Source of the DNA: a virus
IMG/VR virus record: IMGVR_UViG_3300042406_000429
Coordinates: 1 to 64,000 of that record
DNA length: 64,000 nucleotides
Reading direction: 5' to 3' (one strand)
This document shows positions 1-64,000 of the stretch, in pieces (within the stretch, counting starts at the first letter, position 1; every line of letters begins with the position of its first letter). Made by a program: the position numbers and the translations under genes. The notes under the pieces are model-generated. The model saw only the letters and a program-made list of their open reading frames with translations, had not been told where the DNA came from and did not search any database.

Positions 1-12
1 GGAGGAAGTGTG

Positions 13-159
13 ATGGTTATCGTTTATTGGCAACGTCGATCAATATATCAAGTTGGTGCATGGTCTATTGCTCAATACGATAGCGAGCAGGATATGTATC
101 CCGTGGATGATATTCAAGATCGCTCATGGTGGATTGTTCCTGGAACGTTGGAGGATTAA
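13..159 (+). CDS. Small protein of a local W-x-V-P-G-T-L-E-D family
   Basis: A 48-residue protein of unknown function, rich in Trp, Tyr and acidic residues. It starts at ATG 13 behind a strong GGAGGA at the window edge. Its end (WWIVPGTLED) is nearly the same as that of two small proteins at 1725-1853 and 1855-1998, and its start (VIVYWQ) matches the latter (IVVYWQ), so these are paralogs. The codons for the last residues contain TTGGAGGA, which also serves as Shine-Dalgarno for the next gene: TAA is followed directly by ATG. I know no function for this family. Confidence 0.75.
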   Translation: MVIVYWQRRSIYQVGAWSIAQYDSEQDMYPVDDIQDRSWWIVPGTLED

Positions 160-303
160 ATGACAGAGAAGCCGAAGAAGGTTATATCCGGATCTTACAG
201 CTACGTTTGTCGGACAGCGAGAGCTTGGGTGCACGCTGGATACCGTATTGTCAAGACTAAGCAGTGGGCAGACGGTAAGTGGTCTGTCGTATTGGAGCGC
301 TGA
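160..303 (+). CDS. Unknown small basic protein
   Basis: A 47-residue Lys/Arg-rich protein with several aromatic residues. ATG immediately follows the stop codon of the preceding gene, and its Shine-Dalgarno lies inside that gene's 3' end, so the two are translationally linked. No motif is recognised. Confidence 0.65.
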   Translation: MTEKPKKVISGSYSYVCRTARAWVHAGYRIVKTKQWADGKWSVVLER

Positions 304-305
304 GA

Positions 306-479
306 ATGACCGAGGACCAAATCGAACGTATCGCCGAACGGACCATGGACAGGCTCGACCGAGAGCTCAGCCGTGGTATCATTGACCAACAGACCTACGA
401 CCTAGAGGTACGAGAGCTAGACCAATGGTGTCTGGATGAGTATCGTCAGGCTCGAGCTCGACAGTATAGAGAGTGGTAA
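306..479 (+). CDS. Unknown small charged helical protein
   Basis: A 57-residue protein very rich in Glu, Asp and Arg, probably alpha-helical (TEDQIERIAERTMDRLDREL near the N terminus). I chose ATG 306 rather than an upstream GTG-frame extension because it follows the previous stop by two bases. Its stop overlaps the next start (TAATG). Function unknown. Confidence 0.65.
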   Translation: MTEDQIERIAERTMDRLDRELSRGIIDQQTYDLEVRELDQWCLDEYRQARARQYREW

Positions 480-622
480 TGGCGGATCATCTCTCTCATT
501 ATCTCCTCTGGCGGACACTGATGGATTGTCAGAGGAAAGGTATCGCCACCGAGAAAACTCTGCTTGACTTGGGCAAGTATTGGTGGTATGATGGGTATGA
601 AGGGTTTAATACGGATCACTAG
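479..622 (+). CDS. Unknown small protein
   Basis: A 47-residue ORF whose ATG overlaps the upstream stop codon (TAATG), which argues for translational coupling. It has a Tyr/Trp cluster near its C terminus (KYWWYDGYEG). No family recognised. Confidence 0.6.
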   Translation: MADHLSHYLLWRTLMDCQRKGIATEKTLLDLGKYWWYDGYEGFNTDH

Positions 623-631
623 GAGACGAAG

Positions 632-748
632 ATGGATTGGAAGCTGATTGGAGATTGTGTGGCTCTGTTCACGCTTGGTTTCGCATATGGCATCTGGATC
701 GAGTTGTATGTGGACATGGTGCGCTACCGGCGACGTTGGCGTAAGTGA
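632..748 (+). CDS. Small single-pass membrane protein
   Basis: A 38-residue protein with a Shine-Dalgarno (AGGAG) seven bases before ATG. A hydrophobic stretch at about residues 7-27 (LIGDCVALFTLGFAYGIWIE) is followed by a very basic tail (RYRRRWRK), so it probably sits in the inner membrane with the basic end in the cytoplasm. Role unknown. Confidence 0.6.
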   Translation: MDWKLIGDCVALFTLGFAYGIWIELYVDMVRYRRRWRK

Positions 749-925
749 GTCGCACCTTTAGAAAATCGGTTGATGTTCGTGCGGGGGACCCGGAGCCTAG
801 TATTATCTCCACACACCCCGACATGCCCAAAAGGTCAACCACACACCTCAAAAGGTCACACTGACTTTACCGAATGGATTTTAAAAAAATCCGCAACAAA
901 ATTTTTTGACTTTTAAAGTTCGAGC
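749..925 (+). other. Intergenic region with two 10-bp direct repeats
   Basis: Noncoding stretch ahead of the next promoter. It holds two copies of CAAAAGGTCA at 828-837 and 849-858, 21 bp apart, which is two turns of the helix and would place bound proteins on one face. A weak A/T hairpin (GGATTT 876-881 with AAATCC 887-892) may be a terminator for the upstream genes. An operator role for the repeats is inference. Confidence 0.4.
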
Positions 926-954
926 TTGACTTCTTATCAAAAGAGTGGTATCAT
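926..954 (+). promoter_or_regulatory. Strong sigma70-like early promoter
   Basis: TTGACT (926-931), 17-bp spacer, TATCAT (949-954). The surrounding 33 bp (919-951) are identical to 1664-1696, the second promoter. Transcription would begin at about 961, so the ATG at 961 would be almost leaderless; the gene more likely starts at 976 behind GGAGGGAG. Confidence 0.8.
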
Positions 955-975
955 AGTGATATGATGGAGGGAGAA

Positions 976-1176
976 ATGCGGACCTATACGAATAAGATCC
1001 TAGATCTGGTGGATGACGGACTCTATGGTCGTCTTGATCAAGCTGCACGAGACCTTATTGCATCGCTCCTTATGTATATGTCTGAGGACGATGTAAAGCA
1101 GTTCTGGATTGATTATGGTATGGACGATCCCTTTGGAGAAGACGAATTTTTTGGAGAGGAAGATGAAACTTTATAA
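976..1176 (+). CDS. Unknown acidic early protein
   Basis: A 66-residue protein ending in a strongly acidic tail (DEFFGEEDETL). I chose ATG 976 because a Shine-Dalgarno (GGAGGGAG) lies just before it, whereas ATG 961 would sit at the predicted transcript 5' end. It overlaps the next gene by 14 bases. The first gene of the early unit behind the 926 promoter; function unknown. Confidence 0.65.
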   Translation: MRTYTNKILDLVDDGLYGRLDQAARDLIASLLMYMSEDDVKQFWIDYGMDDPFGEDEFFGEEDETL

Positions 1177-1477
1177 AATTTCTCAGGAAGAAAACCGTGA
1201 TTATGATACCTATGATTCTGCCGTAGTCATTGCAGAGTCAGAGGATGAGGCTCGTCTTATTCATCCTTATTGGTATGGAGAATGTCCATATTTCTGGCGT
1301 GAGTCGGATGAGAAGTGGTGCTATAAGGCAGATGGTCGGGTTGTCGATACGTATGTGAAAGCAAATTATGGTACGTTATCGTGGACTTCTCCAGAATTTG
1401 TTCAGGTAGAATATCTGGGCGAAGCAAAGGAAGGTTCTGTAACTTCTATCGTTTGTTCTTCTTTCAATGCAGGGTAA
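1163..1477 (+). CDS. Unknown phage protein
   Basis: A 104-residue protein beginning MKLYKISQEENRDYDTYDSA with a good Shine-Dalgarno (GGAGAGGAAG). The start resembles a class of small phage proteins (KLYxISQ...YDTYDSxVVxAxSExxAR..HP) that I recognise only as hypothetical. It overlaps the preceding gene by 14 bases in another frame. It has three Cys and many aromatics in the middle. No enzymatic motif is visible. Confidence 0.7.
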   Translation: MKLYKISQEENRDYDTYDSAVVIAESEDEARLIHPYWYGECPYFWRESDEKWCYKADGRVVDTYVKANYGTLSWTSPEFVQVEYLGEAKEGSVTSIVCSSFNAG

Positions 1478-1518
1478 GATGCAGATCGAATCTAAGCACA
1501 TTTTGGAGAACTGAGAAA

Positions 1519-1674
1519 ATGTTATTCCATAGCTATTACCGTAAGGGATCCATCATAATCTATCGTAGAGACAGAGATCATGCATGGCTTCGACCATATG
1601 ATGATTTTTATGCAGGGACTTATCCTTTTTTCATTAATCGAGTTAATCGTCGCATGCGAAAAATTCGAGCTTGA
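1519..1674 (+). CDS. Unknown small basic protein
   Basis: A 51-residue basic protein (Arg- and Tyr-rich) with GGAG about ten bases before ATG 1519. Its stop codon TGA (1672-1674) lies within the TTGACT -35 box of the next promoter. Function unknown. Confidence 0.55.
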   Translation: MLFHSYYRKGSIIIYRRDRDHAWLRPYDDFYAGTYPFFINRVNRRMRKIRA

Positions 1675-1699
1675 CTTCTTATCAAAAGAGTGGTATAAT
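1671..1699 (+). promoter_or_regulatory. Strong sigma70-like early promoter (second copy)
   Basis: TTGACT (1671-1676), 17-bp spacer, perfect TATAAT (1694-1699). Positions 1664-1696 are identical over 33 bp to 919-951. The -35 box includes the stop codon of the upstream gene. It drives the genes from 1725. Confidence 0.85.
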
Positions 1700-1724
1700 T
1701 ATTCTATGGTTGAGGAGAAGTGAG

Positions 1725-1853
1725 ATGACAGTCTTTTATTCGTATTGGTATGACAACACTCGAAATATCTCGTTCATTCGTTATCTTAGCGAGTGCATCT
1801 GCGACGAAGCTGATATCTCCTACTGGGCAGTTCCCGGGACGTTGGAGGACTAA
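1725..1853 (+). CDS. Small protein of the W-x-V-P-G-T-L-E-D family
   Basis: A 42-residue paralog of the proteins at 13-159 and 1855-1998. The conserved end is YWAVPGTLED; the rest is divergent but keeps the early Tyr/Trp-rich segment. Start ATG 1725 has AGGAG seven bases upstream and lies 26 bases after the -10 box. The codons of its last residues supply GGAGGA for the next gene. Function unknown. Confidence 0.7.
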   Translation: MTVFYSYWYDNTRNISFIRYLSECICDEADISYWAVPGTLED

Positions 1854-1854
1854 G

Positions 1855-1998
1855 ATGATTGTCGTTTATTGGCAGTCGGTGTATATCTGTCCTGGCATGT
1901 TTGGTCATGCCTTTTATTTCACCGAACAGGATATGGCTCCCTATGATGAGAGCACCGATCACTCTTATTGGATTGTTCCGGGAACACTGGAGGACTAA
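1855..1998 (+). CDS. Small protein of the W-x-V-P-G-T-L-E-D family
   Basis: A 47-residue paralog of the 13-159 protein: both begin VxVYWQ and end SYWIVPGTLED or SWWIVPGTLED. ATG 1855 is one base after the preceding TAA. Its own 3' end again carries CTGGAGGA, the ribosome binding site for the gene at 1999. It is the second member of a tandem pair. Confidence 0.7.
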   Translation: MIVVYWQSVYICPGMFGHAFYFTEQDMAPYDESTDHSYWIVPGTLED

Positions 1999-2250
1999 AT
2001 GGAATTCTATTCACGAGACACCACGGATCGGTGGATTGAGATCAGAGAAGATCTTTATACCCGACTGCAGGAAGCCAAGGAATATGCAGAACGTCTCAAG
2101 AAGCACGTTGCATTTGACCCCTATGATGGGGGACTTAATGACGGCGAATTGAATGCAGTTCGAGAAGAGATCGAATTTCTGCAGGGAATCATTGATAAGA
2201 TCGATCGATCGTCAATGCGACGTCGCATTGATAAGATCGAGAGATCATAA
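1999..2250 (+). CDS. Unknown helical protein
   Basis: An 83-residue, highly charged and probably coiled-coil protein. It begins immediately after the TAA of the PGTLED gene, using that gene's 3' end as Shine-Dalgarno. The C-terminal part repeats a KIDRS/KIERS element. Function unknown. Confidence 0.7.
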   Translation: MEFYSRDTTDRWIEIREDLYTRLQEAKEYAERLKKHVAFDPYDGGLNDGELNAVREEIEFLQGIIDKIDRSSMRRRIDKIERS

Positions 2251-2480
2251 TGACAAAGGACCAACTATTATGTAAGGGCATTCGTGCAGATCGTATTGAG
2301 ATTGAAGCACAGATATCGGATCTTGAGTCTGATCTTAATAGCCTGCAGCAACTTTGTCCCCATATAAATGCTACTAAGACCTATAAGTCTTCCAGCGGGA
2401 ATTATGATCCCTCTATGGATCGTCAATGGTTTGAATATGAATGTCCTGATTGTGGAAAGCGATGGACGGAGGATAAGTGA
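2250..2480 (+). CDS. Small putative zinc-ribbon protein
   Basis: A 76-residue protein with a helical, probably coiled N-terminal half. It carries a possible metal site made of C36-P-H38 and C65-P-D-C68 (ECPDCGKRW), the arrangement of a small zinc ribbon. Start and stop overlap the neighbours (TAATG, TGATG). Zinc binding is inferred from spacing only. Confidence 0.65.
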   Translation: MTKDQLLCKGIRADRIEIEAQISDLESDLNSLQQLCPHINATKTYKSSSGNYDPSMDRQWFEYECPDCGKRWTEDK

Positions 2481-2755
2481 TGCACAATCTTACAATCATA
2501 AAGTCTCCTACCATTAAGGCTGACTTCTCAGCCGATCAGTGGGAACTGTTTACAATGTCTTTCCCTCGGGATGAAATTGAGTCCATAGCAAATAGACTGA
2601 ACAATGAACTAGAAGACTATGTCAATAATGGCTATACCATACAAGAGACTCTTAGTGGTATGCATGATATTATGAAGAAGTTTAGTAAATATGGTGCCTA
2701 TGACTCAGAACCTATTCGCTTTCTTGAACGTGTACTAGAGGAGATCTATAAGTGA
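2480..2755 (+). CDS. Unknown protein
   Basis: A 91-residue acidic, probably helical protein. ATG 2480 overlaps the previous TGA (TGATG) and follows GGAGGA by five bases, so I prefer it to the GTG at 2477. No motif recognised. Confidence 0.65.
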   Translation: MHNLTIIKSPTIKADFSADQWELFTMSFPRDEIESIANRLNNELEDYVNNGYTIQETLSGMHDIMKKFSKYGAYDSEPIRFLERVLEEIYK

Positions 2756-3054
2756 TGAAACTATCTTTAGAATTAAATTATGAAGCCTATGATGATGCCT
2801 TCCTTCAGATGCTCTATGAAGGATATGAAGCCTGTTACTATTCGTTTGTTGAAGATAGTAATAAAATGGCTCGAGATCCAGCACGTTATGAATATCTTGC
2901 AGAAGATGTTCTACACAATGCTGCTGTCTGTGGTGCATATGAAACTCTGGCCGAACACTATACTGCTGGGGACGGTCATAAGCGTAAGCTACAGGCCATC
3001 CGTGATCGTATTGAATATGGGCAGAAACTCGTCAAGGGTATGAGTAATGGATAG
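2755..3054 (+). CDS. Unknown acidic protein
   Basis: A 99-residue protein rich in Tyr, Glu and Ala, likely all-helical. ATG 2755 overlaps the upstream TGA, with GAGGAG upstream. It overlaps the next gene by eight bases. Function unknown. Confidence 0.65.
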   Translation: MKLSLELNYEAYDDAFLQMLYEGYEACYYSFVEDSNKMARDPARYEYLAEDVLHNAAVCGAYETLAEHYTAGDGHKRKLQAIRDRIEYGQKLVKGMSNG

Positions 3055-3283
3055 AGAGTTAGTAGTTATCGTTATTGGAGCGATAGCTATTGCAATAATA
3101 ATGACTTTTGTCATTACCATTGGCGGTGATCGGCAGGAATGGCTTGATCAACATTGTAAGGTTATTCATCGAAATCCCGATCGCACCGTCATGGAATATG
3201 ACGTATCTCTTAAAATGGTGATGCCCAAAACTTATTTTGGGCGAGTGTTCTATGAATGTGATGATGGAGAATGGCATGACTGA
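3047..3283 (+). CDS. Small membrane-anchored protein
   Basis: A 78-residue protein with one strong hydrophobic segment at residues 5-27 (VVIVIGAIAIAIIMTFVITI) and a C-terminal soluble part with two Cys. Its last codons overlap the next gene. Likely an inner-membrane protein; role unknown. Confidence 0.65.
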   Translation: MDRELVVIVIGAIAIAIIMTFVITIGGDRQEWLDQHCKVIHRNPDRTVMEYDVSLKMVMPKTYFGRVFYECDDGEWHD

Positions 3284-3464
3284 TTTTACTACGCTTACTG
3301 ATAAACAACTAACCGAGGAAATGGATCGTCTCTGGCGCCAGCATATGTATTATATGGCTGCTGAAGGTAATTGGAATCAAGAGGCTGCTGCTCGTGGAGC
3401 CAATGAAAAGGAATACTGGGCTTGTGTCGATGAATGCCATAAACGTGGTCTTGAATCGCTATGA
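3276..3464 (+). CDS. Unknown protein
   Basis: A 62-residue protein (MTDFTTLTDKQL...). I chose ATG 3276 over earlier in-frame Met codons because GGAG lies just ahead and it forms a short overlap with the preceding gene, as is usual here. It overlaps the next gene by ATGA. Function unknown. Confidence 0.6.
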   Translation: MTDFTTLTDKQLTEEMDRLWRQHMYYMAAEGNWNQEAAARGANEKEYWACVDECHKRGLESL

Positions 3465-3676
3465 TCTCCTTTGAGGATACCAGAGAATACGAATTCGTGT
3501 CGGAGGATCCGGTAACTATTTCGGACGGTTTGGCTGTTTGTCAAACCGCTTCTTTGGAGATTTCGAAGAAGGTTCCTTCGAACGTAACTGAACTTATTGC
3601 CTTCTGTATGAATAGAGGGTATATTAAGGTTAAAGTGAATAAACTAAAGAAACGTAGAGATTGGATTAAGCTATGA
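3461..3676 (+). CDS. Unknown protein
   Basis: A 71-residue protein with a basic C terminus (VKVNKLKKRRDWIKL). It is coupled to both neighbours by ATGA overlaps. No family recognised. Confidence 0.6.
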   Translation: MISFEDTREYEFVSEDPVTISDGLAVCQTASLEISKKVPSNVTELIAFCMNRGYIKVKVNKLKKRRDWIKL

Positions 3677-3786
3677 CTGATAACGAAAAGATTGAAGCTA
3701 AGATCGCTGCTATGGAAATGCTTATGATCCATGGGTATATTTCTCTTTCTAAGTATCTGGAGTTTCTTCGGAGTGTAAATAAGTAG
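3673..3786 (+). CDS. Unknown very small protein
   Basis: A 37-residue, probably helical peptide (MTDNEKIEAKIAAMEMLMIH...). Its ATG overlaps the preceding stop (ATGA). It ends the tightly coupled run that began at 1999. Confidence 0.5.
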   Translation: MTDNEKIEAKIAAMEMLMIHGYISLSKYLEFLRSVNK

Positions 3787-3817
3787 ACCGTCTCTTTAAA
3801 CAGCGAAAGCCTATATA

Positions 3818-4000
3818 ATGAGTGATTTTATTTTTAGTAAAAAGTTCCATCTTTGGATGATGTGGATTAATGGTTTCTTTGTATTGTGTAATGCATTGCT
3901 AATGTATGTTGCAGATTATCCTACTGTAAATTTTATGTGTGCTCTAATTTCTCTATTAGGGTTTTCCGCATCATATGTTATGTATAAAACTCAATCTTAA
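3818..4000 (+). CDS. Two-pass small membrane protein
   Basis: A 60-residue protein with two hydrophobic segments, about residues 12-31 and 36-55, separated by a short acidic loop. There is no strong Shine-Dalgarno, but it lies in a clear gap between genes on the same strand. Probably an inner-membrane protein. Confidence 0.55.
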   Translation: MSDFIFSKKFHLWMMWINGFFVLCNALLMYVADYPTVNFMCALISLLGFSASYVMYKTQS

Positions 4001-4016
4001 ACATAAGGAATAGTAA

Positions 4017-4199
4017 ATGACAAACGCTCATTATTATGTTTTAATGCATAAGAAAAAGGGTTTGGTTCTTGGTTTCTATTCTTCAATAGAAGAAGCAGAA
4101 TCAGCTAAACAGATTTTTTCTAGCCTAAATTCAAATGAATACGTACCCCTCAGTGAGATGGAAATTATAGAAACGAATTCAACCCTACAAAAGATTTAA
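4017..4199 (+). CDS. Unknown small protein
   Basis: A 60-residue protein with AAGGA upstream of ATG 4017. Pattern YYVLMHKKKGLVLGFYSSIEEA suggests a small alpha/beta domain. No known family. Confidence 0.55.
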   Translation: MTNAHYYVLMHKKKGLVLGFYSSIEEAESAKQIFSSLNSNEYVPLSEMEIIETNSTLQKI

Positions 4200-4210
4200 A
4201 AGGAACTCGT

Positions 4211-4396
4211 ATGGCAAAGGCAACTAAAAAATATAATCAGTCTAATTTGTTCGAGTTTAAGCCAGCCAATGATATTTCAGAAGAAGAAATTATTGAGTTG
4301 TCTAATCTTATTCGTATTGGCGTTTCTGGAGAAATTTTAAACAAAGCTTCTGACAATCTCAAGAAACATTTTGTTGAGGTTAAGAAGGCAGCATAA
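4211..4396 (+). CDS. Unknown small helical protein
   Basis: A 61-residue, charged and mostly helical protein with AAGGA six bases before ATG. Function unknown. Confidence 0.55.
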   Translation: MAKATKKYNQSNLFEFKPANDISEEEIIELSNLIRIGVSGEILNKASDNLKKHFVEVKKAA

Positions 4397-4406
4397 AGGA
4401 TATAAT

Positions 4407-4532
4407 ATGTTTTTTGACCCAAAGCTTGTTGTAGTTGTTTTACTACTAGTGGGCACCTTTCAGCCTCGAGCAGCTTTTGCTCTATTGGCTGGTTGGTTTC
4501 TATATCATAATTGGCATGCCTTTTTTGTATAA
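4407..4532 (+). CDS. Very small membrane protein
   Basis: A 41-residue, strongly hydrophobic protein (VVVVLLLVG, then ALLAGWFLY) with AAAGGA upstream of ATG 4407. Probably one or two membrane helices. Role unknown. Confidence 0.5.
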   Translation: MFFDPKLVVVVLLLVGTFQPRAAFALLAGWFLYHNWHAFFV

Positions 4533-4541
4533 GGAGCGAAA

Positions 4542-4694
4542 ATGAAACTCGTTGCAGCTATTGTCTATATGTGCATTGCGGGAATGTGTACCGAGCAACA
4601 TGTAGAAATTGAATCTAAAGCATGTAAGATTGGTCCTCTACATGGTAAAGTAATGGGGGCTGAAGCTAAATTTGGTATACGTTGTCAGGGATGA
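4542..4694 (+). CDS. Small exported Cys-containing protein
   Basis: A 50-residue protein with an N-terminal signal-like segment (MKLVAAIVYMCIAGMC) and two further Cys. Shine-Dalgarno AGGAG precedes ATG 4542. It may form a disulphide in the periplasm. It overlaps the next start by ATGA. Confidence 0.5.
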   Translation: MKLVAAIVYMCIAGMCTEQHVEIESKACKIGPLHGKVMGAEAKFGIRCQG

Positions 4695-4924
4695 TTCAAT
4701 ATATACCAGTCATATTAATTTGTAATTCTATGCTTTCCGATTTTGAATGTAAAGAAGGTGGTCGAGATACAACAATTATCATGGGAGAAATACAAAACAC
4801 TCCAATGAGTTGTGCAAAAGAAGGCTATGAAAGAATAGCAAAGAGTGCTCTTGCTCCGAGGCAAGGCGATATCTTTTATGTCAAAGTGAAATGTGTTCCA
4901 AGGGATATGAGTCGTGAGCGCTGA
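4691..4924 (+). CDS. Small probable exported protein
   Basis: A 77-residue protein starting with a short hydrophobic segment (MIQYIPVILICNSML) and with four Cys in all. It resembles its upstream neighbour in layout, with a short leader and Cys pairs, so the two may act together outside the cytoplasm. The ATGA overlap indicates coupling. Confidence 0.5.
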   Translation: MIQYIPVILICNSMLSDFECKEGGRDTTIIMGEIQNTPMSCAKEGYERIAKSALAPRQGDIFYVKVKCVPRDMSRER

Positions 4925-5234
4925 AGTTATACCTTTTCCTAAAACCAAAAAGCAGTTAGAGTTAGAAACTATGAAAGACTTTGTCAGTAAGGCAAAGACT
5001 ATCATTGCACGTAGTATTGCCGAAGAAATGAAGCAATACGATGTACCTAATGTAATGGGTGTTCCTGTAGAAGAGCCAAAAACTCGTCAACAATATCAAA
5101 ACATTCTAAAACAGTTTCTTGAACCAGAAGATTATCAAGATATTCTTTGCGGTATTTTAGATAAAGAACATTATGATAGTCTTGAGCGACCACTTCAAAA
5201 GATTATTGATGCATATTACTCGTTCTCATCATGA
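4914..5234 (+). CDS. Unknown soluble protein
   Basis: A 106-residue, mostly helical protein (MSAEVIPFPKTKKQL...). It starts at GTG 4914, 11 bases inside the preceding gene, with AAGGG about ten bases upstream. The AEVIPFP start is a common form for small phage proteins but does not assign a function. Confidence 0.6.
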   Translation: MSAEVIPFPKTKKQLELETMKDFVSKAKTIIARSIAEEMKQYDVPNVMGVPVEEPKTRQQYQNILKQFLEPEDYQDILCGILDKEHYDSLERPLQKIIDAYYSFSS

Positions 5235-5413
5235 CTGAGAAAAAAAGAATTTGGTTAGAATTATTGCTCATGTGCGGATATTTGATTATCCCATATTTCG
5301 ATGCAATATATATAACACAGAAGATGAAGGACTCTGGCACCTTAATGGAAGTCCAGTGTCACGATGACCCTAAAAATTGTTGGATTCAAGTCAAGGATAA
5401 ACGACATGAATGA
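5231..5413 (+). CDS. Small membrane-anchored protein
   Basis: A 60-residue protein with one hydrophobic segment (residues 7-25, IWLELLLMCGYLIIPYF) and a soluble tail with two Cys. It is coupled to the upstream gene by ATGA. Confidence 0.55.
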   Translation: MTEKKRIWLELLLMCGYLIIPYFDAIYITQKMKDSGTLMEVQCHDDPKNCWIQVKDKRHE

Positions 5414-5618
5414 ATGGCAGTATACTAATCAATTTTTTCTCGAAGGTAAAACGCATTATGTAGAGGGAGGGTCTATAAAGGATTGTCCCTATAATTATCT
5501 TTCCGTAGATCAGAGCAACGAGAGGCTAGTTCAGTCGGAACACTATCGTGAACGAGAGTGGTATGCTGGGTTCCATCAGGGTTTTCAGGACTCTCTCGAA
5601 GCCAAAAAGATCGCTTGA
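5406..5618 (+). CDS. Unknown protein
   Basis: A 70-residue protein. I chose ATG 5406 (MNEWQYTNQF) behind AAGGATAA. The C-terminal part (EREWYAGFHQGFQDSLEAKK) has a repeated aromatic-Gly pattern. Its stop TGA (5616-5618) lies inside the -35 box of the next promoter, as at 1672-1674. Confidence 0.6.
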   Translation: MNEWQYTNQFFLEGKTHYVEGGSIKDCPYNYLSVDQSNERLVQSEHYREREWYAGFHQGFQDSLEAKKIA

Positions 5619-5643
5619 CTTTTTTAAAATATCGAGCTATACT
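5615..5643 (+). promoter_or_regulatory. Strong sigma70-like promoter for the DUF932 gene
   Basis: TTGACT (5615-5620), 17-bp spacer, TATACT (5638-5643). Its initial region resembles the one behind the 1671 promoter (ATGGTTGA and GGAGAAG in both). Transcription would begin near 5650, leaving a short leader before ATG 5678. Confidence 0.8.
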
Positions 5644-5677
5644 ATGTATATGATGGTTGATGTGAAGGAGAAGTAAA

Positions 5678-6658
5678 ATGGCTCATGAAATCGAATTCGT
5701 TGATGGTGTCGCTCAGATGGCTTATGCTGGCGATGTTCCGTGGCATGGTCTTGGTGTTAAGGTTCTCGGGGATCTCACCCCGGAACAGATGTTGGAAGCT
5801 GCTGGTCTCAATTGGGAAGTCCAGAAGTTTCCTACTTTTGCTATTCTGGATGAAAACGATCCGGATAGTGTAATGGAGACAGGTCAGTCTGCTCTTGTTC
5901 GTATGAAGGACAAGAAGATGCTTGACGTTGTCTCTGACGACTGGAACCCCGTGCAGAATGCAGAGGCGTTCGACTTCTTTAATGAGTTTGTGATGGCTGG
6001 CGATATGGAGATGCATACCGCTGGTTCGCTAAAGGGAGGTCAGATCGTTTGGGGTCTCGCAAAGATCAAGGAATCTTTCGAGCTTTTCAAAGGAGATCAA
6101 ATTGACTCTTATCTTCTATTTTCTAATTTCCACAAGTATGGTTTCTCTACTGACGTTCGGTTTACGCCGATCCGAGTCGTTTGCAACAATACGCTCTCGC
6201 TCTCGCTCAGTTCGAAGGTAGAGCGTATGGTCAAGATTTCCCATCGTAAGCAGTTTAACCCTGCTAACGTGAAGGATATGCTTGGCATTGCAACCGACAA
6301 GCTCCAGAAGTATAAGGAGATGGCTCAGTTCCTTGGTTCGAAGAAGGCCAAGACTGAAACGATCGTCGAGTACTTCGAGCGTATCTTCCCGCTGGCTGGT
6401 GCTACTTCGGAAGATAAGGTTGAGGGTAAGCGTTCGAAGAATGCCAATATGGCTCTCGGTATTCTCGACACTCAGCCTGGTAGCGAATTCGCTCAGGGCA
6501 GCTGGTGGCAGCCTTTTAACGCTGTTACGTTTATGACCGATCACGTTCTCGGTCGTACGGCTGACACTCGAATGCAGTCGGCTTGGTATGGCTACAACAA
6601 GGGTCTCAAGACTAAGGCTCTTGAGCTTGCAGTAGAAATGGCCGAACAAGCGGCATAA
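5678..6658 (+). CDS. DUF932 phage/plasmid-like protein
   Basis: A 326-residue protein of the DUF932 (TIGR03299, phage/plasmid-like) family. The N terminus (MAHEIEF...PWHGLGVKV) and the internal VRFTPIRVVCNNTLSLSL segment are typical of that family, and the length is normal. It is common on phages and plasmids; the biochemical role is not established. It has its own strong promoter (5615-5643), a good Shine-Dalgarno (AAGGAGAAG) and a perfect terminator just downstream, so it is a monocistronic, probably highly expressed early gene. Its codon use (CGT, AAG, GTT) is more biased than that of the tail genes, in line with high expression. Confidence 0.9.
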   Translation: MAHEIEFVDGVAQMAYAGDVPWHGLGVKVLGDLTPEQMLEAAGLNWEVQKFPTFAILDENDPDSVMETGQSALVRMKDKKMLDVVSDDWNPVQNAEAFDFFNEFVMAGDMEMHTAGSLKGGQIVWGLAKIKESFELFKGDQIDSYLLFSNFHKYGFSTDVRFTPIRVVCNNTLSLSLSSKVERMVKISHRKQFNPANVKDMLGIATDKLQKYKEMAQFLGSKKAKTETIVEYFERIFPLAGATSEDKVEGKRSKNANMALGILDTQPGSEFAQGSWWQPFNAVTFMTDHVLGRTADTRMQSAWYGYNKGLKTKALELAVEMAEQAA

Positions 6659-6659
6659 G

Positions 6660-7088
6660 TTACAGAGGACGGTAGCCCCAAGTCCAGCTACCGTCCTCGT
6701 TCCATTTTTTATATCTTCTAGAAGCTAATTCAGACATACGTTTTCTATGTTCTGAAGACTTCATATGATTTTTATCTCCTATGAGTTTAGGGAGATATTT
6801 TCCGCAATCTTTATAAAACCCCTGCTGTTTTTTAGTATTAGCTGCCTTTATAGAGTTTTCTCTTACACGTTGATCTTCTTTTGTCAAACCTTTGTTCCAA
6901 GGTTTGGTAGGATTATTTTGTTTTGCTTGAGAAATTCTTTTGCCTATTTCAGCGACGTAAGGATCTTCTTTTGTCAAACCTTTGTTCCAAGGAATAATTT
7001 CTTGGTCTGGACAATAGGTTTTTATATCATAATTAAATTCGATAGGTTCGAGACCTAATGCTTTACCGATTGGATCATAAATATCCAT
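6660..7088 (-). CDS. NUMOD-type homing-endonuclease-related protein with gp16-like N terminus
   Basis: A 142-residue minus-strand protein. It carries two copies of PWNKGLTKED, typical of NUMOD modular DNA-binding segments of phage homing endonucleases, followed by a basic C-terminal region (SSEHRKRMSELASRR). No GIY-YIG or HNH catalytic motif is visible, so it may be a remnant or a DNA-binding partner. The first residues (YDPIGKALGLEPIEF) closely match the start of the terminase small subunit at 61611 (DDPIGKALGLPPLEY). I chose ATG at 7088 behind GGAG, downstream of a leader shared with the GIY-YIG gene at 12850. Its last codons run through the DUF932 terminator. Confidence 0.7.
   Translation of the reverse strand: MDIYDPIGKALGLEPIEFNYDIKTYCPDQEIIPWNKGLTKEDPYVAEIGKRISQAKQNNPTKPWNKGLTKEDQRVRENSIKAANTKKQQGFYKDCGKYLPKLIGDKNHMKSSEHRKRMSELASRRYKKWNEDGSWTWGYRPL
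6665..6710 (+). terminator. Rho-independent terminator after the DUF932 gene
   Basis: A perfect 12-bp stem (GAGGACGGTAGC 6665-6676 with 6687-6698), 10-base loop, then a T run ending at 6710. It overlaps the 3' end of the convergent minus-strand ORF. Confidence 0.9.
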
Positions 7089-7154
7089 GCTGATGCTCCT
7101 TCTTAGCGTTAGAGTCCGTAGAGCTCCCAACTCGTGACGGACAATAATATTTAG
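7089..7154 (-). promoter_or_regulatory. Late promoter and 5' hairpin leader shared with the 12850 endonuclease gene
   Basis: Read on the minus strand, CTAAATA (7154-7148) resembles the T4 late -10 box. Six bases later, at the expected start, the RNA would begin GUCCGU (7142-7137) and pair with ACGGAC (7119-7114) across a 17-base loop. The block from GUCCGU through ACGGACUCUA is almost identical at 12903-12872, with the same promoter spacing. Confidence 0.65.
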
Positions 7155-7183
7155 TTGTCTTTGACCCTTATATAAAGTATAAT
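7155..7183 (+). promoter_or_regulatory. Sigma70-like promoter
   Basis: TTGTCT (7155-7160), 17-bp spacer, perfect TATAAT (7178-7183). It abuts the oppositely oriented late promoter. The start would be near 7190, giving a leader of about 20 bases before ATG 7209. Confidence 0.75.
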
Positions 7184-7208
7184 ATGTATACGATTGAAGG
7201 AGATATTC

Positions 7209-8336
7209 ATGGCTCGTCGCCCAGCACTCATTAAGCGTAAACCAAAGACTATTCGGGTCTCTCGATCCGAACAGTATATTGTGAACAAGAAATATCTGGG
7301 CGACGAGCCTCTTATGACCCAGGATGTCAACGAGGGTCAGTGTTTCACATGGTATAACTACATGTGCACTGCCAATGATGCTCGTGATTATCTAAAGGAA
7401 TATTTCAAGAACACTGGTAAGCCAGACCTAGCCAAGAAGCTTTCGAGGATCTCCGACGTAGATATTCCTTTGACTGCTGCTTGGATTGCACGTATGATCT
7501 CTCGTGGTCATAAGCCATCGGGAACTACGATGCAGTTTTTCAGTTCTAAGATCCTAAATATGTGGGACAAGGCGAAGGAAGAACCCAAGGAGGAATCAGA
7601 AACTCCGAGGATTTCTATCCAGGATCGTATGCGTGAGAAAACTCATGATATTTTGGGAGAGATTGAAGGATTGATTGACGATTACATCTACGAGAATGTA
7701 GAGTTTTCGATGTATGAGTGGCTGCAGAGCAACAATATTCCTGCAGCCTATGCTACTTCAATCATTGCTAAATTTTCCCCAGTGCTCGACGAATTGCTTG
7801 AAGCGTATGAGGGAAAAGATGATCAGCTTAAAGAAGGTTATCGTCACCTTAAAAAGACAGAAATCAAGAAACTCGTCTCGTTCTACAACACCCTCATCGA
7901 AGATGCGGAGAGATATTCTTCAAATACGAAGAAAGTTAGAACGGCTCGCAAGCCACGAGCAGTATCAGTTGAGAAGAAGATCAAGGGTCTCAAGTTCCAA
8001 AAGGAAGATGCAACTTATAAAATTGCTTCAGTGTCACCGGAAAAAATCATCGGTGCAATGGAACTCTGGACTTTCAATACAAAGTATAAGACGATTACGA
8101 GGCTTACAGCGATTGATCGTGGTGGGCTACAGGTCAAGGGAACTAGCATTACGAACTATGACGAAAGTAGTTCTATTTCCCGCTCTGTGGGCAGGAAAGA
8201 ACCGAACGATTTTCTCAAGCGCATACTTGAGGGTGGTAAACTTGTTCTACGAAAAGTCCTTGATGATCTCAAGACAGAAAAGCCTCTTGCGTATCGTATC
8301 AACGAGAACACGATTTTGTTGAGGGTGGTTCAATGA
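7209..8336 (+). CDS. Unknown conserved-looking protein
   Basis: A 375-residue, mostly helical, Lys-rich protein with no motif I recognise. I chose ATG 7209 (MARRPALIKRKPK) behind AAGGAG, rather than the in-frame TTG at 7194, which is at the predicted transcript start. The basic N terminus, an acidic/charged middle (about 120-170) and a basic segment around residues 240-265 (KKVRTARKPRAVSVEKKIKG) could suggest nucleic-acid binding, but this is speculation. It overlaps the next gene by ATGA. Confidence 0.75.
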   Translation: MARRPALIKRKPKTIRVSRSEQYIVNKKYLGDEPLMTQDVNEGQCFTWYNYMCTANDARDYLKEYFKNTGKPDLAKKLSRISDVDIPLTAAWIARMISRGHKPSGTTMQFFSSKILNMWDKAKEEPKEESETPRISIQDRMREKTHDILGEIEGLIDDYIYENVEFSMYEWLQSNNIPAAYATSIIAKFSPVLDELLEAYEGKDDQLKEGYRHLKKTEIKKLVSFYNTLIEDAERYSSNTKKVRTARKPRAVSVEKKIKGLKFQKEDATYKIASVSPEKIIGAMELWTFNTKYKTITRLTAIDRGGLQVKGTSITNYDESSSISRSVGRKEPNDFLKRILEGGKLVLRKVLDDLKTEKPLAYRINENTILLRVVQ

Positions 8337-8509
8337 ACACTAAAGATGTAGAATTCTACGAAGACTTTAATGATATAAAGATCGTAGCAAAGTTCCTTCT
8401 CGAAAAAGAAGGAGTATCAAGGGAAGAAGCGTTGAATGCTTTTTCTCGTATCACAAATTACGATGTTGCTTTGCTTAAGAACATCGTAAATAATACCGAA
8501 AGGAAATAA
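8333..8509 (+). CDS. Unknown small protein
   Basis: A 58-residue acidic helical protein. ATG 8333 overlaps the upstream TGA. Function unknown; co-translated with the 375-residue protein. Confidence 0.6.
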   Translation: MNTKDVEFYEDFNDIKIVAKFLLEKEGVSREEALNAFSRITNYDVALLKNIVNNTERK

Positions 8510-8510
8510 G

Positions 8511-8702
8511 ATGAATAAGATTATCTTATCGACTATCGCTGCCATGCTTATGGGTGGTAGTGCAATTGCTGGCGACGTTATTGCGCCTCCAGTTACAAAG
8601 TATGTTGAAGTTCCTCTACCTCCAAAGCGTCCAACCAATTTTGGTAAGATTGATTATCAAAAGGTTGCTCAAAAGGTTCAGGAAGTAACCACAAGGAAGT
8701 GA
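8511..8702 (+). CDS. Small exported proline-rich protein
   Basis: A 63-residue protein with a clear signal peptide (KIILSTIAAMLMGGSAIAG, cut after AIA) and a short Pro-rich mature part (APPVTKYVEVPLPPKRP). AAGGAAA precedes ATG 8511. Likely periplasmic; Pro-rich periplasmic linkers occur in spanins, but no membrane anchor or lipobox is present here. Confidence 0.65.
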   Translation: MNKIILSTIAAMLMGGSAIAGDVIAPPVTKYVEVPLPPKRPTNFGKIDYQKVAQKVQEVTTRK

Positions 8703-8704
8703 TG

Positions 8705-9052
8705 ATGAAGAATATCATGTATGGTGTGATTATCTCTTCAATGTTAACTGGCTCTGCTTTATCAGCAGAGTCAGAATTGAAGTGTTATGAAAATAAAGAA
8801 TTTATGAAGATGATTGATGATAAAGCTCTTGTTACTCTTTATAATGGTATAAAGAATGATAAGATGAATGAAGTTATGATGTCCAAAGATCGGCATCTGT
8901 TTATCATTGAATACGATAAGTCTTCGGATGGAAATGCAATGGCAGCAAAGCAATATTGCGTTGTTGGTGTTTTAGACGACGTTACATTTAATGATAAAGC
9001 GATTGAATATCTAGGTCAGTTGCTTGAAAAGGTAAAAGGACAAAAGACATGA
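8705..9052 (+). CDS. Small exported protein
   Basis: A 115-residue protein with a signal peptide (KNIMYGVIISSMLTGSALSA) and two Cys in the mature part. Starts at 8702 and 8705 are both possible; 8705 has the better distance to AAGGA. Likely periplasmic; function unknown. Follows another exported protein and overlaps the next gene by ATGA. Confidence 0.6.
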   Translation: MKNIMYGVIISSMLTGSALSAESELKCYENKEFMKMIDDKALVTLYNGIKNDKMNEVMMSKDRHLFIIEYDKSSDGNAMAAKQYCVVGVLDDVTFNDKAIEYLGQLLEKVKGQKT

Positions 9053-9336
9053 GTATTCTTGGACCAGATGGTGCAATTGCTGCTAGCAGTCTCCCAACGG
9101 GAGGCGTTGATAAGAAAAAGCCGATTGTAGATTTTCGTATGGTAATGTTTCCTAAGATGATGGTTCATCCTCAGACTAAGGAAATGGTAATGGTTCCAAT
9201 GCAGGATCTTCAGTATCAACGTGAAGGTTCTACTGAATGGTTTTCTGTTGCTCTTCATGAAACTGAAAAGCACGATTATAATCCGGAGGATAAGAATGAA
9301 AAAGGTTTATATAGCAATAGCAATGGTGTGTCTTAG
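9049..9336 (+). CDS. Unknown protein
   Basis: A 95-residue Met-rich soluble protein (MSILGPDGAIAASSLPTGG...). The ATGA overlap with the exported protein upstream supports the start. Its last 41 bases overlap the lipoprotein gene in another frame. Confidence 0.6.
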   Translation: MSILGPDGAIAASSLPTGGVDKKKPIVDFRMVMFPKMMVHPQTKEMVMVPMQDLQYQREGSTEWFSVALHETEKHDYNPEDKNEKGLYSNSNGVS

Positions 9337-9418
9337 TCTGGGTGTTGCTGGCTGCGCTGAGTTGGCGACCGTCGGTAAGTGCATTGTACGGGACAGTTCT
9401 AACAGACCGTGCCACTAA
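9296..9418 (+). CDS. Short lipoprotein, possibly frame-disrupted
   Basis: A 40-residue protein with a lipoprotein signal (LSLGVAGCAEL, Cys at residue 20) behind GGAGG. The mature part is only about 20 residues. A different frame stays open from about GTG 9342 to TAA 9471-9473 and ends ..TDRATKEPPHPLIEEFENE, which looks like real protein. A frameshift, natural or from sequencing, could join the lipobox to that tail. A Pro-containing lipoprotein of this size would be a candidate outer-membrane spanin, but this is inference. Confidence 0.6.
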   Translation: MKKVYIAIAMVCLSLGVAGCAELATVGKCIVRDSSNRPCH

Positions 9419-9447
9419 AGAACCACCACATCCCCTAATTGAAGAAT

Positions 9448-9476
9448 TTGAAAACGAAATTCCAAAAGAATAAATA
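9448..9476 (+). promoter_or_regulatory. Candidate promoter for the split tmRNA
   Basis: TTGAAA (9448-9453), 17-bp spacer, TAAATA (9471-9476). Transcription would start near 9482, where the acceptor piece of the tmRNA begins. It is the only candidate seen between the lipoprotein and the tmRNA; read-through from upstream is also possible. Confidence 0.5.
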
Positions 9477-9480
9477 AAGT

Positions 9481-9549
9481 TTGCCGAGGTCGTTGAGACT
9501 TAGCATATAGGTTGGTAAGACAGGGGTGCGAATCCCCTCACCTCCACCA
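9481..9549 (+). ncRNA. ssrA: tmRNA acceptor piece (permuted two-piece ssrA)
   Basis: The 3'-terminal part of a tmRNA, encoded upstream of the coding part. Visible elements: GACTTAGCATATAG (the position of the conserved tmRNA GACTAAGCATGTAG); a T-stem AGGGG/CCCCT (9522-9526 with 9534-9538) with a seven-base loop TGCGAAT; acceptor strand CACCTCC (9539-9545), discriminator A and encoded CCA (9547-9549). The acceptor strand pairs fully with GGGGGTG at 10070-10076, 520 bases downstream, giving seven pairs with a G3-U70 wobble, the alanine identity mark used by tmRNA. GTTGGTAA (9511-9518) can pair with TTATCTAC (10088-10095) as helix P2, with one mismatch. The exact 5' end is uncertain. Confidence 0.93.
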
Positions 9550-9563
9550 TAAACTGATAAAAT

Positions 9564-9598
9564 CCTGTCTATTATAAATAAGTATGATTGACAGGAGG
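9564..9598 (+). promoter_or_regulatory. T4-type late promoter inside a Shine-Dalgarno-sequestering hairpin
   Basis: CCTGTC (9564-9569) pairs with GACAGG (9590-9595), which includes part of the AGGAGG Shine-Dalgarno of the HNH gene. The loop contains a perfect late box TATAAATA (9573-9580). A late transcript would start near 9586 and so lack the 5' arm, leaving the ribosome site free; the tmRNA precursor would keep the hairpin closed. Confidence 0.8.
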
Positions 9599-9603
9599 AT
9601 TAA

Positions 9604-10068
9604 ATGAAACACATACATCATATTGTTCCCAAACATTTAGGCGGAACAGATGAACCAAATAACTTGATAGAACTTACTATTGAAGAACATGCCGAAGCCC
9701 ATAGAGTTTTATATGAAACACATGGTCACTGGCAAGATTTATTGGCTTGGAAAGGTTTGTTAGGTCTTCTTACTTCTGACGAATGCACTTTTATAGCAAT
9801 TCGTGAAGGAGCAAAAAAAGGCGCTGCAATAACCAATGCTATTAGATGGGGAAATGGTAAGAAATCTGCCACTGGTAAATGGATAAGATCAGGCGTTCCT
9901 TCTCCTTATGAAAAAGGAACAGATGGCAGAAAAATTAGAAACAAGAGATATTGGTTCAATGATGGCGTTTCCGAAGGACAGTTCTCTTTAGAGGATTATC
10001 CTAAAGATTGGGTTCGTGGTAGATTAAAATCTGTTATGAAAAAAACGAATCCATATGTCAGTTTATGA
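9604..10068 (+). CDS. HNH homing endonuclease inside the tmRNA intervening segment
   Basis: A 154-residue HNH-family endonuclease. The motif is at the N terminus: HHIVPKHLGG at 5-14, N20-L at the central position, then EEHAEAH at 27-33. The C-terminal half is basic with Gly/Lys-rich DNA-binding segments (WGNGKKSATGKW, KGTDGRKIRNKRYWFNDG), as in other phage HNH homing enzymes. The gene lies between the acceptor and coding pieces of the split tmRNA. Its stop codon (10066-10068) is one base before the mature 5' end of the coding piece. It has its own late promoter and an RBS hairpin. Expected role: DNA cleavage of an allele lacking the gene, leading to homing. Confidence 0.9.
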   Translation: MKHIHHIVPKHLGGTDEPNNLIELTIEEHAEAHRVLYETHGHWQDLLAWKGLLGLLTSDECTFIAIREGAKKGAAITNAIRWGNGKKSATGKWIRSGVPSPYEKGTDGRKIRNKRYWFNDGVSEGQFSLEDYPKDWVRGRLKSVMKKTNPYVSL

Positions 10069-10069
10069 T

Positions 10070-10222
10070 GGGGGTGTATAGGCTCGATTATCTACATTAA
10101 GGCTTCGAGGAGACCAAAGGCGAAACGTAGATGCAAACGATAATGATGCATCATTTGAAGGTTACGCTCTAGCAGCTTAATCCTCATTGGGTTGGCGACT
10201 GACCTAGAAACAGAACAGTCGC
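10070..10222 (+). ncRNA. ssrA: tmRNA coding piece with tag reading frame (permuted two-piece ssrA)
   Basis: The 5'-terminal part of the tmRNA. It starts with acceptor strand GGGGGTG (10070-10076), complementary to 9539-9545 with G3-U70. Next come the D-loop-like GGCTCGA and a region able to form pseudoknot 1. The resume codon is GCA at 10133 and the tag is ANDNDASFEGYALAA, ending in TAA (10178-10180). The bases around resume (GTAGATGCAAACGAT) line up with the E. coli TAGTCGCAAACGAC. A closing hairpin GCGACTG/CAGTCGC (10195-10201 with 10216-10222) probably marks the 3' end. The tag is of the alphaproteobacterial ANDN...ALAA type and ends in the ClpXP-recognised ALAA. Function: rescue of stalled ribosomes with SmpB. 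The RNA needs cleavage, by RNase P at 10069/10070. Confidence 0.94.
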
Positions 10223-10246
10223 ATTTTCATTTTGAAAGGATATATT

Positions 10247-10441
10247 ATGAGTAACAAAGACAAATATACGGGTATGCGTGAGTTCAACTTTGCTCTCAGT
10301 ACTAATGTCTATATCTGCGCCGTTGCAGGTCTATTTCTGGGAGCTATTCTGGGTTATTGGGCGACAGGCGTAATTGAGATCACATTGGCTTCTGCAATTA
10401 CGTTCTTTGTTCTTTCTGGCATTTTTGGAATGTTTGTATAA
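10247..10441 (+). CDS. Two-pass small membrane protein
   Basis: A 64-residue protein with two hydrophobic segments, about residues 22-41 and 44-63, the second ending at the C terminus. I chose ATG 10247 behind AAAGGA; the in-frame TTG upstream lies within the Shine-Dalgarno region. Just downstream of the tmRNA coding piece. Role unknown. Confidence 0.65.
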   Translation: MSNKDKYTGMREFNFALSTNVYICAVAGLFLGAILGYWATGVIEITLASAITFFVLSGIFGMFV

Positions 10442-10446
10442 ACAAC

Positions 10447-10475
10447 TTGCTTTTCCATTCGGATCAGCGTATAAT
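10447..10475 (+). promoter_or_regulatory. Promoter of tRNA-Arg
   Basis: TTGCTT (10447-10452), 17-bp spacer, perfect TATAAT (10470-10475). Transcription would begin near 10482, a few bases before the mature tRNA 5' end. Confidence 0.8.
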
Positions 10476-10484
10476 ACTAACAAT

Positions 10485-10561
10485 GGTCCCGTAGCTCAGC
10501 TGGATAGAGCAACAGACTTCTAATCTGTGGGTCGCACGTTCGAATCGTGCCGGGATCGCCA
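10485..10561 (+). tRNA. tRNA-Arg (anticodon TCT)
   Basis: A complete cloverleaf. The acceptor stem is GGTCCCG with CGGGATC (one G-U pair), with a D-arm (GCTCAGCTGGATAGAGC). The anticodon stem-loop CAGACTTCTAATCTG has anticodon TCT; the T-arm is GCACGTTCGAATCGTGC, and CCA (10559-10561) is encoded. It reads AGA codons, heavily used in the tail and fibre genes of this window but much less in gp32 or gp17. Confidence 0.97.
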
Positions 10562-10580
10562 TTTCTTAACGGAGAACAAA

Positions 10581-10691
10581 ATGTCAAACCGTAAGCTTCA
10601 TTGGTTCTGGAACAGTTCTTTGGTAGACAAATTTCATCAAACGCTTCTAAACCTTTCATCATGGATTTGGCGTAAACAGTCAGGTCGCTAA
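10581..10691 (+). CDS. Unknown very small protein
   Basis: A 36-residue protein rich in Trp (HWFWNSSLVDKF..SSWIWRK) with GGAGAA before ATG 10581. It lies 20 bases after the tRNA and may share its transcript. Its amphipathic character could suggest membrane association. Confidence 0.45.
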   Translation: MSNRKLHWFWNSSLVDKFHQTLLNLSSWIWRKQSGR

Positions 10692-10706
10692 TCTGGAGAA
10701 TATATT

Positions 10707-10910
10707 ATGGCAAATTATCGTGAAGAAGATCATGGCCTAGCATATTACATTACTCTAACTGTAATATGGCTTGTCTTTTTTGTTGGATGGGTGATGAACA
10801 TTATTGCTATCTGGAATACAATGGACAATCCTGTAACCGCTAAGTTTATTCTTCGCTGTATTGGTGTTTTTGTTGGCCCTGTTGGTTCTATCCTAGGATA
10901 TCTATCATGA
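10707..10910 (+). CDS. Two-pass small membrane protein
   Basis: A 67-residue protein with two hydrophobic segments, at about residues 14-35 and 46-66, the second Gly-rich (CIGVFVGPVGSILGYL). GGAGAA precedes ATG. The layout fits a small inner-membrane phage protein; a holin is conceivable but not demonstrated. It overlaps the next start by ATGA. Confidence 0.65.
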   Translation: MANYREEDHGLAYYITLTVIWLVFFVGWVMNIIAIWNTMDNPVTAKFILRCIGVFVGPVGSILGYLS

Positions 10911-11047
10911 ATAATTATGAATTGCTTTGGGAATGCTTTATGTCTGAACAGATGACTACTGCTCAGTTAGAGCAGCATCTCAAGGAAGATCCAGAGTTTG
11001 CTGTATTTGTAAGAGAAAAGCTCGATCAAATTGAGGATTCAGAATGA
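10907..11047 (+). CDS. Unknown small acidic protein
   Basis: A 46-residue acidic helical protein, coupled by ATGA overlaps to the membrane protein upstream and the transpeptidase downstream. Function unknown. Confidence 0.55.
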   Translation: MNNYELLWECFMSEQMTTAQLEQHLKEDPEFAVFVREKLDQIEDSE

Positions 11048-11445
11048 ACAAACTACTGATCTCTGCATTAGTTCTATTCTCTACCTCTGCTCTAGCAAAC
11101 TATGATATAGTAGTTTCGAAACGCAGCCAGTCAATGACAATTTACGAGGATGGAGAGTTAATTGAACGTTGGCCAGTATCTACAGCCCGGAAGGGATATT
11201 ATACGCCAACTGGAACTTTCCGCCCTTATTCTTATCAGCCTATACATTATTCAAAGAAATATGACAATGCTCCCATGCCGCACTCTATATTCTTTTCTGG
11301 TGGTTATGCTATTCATGCTACCCCTCACGTGGGCAATTTGGGTCGACCTGCTAGTCACGGATGCGTTCGGTTGAGTCCAAATAACGCTTACACTCTTTAC
11401 AATATGACCAAAGGTGAATCTACGACAATCACAATCAAGGATTAG
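11044..11445 (+). CDS. Exported L,D-transpeptidase (YkuD domain)
   Basis: A 133-residue protein with a signal peptide (residues 1-18, cut after ALA) and a single YkuD catalytic domain. The active-site block is HATPHVGNLGRPASHGCVRL, with H91, S104, H105, G106 and the nucleophile C107. YkuD enzymes make 3-3 crosslinks in peptidoglycan or attach proteins to it, acting in the periplasm. The protein is the minimal length for the domain and has no LysM or peptidoglycan-binding extension. It lies among small membrane and exported proteins, so it may modify the wall in late infection or superinfection control; that is inference. Confidence 0.92.
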   Translation: MNKLLISALVLFSTSALANYDIVVSKRSQSMTIYEDGELIERWPVSTARKGYYTPTGTFRPYSYQPIHYSKKYDNAPMPHSIFFSGGYAIHATPHVGNLGRPASHGCVRLSPNNAYTLYNMTKGESTTITIKD

Positions 11446-11449
11446 TTCT

Positions 11450-11635
11450 ATGGACACAATCAAAGAGACTTATGCATACTCTCATGCTAGCACGGTAATG
11501 TGGTCATTACAACAGGAGTTGAACAGACATAAGGCTCGAAGATTGAACGATAGTCATATACAACAATATCTTGAACGACGAATAGCCGAATTGAAGGAAT
11601 ATGAAAAACAATGCTTAAAAATTCAGGCTTCATAG
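11450..11635 (+). CDS. Unknown small helical protein
   Basis: A 61-residue, charged, probably coiled protein; ATG 11450 has AAGGA upstream. Its end overlaps the gp33-like gene by 25 bases. Confidence 0.55.
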   Translation: MDTIKETYAYSHASTVMWSLQQELNRHKARRLNDSHIQQYLERRIAELKEYEKQCLKIQAS

Positions 11636-11829
11636 AAGAAGTAGAAAAACTCTGTCAAGATAAAAATATTGAATATATTGACGCCGTAGTTTTTTGGTGC
11701 GAGAAAAATAATCTAGAAATAGAGACTGCGGCGTATTGGATACGAAAAGACCCAGTAATGAAGTCTAAGATTCAATTGGAGGCTGAAAACCTTAATGTTC
11801 TGAAACGTGGGGCTAGATTGCCGATATAA
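11611..11829 (+). CDS. 33: gp33-like late transcription co-activator
   Basis: A 72-residue protein. The segment IEYIDAVVFWCEKNNLEIETAAYW, followed by ..IQLEAENLNVLKRG, lines up well with the central region of T4 gp33 (YLEATTAFLEENSIPETQFA..IQSEAIDENLLR), from my memory of the family. gp33 bridges RNA polymerase and the gp45 sliding clamp at late promoters. This protein is shorter than T4 gp33 (112 aa). The C-terminal clamp-binding motif is not obvious, and the end is RGARLPI. Its location beside gp59 and gp32 matches T4 order. The many TATAAATA late promoters in the window need such a factor. Confidence 0.75.
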   Translation: MLKNSGFIEEVEKLCQDKNIEYIDAVVFWCEKNNLEIETAAYWIRKDPVMKSKIQLEAENLNVLKRGARLPI

Positions 11830-11832
11830 ATA
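11825..11832 (+). promoter_or_regulatory. T4-type late promoter
   Basis: A perfect TATAAATA overlapping the stop codon of the gp33-like gene. Transcription would start near 11838, 22 bases before the SprT-like gene. Confidence 0.7.
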
Positions 11833-11859
11833 GTGGGTGAACCATTGTTGGAGGCTAAT

Positions 11860-12411
11860 ATGCGCATAAAAACAATCGGTAAACCCTCACATATATCCCT
11901 GCCAATAGTCAAGAAGGCGGCGAATTTTTATGGAAAATATCTCATTGGAGGGGGTAAACTTTACAACAACTTAAAGTTGACTATCCAATTTGAGAAAATG
12001 GATCATATCGACGGAGACTACGCTTATTGCGACTGGACTGACGACAGTCAGCAGAAAAGAGAATTTACTATAGGCGTAGATAGAGCTCTTAACAAGAAAG
12101 AAACATTACTAGCTTTAGCTCATGAAATGGTCCACCTAAAGCAATATGCTAAAGGTGAAATGAAAGACATTTGGAAGCCAGTACGCATGGTCAAATGGCA
12201 GGGTGAAAAATACCTCCACGAAGAGATGGATTATTGGGAATGTCCTTGGGAAATCGAGGCTTATGGCCGAGAGAAAGGACTTTATTTTAAATTCATAAAT
12301 TATATGAGAGAGGGAGAACCTGAAATAAAATGTCAGCCTTCGAAGCGTATAAAGATTATGGCTCCACAGAAACAACCTAAGATTGCTTCTTCAAACGCCA
12401 CCATTCTTTAA
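11860..12411 (+). CDS. SprT-like putative metallopeptidase
   Basis: A 183-residue protein. The active-site helix is [13 protein letters not shown], with the HEMVH zinc motif at 88-92, and a downstream EIEAYGRE supplies possible further ligands, as in SprT-like proteins. I chose ATG 11860 behind TTGGAGG; the GTG at 11833 would start before the predicted late transcript. The last ~27 residues are encoded over a duplicated start of the gp59 gene and the 3' end of the GIY-YIG gene, so the C terminus ([20 protein letters not shown]) probably changed when the mobile gene inserted. The substrate is unknown. Confidence 0.8.
12330..12380 (+). pseudogene. Displaced copy of the gp59 start
   Basis: ATG 12330 opens a 16-codon frame, [11 protein letters not shown]..., which repeats the start of gp59 at 12926 ([11 protein letters not shown]). 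About 29 of the first 33 bases are identical. The endonuclease gene lies between the two copies. This looks like the original or a duplicated gp59 start cut off from the rest of the gene by the insertion. Confidence 0.75.
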
Positions 12412-12850
12412 TTTTTTCGGATTGTTGTCGTTTGAATTCTTCGCTTCTGGTTTTGCCTTTTGTTTTTTGTATTCTTTTTTCGATTGTTTCTTTTGATTGT
12501 TTTTTGCCAGATGCTTTCGATCGTAACTTTTGAATAGTTTCTTCTGAGTAGACTCCAGTTTTTCCTTTGTTCCAGACGGTTGCTCCATCTGGTCCTTCGC
12601 CACCATCCGAGCGATTATGGAGAATACCATTGTTTAAATCTTTTCTTCCATACCAACGTATTAAACGTCGTTCAATAGCGCAAGCACCAACGTTGGTTAG
12701 ATTAGTTTCAAGAAATATTATTTTTGATTTGTCTTTGGGAACTGATACGCTATGAGATTTATTAAAGGCTCTTCGACCTTTGCCCTTGCCGATATAATAT
12801 GGGGAGTTGTCTGATGCTCGGATATATGCGTATACGTAATAAATATTCAT
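12377..12850 (-). CDS. GIY-YIG homing endonuclease
   Basis: A 157-residue minus-strand protein. The GIY-YIG catalytic motif is [20 protein letters not shown] at 4-23, followed by a basic segment (GRRAFNKSH) and an ERRLIRWYG stretch where the catalytic Arg/Glu are expected. The C-terminal half holds NUMOD3-like repeats ([46 protein letters not shown]) that bind DNA. It sits opposite to the replication genes, between the SprT-like gene and gp59, and has its own late promoter and leader. Predicted role: homing into the 5' end of the gp59 gene. Confidence 0.92.
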
Positions 12851-12915
12851 GCTGGACCTCTTTAACAGGTGTAGAGTCCGTAGAGCGCCAACTCGTGACG
12901 GACATCTTTATTTAG
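12851..12915 (-). promoter_or_regulatory. Late promoter and 5' hairpin leader of the GIY-YIG gene
   Basis: On the minus strand, CTAAATA (12915-12909) is followed six bases later by GUCCGU (12903-12898), which pairs with ACGGAC (12881-12876). The arrangement and sequence match the leader at 7154-7114. The RNA would start with the hairpin. A weaker ACCT/AGGT pairing covers the ribosome site near 12857-12870. Confidence 0.65.
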
Positions 12916-12925
12916 GTATTTTGAC

Positions 12926-13501
12926 ATGTCAGCCTTTGAAGCATATAAAGAATACGTGGCTTTAAAAAACCACTTCACCAAAACTGATTACGACTACATT
13001 AAATACAACGGAAAGACAGGTCTGAAACATACTTCTTTCGAGAAGCGTAAGGATAAGATATTCTTTGAAAAACTTGCTAAGAATGAGAATTATCACGAGT
13101 TTCTTGTTGCTAATCTTAGCGATAATCCAAAGTTATGGATACGAGATATTGCATATTCTGAGACCGCCCAATTAACATACCAAAATTGGAAAAAGCGTAA
13201 TCAGTCCCTCACCTACAATTTCAAAAATGATTTTAAGAAAATCCTACAAGAATCAGGAGGGCAGCATCATCCTGCTGCTTTGAGGTTATATCTTGGCAAC
13301 GAGATCAGTTTAGAGTCTCTCTGTGTCTTTATTAAAATGACTAAAGCGATGGCTCAGTGGGACTCTAAACTTGAATACGACCCGATATGGGAAGAAGTCC
13401 GATTGAAGGTTGTGAAATATACTCCATTTATAAAATATGATATTGAGAAAATCAAGCAGGTAATGCTTGACATAATGAGCGATATGGGGTATACTAAATA
13501 A
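12926..13501 (+). CDS. 59: gp59-like helicase loader
   Basis: A 191-residue protein aligned with T4 gp59 (217 aa). The N-terminal DYDYIKYN..., then FEKRKDKIFFEKLAKNENYHEF and NLSDNPKLWIRDI match the T4 segments YDVIKYN, QKRRDKYFFQKL and NLVANQDAWIGDI. gp59 binds fork DNA and gp32 and loads the gp41 replicative helicase. It is followed immediately by gp32. It has no strong Shine-Dalgarno, because the upstream sequence now belongs to the endonuclease promoter region; the displaced start at 12330 suggests that translation signals were lost or rebuilt. Confidence 0.88.
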   Translation: MSAFEAYKEYVALKNHFTKTDYDYIKYNGKTGLKHTSFEKRKDKIFFEKLAKNENYHEFLVANLSDNPKLWIRDIAYSETAQLTYQNWKKRNQSLTYNFKNDFKKILQESGGQHHPAALRLYLGNEISLESLCVFIKMTKAMAQWDSKLEYDPIWEEVRLKVVKYTPFIKYDIEKIKQVMLDIMSDMGYTK

Positions 13502-13527
13502 TGTTGGGTGATACAAATACCCATCAT
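13501..13527 (+). other. Hairpin between gp59 and gp32
   Basis: ATGTTGGGT (13501-13509) pairs with ACCCATCAT (13519-13527) with one mismatch and a nine-base loop. It lies in the gp32 leader. T4 gp32 represses its own translation through a structured leader, so this may be the equivalent; it could also be a weak attenuator. Confidence 0.45.
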
Positions 13528-13561
13528 ACAATTGTCATACACTGTTATACGGAGAATATAC

Positions 13562-14464
13562 ATGGTAGATTTTAAGTCCCTCAAGGCAGCTTCTGGTAAG
13601 AAGTCTCTCGAATCCCTAACATCAGAACTCAATAAGCTATCAGGCGGCGAAGGCAAGGGTGCCGACGATCGCTTCTGGACGCCAACAGTCGATAAGGCTG
13701 GTAATGGTTATGCTGTTATTCGTTTCCTCCCTCCGCCAGCTGGCGAGGATGTTCCCTTCGTTCGTATCTTTGATCATGGTTTCCAGGGTCCGGGCGGATG
13801 GTATATCGAGAACTCACTAACAACTCTTGGTAAGAACGATCCAGTTTCTGAGTATAATTCTAAGCTCTGGAATTCGGGTATTGAAGCTAACAAGGAAATT
13901 GCTCGTAAGCAGAAGCGTCGTCTTCACTTCATCAGCAATATTCATGTTATCAGCGATCCAGGTAATCCTGCCAATGAGGGTAAGGTTTTTCTTTACAAGT
14001 ATGGTAAGAAGATCTTTGATAAGCTCAAGGAAGCAATGGAGCCTCAGTTTGCTGACGAGGAAGCAATCAACCCATTCGATCTTTGGGCAGGTGCACCATT
14101 CAAGCTAAAGATTCGTCAGGTCGAAGGTTATCGTAATTACGATAAGTCAGAGTTTGGTAAGCCAGAGCCTCTGTCTGATAACGATAAGGAACTAGAGCAG
14201 ATCTGGAAGAGTGAGCATTCGCTTAAGGAATTCCTAGATCCTAAGAACTTCAAGTCAGAAGAAGAGCTACGTGCTCGTCTGGCCAAGGTTCTTGCTGAAG
14301 ATTCACCTGCAGCAAAGCGTAAGGCTGCTGAGAATACAGAAGTCCCATGGCAGGAAGAAGATTCTGCTCCGGCATTTAAGGCGACTCATGCGCCGAAGTA
14401 TTCTGGTGATGACGAAGATGACGATGAGTCATTGGAGTTCTTTAAGAAGCTTGCTAATGAATAA
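13562..14464 (+). CDS. 32: gp32-like single-stranded DNA-binding protein
   Basis: A 300-residue protein, almost the same length as T4 gp32 (301). I chose ATG 13562 (MVDFKSLKAASGKK) behind CGGAG. The N terminus has the LAST-type KSLKAASGKKSLE element. The core VPFVRIFDHGFQGPGGWYIE, NEGKVFLYKYGKKIFDKL and KLKIRQVEGYRNYDKSEFG follow T4 gp32 closely, and the C terminus is acidic (GDDEDDDESLEFF). The protein contains no cysteine at all, so the zinc site of T4 gp32 (His64, Cys77, Cys87, Cys90) is missing. Codon use is strongly biased to CGT/AAG, as expected for an abundant protein. Confidence 0.95.
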   Translation: MVDFKSLKAASGKKSLESLTSELNKLSGGEGKGADDRFWTPTVDKAGNGYAVIRFLPPPAGEDVPFVRIFDHGFQGPGGWYIENSLTTLGKNDPVSEYNSKLWNSGIEANKEIARKQKRRLHFISNIHVISDPGNPANEGKVFLYKYGKKIFDKLKEAMEPQFADEEAINPFDLWAGAPFKLKIRQVEGYRNYDKSEFGKPEPLSDNDKELEQIWKSEHSLKEFLDPKNFKSEEELRARLAKVLAEDSPAAKRKAAENTEVPWQEEDSAPAFKATHAPKYSGDDEDDDESLEFFKKLANE

Positions 14465-14471
14465 AATGAAG

Positions 14472-14496
14472 AGGGAGCCTTTTGGCTCCCTTTTTT
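14472..14496 (+). terminator. Rho-independent terminator after gp32
   Basis: AGGGAGCC (14472-14479) and GGCTCCCT (14484-14491) form an 8-bp stem with a TTTT loop, followed by a T run. It separates gp32 from the convergent tail operon and may work in both directions. Confidence 0.92.
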
Positions 14497-14497
14497 A

Positions 14498-16597
14498 TTA
14501 TCCCCACATGTTCTTTTTGTAATTCTTCATTTCTTTCCAATGATTGCCACCAATCATTTCAGCCCAATCAGGCCAGCCAACATCATATGTGCCATTGTAG
14601 CCGCCAGCACTAACATTGCTGTTGTTATTGACAACTGTAGATGACGAACCAGATTGTTGACCAAATATAGAAGCAAGTATTTCAGATATTGGTTCCTGTT
14701 GCGCAATTTCTTGTTGAACTTGGTTTGATACAGCTGCCTGTTTAAGAGTTTGAGTGTTTTCTGTAGATCTACTCAATTGTTCTAATATTTGTGTACTAGA
14801 TAACTGTTGTGATTGTGGCTGTTCTGCTTGTTGCTGCGGAGCAATTGCTGCAGCTTCGTCTTGAGCTGATTGTAATTGGCCCATCATTGCTGATGCTGCA
14901 GCCGCAGCCATAGGATTCATTCCTGTCATCATCATTGTCATTTGTTCAGGAGTTAATCCTGCGGCTGCTCCTGGCATTGCCTGTGTCATTGCAACTGGAG
15001 TTGCTGTTGGCATCATCGGAGAACTTGATCCTGGAGTTGTTGCTGATGGTTCAGATCCGGGAGTTGTTTGACCGCCAATTATAGATTGACCACCTTTGAT
15101 ACCTTTGCCACCTATTTGAGCGTGAATATGGTTATCGTGACCTTTGGTTCTCCAAAGAACAGTATATCCTGCAGCTTGAATTTGTTTTGCCAATTCATCA
15201 AATCTCTTGCCCCAAACCGGATCACTGGCTTCAGTTATACTACCAGGAGCATTAATATCAATTGCCAACCCATCGTTATGAGCAGAACCAGGATGATGCT
15301 GTTCCGGATGAACGCCATTAAACGCTGGATGTTCTGAAACTCTTATTCCTTGTGCTTGTAGTGCTCTACCTAAAGCAACTATGTCGCCTCCAGGCAATGC
15401 AGGCATTTTACCAATACCAGCTTCTTTTTCATTGTGATTATGTTCCGCAGCGCCACTTATGGGACCATGTCCGTGTTCGCCACCAATTTTCTCAACTCTA
15501 GAAACGCCTTCAGAAGAAACTGGTGGTTGTTCAAACTTAGATTGCATTGGCGAAGATTGTGGAGTTGCTCCACTTTCAGAAGCTCCTTTGGTAGCTCCAG
15601 CCCCACCACCACCAACAATCGCTTTTTCTACAGCTGCAACATTCCCTGCTCTTTTTGATGCTTCTCCAGCTTGATCTCTTGGTTTTTCAAATTTATAAAC
15701 AAATTGAGCAGCCGCTTCTTGGCCGCTAGAAACTGGAGTTTTTAAATAAGATTTCATTTCGCCTTCGGTCAGAGCGTAATCAATTTGCCCTTTCCAATTT
15801 TTCTGCCAGTCAGGTCCAGCTGCTCTAGTCATGTCAGTGAATCTATGTTCACCAGTTCTTAAATTATCATGATGTTGGAACAAACCGCCAGATGGACCAT
15901 TAACGTCGTTGCGATTATATGCGCCTGAATTAAATTTTGATTCATTTTGTATATTAGCTAACATTCCTACAGCGTGTTCGTGGTCTATACCTTTTTCTTT
16001 AGTCAGGTAGCTATATATGTCCTTTGCCATAACAGGATTGCTTACCTGTTTGACTCCGCCACCAGCGCCGCCGAGACCTCCACCAGCGCCGCCAGCACCA
16101 CCTCCAGTCATAAAGTCCATTGCAGTTTTACCCGCACCAAAAGCCAAACCTCCCATAGCCAATGCACCAATACCTTTAACTATGGACATAGCTGTTCCGC
16201 TAAGACCAGTTAATAATCCTGGTAATAGACTTTGTCCAATTGAAGATTGAAGGTCTTGATTTAGGCGAAATATACTATTATCAACGTTTGCTATTCCTCT
16301 GGCCATATTTTTTATGCCAGTAGCCATATCATGTATGCCAGAATTTATGTCTTGAAGTTCAGATTGAATTGCTTGTAATGTAGAAGAATTTCTTTCAGAT
16401 ACACTTTCGTTTTCCTGCATAACATTTTGAAGATCATTAAGATCCTGTCGCTGTGCCTTAATAGCAGCAGCAATAGTTCCCATAATCTTAGATAAATTAG
16501 CATTTCCTCTTTCCGCAGCTTCTCTGAATTGTCCAGCGGAATCTCCCATCGCTGAACGAATTGTGCCTGAGAGTTGCGAAAGTTCTGCTTGTTCCAT
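14498..16597 (-). CDS. Tail protein with lysozyme and M15-like peptidase domains (possible tape measure)
   Basis: A 699-residue protein. In order: a helical, coiled N terminus (about 1-115); a hydrophobic, Gly-rich segment (120-182); a phage tail lysozyme domain (192-320) with the catalytic-type ANIQNESKFN (E219); a His-rich linker; an M15-type zinc peptidase domain (403-495) with H440, D447 and H490/H492 (GSAHNDGLAIDIN, then HDNHIH); and a long Gln/Ser/Ala-rich tail. Both enzymes would cut peptidoglycan. The hydrophobic segment and the position after the hub gene and a small ORF fit a tape measure injected into the envelope. The T4 tape measure gp29 is 590 aa; no other candidate is seen here. 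Last gene of the minus-strand operon. Confidence 0.8.
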   Translation of the reverse strand: MEQAELSQLSGTIRSAMGDSAGQFREAAERGNANLSKIMGTIAAAIKAQRQDLNDLQNVMQENESVSERNSSTLQAIQSELQDINSGIHDMATGIKNMARGIANVDNSIFRLNQDLQSSIGQSLLPGLLTGLSGTAMSIVKGIGALAMGGLAFGAGKTAMDFMTGGGAGGAGGGLGGAGGGVKQVSNPVMAKDIYSYLTKEKGIDHEHAVGMLANIQNESKFNSGAYNRNDVNGPSGGLFQHHDNLRTGEHRFTDMTRAAGPDWQKNWKGQIDYALTEGEMKSYLKTPVSSGQEAAAQFVYKFEKPRDQAGEASKRAGNVAAVEKAIVGGGGAGATKGASESGATPQSSPMQSKFEQPPVSSEGVSRVEKIGGEHGHGPISGAAEHNHNEKEAGIGKMPALPGGDIVALGRALQAQGIRVSEHPAFNGVHPEQHHPGSAHNDGLAIDINAPGSITEASDPVWGKRFDELAKQIQAAGYTVLWRTKGHDNHIHAQIGGKGIKGGQSIIGGQTTPGSEPSATTPGSSSPMMPTATPVAMTQAMPGAAAGLTPEQMTMMMTGMNPMAAAAASAMMGQLQSAQDEAAAIAPQQQAEQPQSQQLSSTQILEQLSRSTENTQTLKQAAVSNQVQQEIAQQEPISEILASIFGQQSGSSSTVVNNNSNVSAGGYNGTYDVGWPDWAEMIGGNHWKEMKNYKKNMWG

Positions 16598-16777
16598 TTA
16601 TTTGCTCTTATTTTTGAGTTCTTCTACTTCTTTAAGATAATCAACTAACATCTGAACATAGATATCTCTTTCAAATGGCATAAGGTGTTCAATATCACTA
16701 ATTGAATATTTATGGTGCTGGGCCAATGAAAATATCGTTGAGAAATAGTTACCCAACGAATTATGACTCAGCGCCAT
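16598..16777 (-). CDS. Small ORF in gp51/tail-chaperone position
   Basis: A 59-residue, probably helical protein (MALSHNSLGNYF...PFERDIYVQMLVDYLKEVEEL). It overlaps the end of the gp26-like gene by ten bases and ends directly before the tape-measure-like gene. A small hub assembly factor (gp51) or tape measure chaperone is expected at this place; the similarity is only positional. Confidence 0.6.
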   Translation of the reverse strand: MALSHNSLGNYFSTIFSLAQHHKYSISDIEHLMPFERDIYVQMLVDYLKEVEELKNKSK

Positions 16778-17481
16778 GTAAAAAAATCGTTTAACGAATT
16801 CAAAACGATCTCTCGTTTTGTCCCTGCTGTATTTTCATACTTAATTACATATTCGATCTTAGGAATATTAAGTAAAAACTTCTGAATTTCTTCAAAAACC
16901 TTAATATTGAGGTTTTCTAGAAAGTCTACTAGATCCTGTTTTTTATAATCGCTTGCTTTATAGATCTGATCTTCATAATAAATTGAATCGATACAACGAA
17001 CTATGAGCTCAAATATGTAATCTTTCTCTAAACTCAAAAATTCTTTGTCGTCATACAGTTTTGCAGAAGGATATTTCATAACAATACCCGATTTATCGGT
17101 GATTTTTATGTTATTAATAATTTTTTCAGGAAAATTTACTTCAATTTTATTGAGATCGATCTCAAAATCGTATGTTTTATCGTCTTCAGAATCTTTGTAT
17201 GAAACTTTTACGATATTATCCACTGAAATTGACCTTAATTTGAGAAAAATATACTCAAGATCAAAGAGCGCCAGCTTATCAATGTCAAATTTAGAATCAA
17301 TAGAACAATTATTGATGATTTGTTTGATTGCTGAGAGAATATCCGTTGCCTGTTCACTTTCTTTAGCCATTAATAACAGTTTTTCTTCTTTAACTAAGAA
17401 AGGTCTAAACTGAAATTCCTTTTTCAAGGAAGGAACATTTACTCTATAAACTGGATAATCAATTTTAGGCAATGATGACAT
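16768..17481 (-). CDS. 26: gp26-like baseplate hub protein
   Basis: A 237-residue protein of the T4 gp26 baseplate family. It begins SLPKIDYPVYRVNVPSLKK followed by FQFRPFLVKEEKLLLMA, the conserved entry block of that family. T4 gp26 is 208 aa. It takes part in assembling the central hub. It lies in the same operon as gp54-like, gp2 and gp4. Confidence 0.8.
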   Translation of the reverse strand: MSSLPKIDYPVYRVNVPSLKKEFQFRPFLVKEEKLLLMAKESEQATDILSAIKQIINNCSIDSKFDIDKLALFDLEYIFLKLRSISVDNIVKVSYKDSEDDKTYDFEIDLNKIEVNFPEKIINNIKITDKSGIVMKYPSAKLYDDKEFLSLEKDYIFELIVRCIDSIYYEDQIYKASDYKKQDLVDFLENLNIKVFEEIQKFLLNIPKIEYVIKYENTAGTKREIVLNSLNDFFTWR

Positions 17482-17499
17482 ATTAAAACTCCATTATGA

Positions 17500-18192
17500 T
17501 TAAAATATTGATTGTGATGATCCCACACCAACACCTATAGTTTCTCGTTCTTTTGCTGTTGATAGTCCACCTGGTTGCGATCTGGTTCTTAAAATTGATG
17601 AACCCTCAATTGTATATTCAGTATAAGCTAAAGAAACATTAATTCTCATCAAATTACCATCACCCCATGAAAGCGGTATTTCTCTTAATGCACTCGGAAA
17701 CGCTTCAAATAAGTTAATTTTCTGAATTGAGTTTCCATAATGATCGTAAATTACAATTACTATTGTTGATGAATACTGATCTTTGTATTCAGCTGTATAT
17801 GTTGGCGCTTGACCTGTAGAAGTTCCACTATACTGGAAAATAGATCTAGTCCATTGATACCAATATTGCCAAAATTCGCAAAAATGATCACCAATCATAG
17901 AAATATTAGTTTCTTGATATTGGGCGTTTGTTGGTTTCTTTTGAGTTGGACCTATACCGTAATGATTGATGTCTGAAGAAATAAGAGAAATACCAGGAGC
18001 TCTGACTTGATCAACTCTGAAAGACATATTTTCAGATATTTGTTTTAACGAAACAGGAGTGCCCTGATTGCCCAAAGCACCACCGTTTTGCGTCATAACT
18101 GGTGGTGTTTGAACAAATACCTCAAAAGAATTATTATCTAGGTATCCGAAATCTCTTATATTAGTTGAAAACTTGTTTATGTTAAAAGCCAT
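17500..18192 (-). CDS. 54: Baseplate tail-tube initiator (gp54-like)
   Basis: A 230-residue protein with a tail-tube-type fold signature: ENMSFRVDQVRAPGISL near residue 54 and INLFEAFPSALREIPLSWGD followed by LMRINVSLAYTEYTI in the C-terminal half. T4 gp54 (320 aa) caps the baseplate and starts tube growth together with gp48; the gp48-like gene is at 19285. The gp54 label is tentative because tube, gp48 and gp54 share a fold. Confidence 0.65.
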   Translation of the reverse strand: MAFNINKFSTNIRDFGYLDNNSFEVFVQTPPVMTQNGGALGNQGTPVSLKQISENMSFRVDQVRAPGISLISSDINHYGIGPTQKKPTNAQYQETNISMIGDHFCEFWQYWYQWTRSIFQYSGTSTGQAPTYTAEYKDQYSSTIVIVIYDHYGNSIQKINLFEAFPSALREIPLSWGDGNLMRINVSLAYTEYTIEGSSILRTRSQPGGLSTAKERETIGVGVGSSQSIF

Positions 18193-18200
18193 TTTAGTCC

Positions 18201-18776
18201 CTAGTAAGGTGGTGAACCAGCATATCTTTTATTTGAGTTTATTTTCCATCTATGAATTGGCAACACAGCAGCCTTTTCCCAATTAGACGGGTCAACTTCA
18301 TGAAACGAACTTCTAACATGACTATAAAGATATCTCTTTATACACCCATCAACGCCTTTAAAGACGTTTGAATAACCTCTTAAAATTTCATAAGACAAAC
18401 TAAGCCTTTTATTCATTTTATATTTATTTTCGTCAGTAAATTCTACTAAAGAGTTTAATAACCTGACTCTGGCCAATGCCGGAAGATAATGTAGGTTGAT
18501 ACCCAAAAATCCGTCTATATACATCTCAACGGGCATAGTTAATGGATACATATCGTAAAAAGGAAGGGTGGCTTTGTATTTTGGATCATACAAATAAAGG
18601 TACATTCCTCCAATTTGAGGCAATGACATCTTTTTAAAATATTTGTTTGGTTCTGCTTTGGTCTTATTTGATTTTAAATCTTCGACAGAATCATTGAACC
18701 AATCCTCAGCTGAAAGAGATTTGTCAGCTAAAGCTCGGGCAGAGGCTCTTAGAAGGTCATTGAACGTATTTGGCAT
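18201..18776 (-). CDS. 2: gp2-like DNA end protector / head completion protein
   Basis: A 191-residue protein. The conserved block IGGMYLYLYDPKYKATLPFYDMYPL followed by GFLGINLHYLPALARVRLLN and a CIKRYLYSHVRSSF segment is one I associate with T4 gp2-type proteins. It is shorter than T4 gp2 (274 aa). The order gp2-gp4 next to gp53 is the T4 order. gp2 protects packaged DNA ends against RecBCD on ejection. The start codon overlaps the gp4 stop. Confidence 0.75.
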   Translation of the reverse strand: MPNTFNDLLRASARALADKSLSAEDWFNDSVEDLKSNKTKAEPNKYFKKMSLPQIGGMYLYLYDPKYKATLPFYDMYPLTMPVEMYIDGFLGINLHYLPALARVRLLNSLVEFTDENKYKMNKRLSLSYEILRGYSNVFKGVDGCIKRYLYSHVRSSFHEVDPSNWEKAAVLPIHRWKINSNKRYAGSPPY

Positions 18777-19231
18777 TAATAACCTTTCGGTAATCCTAGT
18801 TCGTTTTCTGTCATTATTATGAATTCAAATCCTCTATCTTTGCAGTATTCACGAGCAGCTTTCCATTTGGCTGAATTTACACCCCAAGTCATAACTTCAT
18901 TAACATATTTTCGACTTTTCTTTTTGCTTTCAGTAATAGTTGGCGGCTGCGTTTGCTTGAAGGGTTTTACCTCTATGAGCACAGTTCTAGTCCCGCCTCC
19001 AGGCTTATTCATTTTTGCAGTAAAATCCACATAATAGCGATGTATTCTATTATCAACTGGCGATCTATATGGTATTATAGTCTCCTCTGAAGACCACCAT
19101 ATTATGTTAGGGTCAATATCAAATCGACTCATTACTAATAATTCCCATCGAGAACGATAAATAATGTTGGTTGGATCGCCTTTGTATTTTTGAGGATTCC
19201 TTGGTTTAAAATAACCTTGATACTTAGCCAT
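18776..19231 (-). CDS. 4: gp4-like head completion protein
   Basis: A 151-residue protein, same length as T4 gp4 (gp50/65). It matches through YxGDPTNIIYRSRWE, IIWWSSEETIIPY, RYYVDFTAKM, VLIEVKPFKQTQPP and the MNEVMTWGVNSAKWKAA-type segment. The fold resembles a nuclease with an E-x-K core (IEVKP). It helps finish DNA-filled heads before tail joining. First gene of the leftward operon. Confidence 0.92.
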   Translation of the reverse strand: MAKYQGYFKPRNPQKYKGDPTNIIYRSRWELLVMSRFDIDPNIIWWSSEETIIPYRSPVDNRIHRYYVDFTAKMNKPGGGTRTVLIEVKPFKQTQPPTITESKKKSRKYVNEVMTWGVNSAKWKAAREYCKDRGFEFIIMTENELGLPKGY

Positions 19232-19244
19232 GTTCTATATCACT

Positions 19245-19265
19245 AATAAATAAACTATATTTATT
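19245..19265. promoter_or_regulatory. Palindromic pair of late promoters
   Basis: AATAAATA (19245-19252, rightward) and its exact complement (19265-19258, leftward) form a 21-bp inverted repeat with a five-base centre. Each is a near match to the T4 late box TATAAATA. Predicted starts are near 19258 (to gp48) and 19252 (to gp4), so each promoter lies over the other's start. Confidence 0.6.
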
Positions 19266-19284
19266 CAAATAATAAAAGGGAATC

Positions 19285-20049
19285 ATGGCAGTACCTAATT
19301 TTCCACAACCACCGGGAAGAAATATCGGAAGCGGGGCGGGCATGACCTTCCCTTCGGATCTCATCACAAATGGTAGAGAATACTATACCGAAATAAACTT
19401 CCAAAGTTACGAATATGCCACTGCAACTGGTTTAGGAGCTCTTTCCTTTGGTGGAGGAGTTAGATTACCCATTCCAAGAAGAATTAATGATAATGAAAGT
19501 ATTATTTGGGAAGAATGGTCAGGAACACAAGCAGCACCACAGCTTTTAAATGCAGGGGCTGGTATAGCTAGCACATTTGGTGCTGGTGCAGTTGCTAGAG
19601 TAGCACAGGGACTTGGCGGTGTTATGACTGGCTTGACAGCTGGTGTTGATATGGCTGGAACTTTTACTGGACAATCTGTAAATCCATTCCAGTTTATGAT
19701 GTTCAAAAGACCAAATTTCAAAGAATATACTTTTAGTTGGATATTAGCTCCGAATACAAGAGAAGATTCTGATAATTTGAAGGATATTATCAACAAATGC
19801 AAAAAATCTGCTTTGCCTTCAACTGGTTCTCTTGGTGGCGGATTAATGAAATATCCAGATATTGCCATGGTCAGATTTAGACCAGATGATTATTTGTTCA
19901 AACTAAAGCCTTGTGCTATTCTAGGTGTTCAGGTGGACTATACAGGCGCAGGACCATCGTTTTTCAAAAGTGGCGCACCAACAATTGTAACTCTTACTAT
20001 GCAATTAAAAGAACTTCAATTGCAGAAAAAAGACACATACGTAGAGTAA
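19285..20049 (+). CDS. 48: gp48-like baseplate tail-tube cap
   Basis: A 254-residue protein. The conserved C-terminal block FKRPNFKEYTFSWILAPNT through MVRFRPDDYLFKLKPCAILG to VDYTGAGPSFFKSGAPTIV is that of gp48. T4 gp48 is larger (364 aa). It binds the hub and, with gp54, starts the tail tube. A Gly/Ala-rich segment lies at 88-130. First gene of the long rightward baseplate operon. Confidence 0.88.
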   Translation: MAVPNFPQPPGRNIGSGAGMTFPSDLITNGREYYTEINFQSYEYATATGLGALSFGGGVRLPIPRRINDNESIIWEEWSGTQAAPQLLNAGAGIASTFGAGAVARVAQGLGGVMTGLTAGVDMAGTFTGQSVNPFQFMMFKRPNFKEYTFSWILAPNTREDSDNLKDIINKCKKSALPSTGSLGGGLMKYPDIAMVRFRPDDYLFKLKPCAILGVQVDYTGAGPSFFKSGAPTIVTLTMQLKELQLQKKDTYVE

Positions 20050-20052
20050 GAC

Positions 20053-20928
20053 ATGGTAGATAGATATTTCGACAAACACCCAATTATCAATTACGGCAAT
20101 AATAATGCCGTAGATATTACAAAGCGTGTTGCTTTGTTAGAAAAAGTTTCAACAGATCCTTTTGCTTTTTATCCTTATGAAATTACTTCCAACGAAAGAG
20201 CGGATCAACTAAGTTACCGTTATTATCAAGATCCATTTAAAAGTTGGATATTGTATCTAGGCAATAAAATAGTTGATCCATATTACGAATGGTATCTTCA
20301 CACAGAAGAATTCCAAGAGTATATCACCAAAAAATACGGTTCATATGTTAATGCTACTGATAAAATTATGTTTTACAGAAACGATTGGCCAAATGTAGAG
20401 GACATTAACGTAGAAGTCTGGAACTCATTACCCAAAACCTTAAAAAACTATTGGGAACCAAATTTTGGACCAAATAACAAAATTATTGGGTATAAGAGAA
20501 AACAGGTTGATTGGAAAATAGTAACAAATAAAATGGTTTCCTATCAGGTGTCAAACACAAACTTTATTGTGGACGAAATAGTTGATATTGTATTTGATGA
20601 AATTAATTCTGGCTCAGGACAAATAGCATCAATTGCAAACAATATGATAAATGTTCAACATGTCAGCGGATCATTTTTCACAAGTGCCACAGTAGTAATT
20701 AAAGAAAATAGTTATATATACGGAAGAGAAAGCACAGTGAATACAGTTTTCACTTCTGTTACTTCTGTCGCTAATAATCTATCAGAAGAAGAATATTCTT
20801 ATTGGACTCCGGTTACTTATTTGGAACATGAAAATGAAAAAAATGAGTTCAATAAATCTGTAAGAGTTATCGATAGTAGCCTCAAACAAACCATGGTCAA
20901 TAATCTAAAAGATTTGATGAGAGAATAA
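20053..20928 (+). CDS. 53: gp53-like baseplate wedge protein
   Basis: A 291-residue protein. The N-terminal half (FYPYEITSNERADQLSYRYY, then SWILYLGNKIVDPYYEW) matches gp53, which locks wedges together around the hub. T4 gp53 is 196 aa; an additional beta-rich C-terminal region (about 165-260) is present here. It lies between gp48 and the gp27-like gene. Confidence 0.9.
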   Translation: MVDRYFDKHPIINYGNNNAVDITKRVALLEKVSTDPFAFYPYEITSNERADQLSYRYYQDPFKSWILYLGNKIVDPYYEWYLHTEEFQEYITKKYGSYVNATDKIMFYRNDWPNVEDINVEVWNSLPKTLKNYWEPNFGPNNKIIGYKRKQVDWKIVTNKMVSYQVSNTNFIVDEIVDIVFDEINSGSGQIASIANNMINVQHVSGSFFTSATVVIKENSYIYGRESTVNTVFTSVTSVANNLSEEEYSYWTPVTYLEHENEKNEFNKSVRVIDSSLKQTMVNNLKDLMRE

Positions 20929-20929
20929 T

Positions 20930-22192
20930 ATGGCTATTGGTGATATTAAAATTTCTTCATTGAAGGTTGGACAAATGGATTTGATCCAAGGGGGAAAGGT
21001 TTCTCTCGTTGGTTTCAACATTTATGAAGATATTCTAAATCCTTATGGACCATTAGCTGAAATAAGAGTTCTCGATCCAACAGATCAATTGGGCAAAACA
21101 AAATTAAATGGTTCATACGACCAGGATGTTGAGATAAATTTTTCTGGCGACAATTCTATAGCAGGAATTGGTGGCGGACATAAATTAAAGATGAAAATGT
21201 TTCACAACAAAGATTTGAACGATCAATCTTTGAATAACGTTGGTTCTGGACATCACAAACAATATGACATTAGATGCGTTTCGCCAGAGTTTTTAAACGC
21301 TCAAGGTAACTATGTTGAAAAAAGTTTCAATCAAGAAACTTCTGAAGCAGTAAAACATATAGTTGAAAAGGGATTCAAATCTAAAAAACAATTCAATGCT
21401 GGTAAGACCAAAAAAAGAAGATTGATAATTCCTAAGTCTCATCCTCTAGATGCTTATAAACAAATAAGCACTGAGCATGTTTCGGACAAATATGAATCCT
21501 CTTGTTTTGTGTTATTTCAGAAATCAGGTCAATCTGGTGGTGAATATGAGTATCACTTTAAAACTTTCGAAGAACTATTTGAAGGCTCTTCAAAAGTAAA
21601 ATTAAAACAAACCACTAATTTGAATTTTGAACTCAATAATAGACAAGAAAGACAAAATTCTGTTATGTGGTTCAAACCATCAAAGTCTTTTGATAGTGGT
21701 CCAAGAGCGTTAGATAAATCTTCAGAATATACTTTTGATTATACTACGCATAAAGTTGTGGCTGTAAACCAACCAAAAAGCAATAACAAATTTAAATTTG
21801 CAGATAGAGATCCAGTTTATAACAGTTCGCCTTCATATGTTGATAAAGGCGTACCAACTCATTATGTGCATGATAAGGCAAACAATAAAGAAAAACATGA
21901 AACTGCTTCAGCTATGACTAAACGAGCAGCTTTTTTATCTCATCTGGCCCAAAATTCTGCAGAGTTTGAAACTTATTATAACCCTGATATCAAATTAGGA
22001 GAAATGATAGAGCTTGATATTCCCACAAAAGCAAACAGTGATTGGGAAGGTGGCGAAAAACAAATGAATGGTAAGTTTTTGGTTGTTGCTATTAGAACAA
22101 AATATAGAATAGCAGCTGAACCACCTCATTGCACTATGGTAGTTAGAGTTGTAAAGGCTTCTTATAAAGAAGGTGGAGGAGGTCAAGCATGA
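20930..22192 (+). CDS. 27: gp27-like baseplate hub protein
   Basis: A 420-residue protein (T4 gp27 is 391 aa). The early LNPYGPLAEIRVLDPTDQLG block and the C-terminal CTMVVRVVKA region fit hub proteins of the gp27/VgrG class, which form a trimeric ring below the tube and hold the spike. It directly precedes, and overlaps by ATGA, the gp5 OB-fold gene, its natural partner. Confidence 0.8.
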   Translation: MAIGDIKISSLKVGQMDLIQGGKVSLVGFNIYEDILNPYGPLAEIRVLDPTDQLGKTKLNGSYDQDVEINFSGDNSIAGIGGGHKLKMKMFHNKDLNDQSLNNVGSGHHKQYDIRCVSPEFLNAQGNYVEKSFNQETSEAVKHIVEKGFKSKKQFNAGKTKKRRLIIPKSHPLDAYKQISTEHVSDKYESSCFVLFQKSGQSGGEYEYHFKTFEELFEGSSKVKLKQTTNLNFELNNRQERQNSVMWFKPSKSFDSGPRALDKSSEYTFDYTTHKVVAVNQPKSNNKFKFADRDPVYNSSPSYVDKGVPTHYVHDKANNKEKHETASAMTKRAAFLSHLAQNSAEFETYYNPDIKLGEMIELDIPTKANSDWEGGEKQMNGKFLVVAIRTKYRIAAEPPHCTMVVRVVKASYKEGGGGQA

Positions 22193-22602
22193 CATTTCAT
22201 ATAGCAGAAGTCAGAAACTTTGAAGACGATCCTACTAAATCAGGACGTGTGAAAGTTAGAATATACAATAAACATAACGACGAACAACAAGTAAAGGATG
22301 ATGAGTTGCCATGGGCCATGGTGCTTCATCCAGTCACTTCGCCAGCAACGTCGAGAATAGGAATATCTCCTTCAGGTCTAGTGGTTGGTTCTAGAGTTTT
22401 GATTATATATTCTGAAGAAGATCATGCTAAACAATATCCTATTGTTATAGGATCATTGGCAAGAGGTGATATGCCAGAAGGACATGAAGATAGTAATGGC
22501 GGTGTAGGAACAAATACTGATGATGCTAAGAAAAATTCTGGCGGTAAAATTAAAAAACCAGGCATTGATAATCCAGCTTGGACTAAAAAGGATAGTAATT
22601 AA
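22189..22602 (+). CDS. 5: gp5 OB-fold domain as a separate protein
   Basis: A 137-residue protein equal to the N-terminal OB domain of T4 gp5: FHIAEVRNFEDDPTKSGRVKVRI, LPWAMVLHPVTSPA and SPSGLVVGSRVLI, then the YPIVIGSL strand. It has no lysozyme domain and no beta-helix. Those functions appear in separate genes (beta-helix at 24096; lysozyme in the 14498 protein). Confidence 0.85.
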   Translation: MTFHIAEVRNFEDDPTKSGRVKVRIYNKHNDEQQVKDDELPWAMVLHPVTSPATSRIGISPSGLVVGSRVLIIYSEEDHAKQYPIVIGSLARGDMPEGHEDSNGGVGTNTDDAKKNSGGKIKKPGIDNPAWTKKDSN

Positions 22603-24095
22603 TGGCGCCTAAACCAGCTTTTGAAAAAAATAAAAAGAGAGTAAGTCCGAACAATCAAACTATTGGTGGTAAAAAACCAAAAATTGATGCTTCGGTAAAA
22701 TATGCTGATGCGCCAGCAGTTAAGCCAGACGATTCAAAAGAACTTTCTGATGTCAGAGATAAATTTGCTCCTAATGCAGACAAACCAACAACTGCTTCTG
22801 GTGATAAAGGTATCACAGATTTACCGCAATTAGTAAAACAAATTGATCCTCAAGGTAAAGCACAAGTCATACCACAAATGTATCAACAATTGATGCAAAT
22901 GACTAGTATATTGTCTATGGGTAGTGGTTTTGGAGGTGGTGGTGCTGGTGGGCAAACTGGTTTAAATCAAATACCAGTATTACCTTCTGGTATTTCTTCA
23001 GTATTAGAAGATTCTTTTACTGGTGCTTTGGCTATTTTGGTTAGAAAATATGGATTTGAAAGAGTAATACAAGTTTTTGTTGAGTTACTCTCAGAAAACA
23101 GAATAAATCTAGTTGATATTAGATATAGAAAAATTGTTGAGAATGCTATGGCAAACTTGATAAAAGTTTGTCTATATTATGGACCAGAAGATATTCCTGT
23201 GTCAGTATACGAAACAGTTGTATTTGGAGTTGATGTGCCCGATCCTTTGGTAGATCCAGCTGCTGTTCCTGATTTTTACCAAAAACAATACTACACTTTA
23301 GCAACAGACCCGTATCCTGGATACTATGAATGGAGATCTCCAGCTTCTACGGATAAGGTTTGGACAAAAAAGGAAGAAAATTCTTATCACTTTTCTTCAT
23401 CAAGTCAAGAAATATACTCAAATTCAGAATTGGGATTGGCAGAAGATCTAGATCAATATGTGAAATTACAAACACCACAACCTAATTTGGAAATTGGACC
23501 GCAACCTATTTTGACAATTGCAATATTTAATGAATTGTTGATAAAAAGATCAAACTTAATAGAGCAAGATACATTAAACAACAACATGGGAAATAATTCT
23601 GGTGGTAACTCCGGCAACAACGGAGGAAATAATATGGCTGGTATGATGGGTGGCCAATTACAGCAATTATTGCAAATGTTACAATCTGAACAATTACCAA
23701 AATCTGTATTGAACCAAGGCGAGATTAATAAAGCTTTGCAACAGTATACAAAAGATATGTCGTTCAACAATCAGCTCTTTGAACTAGGAAATATGGCAAT
23801 GGGCGGTGGTTTGGGCGGAGCTTTAGGATCTCTTGGAAACATGGGAGGCTTATCGAATATCATGGGAGGGTTTGGAATTGGTGGAGGAGGTATTGGTGGT
23901 ATCCTAGGAAATCTTGGTGGTGGAAGTCTGTTAGGCAGTTTCGGTGGTTTTGGTGGCGGTTCCAATGGCGGTGGCGGTGGGGCTGGTTCAGGATTCCCAC
24001 AAGCTTCTGGCGGTGGCAGTTATTCCGGAGGAAATATTTCAGAAACAGGATTGACAAATATTGAAACAATGTTAAAATTATTGGGAATATCGTAA
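22602..24095 (+). CDS. Unknown baseplate/spike protein with Gly-rich C terminus
   Basis: A 497-residue protein. A helical domain at about 130-210 (VLEDSFTGALAILVRKYGFER..) is followed by a Tyr/Pro-rich stretch. After residue 325 comes a low-complexity Asn/Gly/Met region. From about 395 it is almost pure Gly/Leu/Ser (GGGLGGALGSLGNMGGLS). It lies between the OB-fold and beta-helix spike genes with 1-bp junctions, so it is probably a spike or hub linker. Not recognised as a known family. Confidence 0.7.
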   Translation: MAPKPAFEKNKKRVSPNNQTIGGKKPKIDASVKYADAPAVKPDDSKELSDVRDKFAPNADKPTTASGDKGITDLPQLVKQIDPQGKAQVIPQMYQQLMQMTSILSMGSGFGGGGAGGQTGLNQIPVLPSGISSVLEDSFTGALAILVRKYGFERVIQVFVELLSENRINLVDIRYRKIVENAMANLIKVCLYYGPEDIPVSVYETVVFGVDVPDPLVDPAAVPDFYQKQYYTLATDPYPGYYEWRSPASTDKVWTKKEENSYHFSSSSQEIYSNSELGLAEDLDQYVKLQTPQPNLEIGPQPILTIAIFNELLIKRSNLIEQDTLNNNMGNNSGGNSGNNGGNNMAGMMGGQLQQLLQMLQSEQLPKSVLNQGEINKALQQYTKDMSFNNQLFELGNMAMGGGLGGALGSLGNMGGLSNIMGGFGIGGGGIGGILGNLGGGSLLGSFGGFGGGSNGGGGGAGSGFPQASGGGSYSGGNISETGLTNIETMLKLLGIS

Positions 24096-24920
24096 ATGGC
24101 TAATGATAAAGACAATAAAAAATTACCAAAGTCCGGAGTTGATGAGGGCGATATTGTTCCAAAATATGGATACATTCACGGAGAATGGGATGCATTAGGT
24201 GGTCATCATTTCAAATATCGTTATCCTGACGAAAACGAAAAATCTTATTCTGAAGAATTATTGCCTAGTGGAAGCTATCATACCACACAGCACGATTCTG
24301 ATAAAAAAGAAATACACACAAATCTAAAATCTGGTGAATATAGAGGATATACTGCTGGCGGGCATGCTAGTCAAGTTGATGGTCATTACGATCATAATGG
24401 TGAAAAAACTGGTAGAATTGAATACGGAAAAGATTTTGGTCAAGCAACTGGTGGAAAATATTACAGAGGTACACAAAAAGAAGAAATCAAAATGTCTGGA
24501 GGCGCACAATATAAGTCGACCCAGAAAGCCTCTGATTCCGTAACTTGTAAAGTAAGCTCTGGAACTCTTAGAGATAGATGTAAAAAAGATCGCTTTATGG
24601 CAACTGAAGGCGAATATGTTTCTATGGGTGAGAAAAACAAAATCGAAGTATTTCAGAAAGACGTTTCTTTATATGCAGGTTCTAACCATGATATTCACAT
24701 AAAACAAAAGGGCAAAATAGAAACTGGTAGTACCATGATGATCCAAACAGGATCTGATGCTACTATTAATTCTGCAGCTAAGATTATAGGAAAAGCACAA
24801 TCTGATATTACTGTCGAATCACAATCAAAAATTACATTAAAAGTTGGTGGTTCCAGTATAGTGATAGAAAGCGGTTCGATTACTATTAAATCTTCCCAGA
24901 TTAAATTTGAACAAGGTTAA
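24096..24920 (+). CDS. Beta-helical spike protein (gp5 C-terminal / VgrG-like)
   Basis: A 274-residue protein. The C-terminal third has regular short beta repeats (DVSLYAGSNHDIHIKQKG, TMMIQTGSDATINS, DITVESQSKITLKVGGSSIV), typical of the triple-stranded beta-helix of gp5 and VgrG. It directly precedes a PAAR tip gene, its structural partner. Together with the OB-fold protein it reconstructs a split gp5. Confidence 0.82.
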   Translation: MANDKDNKKLPKSGVDEGDIVPKYGYIHGEWDALGGHHFKYRYPDENEKSYSEELLPSGSYHTTQHDSDKKEIHTNLKSGEYRGYTAGGHASQVDGHYDHNGEKTGRIEYGKDFGQATGGKYYRGTQKEEIKMSGGAQYKSTQKASDSVTCKVSSGTLRDRCKKDRFMATEGEYVSMGEKNKIEVFQKDVSLYAGSNHDIHIKQKGKIETGSTMMIQTGSDATINSAAKIIGKAQSDITVESQSKITLKVGGSSIVIESGSITIKSSQIKFEQG

Positions 24921-24927
24921 ATAGTAA

Positions 24928-25215
24928 ATGAGCCAAGCACATAGACACAGCGATCAAAGATCTTGTGGAGCTACTACAGTTGTTAGTGGTCAGAATTTTG
25001 TTACCATCGAAGGAAAATTATGGGCTGTTGAAAACGATCAAAATACACATGGTGCTGGCGGTTTAATAGCTTCTAAATCGTATATTACAATTGCTGGTAA
25101 AAAAATAATAGTGGTTAATGATAGTGCTAATCAGGACAATTTATGTCCAACAGCTGGCGGAGAACATTGTAATCCCAAAGCTTCTTCTGGAAGCAGTTTA
25201 GTAGAAGTAGGATAA
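24928..25215 (+). CDS. 5.4: PAAR-type spike tip
   Basis: A 95-residue protein with the PAAR-like layout: H6-D8 near the start, GxxFVTIEGK strands, H40 in the middle and C72..H79-C80 near the end, giving possible metal ligands at the tip. T4 gp5.4 (97 aa) is the equivalent. It forms the sharp end of the spike that pierces the outer membrane. Confidence 0.85.
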   Translation: MSQAHRHSDQRSCGATTVVSGQNFVTIEGKLWAVENDQNTHGAGGLIASKSYITIAGKKIIVVNDSANQDNLCPTAGGEHCNPKASSGSSLVEVG

Positions 25216-25641
25216 ATGGCAACAACAAGAGCAGACGCTTTAACAGGCACATCAAAACAAAAAGAATATTTTTCGGATTTTTTGACAGGTTTTGACATCA
25301 CTCCATTTGGTAATCAACTTGGTAGAGTTACTAACGAGCAAGCAGTCAATCAATCGTTAAAAAATCTTATAAAAACAAATCTTGGCGAGAGACCTTTTCA
25401 GCCAATGGTAGGCTCAGATGTGTATTCTATGCTTTTTGAGAATCAGTATCCTGAAGATATTTCTCTTCTGGAACTTTTTATAAAAAATACTATAGAGAAC
25501 AATGAACCAAGAGCAAACCTTTTGGGTGTTGAAGTTAAAATTCAGCCAAACGAAAACTCTTTAGAAATAAGTATCTATTATACTTTAATAAATAATCCAG
25601 AACCTATTACTCTTACTGTCCTATTGAAACGAGTCCGATAA
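25216..25641 (+). CDS. 25: gp25-like baseplate wedge protein
   Basis: A 141-residue protein (T4 gp25 is 132). The core NEQAVNQSLKNLIKTNLGERPFQP contains the conserved gp25 helix and ERPF element that starts sheath assembly. Next to gp6, with which it forms the wedge core. Confidence 0.93.
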   Translation: MATTRADALTGTSKQKEYFSDFLTGFDITPFGNQLGRVTNEQAVNQSLKNLIKTNLGERPFQPMVGSDVYSMLFENQYPEDISLLELFIKNTIENNEPRANLLGVEVKIQPNENSLEISIYYTLINNPEPITLTVLLKRVR

Positions 25642-27540
25642 ATGGCAGCAAATAGCTCACTAACACTTAGTTCTTTAGATTTTGATACTCTTAAAGAGAA
25701 TTTCAAAGAGTTCCTAAAAACTCAGTCTGTTCTCAAAGATTACAACTACGACGGCTCAAATATTAACGTTCTATTAGACGTTATGGCATATAATTCATAT
25801 TTGAATTCGTTTTATCTCAATATGGTTGCTTCTGAGATGTTTCTTGATTCAGCTCAGAAATACGATTCGATTGTGTCTCATTCAAAAGAGTTAAATTATA
25901 CCCCAAGAAGCGCCCATTGTTCTGTTGCTAATGTTTCATTCACAGTTGAAACAACTGGTATTTTGGGAAATCTTACCATTCCAAAGGGCACTAGATTCTC
26001 AGGGTCAAACTCCAATGGTTCATTCAATTTCGTAACAGACTCTAGAATTACAGTCACCTCAACTAATAATATATTTACAATAGATAACCTTCAAATTAAC
26101 GAAGGTATATATTTCCAAGATTCATTTGTAATGAATTATGATATTGAAAATCAATTATTTGTTCTTTCTAATCAAAATATTGACACTACAAGTTTAGAAG
26201 TATATGTAGTTGAAGATAACGGTTCTACAAACACAGAATTTACACGTTCTGAAACCTTATTTGAACTTGACAATAAATCAGAAGTGTTTTTCGTTCAAGG
26301 TTCTGATAGCAACAAATATGAAGTTGTTTTTGGTGACGGTTATTTTGGTAGAAAGCCTAAGAATGGGTCTACCATTCTTGTAAAATATATTGTTACCAAT
26401 GGTTATCTTGGTAACGGCGTTGAAGAATTTACACTAGATGACGATATTGGACCATTTAATAACGGTGTCGCTTCACCCTCTTCTATCACAACAGTTTCTC
26501 CCTCTGTTGGTGGTTCTGCACAAGAATCAATCGAATCGGTAAGATTCGCCGCTCCAAGATATTTTGCTACTCAGCAAAGAGCAGTTTCTTCAGACGATTA
26601 TGCTGCTCTTGTTAAAAACAATTTCGGCGGAGAAATTCAAGACGTTGCCATATTTGGTGGTCAAGAAGTTGAACCTAAAAGATATGGTAGAGTTATTGTT
26701 TGTTTAAAGCCAGTTATTGGAACTATTGCTCCTGACTATTTGAAAAATAGAATCATTAACTTCCTTTTAAGATATGTTGCTCTTCCTAACAGATTAGATT
26801 TAACTGACCCAGAATACATATATGTCAAGCTTGATACAGTCGTTCAATATAACATATATACTACAAGTAAATCTGTTTCTGAAATTAATACAGAAGTTTT
26901 GAACTCTATACTTCAATATAGTTCAGATCACTTGGAATTATTTAATAAAGATTTAAGATTCAGTCGATTAGCTACAGAAATTGATGATTCTGACACTAGT
27001 GTGGTAAGTAACCAAACACATTTGAGATTAATTAAAAAAATTGCTCCTTTATTAAATTGGCCTACCACATATAGCATAGCCACAAAAAATGTTATTATGT
27101 ATGAGACTCCAACTAAAAAAGTTTATGAAAATGGAGTATTAATACCGCACGCTGAACTTTATTTGTCTAGTTATCAAACTCATTACGATCATGCTTCATT
27201 AATTTCTTCAAAATTCACATACGTATATAATGGTGTTGAATATACCGATGCATATTTTGCTGACGATGGACAAGCAGAAGAAACTGGCGATGATATTGGT
27301 AAAGCAATTATTAAAGTTTATGCTCCAGTAAATGGAGTCATCACACCTATTGTTGAAGTTGGTAAAATTAAATATAGTGATGGATCGTTTACTTTGAACG
27401 ATATAACCATTTCTTCTTACAGTGGTGAAATTGCAATTTATCTTCGCAATGAAGATGTAGATATTTTTGCTGGCTTAAATAATATTATTAAAATAGTACC
27501 TGAAGATGTATCTATAACCATAATCGAAGCTAAAGAATAA
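25642..27540 (+). CDS. 6: gp6-like baseplate wedge protein
   Basis: A 632-residue protein (T4 gp6 is 660). It begins with the typical DYNYDGSNINVLLDVMAYNS, LNMVASEMFLDSA and LNYTPRSA segments. The RFAAPRYFATQQRAVSSDDY block is the conserved gp6/gpJ-family element. gp6 dimers form the ring that joins the wedges. Confidence 0.93.
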   Translation: MAANSSLTLSSLDFDTLKENFKEFLKTQSVLKDYNYDGSNINVLLDVMAYNSYLNSFYLNMVASEMFLDSAQKYDSIVSHSKELNYTPRSAHCSVANVSFTVETTGILGNLTIPKGTRFSGSNSNGSFNFVTDSRITVTSTNNIFTIDNLQINEGIYFQDSFVMNYDIENQLFVLSNQNIDTTSLEVYVVEDNGSTNTEFTRSETLFELDNKSEVFFVQGSDSNKYEVVFGDGYFGRKPKNGSTILVKYIVTNGYLGNGVEEFTLDDDIGPFNNGVASPSSITTVSPSVGGSAQESIESVRFAAPRYFATQQRAVSSDDYAALVKNNFGGEIQDVAIFGGQEVEPKRYGRVIVCLKPVIGTIAPDYLKNRIINFLLRYVALPNRLDLTDPEYIYVKLDTVVQYNIYTTSKSVSEINTEVLNSILQYSSDHLELFNKDLRFSRLATEIDDSDTSVVSNQTHLRLIKKIAPLLNWPTTYSIATKNVIMYETPTKKVYENGVLIPHAELYLSSYQTHYDHASLISSKFTYVYNGVEYTDAYFADDGQAEETGDDIGKAIIKVYAPVNGVITPIVEVGKIKYSDGSFTLNDITISSYSGEIAIYLRNEDVDIFAGLNNIIKIVPEDVSITIIEAKE

Positions 27541-30500
27541 TGGAATTTTCAGTAGAAAAATATATCTCTAATTTCGTAGAGAACCAATTCCCGCAATTTT
27601 ATCAGGAAGATGGACCAACCTTCATATTGTTTATGAAGGCATATTACGAATGGATGGAAAGCGAAGGCAACCCTATTGGCGAAGCCAGAAGCTTATTCGA
27701 CAATAGAGATATCGATAATACTACTGAAGACTTTTTACAGCACTTTCAGAAAAAGTATCTGTATGGTATTCCGTTTGATATCATTTCAAACAAAAGATTT
27801 CTACTAAAGCATATTCTTGACGTTTACAGATCTAAAGGGTCAATATACTGTTATAAGCTTCTTTTCAGATTAATTTATGACGAAGATGTAGACATTTACC
27901 TTCCAGGCACTGATGTTATGAGAGTGTCTGATGGTAATTGGTATAAGCCCCAATATCTAGAAATTACTGATAATGATGTAATGAAAGATTGGGTTGGTAA
28001 AACTATTGTTGGCACTTCTTCTAATACTTTTGCTGTTGTTGAAAATTATGTTCAACAAAGATATAACAACGATATTGTAAATCTTGTTTACATTACTAAT
28101 GTTCTTCCAAACGGCGGCGAATTTATCATCGGCGAAAAGATAATTCGTTATGACTTTTTTGCTAACAGTGAAATAAATTATCAAGCTCCAGTAGTTCTTG
28201 GTTCTATGTATAATCTTGACGTTACTATTGGCGGTCAGGATTTTAATGTTGGCGACGTTCTAAAACTTGTTTATAGAGATCCCATTACCGACGATATTAT
28301 TTCTTATGGTAAAGAAGGTCTAATAAGAGTAGCAGAAGTATTCAAACAAATTGGTGCTTTGACAATTAGAGTTCAGAGTAGCGGATTTGGTTTTACAGCT
28401 AATTCTCTCACATTTCTCTATAATGACACATATGATAAAACAGGTACAGGCGGCGGATTCAATATTCGTAACCTTTATTCTAAAAGATATGTATTATATA
28501 ATGATGATATAATATACAACTATAAAAGAGTTTATCTAAACGATGCAACTTTTGGGTTTGATAAAAACCTAATTGGTAATATCAATTCAACATTAAATGA
28601 CGTTTTGACTTATAAAGGTGGTACTTTTGGTAGAATTCTAAATCTTAGAAATATTAAAATTGGTAACAATTATACTAAACCAGCTACTACATTTACAAGA
28701 TCAGTAATTACATCTAATGAATTGCCAGGAAAAGTCACATATTCTGCAGACGCTCTGGAAGTCAGAGAATTAATTTATACTGGTATTGCTACAAATTATA
28801 ACAATACAGATATTATCACTGTAGTAAATTTAAGATCTAATGTTAATATTAGAGATGCAAGAGGAACTACTGATCCTGCAGAGCTTCATGATATTGTTTT
28901 AGTAAGCAACGGCGCAATTTATCAATTTTATGCAAATTCTCAAGGATTTAGTAATACCTCTGATGTAATTTATATTTATCAAGCAGACGATTATTTTGCA
29001 AAAGGCGATAAGGTTTATTACCAAGTTCCTACCAATAATACTGCTTTGAGAGGGCTTACAGGTAATAATTATTACTGGATTAATTTCGTAAACACTACAT
29101 CTATTGCTTTGACTGCCAATGCTCTTGGAACTAATGCTACCTTATCATTATCTACTAATAGCACTGGTGGAAATCTATCATTTGTAGTTACTAATCCAGG
29201 AACTAATTTTATTAATTTGAACCCTACCATTGTGGTTTCAAATTCTATTGGTGGTAATTCAAGCGGTAGTGGTGCAGTTTTTGATGTTGGGTTTGCTTAT
29301 TATGTTACTGGATCAACTCCTGTTCTTGGCGCAAATGTGGATATCCTTGCAGTTGTTCGTGAAGCTGATAACCCAGCAGAAACACATTATATAGAAGACG
29401 AAACAGGAACACAGTTTGCATTTTATGCGAACGGTAATGGCTTCAGTTTGTTGGGAAATTGGATTAAGCCAATAAAGTTGAGCCGAGGATATAACGTTGC
29501 TAACGTTAGCATTAATAACACTGCTCCTGGCGCAAACTCGAATGAAACTCATAGTATAGTATTGGTAAGAAATAATGTTTCTTATAATTTCTATGCTAAT
29601 TCTAGTGGTTTTGATTATAACACAGATACTATCAAAATAAGCTCAGCCAGTAGCTATTTCGCAAAAGGCGATAGAGTTTATTATCAAGTTCCTAATAGCA
29701 ATACTCCGCTAAACGGATTGACTGGTAATACATATTATTATGTGAACTTTGTCAATAGTTCTAGTATATCATTAGAATACTCTGAATTGACTTTTGGACA
29801 AAGAATTGAATACGTAGTACCTAATGGCAATACTGCTTTAGACGGTCTGACAGGTAATTCTTATTACTATATCAATTACACAAATAATTATATTGTTACT
29901 CTTACTAGTGACGAAATAACAAATGCTAATTTTGGCACAGTGTTCTCAGAGGTTTTTGAGGCGAACGATGTAATTTGTTTCCAAGCGAATAGTGCAGATT
30001 CTAATACTGTTGAATTCCAAGTTATTAAAGAAGTTGTTAGCAATACAAAAATGTATCTGTATGGAAATACAATTTATAATTCAACAGATAAAGCAAAATA
30101 TTTTATGGCTCCAACAACTATACCTGCCAATTTTGCCAAATATGACACATTGATGTATAGTGCCAATGGTTCTATAAATGGTGAAAACGAAAAAATCACA
30201 GCTATTCCTAGCTCAGGAAATAATGCTATTAAGTCTGTTACTAGTCTTGATTCTGGTATTGGTTATGTTGAAGGCGAAGAAGTAACTGCTTATTTGTATA
30301 ATGCAGTTTCAGATGCTATTACAATTGTTCAAGGCGGAACTGGATATGCTAACAACGAAAAATTGGTTTTCGCTGGCGGAGATCCAGGAACTATTGCCAC
30401 AGGATTCATAACTACAAATACAACAGGCGGAATTGTTGACGCAACAGTATTGAATGGTGGATCGGGTTACAGACAGGCTCCTCAGGTACTTGTCCAAACA

Positions 30501-31115
30501 AAAAATGGCAAAAATGCATTTTTGACTTCTGAATTGGTAGAATTTAATACTCTGGTGGAAGTTACTGGCCTTGTCAACAAAAAAGGTATAGGAGAAGGCA
30601 AAGGATTCTGGAATTCTACAAGAAGTTTCTTGGATTCCGATAAATACATCCAAGATAGTTATTATTATCAAGATTATTCTTATGAAATCAGGGCTGCAAA
30701 AAATCTTTCTAAATACAAAGATATAATTAACGAAACTTTCCACTCTGCTGGTTCTGAATTATTTGGTAAGTATTTATACAAAGATCTAAATACTTCTATT
30801 ATGCAAATCGCATATGATCAATCATATGCTAATACTGATCCTGTTACACTTTATACTCTAGTTTCAGGAGATTTTATTACTTGTGATGAGGATCATTTCA
30901 CAGTAGATACATATGTTTATGACTATTATGAATATGCTGATATTCCTACAGTTTCTGTTGATAATATTGCAATCAAAGTTGACAATATAACTAACAGATC
31001 TGATTTTATTGTTATCTCTGTCGATAGAGATTTGAACTCAAATGGGGATATTTACGTTCATCTAACAGCAGACAGTAATTCTAGATTCGTAACTTCGGAT
31101 ATTATTGCTTATTAA
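27540..31115 (+). CDS. 7: gp7-like baseplate wedge protein
   Basis: A 1191-residue protein in the gp7 position. The N terminus (FVENQFPQFYQEDGPTFILF, YYEWMESEGNP, then IISNKRFLLKHILDVYRSKG) is conserved in gp7-type wedge initiators of marine and soil T4-like phages, as I remember them. The middle carries repeated modules (YxANSxGF...YFAKGDxVYYQVPxxNTxLxGLTGN..YY) seen three or four times between about 475 and 780. T4 gp7 is 1032 aa. The repeats suggest beta domains decorating the baseplate edge. Starts one base into the gp6 stop. Confidence 0.78.
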   Translation: MEFSVEKYISNFVENQFPQFYQEDGPTFILFMKAYYEWMESEGNPIGEARSLFDNRDIDNTTEDFLQHFQKKYLYGIPFDIISNKRFLLKHILDVYRSKGSIYCYKLLFRLIYDEDVDIYLPGTDVMRVSDGNWYKPQYLEITDNDVMKDWVGKTIVGTSSNTFAVVENYVQQRYNNDIVNLVYITNVLPNGGEFIIGEKIIRYDFFANSEINYQAPVVLGSMYNLDVTIGGQDFNVGDVLKLVYRDPITDDIISYGKEGLIRVAEVFKQIGALTIRVQSSGFGFTANSLTFLYNDTYDKTGTGGGFNIRNLYSKRYVLYNDDIIYNYKRVYLNDATFGFDKNLIGNINSTLNDVLTYKGGTFGRILNLRNIKIGNNYTKPATTFTRSVITSNELPGKVTYSADALEVRELIYTGIATNYNNTDIITVVNLRSNVNIRDARGTTDPAELHDIVLVSNGAIYQFYANSQGFSNTSDVIYIYQADDYFAKGDKVYYQVPTNNTALRGLTGNNYYWINFVNTTSIALTANALGTNATLSLSTNSTGGNLSFVVTNPGTNFINLNPTIVVSNSIGGNSSGSGAVFDVGFAYYVTGSTPVLGANVDILAVVREADNPAETHYIEDETGTQFAFYANGNGFSLLGNWIKPIKLSRGYNVANVSINNTAPGANSNETHSIVLVRNNVSYNFYANSSGFDYNTDTIKISSASSYFAKGDRVYYQVPNSNTPLNGLTGNTYYYVNFVNSSSISLEYSELTFGQRIEYVVPNGNTALDGLTGNSYYYINYTNNYIVTLTSDEITNANFGTVFSEVFEANDVICFQANSADSNTVEFQVIKEVVSNTKMYLYGNTIYNSTDKAKYFMAPTTIPANFAKYDTLMYSANGSINGENEKITAIPSSGNNAIKSVTSLDSGIGYVEGEEVTAYLYNAVSDAITIVQGGTGYANNEKLVFAGGDPGTIATGFITTNTTGGIVDATVLNGGSGYRQAPQVLVQTKNGKNAFLTSELVEFNTLVEVTGLVNKKGIGEGKGFWNSTRSFLDSDKYIQDSYYYQDYSYEIRAAKNLSKYKDIINETFHSAGSELFGKYLYKDLNTSIMQIAYDQSYANTDPVTLYTLVSGDFITCDEDHFTVDTYVYDYYEYADIPTVSVDNIAIKVDNITNRSDFIVISVDRDLNSNGDIYVHLTADSNSRFVTSDIIAY

Positions 31116-31129
31116 AAGGGGACAAATTT

Positions 31130-32065
31130 ATGGGTACATATCAAGAAATTGATGTTGGAACGACAGCTAATGATGGAACTGGCGATCCACTAAGAACTGC
31201 TATGATTAAGGTTAATGAAAGTTTGGCTAATGCTTTCAGTAATCCTACAGTCACTAGTTGGGTAACAGTTGGTAATGCAACGTCAAATGTTATCCTTACT
31301 TCAAATTCAACAGCGGCTCCAAGCGTTCAGGTCGCTAATGCTACAAATTCTTCAAAATCAGTAGTAAATACATACACAATTCAGGTTTCTAACAATACAT
31401 ATACTGCCAATTTAACAGCTGCGCAGCTTAGTATCGGAAATACAACCTCTGGAGCTTTTGGGGCAACAGTAAACAGTTCTGTTATCGCTATTGGAAACGC
31501 AACATCAAATGTATTTGCTAATGGAACTAATATTTCTATTGCTAATAACACTCAGGGTTCTATAGTTATTCATCCAAATAGAATTCTTGTTGGTGCTAAC
31601 GTTAGCATTAATAACCAAGCTATTTCCTGTGGTAATACATCAGCAAACTTGCTTTTGGATTATAGTATTGTTCGTGTTGCCAACGGTACTTCTGGTCAGG
31701 CTAATGTTGAACCTGGTAAAATAACCGTTGGTGCTAATGTTACTATTAATACAACTATGGCCACTCTGCCGGCAGCTAATGTAGTATCAAACACTGGATT
31801 TACATTAGGTTCGCATACAGCCGCTGCTAATGGTTACACTTTTCTTCCAAACGGTCTAAAGATGACTTGGGGATGGGTGTTGTCTAACACTAGCACTGGT
31901 TCTATATCTTTTGCAGACGTTTTTAGTACTGCAGTATTTTCAATTACTGCTACAGGTAATACTGCAGATTACGTTTATTTTACAGCAAGAACAGTAAGCG
32001 GTGCAACAGTAAGAACTTCTAATGCTACTGCAACAAACGTTTATTATATTGCTATCGGTAAGTAA
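31130..32065 (+). CDS. Baseplate/fibre-associated structural protein
   Basis: A 311-residue protein. The first 30 residues (IDVGTTANDGTGDPLRTAM..KVNES) are a widespread phage virion attachment motif. The middle is Asn/Thr/Ser-rich with VGNATSN and GANVSINN repeats like those of the long fibres. The C-terminal ~75 residues (GYTFLPNGLKMTWGWV) form a small tip-like domain. Between gp7 and gp8 genes, so probably a short fibre or fibre-network part. Confidence 0.7.
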   Translation: MGTYQEIDVGTTANDGTGDPLRTAMIKVNESLANAFSNPTVTSWVTVGNATSNVILTSNSTAAPSVQVANATNSSKSVVNTYTIQVSNNTYTANLTAAQLSIGNTTSGAFGATVNSSVIAIGNATSNVFANGTNISIANNTQGSIVIHPNRILVGANVSINNQAISCGNTSANLLLDYSIVRVANGTSGQANVEPGKITVGANVTINTTMATLPAANVVSNTGFTLGSHTAAANGYTFLPNGLKMTWGWVLSNTSTGSISFADVFSTAVFSITATGNTADYVYFTARTVSGATVRTSNATATNVYYIAIGK

Positions 32066-32075
32066 GGGTTATTAA

Positions 32076-33635
32076 ATGGGTAAGTTACTACCTACATACA
32101 AAAAAGCTCTCATTGATGAAATGAAAGATAATATGTTGTCAGGCTCAAGCGATTATTACGCTTTTGCTGCTGATCCTGTTTCTAGCCTTACTGTCCCCAC
32201 GCTAGCAAACGACGATTATGACACAAATTATCCTGTTTGGTCAATGCTTTTTGGTAAACGACTTACTTATAATGATGTTACATTAGTCATAGACAATAAA
32301 CAATGGGAATATGGAAAAGTATTCGACGAATATGATAATACCTCAGATACATTACATTCTAACAGTAATTTTTACACTGTGTGTATTCCTGGCATTGTTG
32401 GTGGCAACTATTTGATCTATAAATGTATAGATAACGCCAATGGCGCTCCTTCTACAATTGACCCAAGCACCATTGGTGACCCTCAAGGCAAATTGTCATT
32501 TCAAACTTCAGATGGTTATGTTTGGCGTTATGTTTATTCTGTTTCTTCTGCAAACTACGATAAATTTGCAACAGATGACTATATTCCAGTTTATACAGAT
32601 CAAAATATCTATGCTACTGCATCAAGCTATTCAGGCGTAGAAGTTGTTGTCATTACTAACCCAGGATCTGGTTATGATGCACACCATGACGGTATTGTAG
32701 AAGCTGTTATTAACAGTACCATGATTCAGATTTCTTCAAATGCATCATCTTTCAATGAATATTATACTAAAAATGGAATTTATATCTATAACACATTAGA
32801 AACAACTTCTCAATTAACATATGTGAAACAATATATTTCTAATACTACTGGTAATTTCGTAAGAGTGCAAGACGAAGGAATCAATACAGATAATATAATT
32901 GAAGGCGAGACTCAATATAAAATCAGCCCAAGAGTAGTTTTCAATACAGACGCTGATCTCGGAGCTCGACCAAAAGCTTATACTACAATCAATCCTTATC
33001 AGAATTCTATTGGTAGTATAATTATGCTTGACATTGGAACTGGAATCACAAGAGCCAATGTCTCAATTCAGAGTAATACTCTTTGGGGATCCGGAGCCAC
33101 AGCTTATGCTATTGTTCCTCCTCCTGGAGGGCATGGAAGCGACCCAGCATCAGAATTAGACGCCAAAGGATTCTGTGTAGCTTTTAGATTTTCTAACAAC
33201 GAATTGACCACAATACCAGACAATATTAATTACTCTAAAATCGGTTTAATGAAAAATCCATACGCTATGGATATAAATTTCGAAAAAAGTGAAAACAGGT
33301 ATCAAACTAACACTTTTAATCAACTTTTGAAATTTGATATCAATAACATATATTACACTTTCAACGTTGAAGATGTTATCTATGGAGAAAGTTCTGGCGC
33401 TAAAGGAATTATAGCCTTTGTTAATTCTAGTGCAATGTATGTAGCCGGAGACAGAAGTTTTGAAGATGGTGAGAGAATCACTTATGAAGATGGTACACCT
33501 ACCCTCAATATAACTATAAGTGCAGAAGGCGCAATTTACACTAAAGACGTTAGACCTCTTTATGTTCAGAATATAAATACAGTTGAAAGATCAAACACAC
33601 AGACTGAATCGTTCAAGTTGATTGTAGAATTTTAA
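32076..33635 (+). CDS. 8: gp8-like baseplate wedge protein
   Basis: A 519-residue protein (T4 gp8 is 334). It shows the gp8 pattern: YPVWSMLFGKRLT near the start, SDGYVWRYVYSVSS, and the PPPGGHGSDPASELDAKG block followed by a FSNNEL..IGLMKNP segment. The additional length may hold extra beta domains. Part of the outer wedge. Confidence 0.85.
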   Translation: MGKLLPTYKKALIDEMKDNMLSGSSDYYAFAADPVSSLTVPTLANDDYDTNYPVWSMLFGKRLTYNDVTLVIDNKQWEYGKVFDEYDNTSDTLHSNSNFYTVCIPGIVGGNYLIYKCIDNANGAPSTIDPSTIGDPQGKLSFQTSDGYVWRYVYSVSSANYDKFATDDYIPVYTDQNIYATASSYSGVEVVVITNPGSGYDAHHDGIVEAVINSTMIQISSNASSFNEYYTKNGIYIYNTLETTSQLTYVKQYISNTTGNFVRVQDEGINTDNIIEGETQYKISPRVVFNTDADLGARPKAYTTINPYQNSIGSIIMLDIGTGITRANVSIQSNTLWGSGATAYAIVPPPGGHGSDPASELDAKGFCVAFRFSNNELTTIPDNINYSKIGLMKNPYAMDINFEKSENRYQTNTFNQLLKFDINNIYYTFNVEDVIYGESSGAKGIIAFVNSSAMYVAGDRSFEDGERITYEDGTPTLNITISAEGAIYTKDVRPLYVQNINTVERSNTQTESFKLIVEF

Positions 33636-33648
33636 ACAGGATTAGAAA

Positions 33649-36600
33649 ATGCCAATAAACACTAATTTTAACGTCAACCCTTATTTTGACGATTATGATG
33701 AAGCTAAAAATTATTATAAAGTCCTATTCAGACCTTCTACAGCTATCCAGGCACGTGAACTCAATCAAATGCAGACTATTCTGCAGAAACAAATTGATAG
33801 ATTTGGTCAACATATATTTAAAAACGGCTCTATAGTATTAGATGGTTCTTTTGATTATGAACATTACATTGATACCGTAAAGGTAGTTTCATTAACCCAA
33901 GATCTAGAATCATCATATTTTGTTGGTAAAATTGTTACTGGATCTGTTTCCGGTGTCGAAGCTTACGTAAAACACGTAGACTATGATTTCGATAATAACG
34001 TTTATGTATTTTTCGTTAGATATACAAAATCAGGCACAGATACTAATTTCTTTCTAACGGACGAAATTGTCACTGACAACAGCAATCCTAATAATTTCTT
34101 TAAAACTGTAGAAGAAGATTGCAACTCAGTAGGAACTATCTTTAGCATTTCGCAAGGCGTAATGTTCTCAAAAGGCTTTTTTGCAGCCTTTCCTGCGCAA
34201 ACTGTGGCGCTTTCGTTTTATACCACAACTCCTTCTGTGATTGCAGGTTTTAAAGTTGTAGAATCAATCATAACAGATTTACAAGATCCATCTTTATTGG
34301 ATAACGCTCTAGGATCTCCTAATGAAAACGCTCCAGGAGCTCATAGATTTGCAGTAGATCCTACTCTTACTGTTGTTGATTATGATGCTGAGATTACTGA
34401 TCCTGATTTTTCGATTCTTGTTGTTATTAAAAATGGCATTATCGAACAGTCTAAAGAAAGAACTGAATACGCAAGAATTTATGACGAATTCGCAAAAAGA
34501 ACTTATGATGAATCAGGCGATTATTACGTTTCTGGGTTTAATGCCAGAGTAAGAGAGCATTTAAACGTAAACTCTAATGAAGGACTATTCTCATTAGCAG
34601 AGGGTGGCGATTCACAAAAACTAACTATCGATATTGATCCAGGTGTTGCTTACGTAAAAGGTTATGAAGTTAATAAACTTGTCACACAGCACATTATTAC
34701 TGATAAGGGCATAGAATACGAATCTGAAAACGGTGAAACTATTAATGCAAGAACAAGTGGTTATTATCTAGTCAAAGAAGCTATAGGGACCCTATCTTTA
34801 GATACTGGTACTTTAGTAAATCTTTATAATACTGCTGAACAGAGAATTACAAATAAAACAACATTATCAACAGCAAATACTGGCGCTTTGATCGGTACTG
34901 CTAGAGTTAAGTATTTTGCTTACGATTCAGGATCTCAGGGTTCAGCTAACGGTTCATATAGATTATATCTATATGATACTCAGCTTACTAACGGTAACAT
35001 TGCAAATGTTAGATCAGTAGGTATCAGCTCTACATTTTTTGCTGACATTCAATTAAATTCAAATAGTACTCCAATATTCAACGATTATAATCTTAACACT
35101 TTGCTTTATAAAGTTAATACCAATTATACTAGATCTCTCAGAGGTAATAATGGTATTTCTGATACAATTTTCAATTTCAGTAGAACAGAAACAAAAACCA
35201 CAAACTTTGCTACTGGTGGTATCTTAACCTTATCTTTGAGTGGTTCAGATCAGGAAGAATTGTCGTATTCTACTGGTTCTCTTTCTTCAACAGAAAAAAG
35301 AACTATTCTTCTTACTGTTAATGCTAATAAAGATATTCATTTATTCTCGCCATCTGGTGTAGTATCTGGAACTTCTGGTCAGGGCAATCTTACTGGAACT
35401 TCTACATATTTCTCTAGATTGAACGCTGGTGATAGAATCAAAGTAAACGGTAGCTACTATTTTGTAAACACAGTATACAGCGATACATCTATGAGTATTG
35501 TAGGTACTCTTTCTAGTAGCCCAGTTTCTAACGTGATTTATAGATCATACATGGCTGGTGATATAGTTGATTTGACTATAAAGGGCAGTTCAGGTGTAAC
35601 CAGAAATGTTAGTTTATCATCTTCTGGTGTCATGACTGTTGATTTGAAGGAAGACACTTCAAACACAACAGGTTCAGTTTCTTGTTCAATCACTTATAAT
35701 ATTACTAGAAGTGGTGCTCAGGAAGTCAAAAAAATATTGAGTCCTAGACGTTATGTGATGATCAATACAGCAACTAACGTTGCTAATACTGTTGGTCCAT
35801 ATAACTTAGGTTTGCCAGACGTTTATAGAGTAAGATCTGTAAGAATTAAGACTGGTGCATTTGTTAATAACACTGATGGTGATGATGTAACATCATATTT
35901 CGCTCTAGATGATGGTCAAAGAGATTGTTTTTATGATCACGCTTCTTTGATATTCAAAGGCGGTATTGATATTAAAAACAAATATCTATTGGTGCAATTA
36001 GATCATTTTGAGGCAGATTATACTGGCGGCGCTGGCTATTTTTCTGTTGATTCATACCCAGTTGATGATACGACAGTTTCTGAAAGCACTATTTTCACCT
36101 ATCAGATACCAGTGTATGCTACATCATACGGTGAAATGTTTGAACTAAGAAATGCTATGGACTTTAGACCATACAAAACTGCAACAGCTGCTAGCACTCA
36201 AGCTACTTCGACTGGTAATATTTCTGCAGCGACAGTAAATCCAGCAACAACTACTTCTATGTATGTTCCCACAGGAGGTTTAAGAACTTCTATTCCTGGA
36301 AGTAATATGTATATTGACTATTCATATTACCTTGCTAGAAGAGATTTGATTGCTGTAGACACCAACGGTAATTTCATTTTATATAAAGGCAAACCAGACA
36401 TAAATCCTATCAGCCCTATTGCGCCTGATAATGTTATGCCTTTGGTCAAAGCTCTCATCAAACCATATCCTTCTTTGTCTGAAACTTATGCAAGACAACT
36501 TGGTAACCAAACATATGGTTGTACTGCCAAAAATATTGCAAATAGAAGATATACTATGAAGGATATTGGCACTATCAAAAATAGAGTTGATAATCTAGAT

Positions 36601-39600
36601 TATTATAATGCTTTGACTCTTCTAGAAAAAACAGCAACAGATTTAAATATTACAGATGCTGCTACTGGTCTGGATAGATTTAAAAATGGATTCTTTGTTG
36701 ACGGTTTCGTAGATCACTCTTTGGGTGATACCAGAAATGACGATTATCGATGCTCCATTGATCCTAAAGAAAACTGTATTAGACCTTTTCACGAAGCTGA
36801 TTCAGTAAAGTATCAATATCAGTCCACAGGTTCTTCTGGAGTTCAGTTAACTGGTTCTCTTGTAACTAGACCTTACACTGAAACAGTGTTACTAAGCCAA
36901 AAAAATATTTCAACTAGAAGAAACATTGAATACAGTGTTTACAGATTCGTAGGAAGAATGACCTTCCGTCCAGAAACTGATATCTGGCACGACCAAAAAA
37001 CAGTTGATAAAAAAATCACCTATGGTGATGATTTGCCAAATCCTATCTTGTTAAGCACAGAATGGACTTCATGGGAAAAGTATGGCGTAGGTAAACCAGT
37101 CTATAACGTTTATTCAACAAATGAAGGAGGTTATGGTAATAGCTGGAATGGTGGCAAATCATTAGAAGGTTCTTTCTCTAGTTATAAAGAAGCTTTGGAT
37201 TTTGCTAAACCAGTTAAAACAAATACTCTTCCTGCTAATTATTATGCATATAATGCAGGTGGTGGTTATAACCCAAGAACTCCTTACTATTTGGCTAATG
37301 GTCAATTAGTTACCGGTTATTTTGGATGGTCAACAAACCCAGATATAGCCGTTCAAATGGGCAGTGGTAATTTAGGTAGTAATACACCTGATAATTTCAT
37401 GCGTTCCTTTGCTATTGAAGGAACAGATCCGGGCACTACAGAACGCAGAAGTAAAGTAGAAAAATCTCTTGATTGGGGAACTGAAACACAAACTCTAGGT
37501 TCTTTCGTAACTGATGTTACCTTAGCAACATATATCAGACCACAGACTATAACCATAATAGTTCAGGGTCTAAAGGCCAGAACTAGATACTGGGTCTACT
37601 TTGATTCAGAAAATATGACCAGCTATTGTTCTCAGTGGGTAGCATCTAATCTTTTTGGCGCTAAACCAGATAGCTATAAAACAGAGGGTGCTGAGCTAAT
37701 TACTAATGACGGCGGTGATCTTGTATTCGATTTGAGATTACCAACAACTGGTAAACGCTTTAAAGTTGGCACTAAGGAAGTTATTGTAACTGACTCGCCA
37801 ACTAATGCTGTTGATGCAACTTCACACGCCAGAGGTTATTGGACTTCTTTAGGAATCAACGCTCAGAAACAAAACACTATTGTTTCTACTGTTGTTCCTA
37901 CTATTGAAACTAACTCAACCCCAGAAGAAAGATTTATTCCAGGAAAGGGACAAACTCTAGAAATTTGGGCTTGTTCATGTATGGCATATTCGTTTAAAGT
38001 TGATGTTCCACCAACAGAAGATGGTATTTTCCTAACTTCTGTAGACATTTTCATCGAATCAATGCACCCAACTCTTGGTGTTTGGTTTGAAATTAGAGAA
38101 ATGAATGCCGGTGGTGTTACCAAGAATCAGGTTCCTTATTCTGAAGTTTGGATGAAGAGAACTGATCCTAGAATCAAGTTGAATCCTGTTGGAACAACTA
38201 ATTTCCAAGCCACAAAGGTAAACTTCCCTGCACCTGTTTACCTAATGAATAACACTTCTTACGCATTTGTTATTCACACTGAAGGTTTGAACCCTGATAC
38301 ATATTTCTGGGTTTCAAGACTTGGCGAAACTGACGTTCTTACTAATAGTCAAATTACTAGTAGAAGATTGACAGGAACTTTGTATACCACTAATAACAAT
38401 ACTAATTATGATATGGTTCCTGACGTTGATTTGACTTGTACTTTCAATAGAGCAAACTTTGCTGTCGGTTCCGGAACTGCTATGCTTGGTAACATTCCTG
38501 TTGAATATATTAAGCTAAAATCAGGTGCTGGAGCTTTCACTAATTATGGTGAAGAAATTGTTGGCTCTGCTAAACTAGCATTGACAAGCATAGTTTCAAC
38601 AGGAAACACTATTGTAATAGGTGATATTTTAACAGGTTCAAGCTCAGGCGCTGTTGGAAATGTTACTGCAGTAGGCGCTGGTTCATTGTATTCTACCACA
38701 GGAATTGGTTTCTCTAACACTGAAACTGTTACTGTTAAGAATTCATCAGGAACTCTTAAGAATATTTCAGCTACAGTAAATGGTGTTTATAGTGGTTCAG
38801 GAAAACTAAAATCATACGATAGCGCAAATAATATTTTTATTATTGAAGATTCAAACGGATTGTATCTAGCGAACGGTGTAGTAAAAGGTGTTAGAAGTGC
38901 TAACGTTGGTGTAATTGATTCATTCACTTATTACCCATATTCAACCACTTGTTTGAAGCCTCATTATCTAACATTTAGAAACACTTCTTGTGGTTTCGAA
39001 AAGAGAGGCTGGAGATCTGATACAAACGCATATGGTAATTATTATCCTGGAATACCAGATGTTTCTTCAGATTTTTACGAAGAAAATAAAATACTTTCTA
39101 GAGTAAATGAGATATCGTTGAACTCTAGTAATCCAAGTTCACAGGCCAGAGCAACATTAACTACTTCTAGTGTATATGTTTCACCTGTTATTGACTTGTC
39201 AAGAGGTAATAGCGTTTATGTTCATAATTTGATTAATGCAGACGACCCGGATGTATTGATATTGGATAATATTGATCAGGGAGCTAATACTATAATCATA
39301 GGCGATAAAATCGTCGGAACAGTAAATGGATATGTTACTTCTATAATAGGTAATACTGTTATTACTGACGTAAATGGATATGCAAACGCTGAAATTATTA
39401 CTGTGTATGAATCTACAGGAACAACAAGTAAAGGCATATCTGCCAATGTTATTAGTGTTTCTAGATCCGAAGATCAAATCTCTGGCGGAAGTCTAATAAA
39501 TAGATATATTAGTAAAGTCATTACTTTGGCAGAAGGCCAAGATGCAGAAGATTTGATAGTAAAAATAACTGCATATAGACCTGTTGGAACTGACGTCAAA

Positions 39601-39909
39601 GTTTGGTTTAAAGTTGCTAATGCAGAGGATTATCAAGGTTTAAGTAATAAAAAATGGACACCAATGGTTTATTTTGACTCGATTTATAGTTCAAGCGTAA
39701 ACAATAGAGATTTCTTAGAATTTGATTATTCTGTAAATCCTGATAATTATGATGGTAATGGTATATTGCAATATACATCTGAAGGAAACACTTTCAAGGG
39801 ATTCAAACAGTTCCAAATTAAGATTGGATTGTATGGTAATGCTGACGGTATAAGTTCAGCTCTAGTTCCTAAAGTTGGTGACCTAAGAGTTATTGCACTA
39901 CAGAGATAA
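33649..39909 (+). CDS. Giant structural protein (DUF4815-like N terminus)
   Basis: A 2086-residue protein, the largest in the window. The N terminus (NVNPYFDDYDEAKNYYKVLFRPSTAIQARELNQMQTILQ) is the DUF4815-type entry found on large baseplate or fibre proteins of T4-like phages. The rest is beta-rich, with SSSGAVGNVTAVGAG-type and ANxIIIGDKIVGTVNGYV-type repeats in the C-terminal third. Located after gp8 and before the fibre genes, so a wedge-to-fibre connector in the gp10 region is plausible; not proven. Confidence 0.75.
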   Translation: MPINTNFNVNPYFDDYDEAKNYYKVLFRPSTAIQARELNQMQTILQKQIDRFGQHIFKNGSIVLDGSFDYEHYIDTVKVVSLTQDLESSYFVGKIVTGSVSGVEAYVKHVDYDFDNNVYVFFVRYTKSGTDTNFFLTDEIVTDNSNPNNFFKTVEEDCNSVGTIFSISQGVMFSKGFFAAFPAQTVALSFYTTTPSVIAGFKVVESIITDLQDPSLLDNALGSPNENAPGAHRFAVDPTLTVVDYDAEITDPDFSILVVIKNGIIEQSKERTEYARIYDEFAKRTYDESGDYYVSGFNARVREHLNVNSNEGLFSLAEGGDSQKLTIDIDPGVAYVKGYEVNKLVTQHIITDKGIEYESENGETINARTSGYYLVKEAIGTLSLDTGTLVNLYNTAEQRITNKTTLSTANTGALIGTARVKYFAYDSGSQGSANGSYRLYLYDTQLTNGNIANVRSVGISSTFFADIQLNSNSTPIFNDYNLNTLLYKVNTNYTRSLRGNNGISDTIFNFSRTETKTTNFATGGILTLSLSGSDQEELSYSTGSLSSTEKRTILLTVNANKDIHLFSPSGVVSGTSGQGNLTGTSTYFSRLNAGDRIKVNGSYYFVNTVYSDTSMSIVGTLSSSPVSNVIYRSYMAGDIVDLTIKGSSGVTRNVSLSSSGVMTVDLKEDTSNTTGSVSCSITYNITRSGAQEVKKILSPRRYVMINTATNVANTVGPYNLGLPDVYRVRSVRIKTGAFVNNTDGDDVTSYFALDDGQRDCFYDHASLIFKGGIDIKNKYLLVQLDHFEADYTGGAGYFSVDSYPVDDTTVSESTIFTYQIPVYATSYGEMFELRNAMDFRPYKTATAASTQATSTGNISAATVNPATTTSMYVPTGGLRTSIPGSNMYIDYSYYLARRDLIAVDTNGNFILYKGKPDINPISPIAPDNVMPLVKALIKPYPSLSETYARQLGNQTYGCTAKNIANRRYTMKDIGTIKNRVDNLDYYNALTLLEKTATDLNITDAATGLDRFKNGFFVDGFVDHSLGDTRNDDYRCSIDPKENCIRPFHEADSVKYQYQSTGSSGVQLTGSLVTRPYTETVLLSQKNISTRRNIEYSVYRFVGRMTFRPETDIWHDQKTVDKKITYGDDLPNPILLSTEWTSWEKYGVGKPVYNVYSTNEGGYGNSWNGGKSLEGSFSSYKEALDFAKPVKTNTLPANYYAYNAGGGYNPRTPYYLANGQLVTGYFGWSTNPDIAVQMGSGNLGSNTPDNFMRSFAIEGTDPGTTERRSKVEKSLDWGTETQTLGSFVTDVTLATYIRPQTITIIVQGLKARTRYWVYFDSENMTSYCSQWVASNLFGAKPDSYKTEGAELITNDGGDLVFDLRLPTTGKRFKVGTKEVIVTDSPTNAVDATSHARGYWTSLGINAQKQNTIVSTVVPTIETNSTPEERFIPGKGQTLEIWACSCMAYSFKVDVPPTEDGIFLTSVDIFIESMHPTLGVWFEIREMNAGGVTKNQVPYSEVWMKRTDPRIKLNPVGTTNFQATKVNFPAPVYLMNNTSYAFVIHTEGLNPDTYFWVSRLGETDVLTNSQITSRRLTGTLYTTNNNTNYDMVPDVDLTCTFNRANFAVGSGTAMLGNIPVEYIKLKSGAGAFTNYGEEIVGSAKLALTSIVSTGNTIVIGDILTGSSSGAVGNVTAVGAGSLYSTTGIGFSNTETVTVKNSSGTLKNISATVNGVYSGSGKLKSYDSANNIFIIEDSNGLYLANGVVKGVRSANVGVIDSFTYYPYSTTCLKPHYLTFRNTSCGFEKRGWRSDTNAYGNYYPGIPDVSSDFYEENKILSRVNEISLNSSNPSSQARATLTTSSVYVSPVIDLSRGNSVYVHNLINADDPDVLILDNIDQGANTIIIGDKIVGTVNGYVTSIIGNTVITDVNGYANAEIITVYESTGTTSKGISANVISVSRSEDQISGGSLINRYISKVITLAEGQDAEDLIVKITAYRPVGTDVKVWFKVANAEDYQGLSNKKWTPMVYFDSIYSSSVNNRDFLEFDYSVNPDNYDGNGILQYTSEGNTFKGFKQFQIKIGLYGNADGISSALVPKVGDLRVIALQR

Positions 39910-39910
39910 T

Positions 39911-40120
39911 ATGATGGAACAAAAAACAGAAAAAGAAGGTCTATACAGAGATTTGTCAACAGGGGCGTTATTAAATAAAAATAACGCTGGCCTGTTGGCT
40001 TATAAAATAAGAAGAGAAAAAGAGAAAGAATTCGAATCTTTCAAAGAAAAAATAAAAAGAATTGATGATGACATTTCTGAAATTAAAAACGTTCTAAAAG
40101 CTATAGCAGAGAAGATCTAG
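39911..40120 (+). CDS. Small coiled-coil protein
   Basis: A 69-residue protein (EGLYRDLSTGALLNKNNAGLLAYK, then charged heptad-like helix). The GLYRDLxTGAxxN..Y start is one I recall from hypothetical proteins near fibre genes of T4-like marine phages. ATG 39911 or 39914. Possibly a fibre assembly or linker protein. Confidence 0.65.
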   Translation: MMEQKTEKEGLYRDLSTGALLNKNNAGLLAYKIRREKEKEFESFKEKIKRIDDDISEIKNVLKAIAEKI

Positions 40121-40121
40121 A

Positions 40122-43100
40122 ATGACAATTAATGTAGCAAATACGGAATTAAATAACACATTCGAATATTGGCGTGGCAGAACAAACGAACTTGCAACGT
40201 TAATGTCGAATTGTGTAATTACAACGACAGCAAATTTGGCTTCTGCTCAAACTGCTGGTAATGCTGCAATTTCTGGTAGATTTTCTGCAAATAGTTTAAC
40301 AGCTGCTAACGTTTATACTAACAGTGTTATTACTGTTAACGTATCCACAATTAATACTGCCAGCGAAGATCACTATTTCGTAACAAATACTACAGCCCTT
40401 ACCTTGGGTAATAATACTTGTAATACATACATAACGCCATCTTCTATTAGAGCTAATAATGTTTTAGTTAATGATAATGTTGCTATCAACACTTCAGCTT
40501 TATATGTTGGCGATATCAATGGTAATCTTGTTTTAAATAAAGCTACCATTTATATTCAGAGCAATGACATTGTTAACACTGTTTTAACTTCTGCTAATTT
40601 CAAAGTTTCAAATAATAATGTTAATTCCAATTTAACATACAATTCTTTAACTATTGGAAACGTAGTAGTCAACAGCACATCGATGTCGTTCCCAACAGTT
40701 ACTGGGACTCCCGTAATAAATTCTTCCACCATTGTTATTGGTGCGAACGTTTATGCGAACACTTCGACTTTATTGGTCGGAAATTCATCTGTTAACTCCA
40801 CTGTCAACTCGACAATGGTTCAGATGTCAAATTCTTCTGGCACAGCTAATCTAACTCCTGTTGATCTTAAGATTGGCACTTCAATCGTCAATAGCACAAT
40901 CATTACAACTGGCGCTGGCGGTTTGGTCGCAAACACTACCGCTATAACAGTAGGTTCAAACGTAGTTGTTAACACTTCAGTTGCTACCATTGGTAATTCG
41001 ACTGTAAATACAGTTGCAAATTCTTCTTTATTGAAGATTGCAAACAGCACAGGAATTGCTAATCTTACTCCTACAGCCGTTTCTATAGGTATCTCTGTTC
41101 TTAATAATACTTCAGTATTAATTGGTTCAAACGTTATTGCAAATTCTTCAACGTTGTTTGTAGGTAATTCTTCAGTAAATGCTACTGTGAATTCTACAAT
41201 GACTCAGATGTCTAATTCTTCTGGGACTGCAAATCTAACACCAGTAAACCTTACAATAGGTACTTCTCTTGTTAACAGCACAATTATCACAACTGGCGCC
41301 GGTGGATTAGTAGCTAATACTTCTGCTATTACTGTTGGATCTAATGTAGTTGTTAACACTTCAGTTGTTACTATTGGTAATTCATCTGTTAACACTGTTG
41401 CAAATTCTTCTCTACTAAAAATTGCTAATAGTTCCGGAATAGCAAACTTAAATCCTACATCAATTAAAATTGGTATTTCAGAACTCAACAATACTTCAGT
41501 ATTGGTTGGAGCAAACGTAATTGTTAATGCTACAACATATTTTGTTGGTAATTCTTCAGTAAATTCTATTAGTAATTCCACTTTAATTCAAGTAGCAAAT
41601 TCTTCAGGCACAGCTAATTTAATTCCAACAAGTCTTGCTATTGGAGTTTCTACTGTATCAAACACTAATGTTACTGTTGGTGCTAATGTCACAGTAAACA
41701 CTACTACATTTTTCGTAGGTAATTCTAGTGTAAATAGCGTATCAAATTCAACTCTACATCAAGTTTCCAATTCTAGTGGTATTGCTAATTTAACTCCAAC
41801 ATCAATAGCTATTGGTATTTCTACTCTATCAAATACTAATATTACTGTTGGCGCTAATGTTGTTGTAAATTCTTCAACATATTTTGTTGGTAATTCTACT
41901 GTCAATTCTATCAGTAATTCTACTTTAATTCAGGTAGCCAATTCAACAGGAACTTCCAATCTAACTCCTATAGACCTTAGAATTGGCACTTCAGTGGTTA
42001 ACTCTACTGTTATTGCAGCCGGAGCTAACGTAATTGCTAATACTACTGCGGTTTATGTAGGCAATTCAAGCACAAACTCTGTTCTTACTTCAACATTATT
42101 GCAATTAGCTAATTCTTCAGGATCAGCTAACTTAAACTCATCAAGCTTGACTATAGGTCTATCAGCAATATCCAACGGATTCTTCAATGCTGGCGCAAAC
42201 GTCTCAGTAACCACTAGTGGGTTTACTGTTGGCAATTCAACAGTAAATGCTGTGGCCAATTCTTCTTTGTTGAAGATAGCAAATAGTTCAGCTACAGCCA
42301 ATATATCTCCTATAGGTTTGAATGCTGGTATTTCTACAGTAAACACTATTGCTGTTTCTGTTGGCGCTAACGTAATTGCAAATAGTTCTTCATTGTTTGT
42401 AGGTAATTCTTCAGTAAATGCTTCAGTTTCAAGCACTTTACTATCAGTTACAGATGCTCTTGGTAATACAAATGCAAACACTTCCGGTGTTTATGCTACT
42501 GGAACTGTTAATGCTGCTACTCTTTCTACAACAAGATTTACTGCTAATTCTACATTAGCAAATGTTTATGCACTAAATGTTCAAACAAATACATCTACTT
42601 TTGGAACTGCAGCTTATATTATTGCCAATGGTAATATTGGTATTGGTAATTCATCACCAGTTACAAAACTAAGAGTAGATGGTGACACTGTAATTAATGG
42701 TAACACTATATTCGGATCTGGTAATTCTACTTACAAAACTATCGTTGATGGTTTGCTTGAAGTTACTGGCGATTTGTCTGTAAGCGGTACTTTGAGTTAT
42801 ACTGGTAATGCTGCAGGAAATATCATTCCTCAGGGTAACGGTTATAATCTAGGTAATGCAACAAATAGATGGGGTCTGTTTGGTGCTAGTTTGAATGTTG
42901 CTGGCGGTAATACTCTTATTGCTTCGCCTAATACTGTAGTTTCATCTAATCTTATTGTAAATGGCGCTAATTTTACTATTGCTTCTAACATCAGTCACAC
43001 TGGTGCTAATCTAGTAATATCCGGAACCAATACAAGTATCAGTTCTAATTTAACAGTTACTGCTACAACAACAACTCTTAACTCTAATGTTGTATTGGGT

Positions 43101-44372
43101 ATTGGTACCACTCTAAGCGGTTCTGGCGCTGATATCAGTCTTAGAAATGCTACATTTAGTGGTAACCTAGTTGTTGGCGGAACAGTCGTATCTGTTAATA
43201 CTGCCACATTAATGGTAAATGACAATATCATTGAACTAGCTGATAATAATATAACAACTGATACTGTTGATATTGGCTGGTATTCACCAGCTGGTAATAC
43301 TAGCAAAATTTGGTATTCAGGTTTAGTTCGTCAAGCTGCTAAGTCTTCAAACAGCAATCCTTATTTCTGGTTGTTTGTTTCTAACACCAACCCAAATACA
43401 GCTACAACAGTTGACACTTCTGCAAATTCAGGAACAGGAACTCTTCAAGCATATCTCGTTCCTTATGGAACTGGTGGCGCTTTCGTAGCAAATTCTACTG
43501 TTGTTAATATTACAGCAAATTCAACTGTAAGTTCTACAATAACTGCTAACAGCCTATATGGTACTGTTCTAACTGCAACTCAGGGAACAATAAACCACGA
43601 TTCGCTAGCAAACTTCGTTGGTAACGAACATATTGATCACACCACAGTAACATTAACTGCTGGTAATGGTCTTACTGGCGGCGGAACTATAGCAGCCTCT
43701 AGAACATTCGATATTGGCCAAGGTAATGGTATTTCAGTTTCTGCTGATGCTATCGCTGCAGCAGCCGCCAACGGTATTTCAGTCACATCTTCTGGCATTA
43801 ATGTTCTTGCTGGCAACAATCAGTTAATTTCTAATACAACTGGTCTATGGATCGATCAAACTAAGATTGACCATAATAGCCTTAGCAACTATGCAGTTAA
43901 TAGACATATTGATCATACTGCAGTTTCTATTACAGCAGGAAATGGTCTGAGTGGTGGTGGAGATATATCTTCAACAAGATCTCTAGCCGTATTAGCTAAC
44001 ACTGGTATTATTTCTAACTCATCTGGTGTGTTTGCTAACTCTACATATATTCAATCTCTAGTAAATGTCTCAAACGGATCTGTTACAACTTCTGGAACAA
44101 CTGCTCAGAATATCGACAGCTTCTTGATTGGTTCATATCTAGGTTCAGAATATCTCATCAGCGTTTCAGATAATGTTGCTAATAATAAATATGTGTCTAA
44201 AGTTCTCGTTATGCACGATGGTTCAGCTTCTCAGATTACTGAGTATGCATCTATCACTTCAAATAGTAACGTTGGTGTATTTTCAGCGACTCAAAATTCT
44301 ACACATATTATACTACAGTTTACACCAGCATTATCAGCAACAACAGTTAAGTATACTAGAACGGTAGTCTAA
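40122..44372 (+). CDS. Long repetitive tail fibre protein
   Basis: A 1416-residue fibre protein. Residues about 215-780 are made of ten units of about 57 residues built round VGNSSVNS..NSTL.QVANSSGTANLTP..L.IG.S. The C-terminal half has GNAAGN-type strands, a VSVNTATLMVNDNIIELADN..DIGWY.P block shared with the other fibres, and two GLTGGG/GLSGGGDI repeats. No chaperone domain. It forms an extended beta fibre; probably a shaft segment. Confidence 0.85.
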   Translation: MTINVANTELNNTFEYWRGRTNELATLMSNCVITTTANLASAQTAGNAAISGRFSANSLTAANVYTNSVITVNVSTINTASEDHYFVTNTTALTLGNNTCNTYITPSSIRANNVLVNDNVAINTSALYVGDINGNLVLNKATIYIQSNDIVNTVLTSANFKVSNNNVNSNLTYNSLTIGNVVVNSTSMSFPTVTGTPVINSSTIVIGANVYANTSTLLVGNSSVNSTVNSTMVQMSNSSGTANLTPVDLKIGTSIVNSTIITTGAGGLVANTTAITVGSNVVVNTSVATIGNSTVNTVANSSLLKIANSTGIANLTPTAVSIGISVLNNTSVLIGSNVIANSSTLFVGNSSVNATVNSTMTQMSNSSGTANLTPVNLTIGTSLVNSTIITTGAGGLVANTSAITVGSNVVVNTSVVTIGNSSVNTVANSSLLKIANSSGIANLNPTSIKIGISELNNTSVLVGANVIVNATTYFVGNSSVNSISNSTLIQVANSSGTANLIPTSLAIGVSTVSNTNVTVGANVTVNTTTFFVGNSSVNSVSNSTLHQVSNSSGIANLTPTSIAIGISTLSNTNITVGANVVVNSSTYFVGNSTVNSISNSTLIQVANSTGTSNLTPIDLRIGTSVVNSTVIAAGANVIANTTAVYVGNSSTNSVLTSTLLQLANSSGSANLNSSSLTIGLSAISNGFFNAGANVSVTTSGFTVGNSTVNAVANSSLLKIANSSATANISPIGLNAGISTVNTIAVSVGANVIANSSSLFVGNSSVNASVSSTLLSVTDALGNTNANTSGVYATGTVNAATLSTTRFTANSTLANVYALNVQTNTSTFGTAAYIIANGNIGIGNSSPVTKLRVDGDTVINGNTIFGSGNSTYKTIVDGLLEVTGDLSVSGTLSYTGNAAGNIIPQGNGYNLGNATNRWGLFGASLNVAGGNTLIASPNTVVSSNLIVNGANFTIASNISHTGANLVISGTNTSISSNLTVTATTTTLNSNVVLGIGTTLSGSGADISLRNATFSGNLVVGGTVVSVNTATLMVNDNIIELADNNITTDTVDIGWYSPAGNTSKIWYSGLVRQAAKSSNSNPYFWLFVSNTNPNTATTVDTSANSGTGTLQAYLVPYGTGGAFVANSTVVNITANSTVSSTITANSLYGTVLTATQGTINHDSLANFVGNEHIDHTTVTLTAGNGLTGGGTIAASRTFDIGQGNGISVSADAIAAAAANGISVTSSGINVLAGNNQLISNTTGLWIDQTKIDHNSLSNYAVNRHIDHTAVSITAGNGLSGGGDISSTRSLAVLANTGIISNSSGVFANSTYIQSLVNVSNGSVTTSGTTAQNIDSFLIGSYLGSEYLISVSDNVANNKYVSKVLVMHDGSASQITEYASITSNSNVGVFSATQNSTHIILQFTPALSATTVKYTRTVV
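40775..42430 (+). repeat. Ten degenerate ~57-residue fibre repeats
   Basis: Ten in-frame copies around VGNS(S/T)VN, with period about 171 bp. Protein identity is much higher than DNA identity, so they are old duplications kept under selection. They also create long antisense open frames that are not genes. Confidence 0.85.
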
Positions 44373-44698
44373 TGGCAACAAAAGCTAACTTAGTTATAGA
44401 TCAAGGCACCAATTTTTCAACAGATCTAACATTAACCGACGAAAACGGCGATATGTTGAATCTTGTTGGATATACAGCCAATTCTCAGCTAAGAAAATGG
44501 TATACTTCGACAAATTATGTGGCCTTTACAACTGCAGTTAATACTAGTGTTGGAGTTATTACTTTGTCATTAACAAATGCTCAGACAGCAAATCTTGTGG
44601 CTGGTAGATACGTATACGACGTGGAAATATCTGACGGCACTACTATTTCACGTGTAGTTGAAGGGATTATCACAGTTACACCTAATGTTACGAGATAA
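44372..44698 (+). CDS. Small immunoglobulin-like virion protein
   Basis: A 108-residue beta protein (NLVIDQGTNFSTDLTLTDENGD, then LRKWYTS..., ITLSLTNAQTANLVAGRYVYD). I recognise this as a conserved small structural protein near fibre genes of large marine and soil phages; its role is unknown. Overlaps the fibre gene stop (TAATG). Confidence 0.7.
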   Translation: MATKANLVIDQGTNFSTDLTLTDENGDMLNLVGYTANSQLRKWYTSTNYVAFTTAVNTSVGVITLSLTNAQTANLVAGRYVYDVEISDGTTISRVVEGIITVTPNVTR

Positions 44699-44700
44699 AA

Positions 44701-44979
44701 ATGACTATAACTAATGTAGTAGTAGGTAGAAAGAGAACTATTCGTGTTTCAGCTAATGGAACAGCTGGGGTTTTGGAGACCTCTTCGCCTGTTACTCTTA
44801 AAAATACACCTACAATAAGTACAGGGATAGAAAGATTAGACAGTCTAAAAGACGTTTATTCAGTAGATGAAACTACAGGCGCTGTTCCTGTTTATGATTC
44901 TGTAACAGACAAATATATCATAAAGAAACTTGATCTTGGTACTGATGTTGTTGGCGATCTAGATGGTGGAAGCTTTTAA
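44701..44979 (+). CDS. Small virion-associated protein ending DLDGGSF
   Basis: A 92-residue beta-rich protein with C terminus DLDGGSF, shared with the fibre at 45019 (DILDGGSF). The YSVDETTGAVPVYDSVTDKY segment looks like a linker domain. Likely a minor virion protein; function unknown. Confidence 0.65.
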   Translation: MTITNVVVGRKRTIRVSANGTAGVLETSSPVTLKNTPTISTGIERLDSLKDVYSVDETTGAVPVYDSVTDKYIIKKLDLGTDVVGDLDGGSF

Positions 44980-44981
44980 TT

Positions 44982-44989
44982 TATAAATA
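44982..44989 (+). promoter_or_regulatory. T4-type late promoter
   Basis: Perfect TATAAATA, with predicted start near 44995, 24 bases before the fibre gene. The Shine-Dalgarno CAGGAG follows. Confidence 0.85.
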
Positions 44990-45018
44990 TATAAAAATTC
45001 ACAGGAGCACCATTTAAT

Positions 45019-46872
45019 ATGGCCAATAAGATTCAGATTAAAAGATCTACGTCCAACGCTACAGTTACTGGACTATCAAACGGCGAATTAGCCTTTACTC
45101 AAGCCTCTAATACGCTTTATATTGGTCTTCCAGACGGGTCGGGTGTCCTTCGTGTTGGTGGCGCTCAGTATCCTGGTACTCTGACTGCTAATCATGCCCT
45201 TGTAGCCAACTCTACAAGCGGTATTGATAAAGTTATTGTTGCCAATGCGGTAATTACATCTTTGGTCGCAAATGGATCTGCCGGTTCAAATGGGCAGGTT
45301 CTAGTTGTTAATTCTTCAGGCGGCGTTTATTGGGGTACAGGTACCTCTGGATCAAACACTTATGTTCAGTTCAATGATTCTGGCGTAGCTAATGGTGTTG
45401 CTGGGTTTACATTTGTCAAAACTTCTAACACGCTTGCAATCGGTAATACTATTACCACCAACAATTTATTTGGAACAACTGTTAATGCTGCTTCTCATAC
45501 TGTTGGAACTGATGTAGTTGCTAATTCTATTGGAGTTTTCGCTACAGGCACAGTTAATGGCGCTACAATTAGTGTTGGTTCTAATTTTAAAGCAAATGTT
45601 ACTCAAGTCACTATCGGAACAGGTGTTGGTCTTTCTGTTAATGGTTCTCTTGGTACAGCCAATCAGGTTCTTAGAACAAACGGTTCTAGCACATATTGGG
45701 CAGACGACGTTGGTGATATTTCGAGCATCACTGCTGGAGACGGTCTAAATGGTGGTGGTAGCGTAGGCGATATCACTATTGATGTCGGTGCTGGTATTGG
45801 TATTTCGGTTAATGCAACAGCCGTAAGCGTTCTTCCTAACAACGGTATTATTGCTAACACTACTGGTACTTACGTTGACCCTGCTAATGGTGTTTATGTC
45901 GATGCTTCTGGTGTTGGCGTTTTAGCTAATAATGGTATTGTTTCTAATACTTCTGGTACATGGGCAAAGGCTGCTAATGGTATCAGCGTTGACTCTTCCG
46001 GTATTAACGTTGTTGGCAACACTGGTGTTACCGTTAATGCCACTGGTGTTTTCATCGGACAGCCGGTAGCTACAACTTCTAACGTAACATTCGCAAATGT
46101 CGTTACCACTGACTTATCAGTTAATGGTAATACAACTCTTGGTGATGCAACTTCTGACAAAGTAACATTTAATGCTCGTATCGACACAGCTATTATCCCA
46201 ACCACAAACAATAGCTATGATTTGGGTTCGAACTCTTTACGTTGGGCCAATATATATGTTAATCACATTAGTACCACAGATGGAGCTTCATTTGGCTCAA
46301 ATGTCAGTGTTGCAGGAACTCTAACTGTTACTGGCAATCTAGTAACTCAAAATGTTCAATCAGTTATTGTTTCTGACCCAATGATATACCTTGCTGGTAA
46401 CAATTATTCCAGCGATTTAGTCGATATTGGTTTTGCTGCAAACTACAATGATGGTGCAAACCGTCATACTGGTTTATTTAGGGATCATACTGATGGATTA
46501 TGGAAGCTATTCTTTAATCTAGAACAAGAACTATCTGGTAACAATGATGTAGATACTAACGATGCATCATATAGAACAGCAACTCTTGTCGCATATCTAG
46601 CTTCCGGTGCTCTTACCACTAATACAACATCAGCTAATTTAACAGCCAATTCTACATATTCTGTTGGCATTGTTGCTAATACTCTTACTCTTGCCACTGC
46701 TCTTGCAGGAACTTCCGGTGGTACTGGAAAGGCAACAGTAACTAATAATGCATTATTGGTAGGTAACTCAACCAATGGATATAACGAATTAACACTTGGC
46801 ACTAGCGGATATGTTCTGCAGTCTAACGGAACAGCTTTAGTCTATGATATATTGGATGGTGGCAGTTTTTAG
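45019..46872 (+). CDS. Tail fibre protein
   Basis: A 617-residue fibre. It starts with NKIQIKRSTSNATVTGLSNGE..YIGLPDG, a common virion-attachment N terminus. It shares the GDGLNGGGSVGDITIDVG and NNGI..N.TG repeats and the TVTGNLVTQNVQSVIVSDPMIYLAGNN..DIGF block with the other fibres. It ends in DILDGGSF. Codon use is AGA- and AAT-rich in the 3' part but more CGT in the 5' part. Confidence 0.85.
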   Translation: MANKIQIKRSTSNATVTGLSNGELAFTQASNTLYIGLPDGSGVLRVGGAQYPGTLTANHALVANSTSGIDKVIVANAVITSLVANGSAGSNGQVLVVNSSGGVYWGTGTSGSNTYVQFNDSGVANGVAGFTFVKTSNTLAIGNTITTNNLFGTTVNAASHTVGTDVVANSIGVFATGTVNGATISVGSNFKANVTQVTIGTGVGLSVNGSLGTANQVLRTNGSSTYWADDVGDISSITAGDGLNGGGSVGDITIDVGAGIGISVNATAVSVLPNNGIIANTTGTYVDPANGVYVDASGVGVLANNGIVSNTSGTWAKAANGISVDSSGINVVGNTGVTVNATGVFIGQPVATTSNVTFANVVTTDLSVNGNTTLGDATSDKVTFNARIDTAIIPTTNNSYDLGSNSLRWANIYVNHISTTDGASFGSNVSVAGTLTVTGNLVTQNVQSVIVSDPMIYLAGNNYSSDLVDIGFAANYNDGANRHTGLFRDHTDGLWKLFFNLEQELSGNNDVDTNDASYRTATLVAYLASGALTTNTTSANLTANSTYSVGIVANTLTLATALAGTSGGTGKATVTNNALLVGNSTNGYNELTLGTSGYVLQSNGTALVYDILDGGSF

Positions 46873-46886
46873 CACTATACTTTTTA

Positions 46887-46919
46887 CTAAATACTCCTAT
46901 GGGAACAATTCATAGGAGT
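46887..46919 (+). promoter_or_regulatory. Late promoter overlapping an RBS-sequestering hairpin
   Basis: A perfect 9-bp stem, ACTCCTATG (46893-46901) with CATAGGAGT (46911-46919), nine-base loop. The 3' arm contains the AGGAG of the endonuclease gene. CTAAATA (46887-46893) is a late box; its transcript would start near 46899, inside the 5' arm, so the late RNA cannot form the full stem. Read-through RNA can. Confidence 0.8.
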
Positions 46920-46925
46920 AATAAA

Positions 46926-47672
46926 TTGGAAAAGTATGGATTTGTATATATTTGGTTTGATAAAAAACATAAAAGATATTATATTGGATCTCATTGGGGA
47001 ACCGAAACTGATGGTTATAAATGTTCTTCGAACTGGATGAGAGACGCTTATAAAAGAAGACCTCATGATTTTAAACGTAGGATTATTAAAAAGGTTTTTG
47101 ATAGAAAACAGTTATTGATAGAAGAATATAAGTATCTTTCTTTTATAAAAGATGAAGAGTTAGGGAAAAAATATTATAATTTAATAAACCATCTTAATGG
47201 TCATTGGACAACAGATGGAGAAAAAATATTAACAGTAGGCGAAAAGATATCACTATCTCATAAGAAACACGAAAATTGGGGTCATTGGTCTATTGGCAAA
47301 ACAAGGTCAGAAGAAACCAAACAAAAATTGAGAGAAGCTAATAAAAAGCAATTTGAGGATAATGATCAAATAGAAATGAGAAGACAAAAATCTTTAGAAT
47401 TGTGGACAGATCCAACATATAGACAAACTCAAATAAATATAAAAGTAGGTAAAAAACAATCTGAAGAACAAATTGAAAAAAGAATTAATTCTCTAAAACA
47501 AAGATGGAAGAAAACTCCGAAAAAAGGAGTTAATAAAACAGAAGAAGATAAACAAAGAATCCGTAGCGCTGTTTCGAATCTTATTTGGATTAATAATGGT
47601 AGAGCAAACACCAGAATTAACAAACAAGAAGCTATTCCGGAAGGTTACGTCAGAGGAAGAATTAAGAAGTGA
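46926..47672 (+). CDS. GIY-YIG homing endonuclease between fibre genes
   Basis: A 248-residue protein from TTG 46926 (seven bases after AGGAG); the in-frame ATG at 46899 is within the hairpin and lacks a Shine-Dalgarno. The catalytic motif is YGFVYIWFDKKHKRYYIGSH at 4-23. A NUMOD-like C terminus follows (SIGKTRSEETKQKLREANKK; GKKQSEEQIEKRINSLKQRW) and ends in WINNGRANTRI. It is inserted between a fibre gene and a coiled-coil gene on the same strand. Confidence 0.92.
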   Translation: MEKYGFVYIWFDKKHKRYYIGSHWGTETDGYKCSSNWMRDAYKRRPHDFKRRIIKKVFDRKQLLIEEYKYLSFIKDEELGKKYYNLINHLNGHWTTDGEKILTVGEKISLSHKKHENWGHWSIGKTRSEETKQKLREANKKQFEDNDQIEMRRQKSLELWTDPTYRQTQINIKVGKKQSEEQIEKRINSLKQRWKKTPKKGVNKTEEDKQRIRSAVSNLIWINNGRANTRINKQEAIPEGYVRGRIKK

Positions 47673-47702
47673 TATATTTTTCGTTGACAAAGGAATTATA
47701 CT

Positions 47703-48224
47703 ATGGAAAATGATGAAGGTCAAGACATTTATTTAAAACAGTTTATCCAGAAGCAAGAAAATATGCTTCTGGATTTTCTGCGTAAAAACATAGATCTAGA
47801 AATTAGAGTTACTGCACTATCAGCTTCAGTTAAAAATCTTTCATCAAAATATGAAGAATCTCAAAAACAAGTTGAGATTCAAAATGAAATGATGCAACAA
47901 GCGGCCAAAGGCGTAGAATCTCTTACTATTGATAAAAAAATATTTGAACAAGAAAAGATAGAACATACAAAAACTATAGAAGATTTAAAAAGATCTTTGC
48001 ATGATTGTAAAGAAGAAAGAATAAAAATAACACAAGAATATAACGATTACAAAGATAAACATTTCGATGATATCAAAAGATTGGAAGATTTAGCAGAAGA
48101 ATATCGTCGTCAGACTTCTGAATTAAATAAGTTACATCAAGAAAATTTAACACTTAAATCTAAACTACCAATAAATAAAAGAAAACTAAAAACAGAGGCA
48201 ACATTGCCTCCAGATGAATTTTAA
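47703..48224 (+). CDS. Coiled-coil protein in the fibre locus
   Basis: A 173-residue protein that is almost entirely coiled coil (about 20-155), very rich in Lys, Glu and Gln. The ribosome site AAAGGAATT precedes ATG 47703. It may be a trimerising stalk or fibre chaperone. Ends with a Pro-containing tail (TLPPDEF). Confidence 0.7.
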   Translation: MENDEGQDIYLKQFIQKQENMLLDFLRKNIDLEIRVTALSASVKNLSSKYEESQKQVEIQNEMMQQAAKGVESLTIDKKIFEQEKIEHTKTIEDLKRSLHDCKEERIKITQEYNDYKDKHFDDIKRLEDLAEEYRRQTSELNKLHQENLTLKSKLPINKRKLKTEATLPPDEF

Positions 48225-48228
48225 TATT

Positions 48229-48244
48229 CTCAGTATATACTGAG
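48229..48244 (+). other. 16-bp perfect palindrome upstream of a fibre gene
   Basis: CTCAGTATATACTGAG, a perfect dyad in the 37-bp gap before the 1197-aa fibre gene. A second inverted repeat (GAGGCAA/TTGCCTC, 48195-48210) lies in the end of the preceding gene. It could be a protein site, a small hairpin or a processing signal. Confidence 0.5.
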
Positions 48245-48261
48245 CTACAGGAGAGCCTAGA

Positions 48262-51200
48262 ATGGCAAATACAGTTTTCAAACTGCGTCGTTCATCAGTC
48301 GCAGGCAAAAAGCCAACTACTTCAGATATTGCCATTGGCGAACAGGCTATTAATCTTACTGACAGAATATTATATTCTTCTGATGGAACAAACGTTTGGG
48401 AAATTGGGGCCAATAATACTATAGTCAATGTTACCAATTCAATAACCGTTGCAACCAATTCTATTACCAATTCTTCCGGTATTTTTACTAATTCTATTAA
48501 TTCTGCTTCTTTTAAAGTAGGATCAGCGGCATTTATTGCAAACACTTCTGGCGTTTATACAAACAATAACATTAATATATCATACAATGATAGGGGTATA
48601 ACATTTACTCCTTTGTCTGGCGGCGCCAATGTTGGTTTTAGACAACAGAGCGACGATAACTTTGTATTTTATTCTACAAATACTACAAACGGTCAAAGAG
48701 CCATTTTTAATGTATATGCTAATACGATTTCTGGTCAAGGATCGGCTTTTAGAATTAATGTTCCACTTGACATAGGATCTAATCCCATATATTCAAATGG
48801 TAGTATTGGTACTAATGGTCAAATTTTGACTTCTAATGGATCTGCTACTTATTGGGCGACTATTACTGGTACGGGTACTGTTACTAGTGTTGGATCAGGA
48901 ACTGGTTTGACTGGTGGGCCAATTACTTCGAGTGGAACTCTTTCTGTTAATACTGGGTATAATTTCACTTGGTCTAATATTCATACTTTCCAGTCAAACG
49001 TAGCGTTTACTGGTAATAATATTTCTGTCGTTTCTAATACGGGTTCAATATTATTTGGTGGAGCATCTGACCAAAATTGGAAAATTGGTCGTAATACAGG
49101 AGCCACTACAAAATATTACTATACAAACAATTCTCTTGATATTATTGCAGCAAATTCAAATTTAGAAGGTATTGTATTCGGTTGGACAGGAAATTCATAT
49201 TTAGAAACTGGATATGCTGGCACGTTTACAAGATTACCAATATATGTCGGTAATAGCACTGTAAATGTTTCTATAAACTCTACTTCTTTTACTGGAACGG
49301 CTAATAATTCTTCATATTTTGGTGGCAATTTGCCTTCTTATTATACTGATGCAACTAATATTACTACTGGAACTTTACCATACGCTCAGTTAGGAAATAA
49401 TGTTGTTAATACAACTGGATCGTTTACTTTATCTGGTGTGACCACTTTTAATGCTAATATCGTATTAGGTTCCTCTGGTATATCAGCAAACGGTTCTTAC
49501 GGTTCTGCAGGACAGTCTTTACTTTCAAACGGTTCTGCTACTTATTGGGCTACTGCTGGCGCTACATTAAACGCTAATAATACAGACACTCAGACTTTCT
49601 ATATTGGTCTTTCAAATGCTTCTTCTGGCGCTTGGACAAACGCAGTTGTATCAACAACTAAGTTGTATTACGTTCCAAGCACTGGCAAGCTAGACGCATC
49701 AATTGTTAACGCTGCATCACACACAGTAGGGACTGCCTTTACCGCTAACTCTACTGTAGTTAATGCAGTATCATACTATGCAGGAACGACCTTAATTGGT
49801 AATACTACCGGTCCTTATGGTAAAACCGAAAGCAATTTAAATGTTAATAATGCGTTAACGTCAAACACAGCAACTTATCTTGGTAATTCTTCTGCTACTG
49901 TTGCGAATGTATCGTCATGGATCACAGGTAACGCAGCTACTGCTTATACCAATGCTGTTTCTTATGTTGATGGTCTCAAATTAGATTCTGTAACAAACAC
50001 ATCTATTACATATATTCCTGTAGCGAATACTGTTAAGAATGCTTATGATAGGGCAATAGATGCTAATACTAGAGCAGCGTCAGCGCAATCTGCCGCTGTT
50101 TCTGCGTATTCTAATGCTGTTTCGTATGTTGATGGTAAAATTGCCACTGCCAATTCGGCCATAACAGGTAATGCTGCTACTGCTTATTCGAACTCTGTAT
50201 CATATACAGATGGCAAAATAGCAACAGCTAATTCTGCAATTACTGGTAATGCAGCTACTGCTTATTCTAATGCTACAGTATTTGCTTCAAACGCATCTAA
50301 TATTAATACTGGAACTTTAGCTGAGGCTAGACTTCCTTATCGTATGGATCAAAACGTTAGAACAACTGATAACGTTTCTTTTAGTAGTTTGACTCTTACT
50401 GGAAGTCTTTCTATTTCTGGTAATGTTAATGTTATTGGTTCGAACACATTATCTATTGTTGATAACTTTATCTATCTAAATTCAAATAATACAGTAGACA
50501 ACGAAGATCTCGGTATAGTTGGTAACTATAATACTACTGGTAATTCTTTGGGTTACGCCCATTCTGGTATTTTCCGAGATGCTTCTGATGGTATCTGGAA
50601 AGTTTTTGATGGATATAAACCAGAACCAGATGCTAATGTTAACATTGATACTACAAATACTACTTTTCAACTAGCCAATTTCCAAGCTAATACTCTATAT
50701 CTTGGTAATACTTCTACAAATTGGTTGGTTGCTAATATTGGTGGTATGTATCATACTGGAACCGTAAACGCTGCTAGTCATACAGTAGGAACTGCTTTTA
50801 CTGCCAATGCTACAGTAGTTAACGCAGTAACATATTATGTTGGTTCTACTCTTATCGGTAACTCTACTGGTCCTTATGGTAAAACAGAAGGTTCGTTAAA
50901 TGTCAACAGCGCATTAACTTCCAATAACTCAACCAATCTTGGCGGAACTGCAGCAGCTTCTTATCAGCTCAATTCTACGTTGAATGCGAATATCGCTGCT
51001 TATCTTCCGGTATATACTGGAGTTGTTAATGGATCATCTCATACAGTAGGTACATCTCTTATTGCTAATGCTACTGGTGTGTATCATACTGGAACTATGA
51101 ACGCAGCCAGTCTTACTGTTGGAACTTCTACAATAGCCAACTCAACTGGTGTTTACACTGGTATTATTAATGCTGCTAGTCATACAGTAGGCACTGCATT

Positions 51201-51855
51201 TACCGCTAATTCAACATTAACAAACACTGTATCTTTAGTGGTTTCTACTAATACATCTACTTTTGGAACTGCAGCATATATTGTTGCTAATGGTAATGTT
51301 GGTATTGCAACTTCTTCTCCACAATCAAAACTTTCTATTGGTGCAGGCTCGATAGCAGACTCAGCTCTACCAGTTCAAATTAGTACTTCATCAAATACTG
51401 GTTTGTCTTATTTTGCAGTCAATAGAAACGGCAGTTACGGCGCATTGTTTGGTTATGACAATGGTGGAACTTTTGCTGGTGTTACTATCAGAAATGTGGT
51501 TGCCTCCGGAACCTCTGGGGATGCTATTTGTTTTGCTGTTAATAATACATCGGAAGCAATGCGAATTCTTGGATCAGGAAACGTAGGTATCGGGAACACA
51601 ACACCAGCAGATAAATTGGTCGTTGGTGGTAATGTGATGCCAGGTTCTGATAACGCTTATAATCTAGGTTCCGCAACATTAAGATGGGCCAACGTATTTA
51701 CGGGCGACTTACATCTTTCTAACGAAAGAACTAGAGGTAATGATATTGATGGAACTACTGGTAATTGGACTATCCAAGAAGGCGAAACTGAGCTTTTCAT
51801 TATAAATAATAAAAATGGTAAAAAATTCAAATTTAAATTAGAAGAGGTTGAATAA
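48262..51855 (+). CDS. Long tail fibre protein
   Basis: A 1197-residue fibre. It starts NTVFKLRRSSVAGKKPTTSD..IGEQAINLTDRILYSSDG, a common attachment module. Then beta repeats (GSYGSAGQSLLSNGSATYW), AATAYSNAVSYVDGKIATANSAITGN helical repeats at about 560-690, the DNFIYLNSNN..DLGIVGNYN block and a tail (RTRGNDIDGTTGNWTIQEGE..NGKKFKFKLEEV). It lacks a receptor-tip or S74 domain, so it is probably a shaft. Confidence 0.85.
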   Translation: MANTVFKLRRSSVAGKKPTTSDIAIGEQAINLTDRILYSSDGTNVWEIGANNTIVNVTNSITVATNSITNSSGIFTNSINSASFKVGSAAFIANTSGVYTNNNINISYNDRGITFTPLSGGANVGFRQQSDDNFVFYSTNTTNGQRAIFNVYANTISGQGSAFRINVPLDIGSNPIYSNGSIGTNGQILTSNGSATYWATITGTGTVTSVGSGTGLTGGPITSSGTLSVNTGYNFTWSNIHTFQSNVAFTGNNISVVSNTGSILFGGASDQNWKIGRNTGATTKYYYTNNSLDIIAANSNLEGIVFGWTGNSYLETGYAGTFTRLPIYVGNSTVNVSINSTSFTGTANNSSYFGGNLPSYYTDATNITTGTLPYAQLGNNVVNTTGSFTLSGVTTFNANIVLGSSGISANGSYGSAGQSLLSNGSATYWATAGATLNANNTDTQTFYIGLSNASSGAWTNAVVSTTKLYYVPSTGKLDASIVNAASHTVGTAFTANSTVVNAVSYYAGTTLIGNTTGPYGKTESNLNVNNALTSNTATYLGNSSATVANVSSWITGNAATAYTNAVSYVDGLKLDSVTNTSITYIPVANTVKNAYDRAIDANTRAASAQSAAVSAYSNAVSYVDGKIATANSAITGNAATAYSNSVSYTDGKIATANSAITGNAATAYSNATVFASNASNINTGTLAEARLPYRMDQNVRTTDNVSFSSLTLTGSLSISGNVNVIGSNTLSIVDNFIYLNSNNTVDNEDLGIVGNYNTTGNSLGYAHSGIFRDASDGIWKVFDGYKPEPDANVNIDTTNTTFQLANFQANTLYLGNTSTNWLVANIGGMYHTGTVNAASHTVGTAFTANATVVNAVTYYVGSTLIGNSTGPYGKTEGSLNVNSALTSNNSTNLGGTAAASYQLNSTLNANIAAYLPVYTGVVNGSSHTVGTSLIANATGVYHTGTMNAASLTVGTSTIANSTGVYTGIINAASHTVGTAFTANSTLTNTVSLVVSTNTSTFGTAAYIVANGNVGIATSSPQSKLSIGAGSIADSALPVQISTSSNTGLSYFAVNRNGSYGALFGYDNGGTFAGVTIRNVVASGTSGDAICFAVNNTSEAMRILGSGNVGIGNTTPADKLVVGGNVMPGSDNAYNLGSATLRWANVFTGDLHLSNERTRGNDIDGTTGNWTIQEGETELFIINNKNGKKFKFKLEEVE

Positions 51856-54800
51856 TGGGTGAGTTTATTGGTAACTCTACGGTAAATAGTAGTCTTACAA
51901 CAACTCAATTAAGGGTCGGTGCAAATTCAACCTTTACTATGTTGACCGCCAATGCTACTGGCGTTTATGCCAATGCCACTTTGGTCGCCAATTCTATTGG
52001 CCCATATGGAAAAACTGAAGGCAATCTAAACGTCAATAGTGCTACCTATGCCACATCTGCTGGTAGCGCTACCAATGCTTCTGCCGCTACTAATGCAACT
52101 TATGCTACTAACGCAGGAACAGCTAACAATTCAACCTATTTGAACGGTCAATTAGCTTCTTTTTATACCAACGCTACCAATATTACTACTGGCACATTGC
52201 CTTACGCTCAAATACCAGCTAATGTTATAAACACTACTGCTGCATTTACAATATCCGGAGTGCACACTCATAACGCTAATGTTATTATGGGTAGTTCTGG
52301 TCTTTCTGCTAATGGTGGTTTTGGTACTGCTGGACATGTTCTACATTCGAATGGAACTGCAACTTACTGGGCAACAGACGATGCTGGAGTAACATCAGTT
52401 GCAACAGGCAATGGTCTTACCGGTGGAACTATCACTGCCACAGGAACAGTAAGCGTTCTTGCTAATAATGGCATAACTGCTAATGCTACCGGTTTGTATG
52501 TCACTCAAGGAACTGGCACTGTAGTAAATGCTACTGGTGTTCATGTTAATTCGACGTATATTGGAACCCTTTCAGCAAATAATACGACTTACGTTAACGG
52601 CAAGACTGAAGGTAACTTAAACGTCAATAGTGCCACCTACGCAACGTCAGCTGGATCGGCCACTAACGCTTCCGCTGCCACTAATGCTACCTATGCTACT
52701 TCGGCTGGATCAGCTACCAACGCTACTTATGCTACCAGTGCCGGTAGTGCTACTACTTCTACAACCCAAGCATTAACTGATAATTCTACAAACATTGTCA
52801 CAACTAACTGGTTTAATGAAGCAATTTATTCAACCAGAGGCGCTCATAATATTTCTGGTGGAGGAACTATTAGTTACGGCGCTGTTGCTGGGTTTGTTAA
52901 ATGGACTGCACGTTTCATTATTATTGGTGATTCTAAAGGAACATCATCACCCGGAAACGCTAATTACTATGACATTAACTGCCCATCAACTGGATCAATT
53001 GATGTTGTTGGCACTACTGCAGTAACTGCAACGACTAATGGTATTCCTCTTGCTTCATGGCAAGCCCTTTATTATGATCTTGGCGATGGTTCGGCAGCTG
53101 GCGCAACAGCATTCCATATTGTAGACTACAATGTAGGAACAGCAAATTATATGGTGCCTGCTGATTGGGTTCTACTTGCAGTAGTTAATGGTGATAATAG
53201 TTCTTGTAAATTTACTGCTGGTGTGGTTCTAGATTCTGGCGAATCTTTTGATACTACTGCATATTCTAGTTATAAGGTTCCTGTTGCTGCATCAGCCACT
53301 AACGCTACTTCGGCTGGATCAGCTACTAATGCAACTTATGCTACTAGTGCGGGAACTGCAAATACAACTCAATCCTTAACGTTTGCATCTGATGGAACTG
53401 GTGCAGCTGCTACTAGTACTTTTAATGGTGGTACTGCTAGAACAATTTCTTATAATTCTGTTGGCGCACCGTCAACAACTGGCACTAATGCTTCTGGCAC
53501 TTGGTCAATCAATATTAATGGTTCGGCTGCTTCTGCTACTAACGCTTCAGCAGCCACAAATGCGACCAATGCTTCTAATCTAGGCGGCGTTGCTGCTGCC
53601 AATTATGCTAGAACAGATACAGCTGACACATTTGATGGAGCTGTAACATTCTCGGCTGGTGCAAACTCTATTATATTTTCTAACGCTACAAGTAATTTTA
53701 TAGGTTGGAATACTTCTGGCGTTGCTGCTCCTGCAGTTACCACAAGATCGGCAGGAACAAAATTACTATTGTATCCAGCTATCGCAGCGACTTCGGTGGA
53801 TTATGCTGCTGGTATTGAAAACAATCATCTATGGTTATCAACTGCTACTACTGCTGGCGGTATAAAATTATACGCAAATACTTCAACCATTTTATTATCT
53901 AATACTACTGGCACTTATATTAATGGCACACAGGCTGTTATTAACAGTGGAACTTGGTCTATCAATATCAATGGTTCAGCAGCTTCGGCCACAAACGCTT
54001 CTGCTGCCACTAACGCTACTTATGCTACAACCGCTGGATCAGCGCCTAACCCTAACGCCGTAACATTCAATAATGGTGGTGCTGGAGCAGCTTCTGGTAG
54101 CACTTATACTGGCGCTGCGACATTAACGGTTTCATACAATACTGTTGGCGCTCCATCAACTACTGGAACAAACGCTTCTGGAACTTGGTCTATCAATATC
54201 AATGGTTCAGCAGCTTCTGCAACTAATGCTTCTGCAGCTACTAATGCTACTTATGCTACTAGTGCTGGTACTTCCGGTGTAAACAACGCAGATAACTACG
54301 TTAATGTAAGAGTTATTCGTAATTCTAACCTGGCAACAAATAACGATGGTATGTTTATTGGGTACGGTAGCACTAATTCTGGTGCTACTAGAATTTATGG
54401 AGCAGGTAGCACTGTTGGACACTCTTACATAGACGCTTCCGGAAATTGGTTCAGAAGCGATGCTGTTCAGTATGTATTGAATACTGGAACTTGGTCGATC
54501 AACGTTAATGGGTCTGCTGGTTCTACTACCCAAGCAGTCACATTCAATAATGGTGGTGCTGGTGCAGCTTCTGGAACAACATTCAATGGTGGCACTGCCA
54601 GAACAATTTCTTATAACTCCATTGGCGCTCCGTCAACTACTGGCACTAATGCTTCTGGAACTTGGTCGATCAACGTTAATGGGTCTGCTGGTTCTACTAC
54701 CCAAGCAGTCACATTCAATAATGGTGGTGCTGGTGCAGCTTCTGGAACAACATTCAACGGCGGAACAGCCAGAACAATTTCTTATAACTCAATTGGAGCT

Positions 54801-55430
54801 CCGTCAACTACTGGAACAAACGCTTCTGGAACTTGGTCTATCAACATCAATGGATCAGCAGCATCAGCAACTAATGCTTCAGCCGCCACCAACGCCACTT
54901 ATGCAACCAATTCTGGATATCCAGGCGTTGGGTTAGACTATCAGAGCGTAACTAATGCTGCTGCGTTGCAATCAACTGGTTGGGCTTCTTATCCTCATTA
55001 TAAGGTTTATTTCTGGAACACTTTGCCAGTTACACAGTCTCAGTCTTTATATATGAGAATTTATATTGCCGGCGCTTTTGGAACAAGTAATTATTATCAT
55101 GAATCATTAGCTGCGTACAATAATGGTAATGGTGCATATTATGGCGGCACTTATACTTTTTGTTATTTAACATATCCAGGTTACTTTATCACCGCAGCGA
55201 CAGGTGGTAGCGGTATGGCAGGAACTATTGAATTATTAGGCGCTAACGTTGCGTCTGTATATAAATCATTTAGATGGGATGTATACGGAGCAGCATATAC
55301 TACTGGATTTGGACACCGAGCATTTGGTGGTGGATGGTATACGGGATCTACAGGAGCTATTACTGGTATTCAGTTATATTCTTCCTCTGGAAATATTACA
55401 GGTAACATGAGAGTTGTTGGATATAATTAA
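51855..55430 (+). CDS. Long tail fibre with receptor-binding-like tip
   Basis: A 1191-residue fibre. Most of it is Ala/Thr/Ser/Asn repeats (SAGSATNASAATNATYATSAG; TISYNSIGAPSTTGTNASGTWSINI). Two of these are identical over 103 bp at DNA level. The last ~170 residues (YQSVTNAAALQ ... SGNITGNMRVVGYN) form a Tyr/Gly-rich domain like the three proteins at 57017-58817. That domain is probably the receptor-binding tip. Confidence 0.85.
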   Translation: MGEFIGNSTVNSSLTTTQLRVGANSTFTMLTANATGVYANATLVANSIGPYGKTEGNLNVNSATYATSAGSATNASAATNATYATNAGTANNSTYLNGQLASFYTNATNITTGTLPYAQIPANVINTTAAFTISGVHTHNANVIMGSSGLSANGGFGTAGHVLHSNGTATYWATDDAGVTSVATGNGLTGGTITATGTVSVLANNGITANATGLYVTQGTGTVVNATGVHVNSTYIGTLSANNTTYVNGKTEGNLNVNSATYATSAGSATNASAATNATYATSAGSATNATYATSAGSATTSTTQALTDNSTNIVTTNWFNEAIYSTRGAHNISGGGTISYGAVAGFVKWTARFIIIGDSKGTSSPGNANYYDINCPSTGSIDVVGTTAVTATTNGIPLASWQALYYDLGDGSAAGATAFHIVDYNVGTANYMVPADWVLLAVVNGDNSSCKFTAGVVLDSGESFDTTAYSSYKVPVAASATNATSAGSATNATYATSAGTANTTQSLTFASDGTGAAATSTFNGGTARTISYNSVGAPSTTGTNASGTWSININGSAASATNASAATNATNASNLGGVAAANYARTDTADTFDGAVTFSAGANSIIFSNATSNFIGWNTSGVAAPAVTTRSAGTKLLLYPAIAATSVDYAAGIENNHLWLSTATTAGGIKLYANTSTILLSNTTGTYINGTQAVINSGTWSININGSAASATNASAATNATYATTAGSAPNPNAVTFNNGGAGAASGSTYTGAATLTVSYNTVGAPSTTGTNASGTWSININGSAASATNASAATNATYATSAGTSGVNNADNYVNVRVIRNSNLATNNDGMFIGYGSTNSGATRIYGAGSTVGHSYIDASGNWFRSDAVQYVLNTGTWSINVNGSAGSTTQAVTFNNGGAGAASGTTFNGGTARTISYNSIGAPSTTGTNASGTWSINVNGSAGSTTQAVTFNNGGAGAASGTTFNGGTARTISYNSIGAPSTTGTNASGTWSININGSAASATNASAATNATYATNSGYPGVGLDYQSVTNAAALQSTGWASYPHYKVYFWNTLPVTQSQSLYMRIYIAGAFGTSNYYHESLAAYNNGNGAYYGGTYTFCYLTYPGYFITAATGGSGMAGTIELLGANVASVYKSFRWDVYGAAYTTGFGHRAFGGGWYTGSTGAITGIQLYSSSGNITGNMRVVGYN
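54484..54757 (+). repeat. 103-bp perfect direct repeat in a fibre gene
   Basis: Positions 54484-54586 are identical to 54655-54757, a spacing of exactly 171 bp (57 codons). Related degenerate copies occur at about 53385-53540, 54060-54210, 55860-56010 and 56330-56480. In-frame recombination would shorten or lengthen the shaft by whole units. Confidence 0.9.
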
Positions 55431-55438
55431 TTTTAATA

Positions 55439-55445
55439 CTAAATA
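55439..55445 (+). promoter_or_regulatory. Probable late promoter
   Basis: CTAAATA, the same variant seen before three endonuclease genes. Predicted start near 55451; the fibre gene starts at 55479 behind GGGGAAAGGG. Confidence 0.55.
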
Positions 55446-55478
55446 TATTTAAAATAAAACCATAGGGGAAAGGGAACC

Positions 55479-57014
55479 ATGGCTAATAAAGATTTCGTAG
55501 TTAAAAATGGCTTATCTACAGGAACTAACTCAGTTTCCATAGGAACAGCTTTGACTGTATCTTCAAATGGTAATGTTGGTATTGCTAATACTACTCCTGC
55601 AAATAAATTGTCAATTGCTGGCACAGTTGCTCTTGGTAACACTAGTGTTACCGGCTGGGTAAATGCTTCTTCTGGTTTTTATGGAACTGTTCAGACAGCA
55701 ACTCAAGGCACGATAGATCACAACTCCCTTTCCAATTATTCAGCAGATCGCCACATAGCTCATAGCACAATTTCAATAACTGCTGGTACAGGTTTGTCTG
55801 GCGGTGGAACGATCGACGCTAATAGAACTTTAAATGTTACCAATGTTCCAAATGCATTAACAATTAATAATGGTGGAGCAGGTTCGGCTTCCGGAACAAC
55901 ATTTAATGGTAGCTCTGCAGTTACCATTTCATACAATAGTATTGGAGCTCCATCAACTACTGGCACTAACGCCTCTGGTACTTGGTCTATAAGTATTAAC
56001 GGTTCAGCTGCTTCGGCTACCAACGCTACTTATGCTACTAGTGCTGGTAGTGCTACTAATGCCACCTATGCAACATCGGCTGGTTCCACTTCTCAATCTC
56101 TAACTTTTGCCTCAGATGGAACTGGTGCTATTTCTGGCACTACGTTTAATGGAGGAACTGCTAGAGTTATCTCATATAACTCTATCGGAGCTCCAAAGAC
56201 AGACGGAACTAATGCTTCCGGAACTTGGTCTATTAACATCAACGGTTCAGCTGCTTCGGCTACGAATGCTTCTGCCGCTACTAATGCTACTTATGCAACA
56301 TCGGCCGGATCGACTTCTCAAGCAGTGACATTTAATAATGGCGGAGCAGGCGCTGCTTCTGGCACTACGTTCAACGGCGGAACAGCCAGAACAATTTCTT
56401 ATAACTCAATTGGAGCTCCGTCAACTACTGGTACTAATGCTTCTGGCACTTGGTCTATTAACATCAACGGTTCAGCTGCTTCTGCCACTAACGCATCAGC
56501 TGCTACCAATGCCACCTATGCAACTTCTGCTGGTTCAGCTACTAATGCCACCTATGCAACTTCTGCTGGCACTTTCACAAGCATATCGCAAGATTCAAGA
56601 TTTAATTCTATAGGTGTTGGTATGGCCGCTCAAGGTAGCTCTACCATATATGCCATGGGTGATATTGTCGGTGGTTATTCCGACGAAAGATTGAAAACTG
56701 ACATTAAACCAATTGAAAATGCTCTAGAAAAAGTTATGAGTATTTCTGGAGTTAATTTTAGAAGTAATGATTTAGCATCAACTTTTGGTTATAATGAAAC
56801 AAATCAAGTCGGTGTACTGGCACAAGAACTAGAAAAAGTTCTGCCACAAGTAGTTAGATTGGCACCTTTTGACGTGGAAACTGTTGACGGTGTTCAAAGA
56901 TCTATCTCTGGTGAAAACTATAAAACTGTTCAATATGAAAGAATAGTTCCATTATTGATCGAAGCTATCAAACAACTAGCAAAAGAAGTTGAAGATCTAA
57001 AAAGTAAGGTCTAA
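55479..57014 (+). CDS. Tail fibre with C-terminal S74 self-cleaving chaperone
   Basis: A 511-residue fibre. The N terminus is ANKDFVVKNGLSTGTNSV. The middle has the same TISYNSIGAPSTTGTNASGTW and ATNATYATSAG repeats as the upstream fibre. The last ~110 residues are a Peptidase_S74 intramolecular chaperone: GGYSDERLKTDIKPIENALE with the nucleophile Ser about residue 402 and the paired Lys, VGVLAQELEKVLPQ and VQYERIVPLLIEAIKQL. It helps trimerise the fibre and then cuts itself off. T4-like late box at 55439. Confidence 0.93.
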   Translation: MANKDFVVKNGLSTGTNSVSIGTALTVSSNGNVGIANTTPANKLSIAGTVALGNTSVTGWVNASSGFYGTVQTATQGTIDHNSLSNYSADRHIAHSTISITAGTGLSGGGTIDANRTLNVTNVPNALTINNGGAGSASGTTFNGSSAVTISYNSIGAPSTTGTNASGTWSISINGSAASATNATYATSAGSATNATYATSAGSTSQSLTFASDGTGAISGTTFNGGTARVISYNSIGAPKTDGTNASGTWSININGSAASATNASAATNATYATSAGSTSQAVTFNNGGAGAASGTTFNGGTARTISYNSIGAPSTTGTNASGTWSININGSAASATNASAATNATYATSAGSATNATYATSAGTFTSISQDSRFNSIGVGMAAQGSSTIYAMGDIVGGYSDERLKTDIKPIENALEKVMSISGVNFRSNDLASTFGYNETNQVGVLAQELEKVLPQVVRLAPFDVETVDGVQRSISGENYKTVQYERIVPLLIEAIKQLAKEVEDLKSKV

Positions 57015-57016
57015 TT

Positions 57017-57589
57017 ATGCCAGGAACAAAAATTAATAATTCTGGTGTTACGTTTCCAGATGGTTCTTTACAACCAACTGCACGTGGTACCAGACAGTAT
57101 TTGACAACGATAACAGCTTCTAATTCTGGTTCGATACAGTATACAGGCCATACAAATACATATAATCATTATGATTATGTATTGAATAATGTAATGTGCA
57201 CTAGTGGTTATTATTTGTGTTACAGATATTATGTAAGTGCAGTTTATCAATCTTCAGGATATTACACAGCAGGTTGGGTTAACAGTAATTCTAATGGGTG
57301 GGCCCCACAAGGCGGTTATACTGCATATGCAGTTATTGATAGTTATACGTATAATGTTGCTGGTGGTGGTGTTTCTGGATGTTTGACTTTGTATAATTGC
57401 CGCCAAACAACAAATGTAAAATTTTCTCTTTTTCATGCAGCTGGAAAATATTATACTGCTGGGTATTCAGCGCAGTTTGGAGGAGGAACTACTTGGTCAG
57501 GGTCTAATGCTGCAGTCGATGGAATACAATTTCTACCAACTGGAGGTTCTATAATTTCCGGATCTGTAGATATATACGGATGGAATTAA
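57017..57589 (+). CDS. Receptor-binding-like small fibre protein A
   Basis: A 190-residue protein. The N terminus is NNSGVTFPDGSLQPTARGTRQ. A Tyr/Gly-rich beta domain (YNHYDYVLNNV ... CRQTTNVKFSLFHAAGKYYTAGY) ends GGSIISGSVDIYGWN. It is a paralog of the two proteins that follow and of the tip of the 51855 fibre. Probably an adhesin or tip subunit. Confidence 0.75.
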   Translation: MPGTKINNSGVTFPDGSLQPTARGTRQYLTTITASNSGSIQYTGHTNTYNHYDYVLNNVMCTSGYYLCYRYYVSAVYQSSGYYTAGWVNSNSNGWAPQGGYTAYAVIDSYTYNVAGGGVSGCLTLYNCRQTTNVKFSLFHAAGKYYTAGYSAQFGGGTTWSGSNAAVDGIQFLPTGGSIISGSVDIYGWN

Positions 57590-57592
57590 TAA

Positions 57593-58204
57593 ATGCCAAC
57601 AAGTTTAAAAAGCTCTAATGTAACATTTCCTGACGGAACAACTCAGACTACAGCAAGAGGCGCTAGAACTCTTCTTACAACTTTAACCGCTTCTAGTAGT
57701 GCTTCATTGTCTTATACGGGTTTTAGTGATTCATATAACAATTATGAATTGCTTGTTTACAACATGATGTCAGCAACGTTAAATGTTGGTTTTTATATGC
57801 GATATTATTTCGACGGTGGTTTTAATTCTGGCACATATTATTCTACAGGCGTTTGGATCAATCAATACGCAACCACTGGTAGCCCACCATTTGTTCCTGC
57901 TAGTGGATATGCTGGTATTGGCGGTTCTGTTGGATATATACCATTAACTTATTCCAATTACGCTTTCAACGGTAGTAGTGCTGGTGTTAGTGGAATGATT
58001 AGATTCACAAATTGTCGTAATACTTCTTCTTCAAAGAATTATAATTTTGTTTTATCCGGAATGGATTATACGACAAATTATGCTGCACTTACTTTTGGTG
58101 GTGGAACACATAGTTCTTCTACTTCTAAACTTGATGGTTTTCAAATATATTATAGTTCAGGAAATATACAAGCCGGAACTATAAGAGTCTATGGTTGGAA
58201 CTAA
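57593..58204 (+). CDS. Receptor-binding-like small fibre protein B
   Basis: A 203-residue paralog of A and C. N terminus KSSNVTFPDGTTQTTARGAR; a Tyr/Ser-rich central beta domain that differs strongly from A; end YYSSGNIQAGTIRVYGWN. The conserved ends and variable middle are typical of receptor-binding modules under host-range selection. Confidence 0.75.
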   Translation: MPTSLKSSNVTFPDGTTQTTARGARTLLTTLTASSSASLSYTGFSDSYNNYELLVYNMMSATLNVGFYMRYYFDGGFNSGTYYSTGVWINQYATTGSPPFVPASGYAGIGGSVGYIPLTYSNYAFNGSSAGVSGMIRFTNCRNTSSSKNYNFVLSGMDYTTNYAALTFGGGTHSSSTSKLDGFQIYYSSGNIQAGTIRVYGWN

Positions 58205-58217
58205 AATAGGAAAATAA

Positions 58218-58817
58218 ATGGCAACTTCAGCAATCAGCAGTGGTGTAAGATATTCTGATTCAACCATACAAACAACTCAATATGGTAATAAACAATTTAT
58301 AGCAGAATACACTGCATCTAATAGTGCTGCTCTTTATCCAGCGTTCAATACTTCATATAATCACTATGAATTGGTGTTTAATAATCTATTGCCTGTCACA
58401 CAAAGCACTGGACTATGGTGTTATTTTTATGTTGCGGGTGCCTACAGAGGTCTTAATTATTACAGACATGTTTTGTATGGTATTTACAATAACAATAGTG
58501 GTTCTTTTGGTGGTGGTGATTATTCTTATATACCATTGTGTTATAATGGATATTTTGTGAATTATTCTAATGGTGGTGTTTCTGGTAAATTCATTATATA
58601 TAATACAAGACAAACAACTCATATAAAAAATTATGAATTTTGGATTACAGGATATCTATATACCAGCGGTTATCTCGGTTATCACCATGGTGGTGGATTC
58701 TGGGATGGAACGCCTAGTGGTGTAAGCGGTATAACAAACACCATCGATGGTATGCAAATAAATGCACAGTCCGGTAATCTATCTTCAGGTTCAGTAACAC
58801 TTTACGGTTTTAATTAA
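58218..58817 (+). CDS. Receptor-binding-like small fibre protein C
   Basis: A 199-residue paralog. N terminus SSGVRYSDSTIQTTQYGNKQ, middle YNHYELVFNNLLPVTQSTG (very like NTLPVTQSQS in the 51855 fibre tip) and end AQSGNLSSGSVTLYGFN. So C and the fibre tip are the closest pair. Confidence 0.75.
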   Translation: MATSAISSGVRYSDSTIQTTQYGNKQFIAEYTASNSAALYPAFNTSYNHYELVFNNLLPVTQSTGLWCYFYVAGAYRGLNYYRHVLYGIYNNNSGSFGGGDYSYIPLCYNGYFVNYSNGGVSGKFIIYNTRQTTHIKNYEFWITGYLYTSGYLGYHHGGGFWDGTPSGVSGITNTIDGMQINAQSGNLSSGSVTLYGFN

Positions 58818-58828
58818 AGGATTATAAA

Positions 58829-59275
58829 ATGTCAACAACAGGTTATAAAGCAAGATTTGACACTGACGCAGTAGTTCGTCTTTCTGATAATATGATTATT
58901 GGCCCAGAACATGTAGAAGAATGGGCAGATTATCAAGCTTGGCTTGCAGAAGGTAATGTAGTAGAGGACCCGGATCCTATACCATATATGCCGCCATTGA
59001 CAGTTAGTATTGCATCAGCTTCTAACCCAGATTTAAATGGCGATTATCCTTATGGCACCGAGGTTCAACAGAAAATTTCTTCTATTCTTTTATATATTCA
59101 AATGAACAATGCATTCCCAGGAAACTCTAACACATTAGATTGGCCAGATTTTGGTATGAATATTCATACATTTACTAGTGTTCAACAATTTAAAGATTTT
59201 GCTAATGCAATTGTTGAGTTTTCTATTAATGCAAGTAATAAAGTGCCAGTGCCTCTTCCTATAAATATACCATAA
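58829..59275 (+). CDS. Putative fibre assembly protein (DUF4376-like)
   Basis: A 148-residue protein. An N-terminal VEEWADYQAWLAEGNVVEDPDP segment resembles fibre assembly proteins. The C-terminal half (DLNGDYPYGTEVQQKISSIL ... FTSVQQFKDFANAIVEF) resembles the DUF4376 helical domain often found on them. The position directly after the adhesin paralogs agrees. Confidence 0.7.
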   Translation: MSTTGYKARFDTDAVVRLSDNMIIGPEHVEEWADYQAWLAEGNVVEDPDPIPYMPPLTVSIASASNPDLNGDYPYGTEVQQKISSILLYIQMNNAFPGNSNTLDWPDFGMNIHTFTSVQQFKDFANAIVEFSINASNKVPVPLPINIP

Positions 59276-59294
59276 AATAGATTAAGGGAATCAA

Positions 59295-60032
59295 ATGACT
59301 CCGACAACAAGAGCAGAATTTACTGAAAATTGTCTTCGAAGACTAGGTAAACCAGTAATTGAAATTAATGTTGATGAAGATCAAGTTTCCGATCGCATCG
59401 ACGAAGCTCTGCGTTATTTTTGGGATTATCATTTTGATGGTTCAGAAAAAACATATTATAAAAGACAAATAGATGCAACAGATATATCTAACAAATATAT
59501 TGCCCTTCCTGATAATATTATTGGCGCTGTAAACATTTTTCCTCTTGGTTCTGCTCTTGGTCTTAATAATCTATTCAATATTCGTTATCAGATTGCTCTT
59601 AACGACCTTTATACTCTAACATCTGTTTCAATGGTTCCATATTATATGGCTATGAATCATGTTCAGTTTCTTGAACAAATGTTAGTAGGTCAGCAACCGC
59701 TACGATATAATCGTCATAATAATAGACTTTATATTGACATGTCTTGGGATCAGATTGCTGTTGGTAACTATTTGATTGTCGAAGCGTATCAAGTTGTAGA
59801 TCCAGATGTTTGGACTAAGGCTTGGAGCGATCGTTGGTTGCTTAGATATGCAGCTTGTTTGATTAAACAACAGTGGGGAACAAACCTTAAAAAGTTTGAA
59901 GGCATGAAAATGCCTGGAGGTCTAACCTTTAACGGTCAAAAGATTTATGATGAAGCGACAGCTGAAAGAGCAGATCTAGAAAAAGAAATGATTTATTCAT
60001 ACAGCTTACCAGCAACTGATATGATCGGGTAA
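59295..60032 (+). CDS. 13: gp13-like neck protein
   Basis: A 245-residue protein. The N-terminal RAEFTENCLRRLGKPVIEIN block followed by VSDRIDEALRYFWDYHFDGS is the usual gp13 signature. T4 gp13 is 309 aa. gp13 and gp14 form the neck collar connecting head and tail. First of the neck-terminase operon (gp13 to gp17). Confidence 0.93.
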   Translation: MTPTTRAEFTENCLRRLGKPVIEINVDEDQVSDRIDEALRYFWDYHFDGSEKTYYKRQIDATDISNKYIALPDNIIGAVNIFPLGSALGLNNLFNIRYQIALNDLYTLTSVSMVPYYMAMNHVQFLEQMLVGQQPLRYNRHNNRLYIDMSWDQIAVGNYLIVEAYQVVDPDVWTKAWSDRWLLRYAACLIKQQWGTNLKKFEGMKMPGGLTFNGQKIYDEATAERADLEKEMIYSYSLPATDMIG

Positions 60033-60034
60033 TT

Positions 60035-60757
60035 ATGGCCACTAATTTCTTTTTCAATAATTTTCAGGCTTCTCAGGAACAGCTGTTACTTGAAAATCTA
60101 ATCATAGAATCTATTAAGATCTATGGCCAGGACATGTATTATCTTCCTAGAACTCTGAATAATTATGATGAAGTTTATGGCGCAGACGATTCGTCAAGTT
60201 ACGAAGCTGCGTATCCTGTAGAAATGTATATCAAATCAATTGATGGGTTCTCTGGCGACGGAGAATTCCTATCAAAATTTGGTGTCGAAATACGCAATCA
60301 AGTTGTATTTTCTATTGCTCGTAGAATATTTAATGAAGAAATTGGTGAGTTTACTACTCAAGTAAGACCAAACGAAGGCGATGTTATTTGGTTTCCATTA
60401 AATCAAAGAGCGTTTGTTATTCGTTTCGTGAATAAGTATGAAATGTTTTATCAACTGGGCGCTTTACAAACATGGGAAATGACTTGTGAAGTGTTCGAAT
60501 ATTCTGGTGAAAGATTCAATACAGGTATACCTGAAATCGATGCTTTAGAAAAACAGAACAGTCAAAATATTCTTGATTGGACAATTGATGATGATTCTGA
60601 CAATGGCCCAATATTGACTGAAGATGGTGATTACCTTATTCTTGAAAATGCAGCTGCAGGCAATGTCACAGCGGATGATAGTATGGAAATACAGGCAGAG
60701 TCCGATCAATTTATTGATTTCTCCTCTATAGACCCATTCAGTGAAGGAAATATCTAA
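60035..60757 (+). CDS. 14: gp14-like neck protein
   Basis: A 240-residue protein (T4 gp14 is 256). ENLIIESIKIYGQDMYYLPR near the N terminus and FPLNQRAFVIRFVNKYEMFYQLGA are typical of gp14. Acidic C-terminal tail. Partner of gp13; stop overlaps the gp15 start (TAATG). Confidence 0.93.
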   Translation: MATNFFFNNFQASQEQLLLENLIIESIKIYGQDMYYLPRTLNNYDEVYGADDSSSYEAAYPVEMYIKSIDGFSGDGEFLSKFGVEIRNQVVFSIARRIFNEEIGEFTTQVRPNEGDVIWFPLNQRAFVIRFVNKYEMFYQLGALQTWEMTCEVFEYSGERFNTGIPEIDALEKQNSQNILDWTIDDDSDNGPILTEDGDYLILENAAAGNVTADDSMEIQAESDQFIDFSSIDPFSEGNI

Positions 60758-61614
60758 TGTTTGGCAAACCATTTTATTTCAGCCTCATTAGAAAATACGT
60801 AATTCTTATGGGCACATTGTTGAACGATATTCGCATTACAAGAACAGATGCATCAGGTAACGTCACTGCTCTGTTAAAAGTGCCAATTACATACGCAGCA
60901 AAAGATAAAATGCTTGCTCGTGTTCTTCAAGATCCTACATTAGATAAAACTAATGCTGTTCCTGCTATGCCTATGATTTCGTTTGAGATGGGTAAAATGG
61001 AATATGATGGATCTAGAAAGTTAAACACTATCGGAAGAATAGCTGTTAAAGACGCTGATGACATTAGTAAGTTTAAATATCAATATAATCCAGTACCGTA
61101 CAATATAAATTTTAAAGCATATATCTATGTAAAAAATGCTGAAGATGGAACTAAAATTATAGAACAAATTCTTCCGTATTTTACTCCAGACTGGACAACT
61201 ACAGTTAATCTTATTCCTGAAGTAAATGTAACAATGGATATTCCTATTGTTCTGAACAACATCAATCAGATTGATAAATACGATGGCGCATATGTTGAAA
61301 GAAGAGCTATTATTTGGGAACTAGATTTCACCCTCAAGGGTTATATCTATGGTCCGATTAAATCTTCTGGTATTATTAAGTTTATTAGAACTCAGTTTTA
61401 TATACCTTCTACAAATACTGCTGCTGAAGGTAGAGGCGTAACCCCAATGATTGAAAAGGTTACTATTCAGCCAGGTTTGAACGCAAATGGTGATCCAATT
61501 ACATACACCGGAAAACCAAATGCAAATACTGGCACTTTGCCATATACAGAAATTGACGCTGACGATGATTATGGGTTTATTACTCAAATTTACAACACTG
61601 ATGAGATTGAATGA
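60757..61614 (+). CDS. 15: gp15-like tail terminator
   Basis: A 285-residue protein (T4 gp15 is 272). IRKYVILMGTLLNDIRITR near the start, IPVPIxYAAKDK-like segment and the VNLIPEVNVTMDIPIVLNNI block are characteristic. The hexamer ends tail tube and sheath assembly and binds the neck. Next to gp14 and gp16 as in T4. Confidence 0.92.
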   Translation: MFGKPFYFSLIRKYVILMGTLLNDIRITRTDASGNVTALLKVPITYAAKDKMLARVLQDPTLDKTNAVPAMPMISFEMGKMEYDGSRKLNTIGRIAVKDADDISKFKYQYNPVPYNINFKAYIYVKNAEDGTKIIEQILPYFTPDWTTTVNLIPEVNVTMDIPIVLNNINQIDKYDGAYVERRAIIWELDFTLKGYIYGPIKSSGIIKFIRTQFYIPSTNTAAEGRGVTPMIEKVTIQPGLNANGDPITYTGKPNANTGTLPYTEIDADDDYGFITQIYNTDEIE

Positions 61615-62027
61615 CAGAAAAAGATGATGATCCTATTGGCAAGGCATTAGGTCTGCCGCCATTAGAATATGAAAAACAAATAGACAATATAATTGCTAAA
61701 GCTCATGATGATTCTGCTAGGAATGATTTTGAAGCTGCAAGAGCTAATTTGTATGAAGTAATTCAAACAGGTCAAGAAGCCATTGGTAAATTAACTGAGA
61801 TCGCAGCAGCTTCTCAGCATCCACGTGCATTCGAAGTCTTGGCCAAACTTATGGATACAGTGGTCAACACTAATAAAGAACTGTTAGATCTTCAAACTAA
61901 AATTAGAGATATTGACGCCAAAGATAGTCCTATAAACGAAAAAGCTCAGACTATTAATAACAACTTATTTGTGGGTTCAACTGCCGAGTTACAAAAAGTT
62001 CTCAAGGATATGAAGAACAATGAATGA
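61611..62027 (+). CDS. 16: gp16-like terminase small subunit
   Basis: A 138-residue protein (T4 gp16 is 164). The helical core AAASQHPRAFEVLAKLMDTV followed by NTNKELLDLQ and the end NNNLFVGSTAELQKVL match gp16. It recognises DNA and regulates the gp17 motor. Its first residues (DDPIGKALGLPPLEY) recur in the NUMOD protein at 7088. It overlaps gp15 (ATGA) and gp17 (8 bases). Confidence 0.92.
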   Translation: MTEKDDDPIGKALGLPPLEYEKQIDNIIAKAHDDSARNDFEAARANLYEVIQTGQEAIGKLTEIAAASQHPRAFEVLAKLMDTVVNTNKELLDLQTKIRDIDAKDSPINEKAQTINNNLFVGSTAELQKVLKDMKNNE

Positions 62028-63660
62028 GTTGGTGGGTGGTTATAAGGGTAATGTTCTTCTAAAGAAAACTAATCAGAACATTGAATGGACTCCGGACCTT
62101 GTTCAGGAGTATGTAAAATGTCAGAACGATCCTGTTTATTTTACTGAAAATTATATGAAGATTATCTCGATTAACGAGGGTCTTACAAGTTTCAAGTTGT
62201 ATGGTTACCAGAAAGAAATGGTGACTTCATTTAAAGACAACCGTTACACTATTGTTACTACTGCTCGACAGGCAGGTAAGTCAACAACTACCTGCGCCTT
62301 CATCCTTTGGTATATTATTTTTCACCCTGATAAGACCGTAGCCCTACTAGCCAACAAGGGCGATACGGCTCGAGAAATTCTTGGTCGTGTTCAGTTGGCT
62401 TACCAGCACTTACCTAAATGGCTCCAGCAGGGCGTTGTTGAATGGAATAAAGGTTCATTCGTTCTTGAAAATAACAGTCGTGTTTTGGCTGCTGCCACTT
62501 CTGCCAGCGCCATCCGTGGTTATACCATCAACCTTCTATTCATCGACGAAGCGGCGTTCATTGATAACTGGGACGAATTCTTCACCTCAGTTTATCCTAC
62601 TATTTCATCAGGTTCAGAATCCAAGATCATTCTAGTTTCTACTCCGAACGGTTTGAACCACTTCCATGCTACTTGGGCGAACGCTGAAAAGGGGACTAAC
62701 GGATATCATCCAATTCTAGTCAATTGGCAAGCAGTTCCTGGTAGAGATGAGAAGTGGAAAGCTGACACTTTAGCGGGTATGAACTTTGATCTTGAAAAGT
62801 TTGATCAGGAGTATAACTGCGAATTCCTAGGTTCATCCGGAACTCTAATTGCTGGTTGGAAGCTCAAGGAATTAGTTTCTCAGAATCCAATCTTACAAAA
62901 AGATGGTCTAACTCAGTTCAGAGCAGTAGAACCTAATCATGTTTATATGATGGTTTGTGACGTTTCTCGTGGTAAAGGATTGGACTATTCAGCCTTTCAG
63001 TTGATAGATGTTACTTCTATGCCTTATCAACAAGTGGGCGTTTATAGGAATAATGCTATCACCCCGCTAGATTATGCCGACATTATCCACCGAACCGCTA
63101 AGGCGTATAATAATGCTTCAGTTCTTGTTGAGGTTAATGACATAGGTGAACAAGTCTCAACTTCTCTCAACTATGATTTTGGGTATGAGAATGTTCTGTT
63201 TACCGAAAACGCTGGTAGGTCCGGCAAAAGAATAACTACTGGGTTTGGAGGCGGCAGCGTTGACAAGGGCATTAGAACTACCAAAATTGTAAAATCTATT
63301 GGGTGTTCTATCCTAAAACTACTGATTGAGCAAAACCAGTTGATAGTAAACGACGTAAACACCATCAGTGAATTAGGCACCTTTTCTAAAAAAGGAACTT
63401 CGTACGAAGCAGAGTCCGGTAAACACGATGACTTGGTTATGTGTCTGGTTCTGTTTGCTTGGCTCTCGGACCAGCAATATTTTAAAGACTATACTAATAT
63501 CAACACTCTTATGTCACTAAGGGACAAAACCGAAGAAGATATGGAGCAAGATTTGGCTCCTTTTGGGTTTGTGGACTCTGGAAGGGACGATTTTATTGAA
63601 GAAGATTATGAAAGATTTGTCGGTGATTCTTGGATGTGGAACCAACCTCAGGACTTCTAA
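62020..63660 (+). CDS. 17: gp17-like terminase large subunit
   Basis: A 546-residue packaging motor. ATPase: Walker A ARQAGKST at 82-89, Walker B LLFIDEA at 172-178, and SGSESKIILVSTPNG as coupling motif. Nuclease (RNase H fold): D314 (MVCDVSRG), E371 (VLVEVND) and D470/D471 (GKHDDLVM). T4 gp17 is 610 aa; the N terminus is shorter. It cuts concatemers and drives DNA into the head. CGT use is greater in this gene than in neighbouring tail genes. Confidence 0.97.
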   Translation: MNELVGGYKGNVLLKKTNQNIEWTPDLVQEYVKCQNDPVYFTENYMKIISINEGLTSFKLYGYQKEMVTSFKDNRYTIVTTARQAGKSTTTCAFILWYIIFHPDKTVALLANKGDTAREILGRVQLAYQHLPKWLQQGVVEWNKGSFVLENNSRVLAAATSASAIRGYTINLLFIDEAAFIDNWDEFFTSVYPTISSGSESKIILVSTPNGLNHFHATWANAEKGTNGYHPILVNWQAVPGRDEKWKADTLAGMNFDLEKFDQEYNCEFLGSSGTLIAGWKLKELVSQNPILQKDGLTQFRAVEPNHVYMMVCDVSRGKGLDYSAFQLIDVTSMPYQQVGVYRNNAITPLDYADIIHRTAKAYNNASVLVEVNDIGEQVSTSLNYDFGYENVLFTENAGRSGKRITTGFGGGSVDKGIRTTKIVKSIGCSILKLLIEQNQLIVNDVNTISELGTFSKKGTSYEAESGKHDDLVMCLVLFAWLSDQQYFKDYTNINTLMSLRDKTEEDMEQDLAPFGFVDSGRDDFIEEDYERFVGDSWMWNQPQDF

Positions 63661-63672
63661 AAAAGCCCATTT

Positions 63673-63680
63673 TATAAATA
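63673..63680 (+). promoter_or_regulatory. T4-type late promoter
   Basis: Perfect TATAAATA with predicted start near 63686, 40 bases before the tail sheath gene. Strong Shine-Dalgarno AAGGGAG follows. Confidence 0.9.
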
Positions 63681-63725
63681 TAAAAAATTCATAATTGCAA
63701 GTTCTCGCAAAAGGGAGAAAAATAA

Positions 63726-64000
63726 ATGGCTTTCCAACTATCACCTGGTGTAAATGTATCAGAAATCGATCTTACAACCGTTGTTCCTTCAGTAGCCACA
63801 TCTGACGGTGCCTTTGCTGGCGTATTCCGTTGGGGTCCAATAGGTGAACGTGTTCTCATCTCAACAGAAGACGATCTTGTAAGAAGATTCGCCAAGCCAA
63901 CTAATTTCAACGCTGAAACTTGGTTTACAGCTGCAAACTTTTTGGCATATTCAAATCGTCTTTATGTTTCTAGAGCAGCAAAAGTAGATGGAGCTACTCC
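63726..64000 (+). CDS. 18: gp18-like tail sheath protein (partial)
   Basis: The first 91 codons of the sheath gene, cut by the window end. FQLSPGVNVSEIDLTTVVP, GAFAGVFRWGPIGE and YSNRLYVSRAA match gp18. Its position after gp17 and its own late promoter are as in T4. Confidence 0.93.
   Translation, partial: MAFQLSPGVNVSEIDLTTVVPSVATSDGAFAGVFRWGPIGERVLISTEDDLVRRFAKPTNFNAETWFTAANFLAYSNRLYVSRAAKVDGAT

Follow-up and report, generated by a model that had tools for sequence, protein, structure and literature searches.

Homing endonucleases usually persist in self-splicing introns, in inteins, or between genes. In the T4-like phage contig analysed here, an HNH homing-endonuclease-like gene occupies the intervening segment (IVS) of a circularly permuted tmRNA gene, the spacer between the two pieces of the RNA. 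It is probable that this spacer, discarded when the RNA matures, is a niche of the kind an intron offers, with no splicing involved, and that it houses a homing endonuclease dedicated to tmRNA genes; cleavage, homing and RNA processing are steps that we infer. Phage two-piece tmRNAs (PMC9004378, available in part) and endonuclease genes in tmRNA group I introns (PMC11915505, available in part) were already known. What is new is a dedicated HNH lineage in the discarded tmRNA spacer, with a late promoter and leader in the style of T4. The window, meaning the whole stretch of 64,000 nucleotides that was analysed, comprises bases 1-64000 of a 112,276-base IMG/VR virus record, and the contig carries homologues of terminase, baseplate, gp32, gp59, gp33 and gp55.

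Together, the pieces at 9482-9549 and 10070-10222 make up a tmRNA gene in circularly permuted order (Table 1), which belongs to the already published class of phage two-piece tmRNAs. An earlier note, made from the letters alone, had proposed such a phage-encoded gene and named an Rfam covariance-model search as a check. That search, a cmscan of the whole window, bears the proposal out: RF04321 (tmRNA_permuted) matches at 9488-10180 on the plus strand with 52.8 bits against a gathering score of 47 (E 1.8e-7, model positions 1-213), spanning an insert of ~520 nt. The T-arm (AGGGG/CCCCT with the loop TGCGAAT, 9522-9538) is followed by the 3' acceptor strand CACCTCC (9539-9545), which pairs at 7 of 7 positions with GGGGGTG (10070-10076); the acceptor stem has G3-U70, A73 is present, and CCA is encoded at 9547-9549. 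The resume codon GCA stands at 10133, and the tag ANDNDASFEGYALAA, ending in ALAA, runs to the stop TAA at 10178-10180. The placing of the pieces, the sevenfold pairing, G3-U70 and the tag frame up to its stop had all been read correctly in the note. It had the two pieces right and missed what lies between them, a nuclease ORF of 154 codons in a 520-nt spacer. The 5' end of the acceptor piece (9482) was set from the promoter, a one-letter variant (AATAAATA) of the T4-type late octamer TATAAATA lying ~80 nt before the CCA end, and the 3' end of the coding piece (10222) is an estimate. The ends of the IVS can pair with each other, TAAACTGA (9550-9557) with TCAGTTTA (10058-10065).

Table 1. Features of the tmRNA locus and its neighbourhood, in window positions
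Feature	Positions	Strand	Basis or content
AATAAATA, variant of the T4-type late promoter octamer TATAAATA	9469..9476	+	Upstream of acceptor piece; sequence
tmRNA acceptor piece	9482..9549	+	RF04321; P2 strand, T-arm, CACCTCC, A73, CCA
Intervening segment (IVS), 520 nt	9550..10069	+	Removal by tRNA-type processing expected
Nuclease leader	9564..9603	+	Inverted repeat, late promoter, Shine-Dalgarno
HNH homing-endonuclease-like gene, 154 aa	9604..10068	+	PHROG 655, Pfam HNH, AlphaFold2, clade
tmRNA coding piece	10070..10222	+	RF04321; GGGGGTG, D-arm, resume codon, tag, 3' hairpin
tRNA-Arg (TCT)	10485..10561	+	Downstream neighbour; ARAGORN and Rfam
gp33-like late-transcription coactivator	11611..11829	+	phrog_254, E 3.9e-15
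gp59-like helicase loader	12926..13501	+	phrog_269, E 8.6e-51
gp32-like single-strand DNA-binding protein	13508..14464	+	phrog_224, E 1.7e-113

Genes of this kind can be missed. ARAGORN, run on the window, found no tmRNA and reported the downstream tRNA-Arg only, and a family-based genome search returned 10020-10180 alone, with 28.3 bits and under the cut-off; the long insert is presumably the cause in both cases. Co-folded alone, the two tmRNA pieces reach -66.4 as compared with -60.8 +/- 5.1 for shuffles, about 1 SD lower and not significant. The spacer protein is 100% identical in five other contigs (L122-L126, the last of them partial), where the flanks, as printed, are also the same. A gene for SmpB was looked for and not found on the 112-kb contig, itself possibly a fragment; the roles that the note had offered for the RNA, in tagging, in recycling or in place of the host RNA, are candidates. 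The nearest isolates by terminase, phiM12 and phiN3, gave no tmRNA_permuted match. Just past the plus-strand genes for gp59 and gp32 there is a minus-strand block (14498-19231), which contains a gene for a 699-aa protein (14498-16597) with ~95 residues matching tape measure proteins (phrog_13339, E 4e-9).

A tag pattern searched in IMG/VR gave at least 120 stretches. The permuted layout was found in 106 of these, some of which could be mis-assigned because the detector also matched 29 of 951 letter-permuted 7-mers and 14 of 106 loci on the other strand; the standard layout was found in none, and 14 gave no layout, several of these lying close to the end of a contig. As the 120 are a lower bound, the ratio is not a prevalence. 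All 106 permuted loci have G3-U70, and with so many alike the layout in the window is not a matter of chance. Their IVSs are 8-520 nt long, shorter than 120 nt in 85 of 106, and end in TGAT in 81. The stem that closes the IVS has a mean of 10.4 bp in the 76 distinct survey IVSs of at least 45 nt and of 9.4 bp in 20 IVSs with an HNH gene, as compared with ~5 bp (about 4.95-5.0) when ends are re-paired among loci. The T-loop is of a GGC type (mostly GGCAGTA or GGCGGTA) in 63 of the 106 loci, where the usual type is T-x-C. The sequence reached far enough upstream in 100 of the permuted phage tmRNAs, and 57 of these have an exact TATAAATA 45-140 nt before the CCA end, clustering at 73-80 nt; random windows have it in 38 of 2000 cases. 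The contig of the window itself encodes late factors like gp33 and gp55. We infer that many of the surveyed phage tmRNAs are late transcripts. For the tmRNA of phage Melnitz, early expression has been proposed instead (PMC9004378, available in part).

Melnitz is one of the known cases of a phage two-piece tmRNA, and the same source counts, in the part available, 402 phages in a phage database with 133 unique tmRNA structures, 53 "of these" two-piece (PMC9004378). Permuted tmRNAs above the Rfam cut-off are also present in Pelagibacter phage HTVC008M (NC_020484, 145161-145370, with a gene for a putative late promoter transcription factor downstream of it) and in Sinorhizobium phage Phosso (PV764938, 349596-350198); both are unannotated in the parts of the two records that were looked at. 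The tags of Melnitz and Phosso start with ANDN and end with ALAA, and the Melnitz tmRNA, like that of the window, has the genes for a late-transcription coactivator and a helicase loader downstream of it (PMC9004378, available in part). The IVSs of Melnitz and Phosso, 142 and 410 nt long, have no HNH ORF, whereas the 520 nt of the window hold a homing-endonuclease-like gene. Melnitz also bears on the reading of the tmRNA as good evidence on the host, which the earlier note had offered: according to the available part of PMC9004378, this phage infects Methylophilales and yet has an alphaproteobacterial-type tmRNA, so the type of tmRNA is weak evidence on the host.

The nuclease gene fits tightly into the spacer. 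One base lies between its TGA and G1 of the coding piece, and its last codons supply the 3' half of the stem that closes the IVS. The 154-aa protein matches the homing endonuclease family PHROG 655 (phrog_655) over residues 2-51 (E 6.8e-14), and Pfam HNH at E 3.7e-4 with 21.0 bits, 0.4 bit under the cut-off of 21.4; the same Pfam model matches 31 of 31 aligned proteins at E <= 0.01. Across these 31 proteins, H5, H6, N20, H29 and H33 are invariant. An AlphaFold2 model based on the 31 sequences (mean pLDDT 85) has a predicted beta-beta-alpha N-terminus, with strands at 3-6 and 21-24 and then a helix at 26-40. A sequence profile search of the PDB gave a maturase at E 1.1e-4 and Cas8f-HNH fusions at a best E of 1.1e-3. 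Foldseek against the PDB gave nothing at E <= 0.001; its short alignments include Cas8f-HNH with 39 columns at 0.7 A and a non-significant E of 2.7. The gene is under purifying selection, with pN of 0.07-0.23 and pS of 0.54-0.79 in 10 of 10 HNH pairs. A group I intron in the spacer was considered and rejected, as a cmscan of the whole window with all Rfam families gave tRNA and tmRNA_permuted alone at the gathering score.

The arrangement recurs. A profile of four IVS nucleases was used to collect relatives, and the best 80 of 483 together with 8 of another 27 loci make up a set of 88 loci with 69 distinct proteins. Within this set, 20 of the 69 distinct HNH relatives (31 of the 88 loci), all on metagenomic phage contigs, lie in a tmRNA IVS. 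The occupied IVSs are 464-642 nt long and their flanking pieces pair at 7 of 7 positions, which was a condition of the search; in displaced windows the IVS detector responded once in 444. In a tree of the 69 proteins the 20 IVS nucleases and one further protein, L163, form a single clade with support of 94/84, the value of 94 being just below the customary 95. The IVS label changes twice on this tree, as compared with a mean of 17.6 when labels are shuffled, and none of 500 shuffles was as low. L163, on a contig shared with L127, is one of the 49 proteins of the 69 that are not in an IVS, and lies just upstream of a tmRNA with a short IVS of its own. A closing stem of at least 6 bp is found in 17 of the 20 occupied IVSs, and in 15 of those it has at least 9 bp. 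Acceptor strands starting with GGGC are commoner where there is an insert (8 of 20 vs 6 of 103, p 2e-4, a post hoc comparison). Outside metagenomic phages, a profile scan of bacterial contigs gave 158 pattern matches with one weak relative (L318), for which the IVS detector gave no tmRNA. In isolated phages, tblastn with the nuclease gave 69 records; among the 40 listed, six span 80% or more of the query, at 29-34% identity. At the nuclease relatives of the isolates S-SKS1 and S-SRM01, the two loci looked at, the IVS detector was negative.

The nuclease ORF ends at an offset of +1 to the coding piece in 12 of the 20 loci and of +12 in one, and the offset is negative in seven. In these seven (L129, L186, L177, L189, L188, L195 and L173) the ORF overlaps the coding piece by 7-40 nt, so that the same bases specify the protein and the acceptor strand and D-arm of the tmRNA, and ribosomes could collide with the folding of the tmRNA.

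The leader of the nuclease gene may serve a control of the kind described for T4. In the window, CCTGTC (9564-9569) can pair with GACAGG (9590-9595), which overlaps the Shine-Dalgarno sequence AGGAGG (9593-9598), and an exact late promoter TATAAATA is found at 9573-9580. By T4 spacing, transcription from it would presumably start near 9586, and a transcript with this start would exclude the 5' arm CCTGTC. Among the 20 leaders, 13 have the exact TATAAATA, and two, 10-11 nt long, have no promoter and no hairpin; every one of the 18 leaders that reach 40 nt has TAAATA. In 11 of these 18 a perfect inverted repeat is longer than in letter shuffles (p <= 0.05), and the 6-bp repeat of the window itself has p 0.09. 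The mean predicted probability that the Shine-Dalgarno site is unpaired is 0.22 for the full leader, 0.76 for the late transcript and 0.49 when the 5' part is shuffled. In all 15 assessable leaders the predicted accessibility is lower for the full leader than for the late transcript, and in 14 of the 15 it is also lower than with the shuffled 5' part; three of the 18 leaders were left out, as the site chosen in them precedes the predicted start, and the chosen site is weak in L181 and L188. A leader fold that hides the Shine-Dalgarno sequence is thus a prediction of these folding models.

Leaders may also resemble the D-arm in their own coding piece, as would an operator. This is the case in 6 of 18 at p <= 0.035, with a mean score of 7.86 vs 5.92 for shuffled leaders and 7.18 for cross-locus pairs, a likeness that is only suggestive because it was tested after having been noticed. 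The leader of the window has no resemblance to its own tmRNA D-arm (p 0.57).

Very similar control is on record for I-TevI, I-TevII and I-TevIII of T4, for segB and for mobE of Aeh1, where a structure hides the ribosome-binding site and a late (or middle) promoter adjoins it, as predicted here (PMC2988022, available in part). In the same source, the 3' end of the I-TevI ORF contributes to the structure of the host RNA, much as the 3' end of the window ORF lies in the IVS stem, and td splicing falls when the I-TevI hairpin is lost. A like requirement would apply in the tmRNA IVS, since the last ORF codons form the stem adjoining the acceptor stem. The hosts differ: the endonuclease genes of T4 and Aeh1 either stand free or are carried by an intron in a protein gene, whereas that of the window lies in the spacer of a structural RNA in which no intron was found, and removal of this spacer by tRNA-type processing, as we would expect it, sets it further apart. 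The nrdA gene of Aeh1, a gene in pieces, is a further comparison.

Standard tmRNA genes offer a second comparison. As far as the available part of PMC11915505 goes, 36 of 883 tmRNA group I intron forms have a homing endonuclease gene, LAGLIDADG was searched for and is present in 23 of the first 844, and the introns sit in the T-loop. The likeness is that of a homing endonuclease gene within a tmRNA gene; the differences are that the window has an HNH protein, a permuted gene, a phage and no intron. The available part of this source also describes, as single cases, a permuted tmRNA IVS holding a tRNA-Ala and one holding a repetitive element, with no protein gene mentioned; they share with the window a foreign sequence that is tolerated in the IVS. 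An endonuclease gene in a permuted IVS is not mentioned in that part, and in the literature covered, thinly so for subscription journals, we came upon no account of a homing endonuclease that occupies the spacer of a permuted tmRNA.

Other proteins are encoded in such spacers too. Of the 19 distinct IVSs that reach 120 nt, 14 have an ORF whose length exceeds that in letter shuffles (p <= 0.05), the nuclease being one of the 14. Five loci (L038, L063, L085, L088 and L105) have a conserved membrane-like protein of 38-44 aa (MKNPLV...WSICAD...) that stops 1 base before the coding piece, with fewer nonsynonymous than synonymous changes in 10 of 10 pairs. ORFs of 43-120 aa ending 7-17 nt before the coding piece are found in L031 (IVS of 499 nt), L033, L040, L005 and L016. 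The Melnitz IVS (L152, MZ577097) has an unannotated small ORF with the motif KIPKYLSG, which is also found in the small IVS ORF of L031.

Relatives with and without the insert exist. Two contigs (L241 and L242) have a gp32, the marker used for finding empty-site relatives, that is 94% identical at the amino acid level to that of the window, and a tmRNA with an IVS of 130 nt; in a third (L248) gp32 is 87% identical and the IVS has 86 nt. No nuclease match was found by tblastn (E 0.01) in the stretches of 11.6-13.0 kb from these three, so both occupied and empty tmRNA alleles are present among relatives. Their coding pieces are 73-80% identical to that of the window and the entire IVS differs, and for this reason neither a clean point of insertion nor tracts of co-conversion can be traced. 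In the clade, gp32 was looked for in 18 contigs besides the window's own phage (L129, L183 and L186 were left out); overall it was found in 16 of 22 contigs, namely 12 of these 18, the three empty-site relatives and one copy of the window phage. In these 12 clade contigs gp32 always follows the nuclease gene on its strand at a distance of 1.5-5.5 kb, making the locus constant, and is 54-72% identical to that of the window. The two proteins do not always keep step: L164 has 75% identity to the window for HNH and 54% for gp32, and L180 has 47% and 69%. The overall correlation is not significant (Spearman -0.46, p 0.15, n=11, L176 being omitted as partial), and gp32 may itself recombine. Judged from these sequences, the nuclease is likely to be mobile.

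We would explain these observations as follows. The IVS of a T4-like phage's permuted tmRNA would have been taken over by an HNH homing endonuclease gene, giving a precursor in the order acceptor piece, IVS, coding piece, in which the tracts at the IVS ends would pair beside the acceptor stem. RNase P would cut at G1 of the coding piece and RNase Z or exonucleases would act at the CCA, and the IVS would be discarded; an insert removed by tRNA-type maturation should cost the tmRNA little. Such processing would thus play here the part that self-splicing plays for endonucleases borne by introns. In transcripts begun upstream, the leader structure would conceal the ribosome-binding site of the nuclease, and as its late promoter lies within this structure, late transcripts would free the site. 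The nuclease would cut insert-free tmRNA genes of co-infecting phages, and repair would copy the insert in. What carries this explanation at the level of sequence is the anatomy of the locus, recurrence in one clade, purifying selection, relatives free of the insert, and the promoter boxes in the leaders.

It is conceivable, if unlikely, that a free-standing HNH gene was passively trapped, with a nuclease not aimed at tmRNA and an IVS that is merely tolerant. Unrelated small ORFs in other phage tmRNA IVSs, such as the five with the membrane-like protein, indicate that the IVS tolerates cargo generally, and none of the HNH relatives beyond the clade turned up in an IVS (nor did 49 of the 69 proteins altogether, L163 included). 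Trapping would predict scattered sites, however, and all 21 clade members adjoin a permuted tmRNA, in phages whose gp32, in the 12 contigs that yielded one, has no more than 54-72% identity to that of the window. A single ancestral entry into the IVS, followed by vertical descent with many losses, would make the nuclease a domesticated late gene and not a mobile one. The single clade, the shared offset from ORF end to coding piece in 12 of 20 loci and the constant gp32 locus (12 of 12) are what vertical descent would yield as well, and the discordance of HNH and gp32 lacks statistical significance; against it stand the identities that fall out of rank in L164 and L180 and the relatives with 94% identical gp32 that have no nuclease gene, and we regard it as quite improbable.

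Least of all do we believe in a tmRNA that is decayed or misassembled, interrupted by an insertion and non-functional. The thermodynamic signal of the pieces alone is weak and 520 nt is far beyond the usual IVS, which would fit decay, but acceptor stem, G3-U70, T-arm, D-arm, resume codon and the ALAA end of the tag are all intact, the same gene is found in other contigs, and some 20 occupied lineages keep the acceptor stem (by condition of the search) and mostly the closing stem (17 of 20 with at least 6 bp). The probable reading thus remains the niche without splicing. A wider version of it joins the intron-like IVS and the tmRNA-targeting nuclease lineage with operator mimicry, a shared niche and a message loop, and taken as a whole this is a tentative proposal that may well fail in one part or another. 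In it the nuclease possibly recognises a sequence of the D-arm, of which its own promoter region would be a mimic, in the manner of the I-TevI operator; unrelated small phage proteins would share the IVS niche, and one transcript would give both tmRNA and mRNA. Since the ORF often ends 1 base before the RNase P site, a released message would end right after the stop codon; it could become a substrate of the tmRNA, a possible self-limiting loop.

It is worth noting that tmRNAs with long spacers, overlooked by ARAGORN and split up by the family search, may leave phage ribosome-rescue RNAs under-counted. Occupancy by a nuclease would give the spacer of permuted RNA genes a use, and the niche reading predicts that insert-free tmRNA genes are cut. 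A gene-in-pieces RNA that is matured by ordinary tRNA enzymes would protect an endonuclease equally well, without a ribozyme.
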